Notes under the pieces: generated by a model
The model's database searches: none
Told to the model about the DNA's origin: nothing
What the model saw: the letters and a program-made list of their open reading frames with translations, nothing else
Made by a program: the position numbers and the translations under genes
In this document: piece by piece, positions 1 through 64,000 of the stretch
Layout of the letters: each line of letters starts with the position of its first letter
How positions within the stretch are numbered: position 1 is the first letter of the stretch
Assembly: GCF_000003815.2 (NCBI RefSeq)
Contig: NC_049984.1
Coordinates: 7,286,998 to 7,350,997, forward strand
Direction of reading: 5' to 3'
Length of the DNA stretch: 64,000 nt
Source: Branchiostoma floridae
Lineage: Eukaryota; Chordata; Leptocardii; Amphioxiformes; Branchiostomatidae

Positions 1-240
1 GACATTTAGGAAAAGTCTAAAAGCCAGACGGATGGAGGCCTGGCAAACCTCCATACCGTATCAGCCACACAGTGATTTACATCATTCAACGGTACGGGAG
101 ACCTGGCGCATTCCAATCTCGTATTCAGGTAAAAGAAAGGGTATGCCACCCCGTAAGGGGCAGTATAACCCCAACGGTGCTGTAATACACAGTATGACTA
201 TGACTGACTGACTGAAAAGCCAGACAGACAATCAATGTAA
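1..240 (+). mobile_element. 3' end of a LINE retrotransposon (remnant)
   Basis: An open frame from base 2 to about 213 reads TFRKSLKARR at its start and ends at a TGA, followed closely by a short run of TGAC/TGACT units. A basic C-terminal tail followed by a short tandem terminal repeat is typical of CR1/L2-type non-LTR elements. Only the last 70 or so residues are inside the window, with no reverse transcriptase core, so the family is an inference. It could also be an unrelated exon fragment. Confidence 0.45.
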
Positions 241-726
241 AGCAATTCAATGTTCATGATTTTGTGTTCTCTACATGTAACCAGTAGGATCTACCAAGTG
301 AGGTATGTGGAAGAAAACACAGGGGCATTGTACCCATGGCACAAACTTACTCACATACCAATCTAAGTATAGATTTCACCACCCACTATTATGTGTGTGA
401 CATTTGACTGGATTCCCTTACCCTACCTTTACTACATTTTTTCTTAGTTATACGTATCCTGTGCAGCAGTTTTTGCATCTTTTAACTCACTTCTAAACTG
501 TAGGGGATTGGATTAATTCATCATGCTTAAGTTAGTGAACTACATGTAGCTACAGGAATGGAAAACATACTGCATTTTAAAAGCACATTCTGACACCCTT
601 TGAACTTGATAAAAATGGCACTTTTCCACACAACAATAGACGGCAGAAATTTAGCCACATGTGGTGGTAATGTTTGAATGTTTGTGACATTCACTTCTCA
701 ATGCTCACATCTTCCCACTCCACCAG
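241..726. other. intronic or upstream DNA, nothing assigned
   Basis: AT-rich sequence between the LINE tail and the first recognisable exon of the plus-strand gene. No convincing exon was found. Because the first exon found begins in phase 0 without a start codon, this stretch is probably intron of a gene that starts further left. Confidence 0.4.
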
Positions 727-3700
727 GGTGCTACCTGGAAGCAGATTCATCAGGCAGAGAAGGATATGGAAGACAGGAGGAAGTAAGACTTTTTTTTCTG
801 TATACACTGTATTTGTGCATGATCAGTATCCTTCGCAGACTTTTGAGAACGCTGGCTTTTATTATTTTTTGGAGTGCTGGTTTGCGATTTCTACATGGGC
901 TAGGGTTTTTTAATGCAGGGAGAGGGTGTTCTGTGCTCGCCAAAGCTAGAACTGCTAGAAGTCTACAAAGGAGGCTATGCAGGATGTTTGTCAGAAGAAA
1001 AAAACATGTATTTTGTCATATCAGAGTTTTTGTTCAAAACTTTTGCATGAAAGTTCAAGGGAGTGGAGCAACAGAGTAGTGGGATGCTTTTGATGTTTCC
1101 CCATTTCCATGGTGTGGAGTTTTAAGTGGAAATAGGGTCGTCTAAGAAGAGGGGAGAAATTACTGTTAGATGGGTCACAGTGGCCATTTAGCATTCCTGG
1201 TCAATCTGAACATTATGTTTGTAAGTGAACCTTCTCTCATAGGTAAGGAGCCCTGCCATATGTATTATTTCTGTAATGCTAGATAGATAAGAAACTTGTT
1301 TGATTAAAGGAGTATTTGTATTTTCTTTTAGGGCTCTGCTGAGAGAGAACATGTCCGAACGTGTCAAGCAGGCGTATGACTTGATGGGTGACATTGTGAT
1401 CGACACGCCAGAGTACCCCGCCTCCAGTCTCCCTCCTCCCTCTGTCAAGAAAAAGAAGCCTGCAAAACCCGGCAGTTCTGCTAGAGGGAGCTCTCCACAG
1501 CGCAAGGGGCTACCAAAGTCCTCCACGCCTATCCCCAGGTCCCAGACATGGAGGATGCAGGATACAGGTTTTGATGTTGATGAATACGACATTGATGATG
1601 CATACATAGAGGAACTCCTGCAGGACAGTGGAGAGGTGCAGGGAGACATGTTGAAGACTTACAAAGTCAGGGATGTGTCTAAGATAGGTGAACAACCTGC
1701 AGCACAAGGTACATTTGTTCTGTAAATGTTGAAAAGTTGTCAGGGTTTTAAGTGCTAAAATATGCTTTGTCTTCCATGGTGTTACAACTGTTATTTTAAT
1801 CACTAATGGATTCTCCAAACTCTCTATTTTCACACTTCTGATAACAGATAAATTTACAGTATTGTCTATCCACTTCTTCATTATCGTTATGTCCTTTATA
1901 TATTATTTATGTGGCAGAACCTATTTTAAGATTTTGAATTAATGAAATAAGGGACAGTATAGAGGAAATAATTTTAGACGAGCTGCATAGAATGAAAAAA
2001 GTCTATGAAAGTATATTTTGTATGGTCTATGAAGTAAAAATTCCCATCAACTTGTAGCTTTATCTTTGCTGCATACATTTACCAGTCAGTGTATCAACAA
2101 GTTGCAACTATTGATCAATGGTGCCTGTGTATTCTTCAGGTGGCCGCAGACCGAAACCCTTCACCCAGCTGGTGAGACAACAGCGACCGGAGGCAGCCAG
2201 GAAGCAGACCACAGGCAAACCCAAGACCTACGCAGAGAAACTAGGTGATGCAAATGGCAGCAAGATTCCCAGGCCAACATTCAACAAGCTCAAAGACCAA
2301 CAGAGGCTCTATGGTGTGTTTGGGTTTGTGTTTTTGGTGACACCTCCGGGGTGGAGCCAATAGGTATTGAAGTGAGCAGATTGAGGTCATGTTCTTAAAA
2401 AAAAATTTTTTCAGCACCAAAGCAGATAATGCATGCTAACTTGCAACTTCAATTGATAGCTTGAAAGAAAAGTAAGGATAACAGCCACAAGAAGACTAAC
2501 AAGCGCACTGTTTTTTTTTTGCAAATTGGGATGGAAGGCGTGTTCCCATGCTTCATTTTATTAGCATCACCTCTTTTTAAATCCACTGTTCATTTCAAGA
2601 ATCAAGCTTTTTATTCATTGCAATTTCTAAACTGAGGCATGTATATAAATTGAGGGGTGTGTTGCATGTTGCCCCTTTGCACATGTATGGTTTATTTTTT
2701 ATCAATCATTCTCTCACGATTGTAAGTCTCTTCAAGTTGAAAAAACATCTACACTTAAGCATGTCATAAACGTCACTGTTCATACACAATACGCACGTGT
2801 AGGCACCACACGACTGCCTGGCACGGCCAAGTCTAGGGAAAAGACCTCTCCCCGCTTGGTGAAGACCTACGCACAGCGGTTACAGGAACTTCGCCGCACA
2901 CCTGGCTCTGCTTACTCTCGACCTATACTCACAACTAAGGGTGATGGTGAGGTGTCTTACTAACAGTAACATCTGTAGCAATTCTCTTTTAACATTCAGT
3001 AACACCTGATTGTAGTTTTTCTGTTTTATTATGTCTTTGATGTTGTGTGTGGGTCACCACACCAGCCCCTGCTGCCAGTGACCCACGTGTATTTTGTTGC
3101 CTTGCAATATCCTAATCAAATCAAATCAAATAGAACGTTCCTCGTTTTGTTTAGTTCTGTCTTGCACCTCAGCCTGCTGTTAGATTTTGCTGTAGTCCTT
3201 TAGTGATCTCACAACTCGGTGTGATTACCTACACTCTGATCAGATTATTCTGTGATCAAGAAACTGTCCTCGTGATCTGTGATCATAATGTAGTGTCCTT
3301 CATGATCATCCACTGATTTCTGAATTTCTATCTTCAAATAACACTCTGTAACAAGTAAGAACATTTATTTACTAACCATTTAACCTGTGAAATAGGGATC
3401 ATCTTATTGTTGCATGCAAAATTGTCTACCAAAGAGTATCCATTAAATATAGATTGCAATAGATAAGATTATAACAGACAAGATTTGGGCCAAGTATTTG
3501 CCTCCTTTAAGTTTTGAAACAGAAAAGTGCACATAGCAAATGACTTCTGCTATGCGTATATCTTTTCATCCACCTTCTATTCATGGATACATCATAATCA
3601 AATCTGACTGTCTATTTCAAGTGTCAATACATTTTCTATATGAATTTCAGACTTGCATTTCAGTGTCAGTTTTAAGTGTATTGTACATTAATCTTTGCAT

Positions 3701-5538
3701 AATAAAAGTATTACACAAAATGCAGCCACTATAACACACATAATTAGTCAATCTGTGGAATATTTTTTTTATTGTAGGTGCTTAGATAAAAGAAAATATC
3801 TCAGTACACAATTCTCAAACTTAACTTGTTACCCTATAATTTTGTATAGGGGCTGCTGGTGGTGGTGCAACCAGCAGAAATCGTATGCAGGAGGTGACCA
3901 GGCGAGGCCTGCACAGCGAACCCAAGCCTCGCAAGTACGCATCAACGTACGCACAGCGGCTACAGAGCCAACAGCCAGGCACTGGGAGGAGGGGTGAGTA
4001 CAATCTGTGTTGTGCTTAATGTAAAAAAACAGATCACACACGGATTTTATGGTACATATATAACGTCAGTTCTGTGAGAATATTTCAAGAAGAAAAGGGT
4101 CTGCTAGCTTAGTGTGAAAACTTTTTCTTTGTCCAAAAGAATTATATGATTATGATACAACACTTCAACTTCAACATTAAGCTACAGGATGGTACAGGCT
4201 TACAGGTACATTTGTACGTATACCTGTGGCTGCAATACTGCAGTCACATGTCACCTTGAGAAAGGTTGGGAGGACCTAGCAGAATGACGTACCAGGTTAC
4301 TTCAGTATTTGTTGTGTTTATCAGGTGGCAGAGTGAGCCCCCGACAGCCGGTGGGGAAGAGATTTGAAGGTCCCCGTCACAAACCCAAGACGTACTCACA
4401 ACAGCTCCAAGAGATTTCTGCTGCAGCTCCCAAGGGCAGACCCAGGCTGGCTTATAGTATGTCATACAATCATGTACACTGTCTTTACTCAGAGCAGAGC
4501 TACCATCTTGTCGCATTACTTCGATGAACATAGCTTCGATGAACGTAGCTAATGTAGAATTGAAATAAAAGTTGATGAAGATTAGACATCCAGGTAATAA
4601 GATGTCTCAAAAAGCAGTTACTCAAGCAACTGGATATGACTTGGGAAAAGGTCAGACGTTTCAACTAGCATCCACTAAAAGTGTCACTGACGAAAACTAA
4701 TGGATGCTAGTTGAAATGTCTGACCGTTTCCAAAATCATATCCAGTTGCTTGAGTAACTGCTTTTGGGCACATTTTGAGAATATCTTATGGGGTCATTAT
4801 GCAGAAATTGAAAGAACCTGTCATTGTCTTTTCTTCATTAGCTGGCACATCATCCAGAGGCTTCAAATCCCCGTCCATGCGGACTCAGACGCTCCGCCAT
4901 GCACCGTACCCGGACGTGTACGAGTCTGTACTGGAGGATATATCCGAGGCCAGCACGGCCAGCTTGCTCCGCAGTACGTCAGACGATGTCAGGAGAATTC
5001 TGGAGGAGGAGGACATCTTTGGGGTAGGAACTTAAAGGAAATGGTCTCACATAGATGTTCTCTTGTTTACAACATACTAGAGGTCTCATGTAGAAGTATC
5101 ATGAATCTTGTTTGAAAGAAACTAGAGCTCAGTTTCTGTCTTTTCAGAGCAAACAGAATCACATTAAAAAATGAGTTTGGAAAAGATTGATTTTACTTTA
5201 AAATTCCTGTGTTGACTTTTGCTATAATTGTTTGGCAAATATTTGATAAAGATTCATCAAACATTTTTCCCTCAAGAAAGGGCATCTTTTTGGATGCTAT
5301 TAGCAAATCTAACCTAGTACTTTTCCTTCCATAGGATGGAGGTGCAAGACCCAGGCAGAGAGACTACCCTGATTACGATGCTTCCAGTCTGTACGATGTT
5401 GGAGATGATCTGCTGGGAGATGACTACATCAATAGTGTGGACCCTGACCAACTGAGTCAGGCCTCGCAGAGCACAGGCAGCATCCTCAGCAACATCAACT
5501 GGGATGAGGTGGAGCAGCTCATTGCAACGGTGGAATGA
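727..5538 (+). CDS. unrecognised protein with repeated KTYxxxL motifs (3' part of gene)
   Basis: Eight exons join in frame with GT-AG borders: 727-782, 1332-1708, 2140-2313, 2803-2940, 3850-3993, 4325-4456, 4842-5023 and 5335-5538 (stop TGA). They give 468 residues; the start lies upstream and was not found. The first part is charged and helical (WKQIHQAEKDMEDRRK, then RENMSERVKQAYDLM), followed by a Pro/Lys/Arg-rich basic stretch. Four consecutive exons each carry one motif: KPKTYAEKL, VKTYAQRLQEL, ASTYAQRLQSQ and KPKTYSQQLQEI. All four exons are phase 1-1, which suggests exon duplication. The C-terminus is acidic and ends NINWDEVEQLIATVE. No catalytic domain, membrane segment or signal peptide is visible. 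I do not recognise the family. The basic repeats and helical N-terminus would suit a cytoskeletal or centrosomal scaffold, but that is a guess. Confidence 0.75.
4608..4766. mobile_element. near-perfect palindromic MITE in an intron
   Basis: The two halves are inverted copies of about 65 bp. The left arm begins AAAGCAGTTACTCAAGCAAC and the right arm ends with its complement. They are separated by a short loop near 4680-4695. The element lies in the intron between exons 4325-4456 and 4842-5023. A diverged relative sits at about 58569-58717 in a UBA2 intron. Confidence 0.65.
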
Positions 5539-6702
5539 TGTTAATCACGACTGTTAGAAAGTGGCACAATCCATATATCTGTTGATTTCATCTGTTGTTG
5601 TTGTTGGAATGGTCAATTCAGGTTAAAAGGGTTAAAGGTTTCTTGATGATGTAGAGCCATAATATTTAAAGAGGATGGTGTTGATTTTTTTGGGAAAGAG
5701 TCTCAAAGATGATCGAGCTTGTGGAGATTGGGATGATCCCCTGCTATGGATTTCTCTTTCAGCTCTAGCTATTGCTGTGCTGAAAGTGATATCTTCCAAT
5801 TAGGGGTGGGTACCGGTACAGAAAATTCAGGTCCAGGTCCGGTTCAGGTCCAGAGGATAAGGTCCAGGTTTGGACCTGAACCTGGACCTGATTCAGCACG
5901 TAAGAACTTGTGAATGGACGATACTCAAAACAATGGTCCATTTTGCAACAAAAACATCTGTTTTGTGGAGTATTTGACTCCCAGTGGCGTTTTAAAATCC
6001 TACAAGGCTACTACCTCTGTACGATTGGCTGTAAAACTTGGTAGAAATGACTATAGACTATACTCTACTTCGCTGTTGCTATTTCCTTCACCGGTAAGCC
6101 CCGAAACGTGTGGAAACGTGTGAATTATAATGTGTTCATTTTCCAATCGGTCCAACATCCGGTCCACCCAATTTTTTCAGGTCCGGTTTTTCTGGACCGG
6201 TCCAATGAGAAAAAACGGTTTTGTACCGGTACATCGTACCGGTACCCAGCCCTACTTCCAATACTTTCCAAATGTATCTAACACATCCGATATCACAGTT
6301 CATCAATGATTCTTTAGCCTTGTCCATGGTGCTAATCAAGAACTGTTGTGGTGTTTTCTGCAATAATCATTAAGTAGTGTGATTTTTGGCTTCAGTTTAT
6401 CAAAGTTGTTGCAACGGCCAACATCAGAGAATATGTCCATATGTGGAACATGACTTGACCAATTGTTGTAAATAGTAACTTCTATTTTATGTCGTATAAT
6501 GAAAGCACTTTCTGTGTCTTTTGCTTTGACTGTACATGTTTGATGAAAGTTCATTTGTAAATTGGTGATGTATTACAAAACAGTCCTAAGGAGTTATAAG
6601 TGCATTTAGCTGTTTTCTTCTATGATAGCATTCAAAAATGTTAGGCATTACTTGTACATTCCATAGAACTTATGCCCAACTTCTCTATGATGCCATAATA
6701 AA
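5539..6702 (+). other. 3' UTR and poly(A) signal of the KTY-repeat gene
   Basis: Sequence after the stop codon runs to AATAAA at 6697-6702, the best poly(A) signal downstream. A 454-bp hAT-like element (5801-6254) is inserted within it. The exact cleavage site cannot be seen. Confidence 0.4.
5801..6254. mobile_element. non-autonomous hAT-like transposon with 8-bp target duplication
   Basis: The ends are inverted repeats: TAGGGGTGGGTACCGGTAC at the left and GTACCGGTACCCAGCCCTA at the right (18 of 19 match). The flanks are a perfect 8-bp direct repeat, CTTCCAAT, at 5793-5800 and 6255-6262. A TAGGG-type terminus and 8-bp target duplication are hAT hallmarks. No transposase is encoded. The inside is rich in GGTCCAGGT-type inverted motifs. 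Confidence 0.8.
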
Positions 6703-7375
6703 CAATGCTGCAAACATATTCACTAAAAAGTATTTCGTCCTTTCTTGTGTCATATTATTGTTGCATCAGATACCAATACCACACTACCTATTGCAGATAT
6801 ACTAGGTACTTTGTCGTCTGTATGTTGTTCAGATAAATGTCGCGGCAACAGAACTGCGTACAAATGCAATTCCTATAGTTAAATTGCACCATAAATTTTC
6901 TCCAGTTAGATAATTGCTATGGCAATCGTTAATGCTTCTATTACCCTTCTTATGCATCGACCTTTGCTATTGTGAGTAATGGGAATCCCCATCGTCATAC
7001 GAACAACAACACCTAACCTAACCTACAGGACTTATTCAACTCAATAAACCACTGAAGCTAGCGAGTCTTCCATCATAACTCACCAAAATACTTATTGTCA
7101 GATCGACCATGTTGTCGTCCGTCTGAAATCATTCCCGTCTTTTGAGTAGTATTTCTGACTTACTATCCTTTTCATTTGAAGTTGTTCGACACAGTCGGCC
7201 CCTTTGGCATACTTGGTGACGTCCTGAGTCTTAAGTACATATGCTGGGTCGGTGCTTTCCGTTGTCAATTGAGTGTGGCGATTTTAACCGACCGGGTGTT
7301 CTATACATGTAGACTTCTTGCCTCCCTTGTGTGTTGCTGACAACGCTGTCAAAGCTGCCCTGAGTACAGCTAACC
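6703..7375. other. intergenic region and 5' flank of the TPR gene
   Basis: No coding exon is supported here. The 3' part is presumably promoter and 5' UTR of the TPR gene that starts at 7376. No clear TATA box was found. Confidence 0.4.
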
Positions 7376-10300
7376 ATGACTACCGTAGAAAAGGAAACGC
7401 CAGAAGTGTCCAACTCTTCCATTGAAAGTGGCAACTCTTCGAGTGACAGGTAGGACTGCTATGCTGTAGTCTTGTTGCTTTCCTCCCTTTACATAGTTCT
7501 TAGACTCTTTATATGCTTCAGTTGTGATTTGCCTGACATTGTACTTAATTGCTCATGTCCAAAGTTAGACAGTTTATATGTTTGTTGCACAGTTTCACGT
7601 TTCAACCCTTTGTTTTCAGAAACAACGTTGTAACATTAAACATACATGTAAAGTAACCTCACGGGCTTCTCACGAGACGTGTCATGTGACAGCCGATTAT
7701 TTGCCCCTACTTGCTCTTTGAACCCAAACATGTACCGACCTGTATATACAAACCGTAGATTTGGAAAACTGCCAAAACAGAAAGTTGATTGACAGGCCTA
7801 TTGTACTGATAAAATTACGGGATTGTTAAGGGGGGGTGCATTAGTACTACATGTTGACATTTGATCTTAGTTTCTGGATTGAACGTGCGTCTGAAATCCG
7901 TGCTTCAGACAGGTGACCTATAGTCAAATTGTTAGCCGCATGCTTTTTTTAACACAAATTGAAAACAAATGTTTATATCATGTGTAGTAACAATAGTAAT
8001 TCGGCCTTTGAAAGATGGGTAAAGACTAAAGAAAAGAGTAAACTCATCCTCTAAAATTACATCTAAATAAATTTGCCGCTTTTGTTGAATCCTTCAACAA
8101 ACTGTCAACGGTGAAGTTTTATATGACGAATGCTTGATAATCCCTACCTAAAAGATAAAAGTTTGTCGTATATATACATCATTTTATTTTTATCCACAGC
8201 TCCAGTGATGACGAACTGTCCTCACCACGATTTGAGCATCAGTCTAAGGTATACTTGGCATGAACAGATTTATAACTAATCGATTGCACTTTATTCAGTG
8301 TCTGTATCATACAACCGTTCAAATTCTGCAATAAGCCGCTTTTTTCCATTTCAGAGACGTGGAAGTAGCAGGGATGACTTGGCCAACGTTCTGAAGTCTG
8401 TCAATGCAATGACAGGTGAATTACAAATACTTATCTGACTTGTCATATTCACATTTTAAACATTTGCCGTAACGTTTTTAGCAAATAATATTGTTACTAA
8501 ATCTCACCTAATTATAATGTCTGTCTGAGTTTGTTTTTGTTTTTTCATGCTTCAAACAGGACCACCTACGCCTACGGTGATCCATGTCCAAGCGGAAAAC
8601 GCCCAAGTCGGGAACGACAACATCTTGTACAAAGACAAAAAGAGACACAAACCAGGTGTCATATTGTAAATTTGCTTATATGACTTTCAAAGATGTAGGT
8701 GGATGGCTGAGCGGCGTCCACAATGATCATCCAATGCATTGCCCACACAAATGATTCGTTTTGATTGATGCCATTATTATTCGGTTCTTCATGTTTCTAA
8801 TTTCTGTATGACCAACTTCTTAACATATATATAAACAGATCTATAATGTGGTTGATCATGATGATCTTTTATCTCTGTCTGTCACAGGAAGGTCCAGTGA
8901 GTCCGAACCTGGCTGCACGAAGAGTCGAGGGGACGAGTTGCCGATTTTGGTGTACACTGTGCTCAGTTTGATGTGTCACATGGCTCCAAATACCGCAATA
9001 CCAGTTTGGTTTTTCCTACATCTCATTGACGACTGTAAAGAATTGGTTGAGGAGAAAGGGTCCGGATACAATGAGATGATTACAAATGAGCTAGGTCTGT
9101 CAGAGTTTGATCCATTCGTCGCTAAAAACGGTGGGAAAACGTTCATGATTAACAAGCGACAATGCGATGATCTACAGAATTCCCTCTTCCACAGCATTGC
9201 CCCTCGGAAACGTGCATTGATTGAGCTGGGTAAAATCTACGCTAAAACTTTTCATGAGTGCGACAACAAAGAATGGGAGAAACAAAAATCTATGCTTCCT
9301 CATCTGCGCCTTTTCTGGTTTCGGCATGTTAAGAAATACAATCTTTCGGAAAACATGCCTTTTGGTTTCATGGTGGCTTCTATCCGAATGATGGGGAAAT
9401 ACATGGATGGTGATTATAGAAGTCGCGTAGAAAAACTCGCAGACGACTGTCTGAGCCTTAGCAAGAGCCCCACAGAAAAGGAAAAGGCGCATCGAGCTCT
9501 TGGTGAAATTCGAAAGAAGTTAGGCCAGTATGACGCAGCTGAGAAAGCCTTGAAAGCAGCTGTGCAGATTCGAAGGGAGTTGTCAGGCAGTGAGCAAGGT
9601 CTTAAAGAATCGTTAGAGTATCAAGGTCATATGCTTTGGTTAGCTAAAGTTGCCACAGAGCGCGGACAGTTCAATGAGTCTCTGAAAATCCTCGAAGGGT
9701 GTCTACAGTGCAGCGCGATGCACGATGAAAATGTGCAAAATCTTCTGGCATCTGTTGTCTTCGAACAAGGTCGGTGTTATGAGAAGTTGGGGAAATTTGA
9801 CGACGCGTTTCCGTGCTATGACAAGGCGCTGAAGGCGCATTCCAACAACCTTAAAGACAGAGGAGGGTACAGGTACCCACAGTACCTGCTCAAACGAGCC
9901 CATATGTTAGCCTTGATCTCGCACGGTACCAGTACCGTCTCGAGCGCTGAGGTCCTTCTTGAGGCAATAGCGAACTGTGACGAAGCCGATTGTATTCTTT
10001 CCCGACGTCACGGTAGAAAACACAACTACAGAGCACTGCACTTCTGTATCCGTGCCAGGCTGTACATCAAACAGCGCAAGTTTGGTTTGGCTCAGGAATT
10101 TGCCCAAGACGCGCTGCGCATCGTGGTCGAAACTTACGGAAAGAAGCACAACAAAGTCGGTGACGCGCTTCTCATATTGGGCGAGATCTGGACAAATAAA
10201 GAGAATAAAGACAGAGACAACGTTCGTGCATTTAAAGCGTATCATTTCGCCTTAGCGTGCTTCGAGGGTGACCACCCTTGCATCAATGACCTCCGAGACA

Positions 10301-10392
10301 GAATGAGTGAACTAAAAGATAAGTTGGGGGAAACTGAAGTTTCTTTGCTTGACGACGATGATTTTGAAAATTTGATTGGTCCCAGCAATTAG
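7376..10392 (+). CDS. TPR protein with an N-terminal RHIM-like motif
   Basis: Five exons join in frame with GT-AG borders: 7376-7449, 8200-8248, 8355-8415, 8560-8655 and 8888-10392. The product is 594 residues. I chose ATG 7376 because the short upstream exons keep phase into the long last exon. Residues 1-50 are Ser/Asp/Glu-rich and likely disordered. Residues 68-85 contain AQVGNDNIL, which fits the RHIM core (V/I-Q-V/I/L-G-x-x-N-x-L/M) except that the first position is Ala. A Lys-rich stretch follows. Residues about 95-290 are helical with no P-loop or Walker motif. Residues about 290-550 contain TPR-like helical pairs (for example LGQYDAAEKALKAAVQIRRE, and LGKFDDAFPCYDKALKAH). The tail is acidic. 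RHIMs are amyloid-forming adaptor motifs in RIPK1, RIPK3, TRIF and ZBP1. Coupled to TPRs this suggests an immune or cell-death adaptor, by inference only. No family name was recognised. Confidence 0.82.
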
Positions 10393-11106
10393 GTACCAAC
10401 ATGTACTGTGTCCTCATTTTACGGCCATTGTCTAAATTAAGTCCCATTTTCGTGCTTAGTCCAACAAACATACTTCTTCGTCGCGGACCTTTTAGTTGTG
10501 TGCACATAAAACAAAAGCCTTTCTTTCTCTTACACTGGTATTGCGATTTGCGGTCATGTGCAACATAAAAATTGTAACAAATGAGCGCAAGCGAAAGATC
10601 ACTAGATATTGCCTGTACATGACATCATGCGGGACGATACTAGTCCTAGATATCCTTCTCTCGTGTGGTTGTTGTCATTAGAGAAAGGAAGTCGTAATGA
10701 TATTTTATAATACTAGTAGATCAATATTGAATGGCAGGGATGCTTTGTCCGATTCTTGATTTTCATCACATATGTGTATATGGTGATATATGTCTCATTT
10801 TTATGCCTGTACATATTTTTATATGTTATAAACTACTTGTGACCATAAGTCATCATTCCTCAACTGGAAGGTATTGCTATAGAATGCTATGTGATATAGA
10901 AAGTGGAATGTGATTGGATATAAGCTAGCCGCTTCATTGTATCTGTTTCACATTGAATATATGAAACTGTACTTGCTCACATCACGCAACGATGTAAATA
11001 ACTGTAAGTATTTGTATGTGTTACGTCTTGTGTACTTTTATATATGTCCAGGAAGATTAGCAGTGTACAATAATACTTTTTGTATCTCAGCTAATGGACA
11101 AATAAA
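10393..11106 (+). other. 3' UTR of the TPR gene
   Basis: AT-rich non-coding sequence follows the stop codon and reaches AATAAA at 11101-11106, in the setting ACAAATAAAGCC. No other exon or element was seen in it. Confidence 0.5.
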
Positions 11107-12186
11107 GCCTCTCTCTCAAAGCCTGTCACATGTCTGTTATATTATTTTTGATGATTAGTGAGTTACTCACTAACGATCCGTGACCATCTTACGGATTAGT
11201 TTAATGATTACCATAATGTAAAATGTGCTATGAAATCGAAAAGTCTGTTGTTGTTGTTGTTGTTGTTTTCCTTTAAAATGCAAAGATGACGTTTTTGTGC
11301 AACAGGGACCATCACTGAAGTAATTTCGCGGTAGGTTCCCCCCGAAAAGTGCCAAATATCCCTGCCGCAAAAAAAGTGCCAAAATTCCCTTGCTAACGTC
11401 AGACATCGTGTTGACTGTGTGATTTTGGCACATTTGATTTGTGAGGCACAGACATGGTCAACCCTGGTGTTCGACGTTCGAATATTAGATCGCAATTGCT
11501 AGATTTTATATCATTGTATAAAGAGGTAGCATTAAGGTTTCAAGTGAAATTATCGATCCAGTATAAGTTTCAATTCCGAACATTTTGTTCGCAGGTTCGA
11601 ACCCTCCTCATAGAACTCTGCTCACTTCTAGATCAGTTTCTACAACACGTATTCAGCTCTTATATAACGTTAATTCACCTTTATCCGCGGGGTAACTTGT
11701 ATCCCCGCCATTACTTTTAGAAAGGGGTATTTTCGGTGAGTGATTGTTTAATCAAGTCGACGGACAGTGGCTTTAAATTCTAATTCTTTCAAAATACTGC
11801 AGTTTGAAGCCACCGTCTGTCGACTTGATATCCCTAAATAACCCGTTACCCCGCGGATATAGGTGAATTAGCATTATATCTTACTAGTGGGAGATTATGT
11901 ATATGAGACGTGGTGAATATTATGGCAGTTCCGCTAGACGTCGCTTTTACACAGCACAGTGGAGGAGTCCACTGTCTCGCGCCGAAGATAACAATTCGTA
12001 ACCAAGGAATCCCTGAAAAATCTATCCATGTAGCATCAGTATCCATAATTTACATTTAATAGGCTGTAACATCAATATTTTATGACATTTTATCAAATGC
12101 AGGGATCGTTCTATTCATCTATCTGTTATAAAAGGTTACTTTATCATACCTATTTTAAAGTAGAATCGTCCAATTGACCATCTTTC
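11107..12186. other. intergenic DNA with a (GTT)n tract and a MITE
   Basis: This contains a trinucleotide GTT run at about 11246-11268 and the palindromic element at about 11659-11881. No coding exon is supported; short open frames here are incidental. Confidence 0.5.
11659..11881. mobile_element. palindromic MITE with nested inverted repeats
   Basis: The outer inverted repeat reads TAATTCACC then ATCCGCGGGGTAAC at the left and its complement at 11845-11870. The similarity extends several bases outward on both sides. A second inverted pair lies inside: a 27-bp arm around AAGTCGACGGACAGTGGC near 11753 and its complement ending near 11831. There is no coding capacity. Confidence 0.65.
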
Positions 12187-12224
12187 CCATATTTGGAAAT
12201 ATGCTAATTACGCTCCTATATATA
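12187..12224 (+). promoter_or_regulatory. AHCY core promoter: CArG box and TATA box
   Basis: A perfect CArG box (CCATATTTGG, 12187-12196) lies about 20 bp before TATATATA (12217-12224), which is about 90 bp upstream of the AHCY start codon. An octamer-like ATGCTAAT at 12201-12208 lies between them. Promoter use is inferred from position and motifs only. Confidence 0.5.
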
Positions 12225-12312
12225 GCCTTGCAGCACTATCCACTTTCCTTCTACAACCAACATTCACAGGGGTAACCTCACGTTCTCTGACAGGCAAACT
12301 TCAAGTAATAAA

Positions 12313-16599
<4,287 letters not shown>

Positions 16600-16737
16600 T
16601 TCTACAGAGGGTAGTCACGCTACGTAACTGTGTAGAGGTAAAAAAACTGTTAGCAAAATGCACATTTTGGAACAGAGAGTGTATCACTCAACAGAAATAA
16701 GCATGTGTTTACATGTATATCCATGGAAGTGAATAAA
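16600..16737 (+). other. AHCY 3' UTR and poly(A) signal
   Basis: Non-coding sequence after the AHCY stop; AATAAA at 16732-16737 is the first good poly(A) signal. Confidence 0.6.
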
Positions 16738-17177
16738 CATGTGTTAACATGTACATCCATGTTGTTGTCATTACTGCCAACACCTAATATGATAGTAGTG
16801 CTGTATCACTATCAGGTCTTTGCTTCTACGGGTCAAAGCAACTAGCCTGAAATCCAGCCTTGTAAGCTTCAATCTGCTGGGGTAGCAACTGTCAGGAAGT
16901 GACCAAAGCTAACAAGGCTGGACTCCAGGCTACAAAACAACTGACAGTTATGTTCTAGTTCGTAATCCGCAAACTTCCTAGTAGGAATATCACGCGGATG
17001 GAGGACAAGAATCTTGTCTTCATCTGTGTAATTGATTAACCTCAAGTAAACAAACTGTAAATTAGCTATTCCAGCATGTAACTGCTTGGTAAAGCTGTAT
17101 ATCTCAACAAATTTATTTATCTCGTGTGGTTACTGGAGTGAGAAGAAGAGACTGAAAGTTGTGGAAGCCATCAGTGC
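16738..17177. other. intergenic DNA between convergent AHCY and TSNAXIP1
   Basis: It holds the MITE at 16843-16932 and otherwise no supported feature. The two flanking genes converge here. Confidence 0.5.
16843..16932. mobile_element. 90-bp MITE with TAGCC...GGCTA ends
   Basis: The inverted termini are TAGCCTGAAATCCAGCCTTG and its near complement. The flanks are CAAAGCAAC on the left and CAAAACAAC on the right, a 9-bp duplication with one mismatch. It lies just 3' of AHCY. Confidence 0.65.
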
Positions 17178-17652
17178 TTTATTTACACAGAATAGATGAA
17201 GGTTTTCTCTATTAATATTAACCTGCTTTATGGCACATGATTAACTAGACACTTTTCTAACGAACTGACTTCCAACAGGAAGGTTAAAACACTGCAGCAT
17301 AACTTCAAGTAAAAATCAGAATCAGTGGAAGCCTTTAAAGTTTTACATCTCGATATGACTTGAAACAACAACTGAAGGTGACATCTTCTTAAGCAGCATG
17401 GTCCAGTAACTAGGATTAACTTTTTACCAAATACTTTGATAACGAATGCAGGAACCACATGGACTCTTGTGACAGGTCTGTGTTCTGATGGTCAAGTTTT
17501 GAACATCACAATTTAGACTTGCATTTCCACAATACCACAAATTAATATCAGATATGTAAGTCTATGTACATCGTGTATCCATATTGGTATTTCACAGCTA
17601 TTCACCTAACTGACCAAAGACCACTGAGTACACCCGCATCCAGAGTAAATGT
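17178..17652 (-). other. TSNAXIP1 3' UTR
   Basis: This follows the minus-strand stop codon and reaches AATAAA on the minus strand (TTTATT at 17178-17183). Confidence 0.5.
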
Positions 17653-20600
17653 TCACGGTTTCTTCCCTACTCTATGAATGTTTCCAGTGCGAAGTCTCTG
17701 CAGGACCTTCGTCGTGTGGGTGGATTTCGCCTTCTCCAACTTATCTTTATCAACTCCAAATGCTCGTCCCAAGAACATGTCGATTTCTGGCTGGTCAATT
17801 TCGGGATCAGCAGTTAAGAAGGCCTTTCTGACGTCTTCTACCACCACGTCACTGTAATGAAAAAAGGTCTTATTAAGTTTTGAAATAGGATAATGGTATT
17901 CTGCCTATGAGACCTGAAATACATGTACTTTGTTTCTTCAGAAGAGTGGCCAGGCTAGTGGACTCGCGATCAAGACTTTCCAGGTTCGATTCATAGCTAG
18001 ACGTGTCCTCTGGAAAGGCACTTAGCATGGCTTTCCTCATTTCATGCAGGCATACAAATGGGTACCTAACTTTGTTTGGGGAGATGGACTCAACTTCCAA
18101 AGACGTTACATGTACATCAAACGAGCTGTCACAGTCAAACCCTCATTGATTATATCAGTTCTCACCTAACGTCCCCTAGAGCAGCCTGTATGTCATCCAC
18201 ATACGCCTCTCTCTCCGACTTGGTCTGGTCGCGAAGTCTGTTGATAAAGGGTCCTGTTCTTCCCTCATCATCCTGCAACAGTTCATAGCATACATGTAGC
18301 CATTCAAACGTCACCAATAAGCTGCTAGGTTCAGCTTAACAAAATGACGGCTGTTATGAGGCTCTCAAGGCCAAAATATTATGATGGCTCTCAAAATACA
18401 AATGTTAAGCTGTGCAATAGCCAGCATACACTGAATGCTTCACTAAGATTTAAAAACCCTGTTCCGAGGGTTGTTCCAGGGCCATGAATTGTGGGTAATA
18501 TGTCAAAGGTGAAGGCCCTTGAGACAACCAGAACACATCTGGACATAGTCATACAAATTGAGATTGGTGGCAAGAAGAACTGTTTACAAGTGAGCGATTA
18601 TTGCCTTTGACATATTCATTACCCACTGACAATTCATGTCACTTTGCATGGGATATGTATGCTCGGACTAGTGAATGGACAACCCTATTGTCATGCGTCA
18701 TGAGCACAATAGGCTGCCAAAATGTAAAATGAGTGACGTAATAAGGACTACATGTTGTACATACCTCAGTGAAGAGTAGTTTGAAGGGTATGGGTCCTCC
18801 CTGTGTGTCGAGCTCGTCCTCTGCAGCCTGCACCAGGACCTGGATAGACTCTGGCTCTTTCAGTGGAAAGAATTCAGCTATTCCAGCAGAAAATTCCTCC
18901 TTGGGTATCATTCCCTGCGAAGCATTCAAGCAAGAGTACTTAGAGTTTCATTTTTGTATTGCCCATTTTTTAAGAAACTGCAAACCTTTCACAAGATTTA
19001 AGGAAACTGCAAAAACTTTCACTGGACTTCCTACTCATTTATTTACACATGATTAAGGCCTAACATACATGTCTGATTAAATTTACAATACTACTACATA
19101 ACATTGATTCACAAATTTCCTCCACATGGAACTCAACAAGACTACCTCCATTTATAGTAGTAGCCTTTTTGTGCAAAAAAAAAAGTTTGGAACGTTTCAA
19201 ACTCACTTCAAGGACAATTCAAATTTCTTCTAGGGACACTTATGGATCAGTCAGGAAAAAATTTATTTCCAGATTTGACTGACATAAAATAATGAATTAT
19301 CAAGCTGTGTCTGTCCCTACCTGTGTGCCCAGGGAGACGTCCTTCTGAGCAAAGTGGCTCAGCAGACGAGACAGGAGGTCAATCTGCTGGTGGTAGATCC
19401 CCTCATCGGTCTGAAGGACAACATCTTACAGTTACTAGCAGTTCATACAAACATGCTACTGACAGATGCTATATATCTAGTACATAGTTACCTGTAGTGC
19501 TATCATGTCATTGTTATTTCATGTCACCGTATGTGTATGTATTTGTGAACGACATCTTACAGTTACTCAGTAGCTCACACAAACATGCTACTGACAGATT
19601 CTATGGATCTACATACCTGTAGTGCTAAGTAACATGTTCTTTCATGCGTCTGTATGTGTAATTGTGTATACAATTCGATATCTCTACGTCATTTTCGTGA
19701 CCAACAGAACGCTGATGCAGAGAGGATGCAACCAGATTCTGATGGAGGTTTATTCAAGCGATTCACAGGACTGATGGTGAGAACCACATGATCCTTATCT
19801 ACAATGATGTCATTGCTGTCACTTCATGACTTTATTAACTTAACACAACATAGTGGCAATGAGAAAGTTCTAAGTATTGAAAGTTTTATGTTTTCAGGTA
19901 GATGTTCTCAGAGAGCTGCCATATGTCACCAGTGAATTTGCTGCCATACTGATGTTCTATTAGTATATCAGCAACTCATATGTCAGGTGTGTTTGGTGAC
20001 ATATGGATATTTTAAAACAATTATAAAAATCATCATGGTTCAAAACGTCTGAAAACAATATCTAAAGCTTGCTGGTAAAACAAGGATGCCAACTGTGTAC
20101 AGCAACAAGCAATAATCTTACTGATAAACATTTGAAGATGAACTGACCTCCCCCTTGAGAATGCTGAAGAACAGGTTGATGCTGTTCTCTGATTGGTGGA
20201 AGCGCGTGCACGCATCGTGGATGTTGTACCCCCACTCCGCCACCAGCGGCTCCAGGTTAAACCGTTTCTCCAGGTACATCAGCAGGTAGTTCTCCAACTT
20301 GGTGGGCTTTGCTTTCTAGAAAATGGTGAACAAGCAAATGGTTTGCATCACATTGTGAAAAGTTGTGTGTTGCCGTACAAACTTACATTCTGCATTGGAA
20401 ATGTTTTCTTGGGCTGGTATGACAGATAAATAGACTGCAACACAGTGTATTCGACATCACTTTCAGTCTTTCTGCAAGTTTGATCAGCCATCTGGTGATC
20501 AAACCAGTGGTCAGGTAGTGAATGAGGGTAAGACAAAATTGTTGTATCCTAAGTGTACACAGGGATCTCCCATGCATCAATCACTTGACAGAATCTTAAA

Positions 20601-23600
20601 AAACATTTTCCATCCCAACATCTTGACAGACAAAACATGAAAAAGTAAGAATTAGATCAGATCACACCTGTCCAGTGAGGTGACAATGGTTTGCTTAGAT
20701 GATGGAATAGAGTCACAGAGGCAGAGAAAAACCCTGTAACATTGAGCACTGTTGGTACAGAGAGTCAAATGTACAAACTTACCCCTGCATCATGAGCTGC
20801 CTTCTCTCTCCACACATCCTTGATGACGATGGCCAGGTCCCGCTTAGCCAACTTCCTGTTACGAACTTGTCCTTCGTAGCGCAGGTAAGCTGGTACATCT
20901 GGTTTGAAACCCTTAAGATACGCAGATAAAAATAGGTCATTGATCTACAGTCTATTGAAATGCAAATTAAGGACAGCAACTTGACGGTAAGCACTTGCCT
21001 GCTTCAGTAATATGGAAAGCAAGGGAGATACTCTATGATCAATAGTCTTTGAGAACATTTTTCTATGCAGCCGAAAATTATAGCCATTTCTTTAGTTTTA
21101 GATACAATCTAAATGTATCTAAATGTTTCAAATGCGCTTTAAGACTTGTGATTAAAGACCGCTTTAGCTGAACCAGTGTCATCGACTTACCCTTCCTTCA
21201 AAGAACTCGGGAATGTCTTTGTCGCTCGCTGCATCTTTCATGGTCTGTAGTTCCTGCAGCAGGGCGTCCATCTTCTGATCACTGGTGGTTTCCTTGGTCA
21301 ACTCCGCCCAACGCTCTGCACCACCATCCACCACATCCCCACACTTGTCCCAGTCAGGCCTTGCGATAAAAAGAATCACAATGTTATTGTTGTTGTCTAG
21401 TTACTATAAAACATGGGCTGTGACTTAGCATGAAAGCTCATGGAAATTGTAAAACATTAGCAAATGCACAAAAATGTAGATATCCCCTTTTCATCCACTT
21501 ATTGTGAAGCATAATTACGATACATAAATGTTATTTTTTGTACGTGGTCATGAGTCAAATGCAAACTAGCCTGATAAGTATTCGTTTTCTCAATGTATTC
21601 TCTGAAATTCTACTTTCATCATTGCCATGCTTGAAAATCAAAGCACAGTCTCCAGATCAATTCTGGCAGCTTGTGTTTGATACTGTGTTTGTGACTTTTC
21701 CGCATTATTTTTAAGAGTAGTTATGGGGTGCCTCTCAGACCAACTCTACTAAAAATTTATGAATCAAAAGTGTTACTAAATACTGTAATTCACTTTGTCT
21801 TCTCGGTGCCAAACTTTCACGGTCTGAGAAAATTTAACCTGTTCTCGAAACTAAATGTTCACTGTAGCGGCAAGTGCACATAAAAAAAGGCTGTGAATTA
21901 TTTGTTATCAGTAATGATAAGTTCATGTTACAGTCGTCACCATGAAAACCGTGCACATAACAGTACATTGAAAAAATCAGGAATTACAGTACCCCACAAA
22001 ATTAAACCCTTCACAGAGGCACAGAAGCCTATTAACCCAAAGAAAGGAGGAACAGTGCCCGACTAACCTGGGTGTGGCGCTCCGTCTCAGCGTCTCTTGC
22101 TGGGTGTAGAACTCGTCTCTCTGCTGCAGAACCTGTTTGTGTACCTCCAGCAGGGTACTGCACAGGAACAACAGACAGGTGGGTTAGACGATAGAGGCTT
22201 TTTACTGACGTCGTAGCAATTATAATTTGAATCCCCATTGACCATGTTGGCAGGTACTTGGATTAACCCTTAAACTACTAGAGTTTCAGCCCAATAAAAT
22301 GCTCTCAGTTCCAGGGTATGACACCTAACCTCAGGAAAAAACTCAAAGAAGACAGACGCCCCTAACTTCCCGGTTTCAAGCACCACAGGCATGTAAAGCT
22401 GTTACTTTGTGGGAATGCCCTTTCTTGGTTATATTCGGGCACAGCACACAGGGCATATATTTGTCTGCTCAGGATATATCAGGGCTTAGCAGTTTATTTT
22501 CAAGAAGTAGCATCTTTGACGTTTTAAAGAGCATGCTGTAATCCAAAGTGGCACAGATGAAAAGCCTGTATACAGTTACAGTAATCATCAAATTTTATTG
22601 CCAGAATAAAGTTAACATTGATTGATACGTAACAAAGAGCATGTATAAAGTGAATATGGTAAGATGATAGGAATACCACTTCTACTTCATATAGAGGAGA
22701 CCTACTCATGCTCTTGCTGAAGTTTGCTGAACTGGTCTCTCAGAACTCCCTCCGTCTCCAGAAGGGCGTTGTGTTTGGCCTCCAGCATTTCAAAGTCTCT
22801 CCTCGGAACAACGTCCCCATAGTCTGCCTTCATACGGATCAGTTCCTCCGACATTTTCTTCAGGTCAACACGAGCTTGCCTAAAGGAAAGGAGATTCCAG
22901 GCTATATTATCAGTCCTGCCAACAAAGGAAACTAAAAAATCTACATGTACACTTTTAATAAATCCTAATGCTTTGATATGAAAAAAAATTGAAATAGACA
23001 AATGTATTCTTGAAGATTTGAGAATTACACAAAGCTTTTAAGACACAGAAACTTGAGTATTTTCCTTACTTCAGTGCTACTCTCATCATGATCGGGTCGT
23101 CCTGCGGGTCGCCCACACTGCCGGCTGACGCAGCTTTCTGCAGGTCTTCAGCCTGGTACCGAAGGTCGTTGATGTCCGACACAAGCAGTTTCCTTGCATC
23201 ACACTCGTCACGGTAGCGCAGGTACTGCTCTGATAGCTCCTCTCTCAGCTGGCAATAAAGAATAAAGATACACTGTAAAAGACCCATTTCACTCACTCAC
23301 TCACTATTTAAGCAATTGTTACAACCGTCCTTAAGGTCACATTTCCTTCCCAAAACGATCGGTCATTTACCCTAAGGAAGGCTGAAGAAACTTTGATGAG
23401 TAAAAATTCTGTGTATTACTATTAGATGGCCTCAATCCCTTCAAGTAATTAACAACATACCTATCAGTGGCTAAGAATACAATAAAATACTATTAAATGA
23501 AATCAGTGAGATAATTCTGATTTATCTCACTGAATTGTAGATAAGGATCTACCTCAACCAGGATTAGGGTTAGTGTGTTGGACCGCGTTACATGTATGAC

Positions 23601-26250
23601 AAGTTGGTAATGAGCCAAAGTATCCAACAACCATATCCCTTACCTTGTTAACCTGTGCCTGTAGATTCTGCTGCTGTTCACTCATCCCCATGATCTTACG
23701 ATACAGTCCTGTGTTCTCTCTCCTCAAATCCACCATTTCTGCAAAACAATTTGATAAAGCCTTTAAGAAAAATATCACATGTTAAATTTGATGCAAGTAA
23801 GTAAACCTAAAAGTTTCATGTCTACAAACGTCTTTTTGATTCTTCAGAGTTTGTCTCGTGATCAGTACTCACCTTGTTTCTCCTGTTCTCGGATCTTGAG
23901 GATCTTCTGGTCACACTGCTCTGAAACTGTCACCAGCATGGACTACATTTGGAAAAGATAGACAAAATTCATATTGCATCAATATTGTATTAGTCAAGGA
24001 AGAACATGAACAAGTCTGGACACAATCAACTGGTTAAGAACATAGTATGAATATGTTGTGGAGAACTAGAACAGTACATTCCTTTTCTGTTTGCAGCACT
24101 TAAAATTTTGCAGGTGTGATGTATTTGCAGAAGGCAAATGTCAGCAAAAACTACAAATTGAAAAACTATTTCAAGATTGGCAGTACCTTGAGTGGTTCCA
24201 GGTCCCTTATCTGTTGTCTGAGGTGAGCTAGCATTGTTTCATATTCATTCTTGATGGATGACAGCAGTGGCTTGTAGGTCTTAAAGTCTTCAATCAAGTA
24301 CTCAAAGACTTCACGGTGTGCCTGTGTGGTGATAAAACATAGTTTATAGCCTTGTCTGAAGTGTAGCATCAGATGTATATTTGTCAAGATAACATTTAAC
24401 ACTACATGTTATCAAGTGGATTGCTGGAAAGAAATTTATGCAAGACACATTAATGTAAGTATCGTTCAAAACAAGAATTCCTGTAAACCTCAGATAAATA
24501 TGCACAGATTACCAAGTTTCTCTTTGTAAAATTTACATGTTTTGAAAGCCTTGTTCTCTAAAAAAAACTTCAAAGCCAGGTACAGGGTATGCGTCATTTA
24601 ATCCCTGTGGAATGTTTATTTCCCCTACAACATACATGTAGCAAACACTTCAATGCAACTGTCACCTGCACTAGTAAAAAATATAACAACACTGGGGAAC
24701 ATACCTGTAACCTGAGCTCACTTGGTCCTGAGTCTGGGCATCCCAGTGCTCGCAGTTCTTTCTTTAGAAAGTTCTCTAACTGGTCGAGGAATTTTGGCTT
24801 AGGGACACCCTTCCCAGTGTCCTCCTCTTTCACCAGCGGTTTCCTGCTGTAGGACTTGACGGAGGTGGAGCCGTGTGGAACAAGAGCCGTGCTGGAGGTC
24901 GTCTGTCCCGCGGCGTGAGCTGGCCATGCATCCAGGGCACCTGACCTGGTGTCAACGTAAGGCTGTGGTCGGGGTGAACAACACAGATTTGTCATTACTT
25001 AGTTAGTAATACCTGACAGATAGGTAAGGAATCATGGAATACTCCACATGCTATGCAAAAAAGGGGTCCACAATCAACTGCATGTATTTTGAGGGACGAT
25101 ATGCAAATAAAGATTGTTAAAGGGAAACCTAATAGAGTTGCATAAGACCTTAACAAGGCTCTTGGCTAACATGTCATTCGTTTCCTCCATGCTAATTTTT
25201 CATCTTCATTACAATTGTTAGGAATATGGGATACCCTATTGGGACTAATCATTATAAAGTAGATGATTTCTGTTGGTTTGGTTTCAAGAGGACATATGTT
25301 CACTGCACAGCTATTTGGACAGACATGTAGCTTCTTTTATTATCAAAGTTGATAAAGCAATAAGAAATTTCACCTGGAGAACACCTGGCGATGGCAGGCT
25401 GTACTTGGAACCAGTTGAGACCAGCTGGTAGGACGGTCCTGTCAGACCTTCGTACCCTTTCATCGCTCGTGGAGACATATCACTGTAACAGAGACACAAA
25501 AGAGTTAATCTTCATAATTAAGGTTTGTGAAGAATGGGGTCATTCTGCTCATCACGTTGGTAATCAAATCAGGATGGAGAATGACTTAATAGGAGCCATG
25601 AAAATGTACAGAAGATGTAAAGGAGCAACAATTTTAGGTAAATGGTAGGTAATACTAGGTATGTATATAGATTTAAACCATACGTTTACTAGGCATATTT
25701 GCATCTATCATGCTAACTGTTAGTATGCAACGCACTCCAATGGTCTTTAAAGTACTTAACCGTTATGGTTAACATATTAACTATACAATGAGAACAGTGT
25801 GAATGTATTGATTGGATTATATTAGGGACAATGTACCATCTTATTATGCTAACAAATGCTTGGTAAAGTGCTTAATGTTTGGGCAAACACATTGTCACTA
25901 GAGTCAGATGTTTAAACTTGAACGCAATGTAACTCTGCATGGTTGAGTGATGCATTACGTTTGCAATGATATGCTAGCGTTCCGACTGTTAAATGAACTG
26001 TCATGGGTGAAAAACAATCTTCAATTGATCATCAAAACTAACTTTGCTGTATAGACAACCGTATTACGTCAATGTTAACACAAAAGTCGCATGTACAAAT
26101 GAGCGAAAGTGTTCTGTTTATGTCGGACAGCAACATACACATGTAAACATGGCCACCCCAGATATCATTATGCAGTGTTACGTGGTTCGATCTTGCTTAC
26201 CTCCCTCCCACTGCAAGAGGCGGCAACTTGGCGACTCGCTGCGCGGCCAT
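17653..26250 (-). CDS. TSNAXIP1: translin-associated factor X-interacting protein 1 homologue
   Basis: Sixteen minus-strand exons: 26250-26201, 25482-25374, 24962-24705, 24321-24187, 23942-23873, 23738-23644, 23248-23070, 22879-22706, 22157-22068, 21359-21191, 20911-20783, 20315-20148, 19410-19321, 18914-18765, 18272-18166 and 17851-17653. All phases agree and give 723 residues. The N-terminal 80 residues are low complexity. The TSNAXIP1 N-terminal domain follows, with FLDQLENFLKKEL and FEYLIEDFKTYKPLLSSIKN. A long coiled coil then includes DLRRENTGLYRKI and MKADYGDVVPRRDFEML, and the hallmark PDWDKCGDVVDGGAERW follows. The C-terminal half has EF-hand-like helical pairs. In mammals the protein is testis-enriched and binds TSNAX; a role in cilia or sperm is likely. 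Identity is from recalled family motifs, not a search. Its start is about 690 bp before the HIKESHI stop, with a gap between. Confidence 0.92.
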
Positions 26251-26938
26251 TGCTGCTTCTTATCCCCTCGACCAAGGGCAGGGGTAATCCTTGACTTACG
26301 AAAAGGTTAGTGTACTCCAAAATAAGGCCTAAACACGTTGTTGTTGACACTGGTCGAACTGGTCGGCGCGGGCTTTGTGCTGGGCGTCACGACGGTTGCC
26401 TGGATACAGGGCCACCGTCCCAGAAAGCATTGCGTGTCTGGAGTAAACAAAGGCCGGGATTCGTGTATCGAACATTCGATTTGTCTCCAGTAAACTAAGC
26501 ACGTTATTCGTCGTCATAACATTCGCCTGTCACACTTTAGGCTGAACCAAGGAGGTGGCTGAACTTAGGTATTTTGATATATAGTTTCGTAGATACTAAA
26601 ATATCAAAGTAAAACTNNNNNNNNNNNNNNNNNNNNNNNNNNNNNNNNNNNNNNNNNNNNNNNNNNNNNNNNNNNNNNNNNNNNNNNNNNNNNNNNNNNN
26701 NNNNNNNNNNNNNNNNNNNNNNNNNNNNNNNNNNNNNNNNNNNNNNNNNNNNNNNNNNNNNNNNNNNNNNNNNNNNNNNNNNNNNNNNNNNNNNNNNNNN
26801 NNNNNNNNNNNNNNNNNNNNNNNNNNNNNNNNNNNNNNNNNNNNNNNTTTTAAAATATGGTATCTTAGGCTATAGAGTGCCAGGTGGAATAATGAGAATG
26901 GTCATTAATGATTATCAGTCAACCAGTCAAAGATCTGC
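26251..26938. other. intergenic region between TSNAXIP1 and HIKESHI, with N gap
   Basis: This would contain the TSNAXIP1 promoter and the HIKESHI 3' UTR, both minus strand. Bases 26617-26847 are N (231 bases). No exon was seen in the rest. Confidence 0.6.
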
Positions 26939-28628
26939 TCATGTTTTCCAAAAGTTTGGGTTTTGTGCTAGTCTCCTCTGAAAGTTATCAAACCATTGCT
27001 GAAGGACATTCAAGGGAACGAACGATTTGTTTGGCTCGGGCACCATTTGAGCTTGAGTCAGTGCAAACGACGATGCATAGTTGTGGAAGCTCTCCAGCAT
27101 CTTTCTGGTGAACTCCTGGAAAGAGCTAACTGTAGATGGGGTGATGTGGGAGGGGGGTGTCTGCTGGGTAACCTGGGCCAATGGTTCCACAGAAATGCCG
27201 ATTTGAGCCATTTTCTGCTGCCCTGGTATGAGCTGGCCAAACACCGTGTTGGAAGTCTCGTCTCCTGCATCAAAACAGCAACAGACAAGACACTTCAGCA
27301 CATCAATTCTCCCGTCATTTGATGTGACCATGAAATTCTGTGCAAATCATTTATCAACATGTGCATTTTTAATTCCTGATGAAAAAGTGAATCTAAGACA
27401 AAGTATCATAAACTTATCATTATTACCATCAATATCTTTATTTGGTACTTAGATCTATTTCTTATTAACATTGCCATTACCATGCATTAATATGAAGGAA
27501 GTTTGATCTTAAATAAAGGGATGAAAAACATATACTCTGGTAGTACAATGTATTTTCTTCATAAGTTTTTGATGTAGTTTGTTTGCTTGTTTGTTTACCT
27601 GGCTTGACCTTTGCGACCTTAAAAATTGCACTTGGTTTGTCATTTGCGATGTATCCGAGAAACTGCCATGCCATGCCATCAGGGTTGGGGTAGCCGAAGT
27701 ACACGGCACCACAAAGTCCGTCAGGGAAAGGAGTGGTTCCAGTCAGGAAGACGACGATGTGGTTTATGCTGTCCGCATCTGACAGGGTGAAGACAAACTG
27801 TGTCTCACTCATCTGTTGTGGATCGGTTTGCACCTGAGATTGATGGAATAAAATCAACATTAAAAATGGAAATACATTGTAACTCACTATTAAACAGACT
27901 GAAAATTGCTTCTTGGGTAAGGGTCAAAGTCATAATTCTGTTATTATCCACTGGAATTGCCTTTCATACCTCAGTAGACAATGCCCTTTTATGTGTCACT
28001 TATAGCATCTCTGGTCCTGCGAGACCGACGAGTGCCTTTACTATAGCATCTCTATTCCTGTTAATGATGCAGTTCAAGTGGAGCCAGTCTTGAAACAAAC
28101 TACCATCGATTTCTTGCCTCGACCACGTTAAACAGCCTCATTACTCATAATTTGGGTACCTACTGGCTGGCAAAATACACCTGTTATTATTACTAGAGGG
28201 CTCTTGTAAGTGGGTGGGAGGTTTATAGGGTGTCACCAGACCCAACTGGAGGTCCTTTGCCAAAAATAGCACATTCATTTCAGCACCTAATCTAGAGACC
28301 ACATCTAGTCACCTCTTCAACCTCCTTGGTCCAGCAAAATATAGTCTGATGTAAAACAACAAAGCACGTGATTCTGGAGTCGAGAGCTTGTCTATGAATA
28401 CCATGCTTCAGCAGTTAGTTGATAACTATAGAAGATTGATTGATTGATTGATTGGCTTTGTATACGTTATATATGTACATATTATGTAAATCCACTCCAC
28501 TGTGGAGGTATGTAACATGCCCCCCTCCCCCACCACAGCAGCATTTACAACTGAACTTGGCCTGTCAACAATACCATACAGTCACTTCTGTTACCTACCA
28601 GTCTTCCTGCTACGATGCATCCAAACAT
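26939..28628 (-). CDS. HIKESHI: Hikeshi, nuclear import carrier for Hsp70
   Basis: Three minus-strand exons: 28628-28599 (MFGCIVAGRL, only 30 bp), 27833-27599 and 27264-26939. They give 196 residues against 197 in mammals. The protein binds FG-nucleoporins and carries ATP-bound Hsp70 into the nucleus during heat stress. Visible family blocks are FVFTLSDADSINHIVVFLTG, FPDGLCGAVYFGYP, KPSAIFKVAKVKPG, AQIGISVEPL and the C-terminal FQRRLAQNPNFWKT, which is nearly invariant. The short first exon was found by matching the expected start and a GTAGGT donor, and it joins in phase. It lies head to head with PEDS1, with about 365 bp between start codons. Confidence 0.95.
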
Positions 28629-28993
28629 TTTTAATGTCGGTGACTTTTAAACATTTCAAACCTTGATTCAAACAAAAACAACAAACTTGCCAGCTACACA
28701 ACAACTTCAGACATTACAGGGAAACACCCCTACAGAATGGTACAATCCAGACTGGTACAATCCGCATCACACCACCTCATGACATCCAAATGTTGGCAAT
28801 TATTTTTAGACAAAAATTCTGTCATTTCAAGATAAATGGCTCTCATAAACAAACTCTAAACACATATTATAAAAACTCATATTACTTTAAGCGTGGTACT
28901 TTGCATAATCAATAGAGAGACGTGGTCCTTGGAAGGATTCGGGCAACTTTATGTTTCGTTGCAACTATTTTTTTTACACAACAATTTTCCAAG
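28629..28993. promoter_or_regulatory. probable bidirectional promoter of HIKESHI and PEDS1
   Basis: The start codons of the divergent genes are 365 bp apart, so both promoters must fit here or overlap. No TATA box is obvious. Promoter function is inferred from arrangement only. Confidence 0.5.
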
Positions 28994-31900
28994 ATGGCTG
29001 CGTCTGAGTCTGAGGGAGCGGCTGTCGCCGATCATCCAGAGTATATCCAACAAAATTCCATGCCTGAAGACGATCCAAACAAAAATGAACAGCCTCTGTC
29101 GGTTGAAGGGAACCAGCGACGATGGGGTCCTCAACATGCCGGTGCTAAGGAGCTCGCCAATCTGTACTCTGGCGGTAAGATTTCCCCGGTATCTCATCGG
29201 CATCATGTTGCAATTACTAGTATGTTGCAGGGCTTCTCTTCTTCTCTTGTCTGTAGTTAATATAACGTATATCTAGTCCGTATTGTGATTTTTTCTGAGC
29301 AGAGGAAATAAGTACAGTGTAAAAAGCTGTTGACGGGATGTTCGTTAAGAATTTATGGGCAATTCGACAAGATGTTCCTGTCAAATATTTTGTAGTAACG
29401 TTAGCTCCTGTCAAGATTTTGTCACTATTTTGACAGTAATTTAATATTAACTATTATGTTCCAGTCAAATTTGTAGCACTATAACTTAGTATAAGTTTGA
29501 CGCAAGTCTACGCAAACATGCCTACCGCACTGGTGTTCCAGTGCTTAGTTAATGCTAGGTACACAGTAAACTACTAGTATTCACCTGTCAAGAAGATTTT
29601 TTTGCACTTTTGACATGATGTCCCTGCCAAGAAGAATTTTTGGAAGCACCTTTGCAGGATGTTCCTTTTTTTTTGTCTTGTGAATAACACCTCATGATCC
29701 TGTCAACCCCCTAGTCCTATAAAAATGGGGGGAAATAAGTCTCATAAATGTATTATATAAAAGTAAACAAAAGCATCTCAAGTTTGATGGATGTAGAAGC
29801 TCATGATGTTGATTTTCTGATGGAAGTAGAAGCTCATGATGTTGATTTCTGTATCGTCTATTTCTGCACGCAGGGAAGCGACTACAAGAGATTCTCAGTG
29901 TTGGGATGTGCTTCCCCCTGCTTGCTGCCACATTTGGGTTTCTTTGCTACCATTTTCAGTGGGACAACTCTCTCGCAATCCTTCTGTCTGCAGGTAAGAA
30001 GCTTTTTGGTGTGATGATGTTTTGAAGAGCTGAGTAAAGCCGGCTGCCACCGTCAAAGTTATGGCAGGATTTTAATGTTTCATATCAGATTGTACTGATT
30101 TTTGTGTTAACTCCAAAAACTGCAAACGTACAATGTAAAACTACCTCAAACATGTCTCCTTTTACAGTAGTCTAGTCTCCAAGCAGACCTTATGGTGCCT
30201 TAGAGATAGTATCAAAGCTNNNNNNNNNNNNNNNNNNNNNNNNNNNNNNNNNNNNNNNNNNNNNNNNNNNNNNNNNNNNNNNNNNNNNNNNNNNNNNNNN
30301 NNNNNNNNNNNNNNNNNNNNNNNNNNNNNNNNNNNNNNNNNNNNNCTGACTTCTTCTCTGGCTTGGTTCATTGGGGAGCAGATACCTGGGGCTCAATAGA
30401 TGTCCCTGTGGTCGGCAAGGTTGGTATTAAACAAAAAAATCAGAGAGATTTTTGATACCATCTTGGGCAAAGCTAACTACTACACATGACAAGAATTTCA
30501 AAGACGTTGATCTGAATATATGAAAAATGAAAGCAATGTAGCCCCTCTCCCTGTCTTTGAAAGAAATTTTCACTTAATATGCATTCTATTCCTTCTCCAT
30601 ACTTAGAATTTCTTGCGTCCCTTCCGAGAACATCACATTGACCCAACAGCAATCACTCGTCATGACTTCATTGAAACAAATGGCGACAACTGCCTTCTTA
30701 CCGTCCTGCCTCTAGCTTACCAAGTCTACAAGTAAGTCTGGAATCAAGTTTTTAGTTTTAAAAGCTTTAAAATTTAGTATGCATTGAAACATTGTTGTTA
30801 GATATATTTTAGGCAGACAATACTGGGAAAAAAATTTAAAGAACAAGCTTTAAGACATGGATTGTGCACTATAAATTGATATGCTTCCTCAACTTCAACA
30901 AGTCTATAATTTGCTCGACAAAGTCAAAATGCAACACAAGGTCTGTAAACTAAAGTGAGAGTATATGACTTTAAAGTACACACCAGAAAGACTGGTGTGA
31001 AGTCTTAAATTTAGACCTACTATATATATATATGCTGGCAGCGTTCCCGCCAGGCATACGTCTTTACGTTTTTGGACGCATTTTTTTCTGGAAAGACGCA
31101 CACAGCTCGGCTGAATGCGTCCATAAAAAAATCTGTAAGAAAGGCTGACCTGTACCACCAGTGTACAAAATGTATCTGGAATCTTTTAGAAAATCTGTCT
31201 TTATAAGAAGGAATCCTACCTTTACAATTTATACTTCAAATTGTTCACTTTCCGGTCATCCCATGGGGCGGAGCGCGGCACGTTTTACAACTAGCGGACC
31301 CATGTGCGACACACCCAGCCACGCGGCAGTCTGAGCTGTCCGTTGCGCAATATAATTATTTGTAGTCCGTGAAATAACGTTACATCTGACAGCCAGCATT
31401 CTGTAACACTGGAAGAAATCTTATGCAGATTTTATATTCTGATTTTAACATGATACTTACTTGTCCTCATTTTCATGTATTTGTTAAAGATTTGTGGTTA
31501 ATACTAGTATTGAACAAACAAACTGTTCTGCGCGAGTGTTGCACATCTCAACAAAAGTTCTCACGCTGTGGGCAGTTGATTGGCAGTCGGTTTCTTTGAC
31601 AACAGGCCGCCGGCGCCAAGCAGTCTAGATTGGCCACCAGGTCCAAATCCAATCATCTTAATAACCAATCAGCGTTATAATAACCAATAAATAAATAAAT
31701 CAGCGTTTGATAAATGTAATGATGTACTCTGTCATTGGTCACCGGAGAAAATACAAAAGTTACCGAGTATTAGCGCACGTGACGTTGTTTTGTGATATTG
31801 GTAGGCGCCCGTGTCGTCTGGCAAGTTTCTTCTCTAGCTACTAACAATTTACTATTAAAGTTTCCCCATTTATCCAAGTTAAAAAAGCGGTGCGCGGTAA

Positions 31901-33632
31901 ATAAGTGAAGAATCCAAAACTATACACTTTATTTCTTATTTCCAAAATTTTGTTTCAAAAAGACAAAATTTGTGGCAGAAAAGGGGCCGCAATATTGTTG
32001 TCAAGCGTCGATCGAGTCGGCTGTGCACTGGCGTTGGCCTCCGTGGCACATGGCGCGGCACGCCCCCCTCCCAAGACGGACCGTCGATCGCAGCGCCCAG
32101 CACGTTGGAACGTCTTTCTGGCTACTAGTTCAAGGCTACCCCGGCACTGATCACTGCCAAAGAGGCAACAGATCGTCCTCCTTCGAGTAATGTATAACGT
32201 TTTTGGTCTATTTAAAAATAAATCCAGCCAAAGATTTCACGCCGAAAACGGGGTTACCTGAGGTCGCAGGAAACAAACGCACGCTCGTGGAAAATGACGG
32301 CACGGCCTTGTAAAACCCCACCGATTCGTGAGTGTGATGTCGTCGTTATTTTATCGTCTCGGAAAACTATTTGATGAGGGAGGGCGCAACATCGATCGCA
32401 CGAGGTCGACATTTTTTATTCAATGACGGAAGAAATTGGCAGAATTTTTCCATGGGCTGACGAACTGGCTAGAGCCCTGTTGCGAAGCATAAAAAATCCA
32501 AAAATTTTCGTGTCTGGAGAAATTATACCCGGGCCAGATCACTGACGGCTGATTCCCCGTGCTATAGTGTATTTTTTTAGAGAGGGCGGTTGTCGATTAC
32601 TGAATTACGGGAGTAAAAGAGGCAACCGACATCCAATCTCAAGCGCATGATTTTCCTCTCAAATTGCGGGAAATTGTGTTTTAGAGGGTTTGAAAATCCA
32701 AATTTTCCCGGGGGAGCATGCCCCCGGACCCCCCTACAATGCGAGCGCCTGCGGCGCTCGTCTCGCGCCTACGGCGCTCAATACCCCCATCAGAAATATT
32801 TGGACGCATACTTTCAAGAACCTGGCGGGAACGCTGTATGCTGGTGTGTTGTTGGTTTTGAAAATCCTTAGTTAGTAAGTTAATGCATGTAACACTAACA
32901 ATGTAACACCTGTACTCTTAATAGCAATTATTGAGCGAGTGTTTGTATGTTGCAGGTTTGTAACTCTGAGCCCCCAAGAGATCCACAACACATACACGTG
33001 GGAGTGCTTCATCTTCTTCGTGGCCTTCTTTGTGATGCTGACCAACCAGATCCATAAATGGTCGCACACCTATTTTGGCCTGCCGCGGTGGGTGACGTTT
33101 CTACAGGACTACCACCTCATCCTGCCGCGACGCCACCATCGCATCCACCACGTCTCACCACATGAGACGTACTACTGTATAACAACAGGTATAGAACATC
33201 ATACTACTGTATAGAATATTATACATGTACTACTGTATATCAGGTATAGAACATCATACTACTGTACAACAACAGGTGTACAGTAGAACATCATACTACT
33301 GTATAACAAGTATATAACATCATACTACTGAGTGTATAACAACATGTATAAAGACCGTCATATAGTATAACAATGGGTATAGAACATAAACTTCTGTATA
33401 ATAACAGGCTTAGAACATCATACTATTGTGTATCAGGTATAAAACACTAACGACTGGTATAAAACATCACAATTTACTTACTACAGTATCCCATTTTGTG
33501 TTTTGCCCAGGATGGGTGAACTATCCTTTGGAGATTGTGAACTTCTGGTCTCGCTTTGAAGAGCTCATCACGGCAGTTACAGGGGCCAAGCCGCGTGCTG
33601 ACGACATGATGTGGGCCAAGAAATCTGATTAA
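28994..33632 (+). CDS. PEDS1: plasmanylethanolamine desaturase (TMEM189/Kua)
   Basis: Exons: 28994-29174, 29874-29993, one partly lost in the N gap and ending at 30419, 30607-30731, 32956-33188 and 33511-33632 (stop TAA). The ER membrane enzyme introduces the vinyl-ether double bond that turns plasmanyl into plasmenyl ethanolamine, the last step of plasmalogen synthesis. Visible motifs are [18 protein letters not shown], hydrophobic helices in the second exon, [48 protein letters not shown] and [19 protein letters not shown], which together contain the eight-histidine metal-binding pattern, and a C-terminal [12 protein letters not shown]. The N-terminal 40 residues are acidic and poorly conserved. 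The beginning of the third exon, with a transmembrane segment, is missing because of the 126-N gap. Introns hold a 1.8 kb transposon-like insertion and a tandem repeat that starts at a splice donor. Confidence 0.95.
30220..30345. other. assembly gap of 126 N inside PEDS1
   Basis: The gap hides the acceptor and the first codons of PEDS1 exon 3. The exon resumes at 30346 in the [12 protein letters not shown] motif. Confidence 0.95.
31039..32836. mobile_element. 1.8 kb non-autonomous DNA transposon-like insertion
   Basis: The ends carry a perfect 16-bp inverted repeat, CAGCGTTCCCGCCAGG (31039-31054) and its complement (32821-32836). Looser inverted similarity continues inward around TTTTTGGACGCA. 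The interior is richer in GC than the flanking intron and has no long ORF. Bases about 32690-32800 read [15 protein letters not shown], a peptide string I recall as common transposon-derived sequence in marine invertebrate gene models. No target duplication was confirmed. Confidence 0.55.
33168..33450 (+). repeat. degenerate tandem repeat starting at a PEDS1 splice donor
   Basis: Units built on TACTACTGTATAACAACAGG and TATAGAACATCA recur several times from the end of the exon at 33188 into the following intron. The exon end itself is the first unit, so the donor ACAACAG|GTATAG has partial copies downstream. Confidence 0.7.
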
Positions 33633-34048
33633 GGAACAGGAGCTTGTCGTCCATAACGTCCCTATCTCTTCTGCATTCTACATAACCTTGTAATAAGTAC
33701 AGTGAAGTAAATGAGAATGATAGAATTTCCTTCATCTAACCTTTCTACTTTGCCCAAGGCATCACCAAAAATGCTGTATTTTGACGTGTTGTGATTTAGA
33801 CATTGACGGTGAAGTATTGGTGTTTACTTGCCTTGCCAAACATTTTAAATATTGCTGTGCAGTGCTTCGAGAGATATAGGGAGTGTTGTGGACAACAGTG
33901 CAAAAGCCTACCTGTATAGCTGCTACACTTACCAAACAATGCCTTGTCACTTGGCTGCAGTTTATATGCAAATGGTACTGATTGTCATCAATTTTTACAC
34001 TTATAAAAAAAATCAAAGAAAGGCTAGAAAACAATTCACTACAATTCA

Positions 34049-35278
34049 CCTTAAGGCCACACCAATTTAATTCGTTGGTTCTCGGAATCGCCGCTTCACA
34101 AAATCGCAAAACCAAAAAAAAAAAAAAAAAATTTTTCTCCCCAGGCTATCTGAAGGCTGCAGTTTTTCAATAAGTCGATAGGTGTCTCTCTTTGAAGTTG
34201 TGACCTAGGTGATCATGTGACGGAGATTAGCCAATCAGAAGCATCATTCTTAAAATCAAAATGGCGCCACCAGAAAAATAGAAGGGGAAGGAGTACCGGA
34301 GTCGGATAATTTTGAGTACAAATAGAGTAGAATTGGAGCTTGAAGAAGTGTAGTAGAAGGTAGTGCAGTAGCAGGAGAAGAAAATACCATGTCTGTGGAT
34401 CCAGGAAAGCCACATTTTTGTGGTGTGTACAGTTTTTAACCAGGGACAGAAGTCAGAAGAAACTTCTTGGCCAACAGACAAAATTTATTTATGAAAACAT
34501 GTCTTCTTCTTCTTCTGTCACATAATTAACAGATATGCATCGAGGGCCCAAACGATGTGCAGGTGGGTTTGATGAAATATAATTTCCTTGATATTTGATG
34601 GACAAACCAAAAATTATTTCGAAGTATTTAGCCAACAGAGAAATATGAGTTCCCTTGGCCAAATTGGGGCTTGTTCATATACACCCAAAGTACTAGTAAT
34701 TAGTAGTAAGTTCACAGGGGTTTTTGACTTTTAAAGAGTAGAATTTTGACAAAGTAGGTAGCACAGAGTTGCAGTAAGACTGGGAATTCTTGTCAAGCAG
34801 AGCAAATATTAAATTATTTTGAGTTCCCCTTGGGGTTTGTTGATAAGTTTCAGTTACTGTAAGATGGACACTTTGTTTTTGACCTCCATGAATAAAAGAC
34901 AAAAATGAAGACTGCATTTTCAGACTGTTGTTTCCAATTGAATCAAACCAGGATGGTACATATAAAATTCATAATTACAATGTCACCTTTTATCAATAAC
35001 CATAATTCTAATGTTTTAGTACAATTCGGTAAACTGAAAGAAATCAATAAAATCAATTATCGTGAAAATAACATACGAAAATAGCAATGTATGTACCGGT
35101 AGCACTTACTGTACCGTTAGTGTCTCAGTGAGTATGATACGAGAGCCCCCATGGCCAGATTCAGCAATGGCTTTACCATCAGAGAAGTTTTTTTTTTTTT
35201 TTTTTTTTCGCCCTGTCGCTTCATATTTTTCATGAAAAAATCCGAGAACCAACAAATTAAATTGGTATGGCCTAAGGG
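34049..35278. mobile_element. 1.2 kb element with inverted repeats of about 38 bp
   Basis: The left end around CACCAATTTAATTCGTTGG and TTCTCGG is repeated inverted at about 35241-35278 with few mismatches. Homopolymer A (34112-34130) and T (35189-35208) tracts lie just inside each end, extending the symmetry. There is no transposase ORF, and no target duplication was found. Confidence 0.6.
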
Positions 35279-35666
35279 AGATAAAATTGATTAAACATGA
35301 ATGTTGTTTTAAATTTAGTTTATGACTCAATAGTTAGGAAAGTTGTTTAAACCATCACACAGCCGAATTGCACTGCGTACTTGAAAAATCATGCTTCAAC
35401 TCAATTGAGGATTACAAAAGAAGAGCAAAAGGTGTTTTCTATTAATAATAAAGTGAATTTGTTTACAACATTTGTTAAGTAAATCTCTTTGTATTTGATT
35501 TATACATAAAGTATTTGATTTATGCAAATGATGTCATAACTCTGTATTTTTTCAATTGAATGTTACCTCACTAAGTATTGTTCAATGTGTGTAAATACTG
35601 ATGACCAGAGTATATTTCAACATAAGTGTATTTTATGATTATATACATGTAGGTGTCTATTGCATG

Positions 35667-35853
35667 CAGGGCTGTCTCCATCTTTAGATTTTTTCTGTCC
35701 CATACATTGTTTGGGAGTCCATGGTGTTTATTATTGTTGTTAAAACTGTCATTTTAAGCTCACAAAAACACATTGTCATGAACTTCAGAATTCTTCAGAT
35801 TATTTTTAAGATAGAACAAGCAAAAGAGAGGCCTGATCCTGGGGACAGCCTTG
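35667..35853. mobile_element. CAGGGC-ended MITE, diverged copy
   Basis: It begins CAGGGCTGTCTCCA and ends GGGGACAGCCTTG, matching the termini of the element at 54497-54704. The flanks ATTGCATG and ATTACGTC share 5 of 8 bases, so any 8-bp target duplication has decayed. Confidence 0.5.
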
Positions 35854-36613
35854 ATTACGTCAGTCTGACAGTGCCAATCACATGGCAATAGATTACACTT
35901 TCACTGTGGTTTTATTTCACTTTAGGATCTGGTAAGGTTGAAACCATTACTATTACAGTAGTACATGTATTTGCAGTGTAGAGAATTTGAAGTGGATGGG
36001 TCACCGCAAAAGTTTTAAGATTTACAATATGTCAGAAACCTAATTACTTAAGGTCAGCAAATGTAAGGAATTTGATGGCACCCAGGCTATGTCAGAAATT
36101 GCTGTGAGCAGCCAGGGCTTCAAAGACGTATTTTTTTCAGCAATTTGTGAAGTTGTCTGAAATTGTACCTGCAAAGCTTTATGCAAATAGCTGCTGTTCC
36201 TGCAGTACTTTAGCCTGATGGAGCCAATACAATTATCACACATGGCTAAGCTGCCGCTAAATGATATATTTTGAATGATGTGAATTAGTTAGCAACTTTT
36301 TTAAAGCTCAAAGCGTTATCTTACAGGATATTACAACAAGAACTATCAACTGCAAATCTGTTACTAACTATAGCAATGCAGACTTCATACTTCCCTTTGT
36401 ACCCTACTCCCAAGTTCTACTATAAATCTAAGCAAAGGACAAAAGAAATTAAACCATTAAACCAACACCAAAAAGACTGTAACTATTCTATTTATTATGT
36501 TTCAATTCCGTAAATTTCAATGATTTGTGATAATAGGGGTTATAGTAATACAGTCTACAGTTTACTTCCTTTCTCGTGTGCCATCTCCATCCATACCACA
36601 TTGTTCTGACTAG

Positions 36614-39600
36614 TTAGCATGTCTTCTGTAGCTCTATAAGCCCCCACTTTTTGTTCTCGATGGCCTCCTGTAGTCTCCCATACTCCTGTACCAGGCTGTC
36701 GAAGCCCATCCCTACAGATCTGTAGGCCTGGAGCTGTTGGACACTCTGCGCGTACTCGCTGTCATAAGGAGTGCTGTCAAGGTGCCTCCTAGAGACATGG
36801 AGAAAGAAACATGATTGACTTTCTTGGAGGTGAATATACATACTGTGCACTTTGTCAACATTGACAGACAATAAAATCCCTTGCAGTTTTACAATTTGTG
36901 TTGTTCTCTGGTCATGTACTTGATTGCTTCATAGTAGTGTAACATATTTGGTCTTGTTGACCATTTGAATGAAAAATGTTCTCAAAGCTATGGTCAAAAT
37001 AGGCTTCTGTCTAAGAAAAAATGATGCCTGTTTTAATGATTAGCTAATGACAGCAACAACAGTTCTGTACTGTATTGTAACATAATGTTGACTACCCTGA
37101 CATATGAACTTACATTCAAGTTCTGTACTGTGTTATGTTGACCCAGAATCTAAAGGTTCTGGTTTTGAATCCCTACCAGGTCCTAATATTGTGCCCCTGA
37201 AGGCATTTAAAACAATTTTCTCACTCAAATGAAAAGCCGCTGTCAGGACATTCCCTCTAATGGGACGTTAGCAGAGGTCTTATGTTTGAGAAGGGCCACA
37301 CCTTGAGCATGTTAAGAACCCACCATACTTAATGATAACAGTAGAGAGTAGGGGTTTATTCTGGAGTGTGAGGCTCAAACCTATCAGCCTGGTCTTACAC
37401 AGACTGTACTTACAAAAGTTAAACATAACATTCAAAATTGCTGTGATATGCCTTGAGGTGGTTTGCCAGGTATGTGCTATGAACAATCAAAAAACGTACT
37501 AGTATCTGGCACTCACTCCTACAAGTTGTCTAAATGCCACAAACAGGTGTTGAAGTGTAGGGTGCAATCCAGACTTACCTGATTTGTTTCAGAGCTGCCA
37601 CTGTGTCTGCTGTGTATGTGTCACAGAGTACCTGCACCTCCACAACCCTGTGCAGAGATGCCAGAAAGAATCAGTCTGTGCGACTTAACTGCTACTTACA
37701 CTACATAGTAAGAGACCACTATATAAAAATTTGCTTCCTGCAATACAGGTTTGTGATTCATTGTAGTAGCCATCGTTCAAACTGAAGCTAGCTTTGTTAT
37801 TTTGATGACAATGTCCATCAATCGTCACGTGACAGAGAAACTCCAAGATGAGATCTGGGTTGACAAAGAGACAGAGTTCGTCTCGAAAGCTTCCCCTAGC
37901 TAATTGAACTTTAGTTGTGTGTATGCTGTTTAAATTTTTGTCAAAAGCTTTGTTACTTTGTTCCTATTATGTGCAACATGAGCAAGGTACTTACAATTTA
38001 CAAAAATCAGTGCCAAATTGTAAAATACAGTACAAAATGCATGCATGTACAGAACATATGTTACTACATGATACATACATATTCATTCTGTATTTTTTGC
38101 AAAGCTGTACTACCCGAGAAACAAATCAAGACCTACTTGATTTTAAGTTCCATGGCATCAAAGCGTTGGACGAGCCATTCACTGATGATGTTGTTATTCT
38201 CCAGTTGAGACCTCAGACGATGATGTTTCACAATCCTCTCCAGACTTTCCAACGTTTGGAGCAGGATCTGTACCACAAGCAGACAAACGTGTACTTTTTA
38301 TATTGTAAGCACAATTCATACTAACCCTAGGGTCATAACACTTTTTTCTGAAAACCTGCACTATTGCATAAAACATTAAAAATCACCTGCACAAGACAGG
38401 TTTTACTGCATGTCACAATGTTTTGGAGATGCCTCTTGCATTTTTAATTTCTAATTTTGTAACCTGTTTTATAAAATATATTAAGAATGCTTCTGTGAAG
38501 AATTTAAACGAATCTGGGTCTGTTACTGGAATGTGATTCTGGTTTCCAGTGCATGTCCTTCTACACTGCTGTTAGTAAATGATTTGTTGGTGCAAATAAG
38601 GGTACAATTCAATTTGTTGGTTCTCTGGTTTTAAAAATGCTTGAGTGAAAAAAAATGCAATGAAAAGAAATCCTGAGAACCAGCTCTATGCCTTGATGCA
38701 CTCAGTTTTATAGTGTGAAAACTGTAATATTCACGCTTTTATGTCTGCTTGGTATATTTTTGCCTTAAAATGTCTGAGAAAAAGGAAATAAATAATTGTG
38801 GCCTTAACAATTAACAAAGAATAGAGAATAAAGACCTTCAGACATAAGGATGGGACTAGGTAAGGTAAGGTAAGGTAAGGTAAGGTAAGGTAAGGTAAGG
38901 TAAAGACCTGGTAGTACTGCCAGAACTGCCTGTCCCTGGCTGCCCTATCCTGCAGCAGGAGTCTCCTCTTCTCCTCCAGATCAAGCCTCTCCCTCTCCAG
39001 AACAAGGGGCAGCTGGGAAGCCTTGGCAAAGAGTAGTTCACCTGGGTCTACAGAGCAGTACCAGATAATACACAGTGTACAGCATACCTTTCACATATAT
39101 TCTTACTGCATATTGTACATGGCAATATGGCAATGGAAAAATTTAAAGGTACACACACAGAAGAGGGCAAATTACGGCTAAAACTGACAGCTGGCTACAT
39201 GCATTAAATTTACAAATAATTTTTTTATGTACTAGGTGCTTAGGGAGATCTGTACCTGGATCTGTGTCTAGCCATAAACATACTGCACAGTATGATAACA
39301 CATTTGTAAAAAGCAAAAAAGGTTCAGGTCTAGACCAAAGGGCTTAATACTAGTACTCAGGACCTGTCATCCACCAGAATGTTCTGGACTAGTACACTGC
39401 CATACAATCAGTTATTGTTGCCATCATTTGTACTCACCACCGGAAAGACTACTGGAAGAGTCATGGAAACTGAACACTGCAGTGCATTTCTTCTTCAGCT
39501 TCTCCTCTATCAAGGGCACCAGTTTCTTCTGCAAGGACTTCAAATCCTACCACACAGAAATACAAAAAAGAAAAATTTTAAACATTGAAGTTGAATGTGA

Positions 39601-42600
39601 ACTACAGCAGTGCTATTATGAAAAAGACCCTATTTCTCCACTTAACTTCTACTACAACTAGTAGTAACTATAAACAAAGGTACACCTGGCTTTGCTGTTG
39701 TCTTTATTTGAATTCTTTTTGGTCCAAAATCAGTATTACCAGTACTGCTGAAAAGTATTAATTTTTGACAGGTCCCAAGTGACTTTTCAGTCTAGTATAC
39801 CAATATGAAAGCCAAGTGTGCAGACAATGTATGTAACACATTGCTAGTTGCTACAATGACATACAGACCTTCCTATGTGGGTTATTCTGCTGAAGTTGCT
39901 CCCGAGTGAGCCCCAGTAAGGTGACATCCTTCCTACCGTCTGGGCTACACTCCAAGTACTCACATATCTCTGCAGTAGTCAAGCACTCCCTCAGAGCTCT
40001 GTAGAACTGGTGGAGGAAAAAATCAAAGCATTTGGTACTGAACTTTTCATATACATTCCAAGTCTCAATAGATTTGAAACTGTTATTCCTATCTATCGTA
40101 CAGCTTTATCAAAACAGAACTTTATGGGTGTACATTTAAATTTATTAGCAACTTTTTGTAGTATGTACTATGCTTTTAAGTAATTTTAGATGAATAGGCA
40201 TCAGAATGGGCATATTCAGAATAAATGATATTGAACTTCATCATAGGAGGACGGCTGCATGAGAGGTCCCGAAAATGTATGTGCGAAAATTCAGGAAGGG
40301 AGTGGTTACGAGCAGGCCAGCAGGCATCATTTACATGCACACACGAAAAACTCACTGATTACACTTTTAATATGTTGAATTCTGGCGACCCAGCAGCAGC
40401 TGGGAATTATGTGACATTACGACTTGTTATGCACTACTGAAAAAGGCAGCTGTATGCGACATTCAGACTTCACACCAAGCTGGATTGGAGAAAATATGAG
40501 ACCTGTGATTCAGCAATAGGTACTTCAGCTTCTTGTCTTCTGATGTCATAGTCCAGGAGCAGATCTTCCAACTCATGATAGAGGGCGCTCATCTGTAACC
40601 AAGCTGCTTTTTCTCTTCTCATCTGTTCTTTTGCCTTTGAAATGGGAGAAAAGCAAACAAATTACCTACTAATTGTGTTGTAAAAGTATGCCATGGCATG
40701 GTTTTTCTGTCCTGGCTTGTGGCACATGTAGTCACAAGTTCTGATATTTGGACTTTCTTTGGAGACTTTATACTTCCAAATGGGACATTTAGATTTACAA
40801 ACGTGTATGTGAACTCTGTTGTAGTACATTACAATATCATACAGATCCGTCATAATTTCCTGTTATGTTGTACATAGTTATACACTCACACCAAAAATAT
40901 AACGTCTTATTAGTAGTAGAGATATGAAGAAGTACTAAGAACTATATGTTACCTGTTCCACATCCTTGTGCAGACCCTTACTGACCCCAGTGTGTGTTAG
41001 TCTGTGTGACAGGGTGGATAGCAGCTTCACAAATTCGGGGTTCTTCTGGGCATCTCTACCAGTTATGTGGACTGGGAGGTTCAGATTAACTGAAAAATAA
41101 CAGATTGTACATGTATTAGACATATTCCACAACATTATGCAAAGAGTAGAGTGGAGTAGAGGAGAGCAGAGTAGATAAATTAGAGCAGAGTAGAGTAGTG
41201 TAAAGTAGAGCAGAGTAGAGTAGAGGAAGAGTAGTGTAAAGTAGAGGAAGATAATTTAGTGCAAAGTAGAGTACTCTGAGTAGAGAGTAGCCTTGTGAAG
41301 TAGAGCGGAGTAGATAGAAAGACTCAGACTCTGAGACTTTGATAGAGTAAAGTCACTGAAGCCATCTCGAAAATAAATATTCTATGCAATTATTATTGCA
41401 CAAATAATCAGTTTGACTAAGTTAGTAGCCAAACACAAAAGCAAAAATATTACGATCAGGAGGCTCAGTTTCCTCAGCCACGGCCATGATTCCCAATAAT
41501 ATCACAATGGAATGAACTCTCGCGAGATGTCCACTCGCGTGAGTTCATGACATGTGATATAACTCCCCCTCTATTCACAAGTGAATCATGAGCCGCACGA
41601 ACAGGACGTTGCCAAGCAGAGCTCCTGTAGCGCTGTACCAGCCATGTGCAAGTCGGTGACATCTTTTACTTCTGGGAACGTATCTTGCCGGCAGCAAAGG
41701 ACTGAGTAGTTTCCTATGGCGTTAGTGTCACTAACCTAGAAGGTACGCAGTATTGCCTTGCCGCCTTTTGGCGTGTTCTGGAATTTTTGTTTGGCGGTCT
41801 GTTTCCCGCGCTTTGGCGGGACAGTGTTCTCAGTGCAGAGACATTTTGCTGTCTGAATTTCGTTTCATTATTCTGTGAATTTGTTTGCTCACCTTTCCTA
41901 AGGCGTGCAGCTTGTGTTTTAGAGCATATTCGAGTTTTCAAATGTTCTTTCGGATACTCGTGTCATTTTTGAGTGGAATTTGCATCTGTATGTGGAGCGC
42001 ACGTGTTCGGGTGCGCAGGTGAGATTGATTCAACTTAGCGTGGTTAACTTGGCTTCGGATGCATTTTGATTTCCTTGTTTTTTTTTCACATGAGTTAGGT
42101 ATTCAGACAAGGCTGTATCACCACCAGGACTGCCGTAATCCTTGTTTTCTCGCGCAAGGAGCCTAATGGAGCAGAACAACACTGAACTGATCACCGAGGG
42201 CCTGGAGGAGCACCTGACATTCCTCCCCTGACGACAGTAGTGGTTAAACTTATTACTGACACCGCTGTGGGTGAGTTAAGCCATTTTTTGGAAACTTTGG
42301 GCAGTCGTCAAAGTGGTGGTCAGTGTTTTTCTGTGTGTGCCGAAGCGCCATGTTTCGGGTAGAGTTGCCTGATTGGGCTGCTCTCGTTTTAGCAGTGTTG
42401 CTTGTCTGTTTTACCGTACAATTTTGCCATGGTTTTCTGTGCTAGGCCAGCATTTCTGCAATCTGTGGAGCAGTCAACAGCCCGGAAAGTGGTTGGACCA
42501 GGCTCAAAGACTTCAATACTCGGGCAGTAGTCAACAATTTGCAGCGGTGATTCCAACTTGACTGTGATATCCTTTCTGAAAGTGTTTGCTTTTGCACTTC

Positions 42601-45600
42601 AGGTTGTCGGACAGCCTGTACGCTAGTAAGAGATCTTTTAACCGTCGTGAACTCGTGATGTTTCTGTTTTCTCAGTAATTTTTGCCGCGATGACGTAACA
42701 TGTGATGTGCCCTTCTTCCAGTTTACCAGCTCCTGTCATGCTGATCGGCGGGGCGCAGTTCGGGGCGGGTCGCAGGTCTGCACTAAACCGGTGTTCTCTC
42801 CACCACAGCTCCTGTCGGGCTGATCGGCGGGGCGCAGTTCGGCGCTAACCCGGCGTTCTCTCCTCCCCAGCTCCTGTCAGGCTGACTGGCGGGGAGCAGT
42901 TCGGCGCTAACCCGGCGTTCTCTCCTCCCCAGCTCCTGTCAGGCTGACTGGCGGGGAGCAGTTCGGCACTAACCCGGCGTTCTCTCCTCCCCAGCTCCTG
43001 TCAGGCTGACTGGCGGGGAGCAGTTCGGCACTAACCCGGCGTTCTCTCCTCCCCAGCTCCTGTCAGGCGGACTGGCGGGGCGCAGTTCGGCACTAACCCG
43101 GCGTTCTCTCCTCCCCAGCTCCTGTCAGGCTGATCGGCGGGGCGCAGTTCGTTACTAACCCGGCGTTCTCTCCTCCCCAGCTCCTGTCAGGCTGATCAGC
43201 GGGACGTAGTTTCGGAGTGGGTCGCAGTTTTGCACTAACCCGGTATTCTCTCCTCCCCAGCTCCTGTCAGGCTGATCAGCGGGGCGCAGTGGTCTGATTT
43301 CTTAGTACCGAGGACGTAACTTTTGTGGGGAAACTTTAGGTTTTGACTCTGTATGACTGAGGATCGTCGATCGATTTAATGTTTTAATTGGTTGGAATTC
43401 GCTGTCGGACAACGGCACCGTCGGATGACGTAATAAAGTAATTGTTGTATATTGTATTCGCTGTCGGACAGCAGCACCACCGGACGGTGTATTTGCTGTC
43501 GGACAGCGGCACCGTCGAACTGTTTGGTACAGCAATTGTTGTATATTGTATTGGCTGTCGGACAGCGGCACCGTCGGACGGTGTGGTACAGTAATTTGTG
43601 TATATTGTATTTGCTGTTGGACAGCGGCACCGTCGGACGGTTTGGTACAGTAATTGTTGCATATTGTATTTGCTGTCGGACAGCGGGCACCGTTGGACGG
43701 TGTGGTACAGTACATACATCGTGTATGTTGTATTTGCTGTTGGACAGCGGCACCGTCGGACGGTTTGGTACAGTAATTGTTGCATATTGTATTTGCTGTC
43801 GGACAGCGGGCACCGTTGGACGGTGTGGTATAGTACATACATCGTGTATGTTGTATTTGCTGTTGGACAGCGGCACCGTCGGACGGTTTGGTACAGTAAT
43901 TGTTGCATATTGTATTTGCTGTCAGACAGCGGGCACCGTTGAACGGTGTGGTACAGTACTTTGTTGTATATTGCATTTGCTGTCGGACAGCGTGGCCGCC
44001 GGACGGTGTGGTACAGTACTAGTATATGACTGTATGTTGTATTTGCTGTTGGACAGCGGCACCGTTGGACGGTGTGGTACAGTACATGGTTGTATATTGT
44101 ATTCGCTGTCGGACAGCAGCACTGTAGGACGGTGTGGTACAGTACATACATGGTTGTATGTTGTATTCGCTGTTGGACAGCGGACACCGTCGGACGGTGT
44201 AGTACAGTACATGGTTGTATGTTGTATTCGCTGTTGGACAGCGGACACCGTCGGACGGTGTAGTACAGTACATGGTTGTATGTTGTATTCGCTGTTGGAC
44301 AGCGGCACCGCCGGACGGTGTGGTACAGTACATACATGGTTGTATGTTGTATTCGCCGTTGGACAGCGGCACCGTTGGACGGTGTAGTACAAGTACATGG
44401 TTGTATGTTGTATTCGCTGTCGGACAGCGGCACCGTTGGACGGTGTGGTACAGTACTTTGTTGTATGTGGTATTTGCGGTTGGACAGCGGCACCGTTGGA
44501 GGGGGTGGTGCAGTATATGACTGTATGTTGTATTTGCTGTTGGACAGCGGCACCGTCGGACGGTGGGGTGCAGTACATGGTTGTATATTGTACTCGCTGT
44601 TGAACAACGGCACCGGTGGACGGTGTGGTGAGATTGTTGGACAATCGTGTAGAGAATTCGTTGTTGGACAGCGGGGTGCGTCAGACGGTATGTATAGTGG
44701 ATTTTCGCTGTAGGACAACGGGCGCCGGTGGACGGTAATCGTAACTTTGTTTGATTTGAGTCGGTGTTTCATTTCATATGACGACAGGTTGTTGGACAAC
44801 CTCAGATTTTGTTTGGTTTGTTGCATGGTTGGTGAACAAACCCATGGTAGGTAACAAGACCGTACGGTAGTACAGTGAAGACCTACCTTGTTGGACAGGT
44901 CAGAAGTAAAGGTCAAAGGAATGGAGGACACAATGGGAACAATGGAACTTCGTTTGTCACAATTAGATTGTGACCTTGGACGACATGCAATTTTCGATAA
45001 GGTCCGCAGCGTCTGCACGGTAATGTTGGATGGTGATTTTACCGTTGACTGAACCGGTGTTTGCGTTTCTTGTTATGCAAGTTTTTAATAAAGACAAAGA
45101 TCATGACGAGTTTCTCGTGTCACATTCCTTCCTACCATTGGATTTTCTGTGTTCCTGTTTATTGGCTACCTTTAGCTGGCCTAGTTCTCACTCGTGGACC
45201 GTGTTCAGCTCCCTTAAGCTGTTGCCACCCATACTGGCTTCGGCCTGGTGGTCCGGGAAGCGAGTGGGGCCTGTCCAGACTGAAATACATAGAACTGTGC
45301 GTAAAGGTCGACAGTTACAGGTTAGATACTGAGCAAGCATTGTGGTGATAGCTTTCTCTGCAGCTGGAATATTGTTCTTGTATACGCAGAGAAATCAATG
45401 TTTGATTTCCAACATGAGTTGAACTACTGTAAACCTGGGAGAGGTTGGTCTCAGGTAATCTCTAAGGGTTCTCTATCTAATCGGACTGGTCGTCGACCAT
45501 TCCACTGAGTTCGGATTGGACAGGTCCCACTCGAGCCGGACCTTAGGCGCCCAAGGAACTTAGCTGAGAACCAGGGATCAATCTGCATTCCTGAGGAACA

Positions 45601-47028
45601 CCTAAAGACTGATGACTGTGACTGTGATAGACTTACACCCACCCTGTTGATAACAACAAGCATGCGCAGCAGACCATAGGGGATGATGCTGTGTTGTCAA
45701 GGTGGCTTAATGCATACGTAGAGGGTTTTGTACGGAAAGGCACAGAGGTAAGGGAGTAAATATAAGGGATTGGGGGAATGAAGACAATTAGGATTGGGAA
45801 AAGGGAATGGAGAAGAATAAGGATTGGGAGAGGATTAAATGAAGGGAAATGTAGGAACTTAAATTATGGGAATAATGGCACTCGGGAGAAGCGGGTGCCG
45901 AGGTCTTCTCACCCCAGTCCTTAACTCTCCACTGAGGCAACGTGAGTGGGAATATATTATGATTCCCAATAATATCACAATGGAATGAACTCTCGCGAGA
46001 TGTCCACTCGCGTGAGTTCATGACATGTGATATAACTCCCCCTCTATTCACAAGTGAATCATGAGCCGGACGGGAGGGACACAGCCTAGCAAGAGTAGAC
46101 TAGTCTAGCTACAGTCCACGGTCAGAGGCAATGTAGGTTTCTAGTGTAGCCGCTTTTCACCAGAGGGATATCTCCGATCTGTGTGGATTATCCAAAGCTC
46201 CGAAGTTATATGCAACTACCACCCTACATGCGCTAGATGTTTGTGTACTGCAGAGACCAGAGTACACGAACAACCAAAGCAAGTAGTCAACTGGTTGTCC
46301 CAAAGCCTAAGCGAGAGACCTTCAGAAGATCAATAGCTTACCGTGGGCCCAATGTCTGGAACAGCCTACCGCCAGACACAAAGAGTGTATGGTTCTTTCT
46401 CATGTAGTACAGCAGTCGGAATAAAACCGAGTGTCAGTCATTTGGTACTTTGTGTAATAATAGTTGCCATATCATGTACAATTGTCGGGCAATAAAGTTC
46501 TGTTCAAGTGTAGGTGTCTTTTCTGTGTTATATCTGAACAACAGAGCGCAACACATGATATCAAGTTTCGGAGCAATTCTTCACCTTTTCTGCTGAGGAG
46601 GATATTAGTAGATGGGGGGAGCACGGGAAAGAAGTGCAGTCAAATTTTTAGCCCCCCCCCCCACCCACCCACCCCCTAATTTTTTTTTTTTTTTTACGGG
46701 TAAGCATGGACTCTCGGATTCCACGTTGCCTCGGTCTTCTCACCCCAGTCCTTAACTCTCCACTGAGGCAACGTGAGTGGGAATATATTATTTTTGTTTG
46801 CGTTGTCGAACAGATGCTAGATGTCGCTTGACTTGACTGATGTCACTTACTACTACCAAGTTAAATTGAATTTCATCAACGGAATATCCAATCAAATAGC
46901 TTCTCAACTGAACAGAGATAATCTCATCAACTCATTAGCCAACCAGATGGGTTGATCTTACTTTTATCAGCTGTGTCTTGAGCTGCTTTTCCAGCTGCAA
47001 ATAGCAAACTCAACTCGTCTTCCGCCAT
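36614..47028 (-). CDS. HAUS4: HAUS augmin-like complex subunit 4
   Basis: Nine minus-strand exons: 47028-46962, 41089-40953, 40634-40503, 40006-39869, 39546-39438, 39047-38908, 38267-38137, 37647-37579 and 36788-36614. They give 365 residues against 363 in human. HAUS4 is part of the eight-subunit augmin complex that recruits gamma-tubulin to spindle microtubules for branching nucleation. The protein is mostly coiled coil. Matching blocks include KNPEFVKLLSTLSHRL, EDLLLDYDIRRQ, EEKLKKKCTAVFSFHD, VVEVQVLCDTYTADTV and the C-terminal EYGRLQEAIENKKWGLIEL. Minus-strand AATAAA lies at 36496-36491. Intron 1 is nearly 5.9 kb because it holds a composite mobile element. A second phase-compatible first exon is possible at 41487-41454 (MAVAEETEPPD). 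The donor at 38907 is a weak GTCTTT, followed at once by a pentanucleotide repeat. Confidence 0.92.
38861..38900. repeat. (TAAGG)8 microsatellite next to a HAUS4 splice donor
   Basis: Eight perfect TAAGG units on the plus strand end 8 bp from the HAUS4 exon 6 donor. On the plus strand every unit junction reads AGGTAAG, the consensus donor sequence, antisense to the gene. Confidence 0.9.
41130..41340. repeat. AGTAG-type low-complexity tract
   Basis: Irregular repeats of AGTAGAGT and AGCAGAGTAG in a HAUS4 intron. The same pentamer forms the terminal repeat of the LINE at 47936-47955, so this may be an old LINE end that expanded. Confidence 0.6.
42731..43290 (+). repeat. minisatellite, period about 62 bp, about 9 copies
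   Basis: Units read CTCCTGTCAGGCTGA, then a GGCGGGG(C/A)GCAGTTCGG core, then CTAACCCGGCGTTC and TCTCCTCCCCAG. The first copy and a later one are longer. Each unit ends in a pyrimidine tract plus CAG, resembling a splice acceptor. The array is GC-rich against AT-rich surroundings. Confidence 0.85.
43395..44740. repeat. paired-hairpin minisatellite, period about 61 bp, about 23 copies
   Basis: Each unit holds two adjacent short palindromes, GCTGTCGGACAGC and CACCGTCGGACGGTG, followed by GTGGTACAGTACAT and a TTGTATGTTGTATT spacer. Copies drift toward the right end into forms such as TTGTTGGACAAC that keep the hairpin shape. Long open frames cross the array on both strands and in several frames, which comes from the repeat rather than from a gene. 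Confidence 0.9.
45960..46790 (+). mobile_element. 831-bp non-autonomous element, right unit of a tandem pair
   Basis: It starts directly at the end of the 4.5 kb element with the same 109-bp left end, and ends with the same 58 bp. Its 3' end has a perfect 11-bp inverted repeat, CACGTTGCCTC (46722-46732) and its complement (46765-46775), closely before the terminus. The interior is different from the first element and carries a LINE fragment at about 46250-46400. The right flank is a T tract. Confidence 0.7.
46250..46405 (+). pseudogene. LINE reverse transcriptase C-terminal fragment
   Basis: One frame reads LVVPKPKRETFRRSIAYRG and then PNVWNSLPPDTKS before a stop. This is the usual C-terminal signature of ORF2 in CR1/L2/Jockey-type LINEs (RxSFxYxGxxxWNSLP). 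Nothing of the polymerase core is nearby, so it is a captured or nested fragment inside the 831-bp element. Confidence 0.7.
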
Positions 47029-47473
47029 CTTGAATGTTCCCGCCAGAGATTTTAGATTGCAAAAAAACGCAAAAAAAAGAAAATAATACTAGAAAATATT
47101 TGTATGTCTCAATTATGATTATAATTCCTGTAGTAATATAGAAAGGTTACAAAATATTGTTATAAAGTTACAAAATTGCATTTTAGTGCTCGGCATTCAT
47201 TTAAGAATATTCTGTTAGATATCGCGTTGTTTTGCCTTCAAAAGAATGGGAAAATCTGGATGTGTCTATTCATAAATGGGGGTACGTTTACAAGAGTTCT
47301 TATTGAATCTGAATGCTTATATTGTTTTATTTGGTATCGCTGTGGAAAAAATAATATTCTTAACATACATCTAATGGACTAAATTAGTATTTATTTCGTA
47401 TTGCAACGTTAATTCCAAACGTTATGTTTACATCAAAATGGTATGCCCCATTTCTGGTTCATTCGCGTCCATC
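47029..47473. promoter_or_regulatory. probable bidirectional promoter of HAUS4 and UBA2
   Basis: The divergent start codons are about 445 bp apart. The sequence is AT-rich without a clear TATA box. Function is inferred from arrangement. Confidence 0.5.
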
Positions 47474-50400
47474 ATGGCGGCTCTACCATCCACTTTGGTG
47501 TCTCCCACCAGAGATTTTGTGGAAAATAGTAAAGTTCTCGTAGTTGGAGCTGGCGGAATCGGATGTGAGCTCCTCAAGAACCTTGTCCTGACAAACTTCA
47601 AGTACATAGAAGTGGTAAGTCTTTCTTGGTCTCAAGTTATGATGGTCAGATGGCTTGTGTTTTTCTGTCCTGGCTTGTGGCACATGGTTGAATGTTTTGA
47701 CACATGGTGAAAAGGAAAGAAAAACACAGGATAATCTGAGCAAAGTGGTTCCATGATAACTTACTTTTTATTGACACTGTTGTGTTCTTTAACATCGTTT
47801 TGAATTGTAAAAGGAGGTAGGCGGGCAGAAGACAGGACAAAACAAAACTGCAATTGTTTTGCATTGACAATGAGTAGGCCACCACTAACCTCCAAGCAGA
47901 TCCTACGGCAGCATATTAAAGATACTGTAGAGTAGAGTAGAGTAGAGTAGAGTACTTTCGGTTGGGTAGGAGACGCGCTCCAATTTGAACCGCTCTTTCG
48001 TTTCAGCATACATCCGCGGGAAGATCGTTCCATGCATTGATGACCCTAACGCTGAAGAAATTGGACCGAGCTGACTTTTTGGCTAGGGGTTTCACAATCT
48101 TGAAGGAGTGTCCTCTCGTACGTCCATCAACATTGAATTTGAAAAGGCGGTTAGGGTCAATGCGGTCAAACCCCTTGACGATCTTAAATAGCTGTATCAT
48201 GTCGCCTCTCTTACGGCGGTGTTCAAGGGTGGGGAGCCTGAGGCGGCGCAGTCTATCCTCGTAGGTAAGTTCACCAAAACCAGGTATAAGTCGCGTCGCC
48301 TTATGTTGTACTCTATCGAGCAGTTGCTGGTCACCTTTGAAGTGAGGACCCCAAATGACGTTGCCATACTCTAGTATAGGGCGAACCATGGTCTTGTACA
48401 ATATGGGCACAGTTGTCTCATCGAGCCGTTGAAAACTCTTCCTGATTAGCCCCAGGGTTCGGAATGCCTTACCGGCGGTGATGGTACAATGCGCATGGAA
48501 TTTCAGTTTTTGGTCGACAATTACACCCAGATCCCGCTCCTCACTGGTTTCTTCCAAGGTGAGGCCTTGCATCTCGTATTGTTGGCATGGGTTACCATAC
48601 CCAATATGCATGCGTTTACATTTCGTGATGTTGAAGCTGAGCTGCCAGTCCTTAGACCAATCTGCCAATTTGTCGATGTCTGCTTGTAAGGTGGCAACCT
48701 CCTCTGGAGAACTCACTCGACGGAACACCTTGGTGTCGTCTGCAAAGAGGCGACAGGCACTTTCGATAGTGCTTGGCATGTCGTTAATGAAAATAACAAA
48801 GAGAATTGGTCCAAGCACAGATCCTTGGGGAATTCCACTTGAAACCATGGCCCATTCTGACAATTCACCATCAACGCAAACACGCTGTCTTCTGTCTGTT
48901 AAAAAGGCCTGAATCCAACCATGCAGTTTTCCGCTAATACCGTACTGGCTGAGTTTGTGCATCAAGCGTGCGTGGGGTACTCTATCAAAGGCCTTCTGAA
49001 AATCTAGGTAGATGGCATCCAGGGGTTCACTTGCCTCCACCGCTTGAGTCCAAAGGTCCATTGTGGTGATTAGCTGTGTTATGCACGATCTTCCGGGCAC
49101 AACGCCATGCTGCTGGTCACAGAAGAGTTCGTTCACCATCATGTGGTCTGCAAGAGCATCCCTAATAACAGACTCGAACAGTTTCACAATGACAGAAGTA
49201 AGACTAATAGGGCGGAAGTTCCCAGGTTCGTTCTTCGGTCCCTTCTTGTGTATGGCAGTTATGTGGGCAAGTCTCCATTCCTCTGCCAGCCGGCCTTCAT
49301 CCAGCGACTTTCGGAAGAGAATAGCAAGCGGTCTGGCTACGGCTTCCGCGACCTCTGCTAGTATCTTGGGATGCAGACCATCTGGACCGGGGGACTTATC
49401 CTTCTTGAGCTTTTTCAGTTTTCTCAGAATACCTTCAGGAGTAATTGTGATGTCCTCCAGGTTGGGTCCGTAGTACTTAGCTTCCATTCTGGGCATGCGG
49501 CCAGTTTCTTCTCTCGTAAACACACTGCAGAAGAACTGGTTCAAGGTGTCTGCCTTCTCCTTGCTGCTAGTCGTCATGGTACCATCCGCCATCTTCAGGT
49601 CTCCGATTACAGATTTGGTCTTGAGACGAGAGTTAACGTATTTCCAAAAAGACTTAGGGTTCCGTTTTACGTCTCGAACAAGGTTAGACTCAAACTCATA
49701 TCGGAGCTTCCTGGTGAGCTTTCTGAGGTCATTCCGCAGAGCAGCGTATCGGGCGTAATCCACCTCGTCTCCAGATACAGTGTAACGGTCCCGACTACTC
49801 CGCTTTTTCTTGCTGAGACTCTTGACTGCTGGGGTGGAGTACAAGTTCTTCTTACATGACTTCTTGCTTGTCAGAGGGATATGTGAAGTAATACTGCTTT
49901 GTAGAATGCTAATGAAATCACTGTACGCCTCGTCGAAGGACTTGTCCATGAGCCTGGTGTCCCAGTCAATACCAGATAAGTCTGCAGCCATATTGACGTA
50001 GTCACCGCGGTATAGGCTGAGTCTTGGCGTTGGATTGTCCTTTCTCTCAGAGTATAGTCTGGTTTCAAACTGCAGCCTTATATGGTCACTGTGTCCAATA
50101 CCAGGTAAGTACTCAATGTTTTCCACCATTCCATCTTCATTTGTCAGAACTAGACCGAGAATGTTCGGTAACTCACCGGGTCTGTATCTAGTGGGCTTGA
50201 AGACATGTTGGTACAGAAGGTTTTCATGCACACAACGAAGAAAAAGGTGGGATGGGTGAGCGTCATTTGCACATGAGGTTGCTTGTTCCCAGTCGATTTC
50301 AGGATAGTTGAAATCACCAGCAATTACGAGGTGCGTAGGACTAGTCCCCGTGACTACTTGTAGAAGTTGTGCCAAGTGTTCAGTTGACGACTTTGGGTCA

Positions 50401-53400
50401 GAAGACGGGCTTCTGTAGATGCCTCCTATTAATAGTTTATCGCGTCCTCTCAAACGTACTTGCACCCACAGGTGCTCCTGGAACTCAATGTCACTGTAGG
50501 AGACTTCGGTTGCATCAATGTAGTCTGCTGTGTAGATCACAATCCCTCGCTTTCCCAGTGTTCCAAGATTTCCCTGGTCAGGGTCAAAGTTCATGTGAGC
50601 TGTGAACCTGGGGATGGTGATTCTAGCTGCTCCAATAGGTAATCTCTGAGCCTTGGGGATCGCTTCCGTTACAATTATCACATGAGGCTTTTTTGTTGAT
50701 ATGGCTAACGTCAGGTCATCCCTTTTGTTTGGAAGTTGATCAATGTTTGTGTACATAATGTTCAGTTTACTCTCCTCCTTCCTGTTGCTACATGATAGAT
50801 GGTTGTGGTTGTCGAGTCAGGCCTGGGATTGGTCGTTGTTGCCGTCCCGCGGCTGTGATTCCCCAGTTGTCTGTGTGCACACTATTCGTCCGCGTCTGAT
50901 GACCAGGTTTGCTTCTCCTGCTTCTCGTCGAGATTTGAGCTCCTGTCGCAACTTTTTATCCACTTCCCTCTCTTTTGGCGTCATATCGGGCACAATATAC
51001 ACTCTACTCCACCGAGTGCTGTTTCTCAAGTCTTTTGCTCTCCTGAGAATCAAGGCCCTGCTCAAAGTGTCATCATTGTCTATTTTGATCAGGAGCGGTC
51101 TTGGCTTCTCAGGGTTCCTCCTTCCCAGTCTGTAGGCTGCTTGTACCTTGGGGACGAGGTTGAATTCTTCTTTAGTGATGTCTGTGAAGACCTTTGTATC
51201 ACTCAGCGTGCTGCCGGTCGAGTCCTCTGGAACATTGAAAACTACGAGGTTCTTTCGCCTCTTTTCACGCTCGATGTACTCGTCCACCAACTGGACCACT
51301 TCCCTGGGTTCCTGAGGATTGAGAGAGGATGACTGGGATGTAGTAGTGCCTGCAACAATCTTATTGATGGTGCCTGTGAAGCGGCTGAGGTTTCTGGCTA
51401 CATCTGCATAGGATTGCTTTTGCCCCTGACCCTGAGTATCATTGCTGGAACTGGTTGGCGGAAAGTTTTGCAGTTTGCTTTCGATGCAGGCAGCTATGGC
51501 TGTGGCTGTCTTTTGCGCGATTGATGCTATCGTCGGCTCGTCAAATCCGTTCTCTGTCTCTTCACTTGTGCTGTTACCTGCACCGGATCGTGCTCCTTCC
51601 ACTGCTAGTGGCTCGCAGATGGAGCAATACCAGTGTAGAGATCGGTGCTTGATGAGTGCATTAAGCATAGCCTTAGGCATCTTCATCCACGGTGCACACA
51701 TCCATTTTTGGCATCTTTCACATTCGATTTGTTCATTCTCACTGTGACGCTTGTCATGGCACTCGCCGCTAACGTTGCTTCCCAGTTCGTCATCATGGGC
51801 GGGGTGAGCAGCATTGTTTACCTTTCGGTGGGAGGAGCTAACATGGATCGGGTTTGCAGAACTTCCGATTGCATCCTTTGGCTCAGTGCAGGTCACAGGT
51901 TCCATTTTGTTAGAAGGAAAGTGCCTACGGTCTGCACACTTGCGACACAGTATTAAATCCCCTTGACAGCTCTGTGCTCCCATACCCCGACAGTCCTCAC
52001 ATCTTGGCATGATGAACAAGTCACAAGAGTCACCCTCCACAAAGACTGTTAAAAACTATAAATACACGACAAAAAGGTTCCTATAGGTGAGGAGCAAGTA
52101 CTTATCTTCGTGATATTGACCTTGCTAATAACAGATGGTACAATTTGATGGGGATTTTCAGCCGATTGAAGTCAGATGAAGCAGCAAGAAATCAGAGAGC
52201 AGCCATCTTACATCAGATTCATATGCAAAACTCCTTGGCCAGTTTGGTACTATCTTATGCCATTGTAGGATCTGCTTTGAGATTAGGTCACCACAAAAAC
52301 CACAGCTCTGTGGGCTTTCTGAGTAAACCTTTCAGAAGTTACCAATCGTTTTTTCACAGATTGACCTGGATACCATCGATGTCAGCAACCTGAACCGGCA
52401 GTTCCTCTTCCAGAAACAACACGTGGGCAAGTCCAAGGCACAGGTCAGTGGAGAACCAGTTTTGTTTGTGATCTGTATTGTGTTGTTCTTGGTAGCTTTT
52501 GAAGGAAAGTTATAGCTTGCAATACAGCATGCTAATGTGATGTGATGGCAAAAAAGGTGATGTTTTAGTCTTAAATTTAGATTGCTTTGGTTTCAGGCAT
52601 CTCAATGTCTCATAATATTGTTTGGGAAGTATAACTAAAGGATAAACTGGCCTTAAAAGTGTCTTTGTCTTTCAGGTGGCCAAGGAAAGTGCCCTAAGAT
52701 TCAACCCAGATTGCAACATCATAGCATATCATGACAGCATTACCAAGTATGTCATTTCCCTTTTATCTTTCTTGTTTGGTTTTGAATTAGATTATTTCTT
52801 ATCACTTTTGTGGTCATATTTGATAAATTGCAATGATTCACATTGACTCCCTGTCTTCCATTTTTTCAGTCCAGACTATGGAGTGAATTTCTTCAAAAAG
52901 TTTACCCTGGTATTGAATGCTCTTGATAACAGAGGTAAGACATCACATTCCCTTGTAAGGTCATATCTTGCATCATGTACTGTAGATTTGGGGGGCGGGG
53001 GGGGGGGGGGGGGGTATTGTGGTAAAATACATTATACATTGCAAACTGACCACACCACACTACATGTTTGTCTTCCACTATGTACTGTTAGTTTCACAGA
53101 AAACTCAAAGATACTGCAACCTTTTGATTTTCACTTTGCTGGGGAATTTAAGGGCTCTTAATATATATATTAGGAAAATCAGTGTAAAGAAGAGGAATGT
53201 TCATATCAACTTGTTAAAAGTTCATAAAGGTGTAAGGAGTAGATTCAGCTTCTGTTATTGTGAAGATGCTTCTGTCAGACAAAGGAGAGTGCAGTAACAC
53301 TTCATATATTTTTTGTCCAGCTGCACGTAACCATGTGAACCGTATGTGCCTGGCTGCTGACGTCCCTTTGGTGGAGAGTGGCACAGCGGGTTACCTGGGA

Positions 53401-56400
53401 CAGGTCACTGTCATCAAGAAGGTAGGAGCAGAATTGCGTGTAGCTTTGTCATGGATATGGACACTTGTGTCCTTTATGTCTTCACTACTAGTAATCAGAT
53501 TACTAACTAGAAAATTACTTAGAATATAAATGAAATGTATTTCTTAGTGTACAAGTTTTTGTGTACAGTCGTAGTGTGAAAGAAGAAAATCTTTGGATAT
53601 CTACATATATTGTAGATCATTCAAAAATTGATATTTGAAAATGTCAGTTAAAAATCTCACACAGCCATGCAGTAAGTTTTGCTATAACCTGCTATCTTGT
53701 GCAATTAATGAAAGAATTTTATGAAAATGCTGTCTTAATAATAGTACTTTGCTGATATAAAATGTCAGTTTATAATCCTAGCTAAGTTCTTGAAAATTAT
53801 TGTAAAGCCAGTGGACACTTTTGGGGATTTAGAGGATTTGACTATTGTTATTTTTGCTGGAACAGGGCCTGACGGAATGTTACGAGTGTGAACCCAAACC
53901 ACCACAGAAGACCTACCCAGGGTGCACTATCAGGAATACACCCTCTGAACCCATCCACTGTATAGTGTGGGCCAAGTATCTCTTCAAGTAAGTTACCTCT
54001 TTTAGTAGGTACCTTGGCTTTTACATCGATTTGAGATTTTGGCCAACCCTCTTTAATCTTTTGATGTTGAAATAACTTACAAAAAGTGAATAGTATCTAT
54101 TCTCTTTCAAATTGTAACATACAGAAGTACTATGATGTTCTCAAATGTAGAGCATGTCAAAATCAACACAGCTTTGTAAATCAACAAATTTCATGTAGCT
54201 GTGTTCCATAGTGCACATGCAAGGTGGTTTTAACAAACTGAACTGAACTGAAAAGCAGTTCTTTTCCAACAGCTAAATAATAGCACTTTTGCCAATTATA
54301 CTCTTTAAATTGTCTTTCATGCATATGAAGCATATTGTTCATATGACTGAAAAATATTACATAAAAGTTGGAAATTTGAGTTATTCTGTGTGTCCTACTT
54401 CTAGTCAGTTGTTTGGTGAGGAGGATGCAGACCAGGATGTGTCCCCAGACACAGAAGACCCAGAACTAGCAGGTAAACCTGGACTTTTGTTGTGACCAGG
54501 GCCCTCTCCAGGACCCGTCCTTCCGTCCTGGGACGGAAGTTTGCTTGTTGGAATGGAACATAATTTAACCCCATTCGTCCCAAAAGTGACATGAAAATGT
54601 ACTTTCATAAGCCTGAAATGACATATTTCACCAGGAAAATCAACAACATTGGCTCCCAAACGATGAGTTGGATGGAAAAAAAATTTGAGCTGGAGACAGC
54701 CCTGGTTGTGACCTTAGCTGGAAATGGCTCCACCCCTGAGGTATTGCCAAAAACATCAGTTACTGTAAATGGTGGAAAATTTTCCTAGATTTATGAAAAA
54801 GTATTCTCAGGACTAAACAGTGTCACTGAACAGTGACACATTTTTAAAATTGGAGTTTCAGTAAACTTTTTTAAAAGAGGAAAATGAGGTTCTTGGATCA
54901 CAGCTATTTCCTGGCTGAGGTTTCAGTAACACCTGCCCCCTGAATTGATGGCGCTACTATTCCTTGCCACGTGGTGGCATAGCAGAAAAGATGTAGTCCA
55001 AAATGTAACTTAAATTACTTTTAAAAACATTTTCCAGGAGAGGCTGGAGAGAGAGCTGTACAGCAGGAGGCAGGCGAGAATGCCATCGGGGGAGGCATCC
55101 AGAGGACATCCACTCGGGCATGGGCAGTCTCCACTGGGTACGATGCAGCCAAGTTATTTCACAAGGTAGGTCACAAATATGTCCAATACACAGGTTAAAC
55201 TGAACAGGTAAGCAGGGCATTAGGCCTCCATACTTTCATCATGTGCCCTTCTACCATGGGGAGTATATTCTACTAGAACTGTAGAATTGTGGAATGTTTC
55301 TTGAGACCAGTAGAAAGAATCATTTCCATTTTACAATGCCTCCTTTGGTCACTTTGCTCCCAAGCCCTCCATCCTAATTCTGTATTTTATCATAAGTGGA
55401 ATGGTCATTGGAGTTCTGTAGTAGTGTCACAAGAGTAGATACAAATGTCAACTTCTACATTATATGTGGTGTGTTTTTGTAGTTAAATGCCCACATGATG
55501 TATGGAAGTGAATAAACATGAGTTGTATCCTATTTTCTATTCCCAACACAGTTGTTCCATGATGATGTGAAGTACCTGTTGTCTATGGAGAAGTTGTGGC
55601 AGAAGAGGCGACCACCGACCCCGCTAGACTGGAACAACCTCCCTGAAGAAAGTTAGTACATATTTATTGGACTTCCTTGTTATCATCACCCTCTACCTTA
55701 CCAAATATATCTGATAAAAAACAATGTACAAATCTAGAACCTTGAGGTAGGCTCTTTTCTGCTGCACATTAGTGGTATGTCAAAGTCATCAGTTTCCTTG
55801 ATTTCAGATGGGACAGCTGAGACGGACAGCAACACTCGCATCCAGGATCAGCAGCTGTGGAGCATCAGGAGGTGTGCTGCTGTCTTTAGGGACAGCATTG
55901 AACAACTGAAGGAGCAGCTGGCTGCCAGGGGGGACGGGGCGGAGCTCGTGTGGGACAAGGTGAGGTGTCAGTTAGGGCTGTGTGCCTATATGCAACATCA
56001 GGTACAGATACAGTTACAGATACAGAGGTTTAGGTACAGGTCTGGACTTGAAACTGTACGTAAACAAAAGTCCCCGCCTACTCAACTGAAATATCTGTTT
56101 GTGTACTAGTTACGATGTCACCAAGTGTCACTTTGGTGATACATGTTGTTGTATGAGACCATGAAGTTAGGAGATAAAAACTAAAACATTTCAATTTCAA
56201 AGATGGTTCTGATTACAAGTTTCAGCACAGCATTTTACATCTTTTCCAGAACTATATCTTCATCTTTGTGGTAGGATTTTTACATCTTCTTAAATCACAA
56301 AATAAGCATATACTGTGAATTTAAATCGGTATAGAACTGGTACGTCACAATCCGGTATTTTGAACCTATACTGAACTAATTTTTATAGTTCAGTACCGAT

Positions 56401-59400
56401 ACTCTGTAGTTAATGTACCAAACTAATGTTAATGCTATGTTTCAGGATGACGAGGCCTCAATGGACTTTGTAACTTGTGCCGCCAACATCAGAGCACACA
56501 TCTTTGGTATCCCCACCAAGACCAGGTTCGACATCAAGTGTAAGCTGGCCTTTCCATCATTTCTTCTCTCATAAGTTCTTCTCTCAATGCTGTTGTATTT
56601 ATCATCTAGTTATAGACAATGTTATGAACATACATGTACCAATTCCTCTATGATCATTTTGAATATCAGTTTAAGTGCTGGCCAACTACAGGGCTCTCAT
56701 AAAAAACTTTGTGAGTCTATTCTTTGTAGTGGAAACCAGTCCCAGCTTGTTGTTTGCGTAGATGTACATAGATGACCTTTGATGCTAATTTGTAAGTACA
56801 TGTATGTATGTTGTTTGCAGCGATGGCAGGGAACATTATACCAGCTATCGCCACTACAAATGCTGTTATAGCTGGGCTGATAGTCATGGAGGCACTCAAG
56901 ATACTCTCTGGGAACATCAACAAGTGTAAAACAGTGAGTAGTTAAAGTATAACTTGTGTAAGACCCTCTTGCTCACACAACAGAAGCTACACCTCACCTA
57001 TCCCTTGACCTCTGTATGGGTAGTTGGGGCACCATGACTAGACCATCCACAACCCTTCTCTACCTGTCTCTGTCCTCCAATGCTATCATGACTTTGGCTA
57101 AACTCAGACCAGCCCATTCTCTTTGTGCTGTCTTCCTCCCATCAGGTTTCCTGGCACTGTCCCTTGTAATATTTACAAGCCCTGACAACCTTGCCACATG
57201 TCCAAACCATCACAGTTGTCAAAAGGTTGTTATGTTGTCTAAAAGGCTTGTCCTTTGTTGAGGAAGCTACAGTTGTACCAAAAATGTGGCTCCAGACACA
57301 ACGACATCCTGGCAGCTAGAAACCACATGAACTTGAACTATACCATAGACCATTGAAAGGTCAAAAAACTTTGTAATCTCTCCTTGAAGTGGTGACCCTG
57401 TAGTACCTGATGTATTTTATAATGCCTATATTGTTCCCATTGTTCTTCAGGTGTTCCTGAATAGACAGCCTAACCCCAGGAAGAAGCTGTTGGTACCCTG
57501 TAAACTGGTCCCACCAAACCCCAAGTGTTACGTGTGTTCAGCCAAGCCTGAGGTGTCGGTACAACTCAACATCAACACGGTCACGGTCAAGACACTGGAA
57601 GACAAGGTATCTATTTATTTATCTATTAAGATTTTCCAAATATAGAGGAAGGTATGACGGAACAGGTGTTTCTTGTTAGAAGTCGCCTTTTCAAGGTCAC
57701 CATACCGTGTTGGTCATGTGCTGGTCATGGCCAAAGTGGAACCCAACACCAGAAACAAGTGTTATTTTTTTTAAAGACCTTGTGGTTATGAATACAAGAT
57801 CAACCAAATTTTGTAACATTTCATCACAGACAAAAACAAAAATGGACTGTCATAATCCAGTTACTGAATTCTGCTGCAAATGCAGACCCTTAGTCATATC
57901 TTTTTATTGGTCTCAATAAGAGAAGGCTTAGGAAAAAACTGTATCCTTCTATAAACCATTTTTGTTTTCTTCAGATTATCAAAGGCCAGTTTGGGATGGT
58001 TGCACCTGATGTGGAAATAGATGATGGGAAAGGTAAGAAACATCAGTGAATCTTTTAACAACCAGAAATACTGGAATTTTAGCACGTTGAATTGAAAATA
58101 CTTAGAGCTGTGAGTTAGATAAGTTGGTCATAATGTTGGAAAGCAATAAATCAGCAAGATTGTAACAGCTCTTCATACTGCTGGCAACAGAAAAAGTCAT
58201 CCTTGTACTTCGAGTTGTCACCGACTTTTGTCCTTATTTTCAGGAACCATCCTCATATCTAGTGAAGAAGGGGAAACAGAAGGTGAGATGTTTTCCTATT
58301 CTTCAGCTTATCCCCGCTGAATGATGTTGCTATAAAGCTTCTAAGTCCTGTAGGAAAGTAAAAAGATTAACTCAGGAAGGCTGTTCTAACATCATTTCAG
58401 GAAAAAAGGTTAATATGAATTGTTTGAAAGGTATCTTTTCATGGTAGGAGGGAAAGGGAAGCATTAGCTATTAATTGATAAGACAGTGTGTGATGTGTTT
58501 GTTACAAGTACTCCTGATATTTTACGATTTACAGTTCATGTACATCGATGAATGTTAGAAAGGTATAGCCAAAGCAATTTCTTAAGCAACTGGATATGCT
58601 TTGGAGACCTGCTCTTCAACAGATAGCTCAGAAACACAGAAGAAAGGTAGTAGGTGCTACCTGAAACATCTGACCATTTCCATAATTAATCCAAGTAATT
58701 GCTTTTGGCATACAGTACTTGTAGTCAAAAGAATGAAAGGGGAACACTAAGCCATTGAAATGTACTCAATCACCCATGTTACTTGTAACTTCAGCTAACA
58801 ACAGCAAACACCTGAGTGAGTTTGGAATCAGAAGTGGATCCCGACTGAGGGCAGATGACTTCCTCCAGAACTATGAACTCGTTATCAATGTCATCCATGT
58901 GTAAGTTTTTTTCCACGTCTTCATGGCTATACAATAATGTGTTCAACAAAACGTGAGTTCATACAGTCCTTTGAAAGTGTTGAAATAAACAATGTCTTCT
59001 GGATGAAAGATAAACATTACACCTAAAGTCTGGAAAGTTGATATTGGTTGATCATATCTTCGTTGCTACTTTTTTATTGCATTGTATCATATATCAATTT
59101 CACCCAATTTCTGTGATTTGCAGCTTGGGTTGTTACCATTGCATATCTTACAACGTTGTGTAAGGGGATGTAACCCTTGTGCGTAAGTCATGTACATATG
59201 AGTTTCGTATTGACATTTCTATGGCTTGGATAAAGTTTGCGGACAAAAAAAGGCATTTTTTCAGTTCACCAACCAGGCTGCACAGCAGTCAAAGTAAGAA
59301 TGCTTTCTTTGGCTGCAAACTTACCTAAGGCAAAGAAATGTCAGGATGGAACTCATACGGACTTCTTTTATATACAATTAAGACAGAACCCTTACAGTGT

Positions 59401-60039
59401 GTGGATCTAAAGCATATTTGTTGGTTACAGGGATCAGTTAGAAGAGGACAAAGAGTTTGAAGTTGTAGGACAGATGCCAGAGCCAGGTCCTCAGCCTGAC
59501 ACTCCCCAGCCCAGTACTAGCACTAACGGCCCTACAGAACCCCAACCTGGCACCTCCAAAGGTTCGTTTGTTGTTGTTGTTGTTGTTGTGTGTTTTGGGG
59601 GTTTGTTTGAACCTCTTTTCCTCTTTACAAGATTTACGTATTGGTTGAGCACCAAGGCTGCATACATGTATGTCAGTAGGTCACAAAAAAGGCCTGAAAT
59701 GAAGATTACATTCCTGTCGTTTCTTAATGATAAGGAATAATGTTGTATCATTGGTAACTTGGTCTATTTCCCTTTAAAATGCTACCTCATTTGTTCTGTT
59801 AAACAATTTGGAGAGGAAGGAAAAATTAAGAGCAGAAAAAATATCTGTATCGTCCTTCAGATGTAGAAGAAGAGGATCTGATGATTATCGAAGACGAAGA
59901 AGAAGACAAGGCTCCGTCAAGCAAGGCTACGACAGGAGTCAAACGTAAGACATCAGATAGCAGCGATCAGCCCGTGACTAAAAAGGTTCGCACGGCAGCT
60001 GCAGAGGTGGCAGAGGAGGACGACATCATTCCACTGTAG
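47474..60039 (+). CDS. UBA2: SUMO-activating enzyme subunit 2
   Basis: Eighteen exons: 47474-47614, 52360-52443, 52676-52746, 52870-52934, 53321-53421, 53866-53987, 54405-54472, 55038-55165, 55552-55651, 55808-55959, 56446-56539, 56821-56933, 57451-57606, 57975-58032, 58244-58282, 58795-58900, 59431-59561 and 59861-60039. Phases agree; 635 residues against 640 in human. With SAE1 it adenylates SUMO, forms the thioester, and passes SUMO to UBC9, mainly in the nucleus. Visible features are the nucleotide loop GAGGIGCE (residues 25-32), [16 protein letters not shown], catalytic Cys174 in PGCTIRNTP, zinc cysteines 159/162 and 439/442 (CYEC and CYVC), the ubiquitin-fold domain, and a C-terminal acidic tail with VKRK and TKKVR nuclear signals. 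An in-frame ATG at 47438 would add 12 residues; I chose 47474 (MAALPST) because the family starts near there. Intron 1 holds a full LINE. Confidence 0.96.
48003..50756 (-). CDS. LINE ORF2: endonuclease and reverse transcriptase
   Basis: 917 residues uninterrupted. The N-terminal third is an exonuclease-endonuclease-phosphatase domain: [27 protein letters not shown] and GHSDHI give the expected Glu, Asp, Asn and His residues. The middle is a non-LTR reverse transcriptase with [51 protein letters not shown] and the catalytic FADD in [11 protein letters not shown]. The C-terminus is RT-associated helical sequence with [20 protein letters not shown], the usual LINE tail. All catalytic motifs seem intact, so the copy is young or still active. 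No RNase H domain is visible. Confidence 0.93.
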   Translation of the reverse strand: MYTNIDQLPNKRDDLTLAISTKKPHVIIVTEAIPKAQRLPIGAARITIPRFTAHMNFDPDQGNLGTLGKRGIVIYTADYIDATEVSYSDIEFQEHLWVQVRLRGRDKLLIGGIYRSPSSDPKSSTEHLAQLLQVVTGTSPTHLVIAGDFNYPEIDWEQATSCANDAHPSHLFLRCVHENLLYQHVFKPTRYRPGELPNILGLVLTNEDGMVENIEYLPGIGHSDHIRLQFETRLYSERKDNPTPRLSLYRGDYVNMAADLSGIDWDTRLMDKSFDEAYSDFISILQSSITSHIPLTSKKSCKKNLYSTPAVKSLSKKKRSSRDRYTVSGDEVDYARYAALRNDLRKLTRKLRYEFESNLVRDVKRNPKSFWKYVNSRLKTKSVIGDLKMADGTMTTSSKEKADTLNQFFCSVFTREETGRMPRMEAKYYGPNLEDITITPEGILRKLKKLKKDKSPGPDGLHPKILAEVAEAVARPLAILFRKSLDEGRLAEEWRLAHITAIHKKGPKNEPGNFRPISLTSVIVKLFESVIRDALADHMMVNELFCDQQHGVVPGRSCITQLITTMDLWTQAVEASEPLDAIYLDFQKAFDRVPHARLMHKLSQYGISGKLHGWIQAFLTDRRQRVCVDGELSEWAMVSSGIPQGSVLGPILFVIFINDMPSTIESACRLFADDTKVFRRVSSPEEVATLQADIDKLADWSKDWQLSFNITKCKRMHIGYGNPCQQYEMQGLTLEETSEERDLGVIVDQKLKFHAHCTITAGKAFRTLGLIRKSFQRLDETTVPILYKTMVRPILEYGNVIWGPHFKGDQQLLDRVQHKATRLIPGFGELTYEDRLRRLRLPTLEHRRKRGDMIQLFKIVKGFDRIDPNRLFKFNVDGRTRGHSFKIVKPLAKKSARSNFFSVRVINAWNDLPADVC
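50817..52040 (-). CDS. LINE ORF1 with zinc-finger/PHD-like region
   Basis: 407 residues. Cysteine pairs near the N-terminus ([17 protein letters not shown]) are followed by a PHD-like finger, [14 protein letters not shown]...WYCSIC. A low-complexity middle precedes a basic C-terminal half ([35 protein letters not shown]) that resembles the ORF1 RRM-like RNA-binding region of CR1/L1-type elements. ORF1 proteins bind element RNA in the transposition particle. It is the upstream partner of the ORF2 protein. Confidence 0.85.
   Translation of the reverse strand: MEGDSCDLFIMPRCEDCRGMGAQSCQGDLILCRKCADRRHFPSNKMEPVTCTEPKDAIGSSANPIHVSSSHRKVNNAAHPAHDDELGSNVSGECHDKRHSENEQIECERCQKWMCAPWMKMPKAMLNALIKHRSLHWYCSICEPLAVEGARSGAGNSTSEETENGFDEPTIASIAQKTATAIAACIESKLQNFPPTSSSNDTQGQGQKQSYADVARNLSRFTGTINKIVAGTTTSQSSSLNPQEPREVVQLVDEYIEREKRRKNLVVFNVPEDSTGSTLSDTKVFTDITKEEFNLVPKVQAAYRLGRRNPEKPRPLLIKIDNDDTLSRALILRRAKDLRNSTRWSRVYIVPDMTPKEREVDKKLRQELKSRREAGEANLVIRRGRIVCTQTTGESQPRDGNNDQSQA
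52990..53014 (+). repeat. G tract in a UBA2 intron
   Basis: Twenty-four of 25 bases are G. It could form a G-quadruplex or be partly an assembly artefact. Confidence 0.85.
54497..54704. mobile_element. 208-bp hAT-type MITE with perfect 8-bp target duplication
   Basis: It begins CAGGGCCCTCTCCAGG and ends GGAGACAGCCCTG, and is flanked by GTTGTGAC at 54489-54496 and 54705-54712. CAGGG ends and 8-bp duplications are hAT hallmarks. It lies in a UBA2 intron. Related copies are at 61053-61281 and 35667-35853. Confidence 0.85.
58569..58717. mobile_element. diverged copy of the 4608-4766 palindromic MITE
   Basis: It starts CCAAAGCAATTTCTTAAGC and AACTGGATATG, and ends with the inverted counterpart around AATCCAAGTAATTGCTTTTGG, in a UBA2 intron. 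Arms are less symmetrical than in the first copy. Confidence 0.55.
59566..59590 (+). repeat. (GTT)n microsatellite at a UBA2 splice donor
   Basis: About seven GTT units begin within 10 bp of the exon 17 donor (GTTCGT). Confidence 0.85.
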
Positions 60040-60894
60040 AGTGCAATTCACACATTACTGACCCTTGACCCTGTTTTAGGGCTTCCCATTGTACATGTAC
60101 CCTGCAGGATATCTTGGGTTATTGGCAGTTGTTTGGAAGTCTGACAGAGGTGGTTTTACTAACACTTGGGTTTAGCTTTAGCTGTAATAGCAGCTATAAC
60201 ATATTGTTCTTGGGCATCAGCAAATACATTTTTTGGTCTCAACATTTTTTCCATTTTTTCAAGGTAGAAGTTGACAACAAGTGTCAAAATATTTCAACCT
60301 AAGTAGTGGAAATATAGCCTGGGTACCATCCGGAAAGTAGTTCGCTCCGGCGTTCATTATACACTATATAAAGTCGTTTCTAGCTCTGACATTCACTATA
60401 TACTATATACAGTTGCTTCTCTGTGTTTCCGTCCGGGAACGCGGACCATCTTAACGTCTGGAATTGTCCAAATTTCGGAAGCAGGCGCTGATTGGTCCCT
60501 ACACATGAGCGAATTATGGAATGGGTTCAAGCGCTCGTTCGAACCGGTGTTCCAACACCGGACAAGCCCTCAGTCACTTGCAGGAGGGCCTGTTGTCATC
60601 AAACCAGCACTCTAGAACCCATTCCTTGATTCACTCATTAACTGATTTTACCACCAAACGGTTTGAATGTGCAAGTCTCCAGACGGATAGCAGAAGCGAA
60701 CGTATGAGCGAACTACTATCTGGATGGTACCCAGGCTAGTGGAAATATACATACAATGTATTTGTATGCCAGCATCCTTACTTCCCTACTGTATACCTAT
60801 CACATACCCATGAGGTCATGACAACTCAATAGGACCTTCGTTTATTTCTTACATGTACATTATTAGAAAACAAAATTTTCTATGTGGCAATAAA
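60040..60894 (+). other. UBA2 3' UTR, interrupted by a MITE
   Basis: It runs from the stop codon to AATAAA at 60889-60894. The 424-bp MITE at 60315-60738 lies within it, so part of the mRNA end is transposon-derived if this signal is used. Confidence 0.45.
60315..60738. mobile_element. 424-bp MITE with TAGCC...GGCTA ends and 9-bp duplication
   Basis: The termini are TAGCCTGGGTACCATCC and its complement, flanked by a perfect GTGGAAATA direct repeat (60306-60314 and 60739-60747). There is no ORF of transposase type. It shares ends with the 71-bp and 90-bp elements near AHCY. A 9-bp duplication points to a Mutator-like or similar source. Confidence 0.85.
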
Positions 60895-62308
60895 CTTGTA
60901 GATATGTCCGACACAATGTACACCGTCTCTTTGCATAAAAATTGTCCAAATTATTCTTATCGTATCATGGACGGTAGAATCAGGTAGTATTTTATGAACA
61001 ATAGCCGGTACTATTTGTGACTCAGATTGTTTTGTAAGATACCCTAGTGTCTCAGTGCTGTCTCCAGGACCCATCCCTCTGTTCATGGGATAGAAGTTTG
61101 CTTGTTTGGATAGACAAAAAGGTCACCCCACCTGTCTAATTCTAAAAAAAACTGAACTTGGAGACATGCAATTGGTGAAAATGTATTTTCCTAAGACAGA
61201 TGACAGATTTAACAATGAAAATTAACAACATGAGCTCCAAAAGATTGGGACAGAAAAGATTTAAAGCTGGAGACAGTCCTGCACTATCATAAGTATTGTC
61301 AAGAGAGACTCAAAATATGCTGTAGCAGACCTGTTTGTAGTCTATGGCAGTATTCACTGTACTCCATGTCAGAGTGATCTATTTTTGTACTGTGGTACAG
61401 AGGCCCTCGTTTTAAAGGGCAATGTGTTAGATGATAGCATTACAGTGGATAACTGTAGCTCAAGCAGCTGTGGCGCCAAGATACAACATATTCAACAGTT
61501 CCAGTATTGTTCAACTATTAAAGTATTACACATTTATGCCCATTCGACACCCTTTTATCCCCATACCTACGAGTCCACCTGAGAGTTTTCAAACTGGCCA
61601 CCATGTTTCAATTTTGCACATTAACTGTGTACATTTGGTGCAAATTTGTGTGCCAGTTGAATAATTCTGAATACTTGTTGAATATGATTAACTTGTGATT
61701 GTGTGAAGTTAACTTTGTTAGACGAGTTATGAACCTTGTCACATTTGGGACTGTATCCTTGTGCCACAATGCCACCATTGGAGTAGTAGAGTCTATCGGG
61801 GCCTGAAAAAGCTACTAGTTGTACAATGTAGCTGAGAGTTGCGAAAACGTGGACCTCATAAATCACACTTGGGTTGTGATTGTATAACCTCATTTTCTAA
61901 CTGCATAAAAGTTTCGGTTGAAACCTTTCGTTCCTTAGTAATAAAAATAAATGTTGTCATTTTGTCTCTTGTGGGTCATGTATGAAACTTGAAACTTCTC
62001 TGGTATGCTTTCTATATACGAATTAATTTTCTAGGGAATGCATAGAACTCTTTTTAGAACTCTTATTTTTTAGAACTCTAGAAAAAATACAATGTTGTAG
62101 GATCCACCTCTGAACTGTCGCTATAAGCGTCTGAGTCTGACTGTAGGACTTGACTCTTAGTTATTGGTGTAATCAAGGAGGTTAGTGTAATGCAGTATTC
62201 AAGTAAGAAGAGTGTAAGATGATTTAAGACATTTTCGTAATGAATTTTGAGTTGTGCAATGTCTTAAATCCTGTCATTTTTGTCAAGTTCCCGATACTGG
62301 GGATGCCG
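60895..62308. other. intergenic DNA with a degraded hAT-type MITE
   Basis: Bases 61053-61281 (CAGTGCTGTCTCC...GGAGACAGTCCTG) are a diverged copy of the 54497 element without a visible target duplication. Nothing else is supported. Confidence 0.5.
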
Positions 62309-62509
62309 TACTCTCCAAGCAGAGGTTAGGCTCCGTCTGTTTTGTTATGTTTTTTTACATTTTTTAGTCGTTTTTATCTGGCTCTCTATTTTGTATTTTA
62401 TCTTGCTATGTCAAAACCTGCTGGCGTACTTCAAGAAAAATGACAAAATAGAAAGCCCGATAAAAACGACTAAAAAAACAGCCGGAGCCTAACCTCTGCT
62501 TCGAGAGTA
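62309..62509. mobile_element. 201-bp MITE with terminal inverted repeats of about 75 bp
   Basis: The left end TACTCTCCAAGCAGAGG and the next 60 bp are matched inverted at the right end with few changes, including TTTTTAGTCGTTTTTATC. The flanks GGGATGCCG and GGAATACCG agree at 7 of 9 positions, consistent with an aged 9-bp duplication. Confidence 0.8.
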
Positions 62510-62997
62510 GGAATACCGATCAACATAACGTCCCAATCAATGTTTCTTCGCAAGATTGTGAGTGTCAAAACCCTTGCAAACATTCAGCGATGTTTTTCCC
62601 ATAACTGTTAACAGACCCCATTATTGTGTAGACAAAGGTTTGTATACAGTCTTCCATGTCACAATAGACAGATAGAGGCAACCCAGAGCCCTGGGGGCAA
62701 CTGTGTGGACAGTTCCTGACCCTCGGACATGTCACATGAGGGTGGGATTATGAATGAATGAATGAAGACCTTTATGGTACAGTTTTGCCCGCCCCGAGCT
62801 ATTAAAGTACAGGTCACAACAAGTCAAAACATATATACACATAAAAGCATCACAAATCTTGTCTATCACAGACGTTAGGCTTCTTCTCGCTTCTTGGTAA
62901 TGGTGAAAATGTAGGACCGTATGGGTAATCTATGGTCGGTTTGTCAAAAGACTTGTCATGTAGCTGTACATATGAACAAACAGTAGTTTTAGCTCTT

Positions 62998-63528
62998 TGG
63001 CAGACTTCTAGCAGCACAGTTTTTATGTCTCTGCGAGAGCGCTGCCTCGCGATTGCCAACGTGGGCTGAGACAGGGAGAGGGATTTCGCGGACCTCCACG
63101 ACATAGTAGCTGTCTGAAAGCTGGTGAGTGCGGAAATCCTATTCTCCAAGCAGAGGTTGGGTCGCCGAGATAATGGTCGGGACTTAAAGGACCATCGAAA
63201 ATCGTCAACTTTGGATCAATGGATTGACTTGAAACTCAGGATTAATGCATGGGAGCACAACATGGACATATTCCAAGCAAAAAAAATGAGATTCATGCAG
63301 CGTGGACTTGTCCAGAGTGGGCGTTTGTGGGCATTCGCTAAAAAGACTGTCCCGTCTGGATTTTTACCAGCTCACTCCCCTCCCGACCAATACTATCCCC
63401 GCGACCCAACCTCTGCTTGGTGAATACGGAAATCCCAACATTGGACGAACCTTAGCACATGTTAAAAGATCGCGAATCATCGCTAGCGCTCCCAAAAAAA
63501 TTAAAGCCAGTTCTGCTAGAAGTCTGCG
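62998..63528. repeat. inverted-repeat pair enclosing a younger MITE
   Basis: GCAGACTTCTAGCAGCAC at about 62999 is complementary to sequence around CTGCTAGAAGTCTGC at about 63512. The 63140-63426 MITE lies between them, suggesting nested insertion. A related string, ACTGCTAGAAGTCTACAAAG, occurs near 950. Confidence 0.4.
63140..63426. mobile_element. 287-bp MITE with perfect 9-bp target duplication
   Basis: The left end TATTCTCCAAGCAGAGG, then TTGGGTCGC, is matched inverted at the right end (25 of 26). The flanks are CGGAAATCC at 63131-63139 and 63427-63435. It shares the CCAAGCAGAGGTT end with the 62309 element. No transposase is encoded. Confidence 0.85.
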
Positions 63529-64000
63529 AAGTAGTCTGTATACACATCAATTAAACTGACATAAAACTTGAGACAAAACAGGTATTGATATGCAGGTCTG
63601 GACAATGTCCTGGGTCCTGATATGACATGCCCTATCACATGACAAACCCGTGGGCGACCATTAGCCCCATTGCTTGGACCAAGGAGTAAATTTTGATCAA
63701 GAGTTGAATAATCGGTGTCAAAAAATGTAACGTTAGAGTGTAGCGAAACATGACACTTTTTCGAATTTGTGAAAAGTGACAAGCTTACTACATACACACT
63801 TCCCTGATTCCTTAACGTGCCTGAACCTCCACCGTTCACCTGCCGGCTTTTAGATGTCTAAACTCTCACCATGCCCGTGCGGGTTCAAACCTCTGACCTT
63901 TGAGAGTCTGAGCAGATTCTGCGGCAATCGCCCGACTGAGCCTCGCTTATAATAATAACTTAATTGCACAACAATTGTAATTGTACAAGGTACAAAGTAT
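63436..64000. other. intergenic DNA, nothing assigned
   Basis: No exon or RNA gene is supported here beyond the right arm of the inverted repeat near 63520. Confidence 0.5.

Follow-up and report, generated by a model that had tools for sequence, protein, structure and literature searches.

A possible RHIM-like adaptor with a TPR body in the lancelet Branchiostoma floridae

In the sources cited here, in the parts that bear on the matter, the known carriers of RHIMs are kinases, a TIR adaptor, ZBP1, viral proteins, and immune proteins of flies and lancelets. A gene in a 64,000-nucleotide stretch of the Branchiostoma floridae genome (the window) encodes a short RHIM-like sequence ahead of a run of TPRs. 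This raises the question of whether a RHIM-like motif has been joined to a helical-repeat scaffold, and what such a protein might do. As far as titles and the beginnings of abstracts go, a literature search found no animal protein with a RHIM-like motif and TPRs but without an NTPase.

The gene and its RHIM-like exon

The gene lies on the forward strand and has five exons (Table 1). All introns are GT-AG, and the phases close to give a single stop-free frame of 594 amino acids. Upstream of the ATG in exon 1 there is an in-frame TGA at 7361, with no ATG between the two. Residues 1–61 are rich in Ser, Asp and Glu (27 of 61). Exon 4 translates as GPPTPTVIHVQAENAQVGNDNILYKDKKRHKPG, its first G being split with exon 3 and its last with exon 5, and the motif-bearing sequence that it encodes is TVIHVQAENAQVGNDNIL. 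On the rough scale of this analysis its splice sites score 0.1 for the donor, which is weak, and 3.3 for the acceptor. Since its 96 nt are a multiple of three (phase 1-1), the exon could be skipped in frame.

Table 1. Features of the RHIM-like/TPR gene, in window coordinates
Feature	Position	Strand	Basis
Exon 1	7376..7449	+	has ATG, start of amino acids 1-25; GT donor, phases close
Exon 2	8200..8248	+	AG/GT borders; phase 2 in
Exon 3	8355..8415	+	AG/GT borders; phase 0 in, 1 out
Exon 4, RHIM-like motif exon	8560..8655	+	AG/GT borders; phase 1-1, 96 nt, symmetric
RHIM-like core AQVGNDNIL	8601..8627	+	fits [IV]Q[ILV]GxxNx[MLI] save first place
Exon 5, winged-helix-like part and TPRs	8888..10392	+	stop codon closes exon
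Probable winged helix, residues 110-193	8935..9186	+	predicted H-H-H-hairpin-H order, low confidence
MLPH junction	9292..9303	+	LPH common to paralogues A and B and the NB-ARC-TPR gene
TPR superhelix, residues 270-573	9415..10326	+	TPR_12 E 1.8e-15; predicted model, pLDDT mostly 70-96
Possible poly(A) signal AATAAA	11101..11106	+	sequence

The preliminary description had placed AQVGNDNIL in exon 4 (8560-8655) and called it an imperfect RHIM core. It is indeed present there, in the closed GT-AG model, and Ala at the first place is its sole mismatch to the published pattern [IV]Q[ILV]GxxNx[MLI] (PMC9440496). Its remaining residues, QVGNDNIL, satisfy the extended pattern Q[ILV]GxxNx[MLI]. RHIM cores are described as forming cross-beta assemblies, and RIPK1, RIPK3, TRIF and ZBP1 cannot interact or signal without the tetrad, defined as (V/I)-Q-(V/I/L/C)-G (PMC9444067). 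A-Q-V-G in exon 4 agrees at three of the four places and falls outside this definition. Single first-place changes (LQIG, CQIG and TQIG) are reported from vertebrate RIPK3. ZBP1-dependent death was retained when these were placed in human RIPK3, as it was for all tested tetrad variants, and TQIG lost NF-kB activation; AQVG is not among the variants named in that account (PMC12119088). With three places of the tetrad in agreement and natural first-place variants on record, we use the term RHIM-like. Since such changes are tolerated in RIPK3, the Ala core may, by analogy, be a functional yet tuned motif.

On the 5′ side the gene is neighboured by one that ends near 5540, as read by eye. The 3′ neighbour, from about 12.3 kb, we take by eye to be an adenosylhomocysteinase-like gene. 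One of its exons holds an in-frame TAG at 12926-12928, close to a run of N at 12574-12673; a pseudogene, an assembly fault or a misread exon are possible causes. Two inverted repeats, perhaps small non-autonomous transposons, lie at 4599-4776 (arms of 79 nt, 89% complementary, with a 20-nt spacer) and 11662-11879 (arms of 35 nt, 91%, with a 148-nt spacer and another pair nested inside). Farther along, tandem arrays occupy 42764-43195 (62-nt unit, 7.0 copies, 94% matches) and 43488-44629 (60-nt unit, also 123 and 186, 18.7 copies, 83%), and the block at 42-44 kb has a GC content of 0.525 and an AT skew of -0.24. The corresponding values for 50001-52000 are 0.487 and -0.235; a tandem array search at the default score finds none there.

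Exon 4 compared with RHIMs and with its paralogues

A search with a RHIM profile had been proposed as a check, and the Pfam RHIM model (PF12721) gave no match at E ≤ 10, either to the whole protein or to a 43-amino-acid piece. Exon 4 is also absent from the seven PF12721 matches found across the genome (513 Mb, 431 contigs). The canonical core [V/I/M]Q[V/I/L/M]GNxN, a pattern that does not include the Ala core of exon 4, occurs 69 times genome-wide compared to 74 in the reversed control, which is chance level. The nine letters alone are therefore no proof of a RHIM.

The same genome holds RHIMs that can serve for comparison. Three loci, on C135 (near 205710), C148 (near 162822-162998) and C11 (near 2599959-2600168), each have an exon that holds a pair of RHIM copies, with the canonical V at the first place. 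Of the seven places found with PF12721, two reach the cut-off, namely one copy at C135 and one at C148; the other C148 copy and the pair at C11 stay below it. The second C135 copy was recognised by eye, so that two of the six copies used here pass. At the protein level the C135 exon scores 25.4 bits and the C148 exon 17.4, where the cut-off is 20. The frames after the double-RHIM exons give weak TRADD-like_N matches (19.1, 13.0 and 18.0 bits for C135, C148 and C11; cut-off 23.7), and these loci may possibly encode double-RHIM TRADD-like proteins. TPR-like frames were seen by eye farther along the C11 region. RIPK1 homologues have been reported in Branchiostoma (PMC12119088).

Against an HMM built from the six copies, exon 4 is the top of 4461 six-frame segments from the window and the regions of two paralogues (12.0 bits, E 0.031), the top score among 20 shuffled sets being 11.9. 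With a profile of eight RHIMs (the six copies plus RIPK1 and RIPK3; 222 kb, 7317 segments), it ranks eighth, with all six training copies and a single fragment ahead of it, and its 10.5 bits (i-E 0.15) lie below the top of 20 shuffled sets (13.8). In ungapped comparisons, for which the peptide ends were hand-picked, none of 2000 shuffles reached the score of exon 4 against C148a (27 residues) or C11b (16 residues). The corresponding counts were 4 for C135b, 13 for C135a, 16 for C11a and 106 for C148b; for the RHIMs of RIPK3 and RIPK1 they were 9 and 28. A genome search with the exon-4 peptide returns only itself. The support for RHIM-likeness is comparative; profile E-values of 0.03 to 0.15 are by themselves indecisive.

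The TPR exon is clearly paralogous to two others, A (C13:15954010-15955446, 31% identical) and B (C13:5078801-5080123, 22%). Upstream of the TPR exon of B, a stricter first exon scan gave zero candidates; with looser cut-offs the 4 kb scanned held a single phase 1-1 candidate, TDEGASGATTVVKKTYITYNVNISNSSLQNAQIGSKNSMCIYKLPSGDGLDE, and at the cut-offs used no additional exon lies between the two. This candidate carries QNAQIGSKNSM and had been picked up earlier by a motif scan. Its best ungapped match with window exon 4 is the core itself (ENAQVGNDN/QNAQIGSKN), a score reached by 35 of 5000 shuffles. Genome-wide, NAQ[V/I/M]GxxN occurs nine times compared to three in the control, and these two exons account for two of the nine. 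Taken alone, the B exon fits RHIM profiles poorly, at rank 10 with the six-copy HMM and rank 34 with the eight-RHIM profile, and its scores against the eight RHIMs are equalled by 20 to 666 of 2000 shuffles. In A, the preceding exon by best call is VVVNLFGNQNAVTTKC, in which Gln seems to have been lost; G, N and the hydrophobic residues are retained. This exon does not match the eight RHIMs (181 to 1841 of 2000 shuffles do as well), and it has no significant match to the window and B exons. QxGxxN is thus retained in two of the three family members, window and B, both with Ala as the first core residue.

The RHIM-TPR interpretation first offered for this gene stands in part. The core does sit within N-terminal sequence rich in Ser/Asp/Glu, with the helical and TPR parts following it, and Q[VI]GxxNx[LM] is kept in B; the Pfam RHIM model, however, is silent, and A, by its best exon call, seems to have lost the Gln.

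The TPR body and its probable kinship with NB-ARC-TPR receptors

Searched with Pfam at E ≤ 10, the 594-amino-acid protein matches 20 families, nearly all of them TPR or other helical-repeat models. There is no kinase, TIR, NTPase (NB-ARC/NACHT) or RHIM family among them, in agreement with the initial characterization of a TPR protein devoid of kinase, TIR and NTPase domains. In the absence of NB-ARC/NACHT in Pfam the protein is not an NLR/STAND receptor, though it is possibly derived from one. The helical region said to precede the TPRs is also present and can be refined: on the predicted model it is probably a winged helix. This piece has no Pfam match; it gives weak fold matches to SAMD9, CED-4 and NRG1, two of 15 sequence pairs stand at 10 of 1000 shuffles, and its hhalign alignment is confined to the LPH end.

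Over 294 amino acids the body is colinear with a gene at C11:19184887, one of the amphioxus CED-4/Apaf-1 relatives, with which it shares the LPH junction, YR[YF]P and the TPRs. In that gene, frames with DUF7779 and TPRs are preceded by frames read by eye as a death domain and a P-loop NTPase. The window TPR body scores 31.2 bits against this NB-ARC-TPR gene and 30.4 bits against a generic TPR gene, and paralogue A scores better with the generic one. From these comparisons the body is likely, on partial support of moderate strength, to be by descent the C-terminal half of an NB-ARC-TPR (NLR/Apaf-1-like) receptor with the NTPase missing, rather than an arbitrary TPR scaffold. The region C11:19183500-19203300 (reversed) holds a gene read, partly by eye, in the domain order death domain, NB-ARC, DUF7779 and TPR, and beside this gene LLPASCEMIEICQFSSSG frames are repeated every 0.87 kb.

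Several known systems resemble the window protein in part. Exon 4 shares with RIPK1, RIPK3, TRIF and ZBP1 a short motif with a Q-V-G-x-x-N-x-L core; it differs in having Ala for Val/Ile and in standing N-terminally on a TPR body, and no kinase, TIR or nucleic-acid-binding domain was detected in the protein. Fungal PNT1 is described as a PP-NB-ARC-TPR protein whose PP motif is related to the RHIM (PMC7889193, PMC7885112, PMC12881547). By its described plan it is alike in having a RHIM-related motif at the N-terminus and TPRs at the C-terminus (PMC7889193, PMC7885112), but NB-ARC lies in its middle and the window protein has none. From amphioxus, CED-4/Apaf-1 relatives carrying an N-terminal death domain or TIR have been reported, and in some members of the expanded animal set TPRs take the place of WD40 (PMC2246300). 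Nothing in the window gene corresponds to the death-domain-like and NTPase frames read by eye at C11:19184887; the RHIM-like exon occupies that place instead. The double-RHIM genes, with two RHIMs per exon, canonical V and another downstream domain, are unlike it; C148a and C11b are the best RHIM matches of exon 4, and these proteins are possible partners.

A proposed role and its alternatives

We consider it somewhat more probable than otherwise that the product is an adaptor which lacks an NTPase and goes back to the NB-ARC-TPR receptors of this genome, and in which a RHIM-like amyloid motif in the place of the death domain recruits RHIM proteins. The TPR superhelix and the probable winged helix would recognise a ligand or partner, and the motif in the presumably flexible N-terminal part would seed or enter a cross-beta assembly with the RHIM proteins of the cell, leading to their recruitment. 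Since there is no nucleotide switch, the trigger would be clustering on a TPR partner, which raises the local concentration of the motif, or concentration itself, and assembly could be tuned by skipping of exon 4. Amyloid formation, the partners and an immune or cell-death role are what we infer for the window protein.

The main rival to this adaptor is a decoy or brake, which we regard as rather unlikely. The RHIM-like motif, with its weaker Ala core, would cap or titrate RHIM assemblies, or the NLR-like body would bind NB-ARC-TPR receptors, and signalling would be dampened. Such a role would suit the lack of any effector or NTPase domain detected by Pfam, the Ala shared by the window and B exons, and the loss of NF-kB activation with TQIG in human RIPK3, whereas the persistence of ZBP1-dependent death in all tested tetrad variants argues against it (PMC12119088). 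Nothing in the present results separates decoy from adaptor. It is less probable still that exon 4, though real and somewhat constrained, encodes a short docking peptide peculiar to this family rather than a RHIM, with a core that converged on QVGxxN. The silence of Pfam RHIM, the low standing of the B exon against RHIM profiles, the upstream strand of B, which is off by two residues compared with RHIMs, and the divergence of the A exon all accord with this explanation. It is difficult to reconcile with the ungapped matches of exon 4 to two RHIM copies over 16 and 27 residues, reached by none of 2000 shuffles.

Those same matches, to C148a and C11b, together with the recurrence of the motif in a phase-matched exon of B, also argue against a chance resemblance of nine residues within the linker of an ordinary TPR protein. 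This we hold to be the least probable explanation, although the canonical core occurs at chance level genome-wide (69 vs. 74), the profile E-values of 0.03 to 0.15 are not decisive alone, and Q is missing in A.

To return to the adaptor, at least two proteins of the family, as judged from sequence, join a RHIM-like motif directly to a helical-repeat scaffold without a recognisable enzyme domain, and so may be adaptors of a new type in immunity or cell death. A RHIM-like motif with TPRs and no NTPase would be a further arrangement beside the known NLR-type plans. It is conceivable, but doubtful at present, that the family descends from a RHIM-NB-ARC-TPR receptor with the plan of fungal PNT1 and has lost the NTPase. 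Chordates would then have, or have had, amyloid-signalling NLRs, and amyloid templating between NLR-type sensors and RHIM effectors, of the kind known from fungi and bacteria, would occur in animals as well. If the adaptor reading is true, a RHIM-like motif on an NTPase-less NLR-type body would link necrosome-type signalling in animals to the amyloid fold passed on by fungal and bacterial receptors, and lancelets would gain a testable path that starts at a TPR sensor and leads to proteins like RIPK1 or TRADD.
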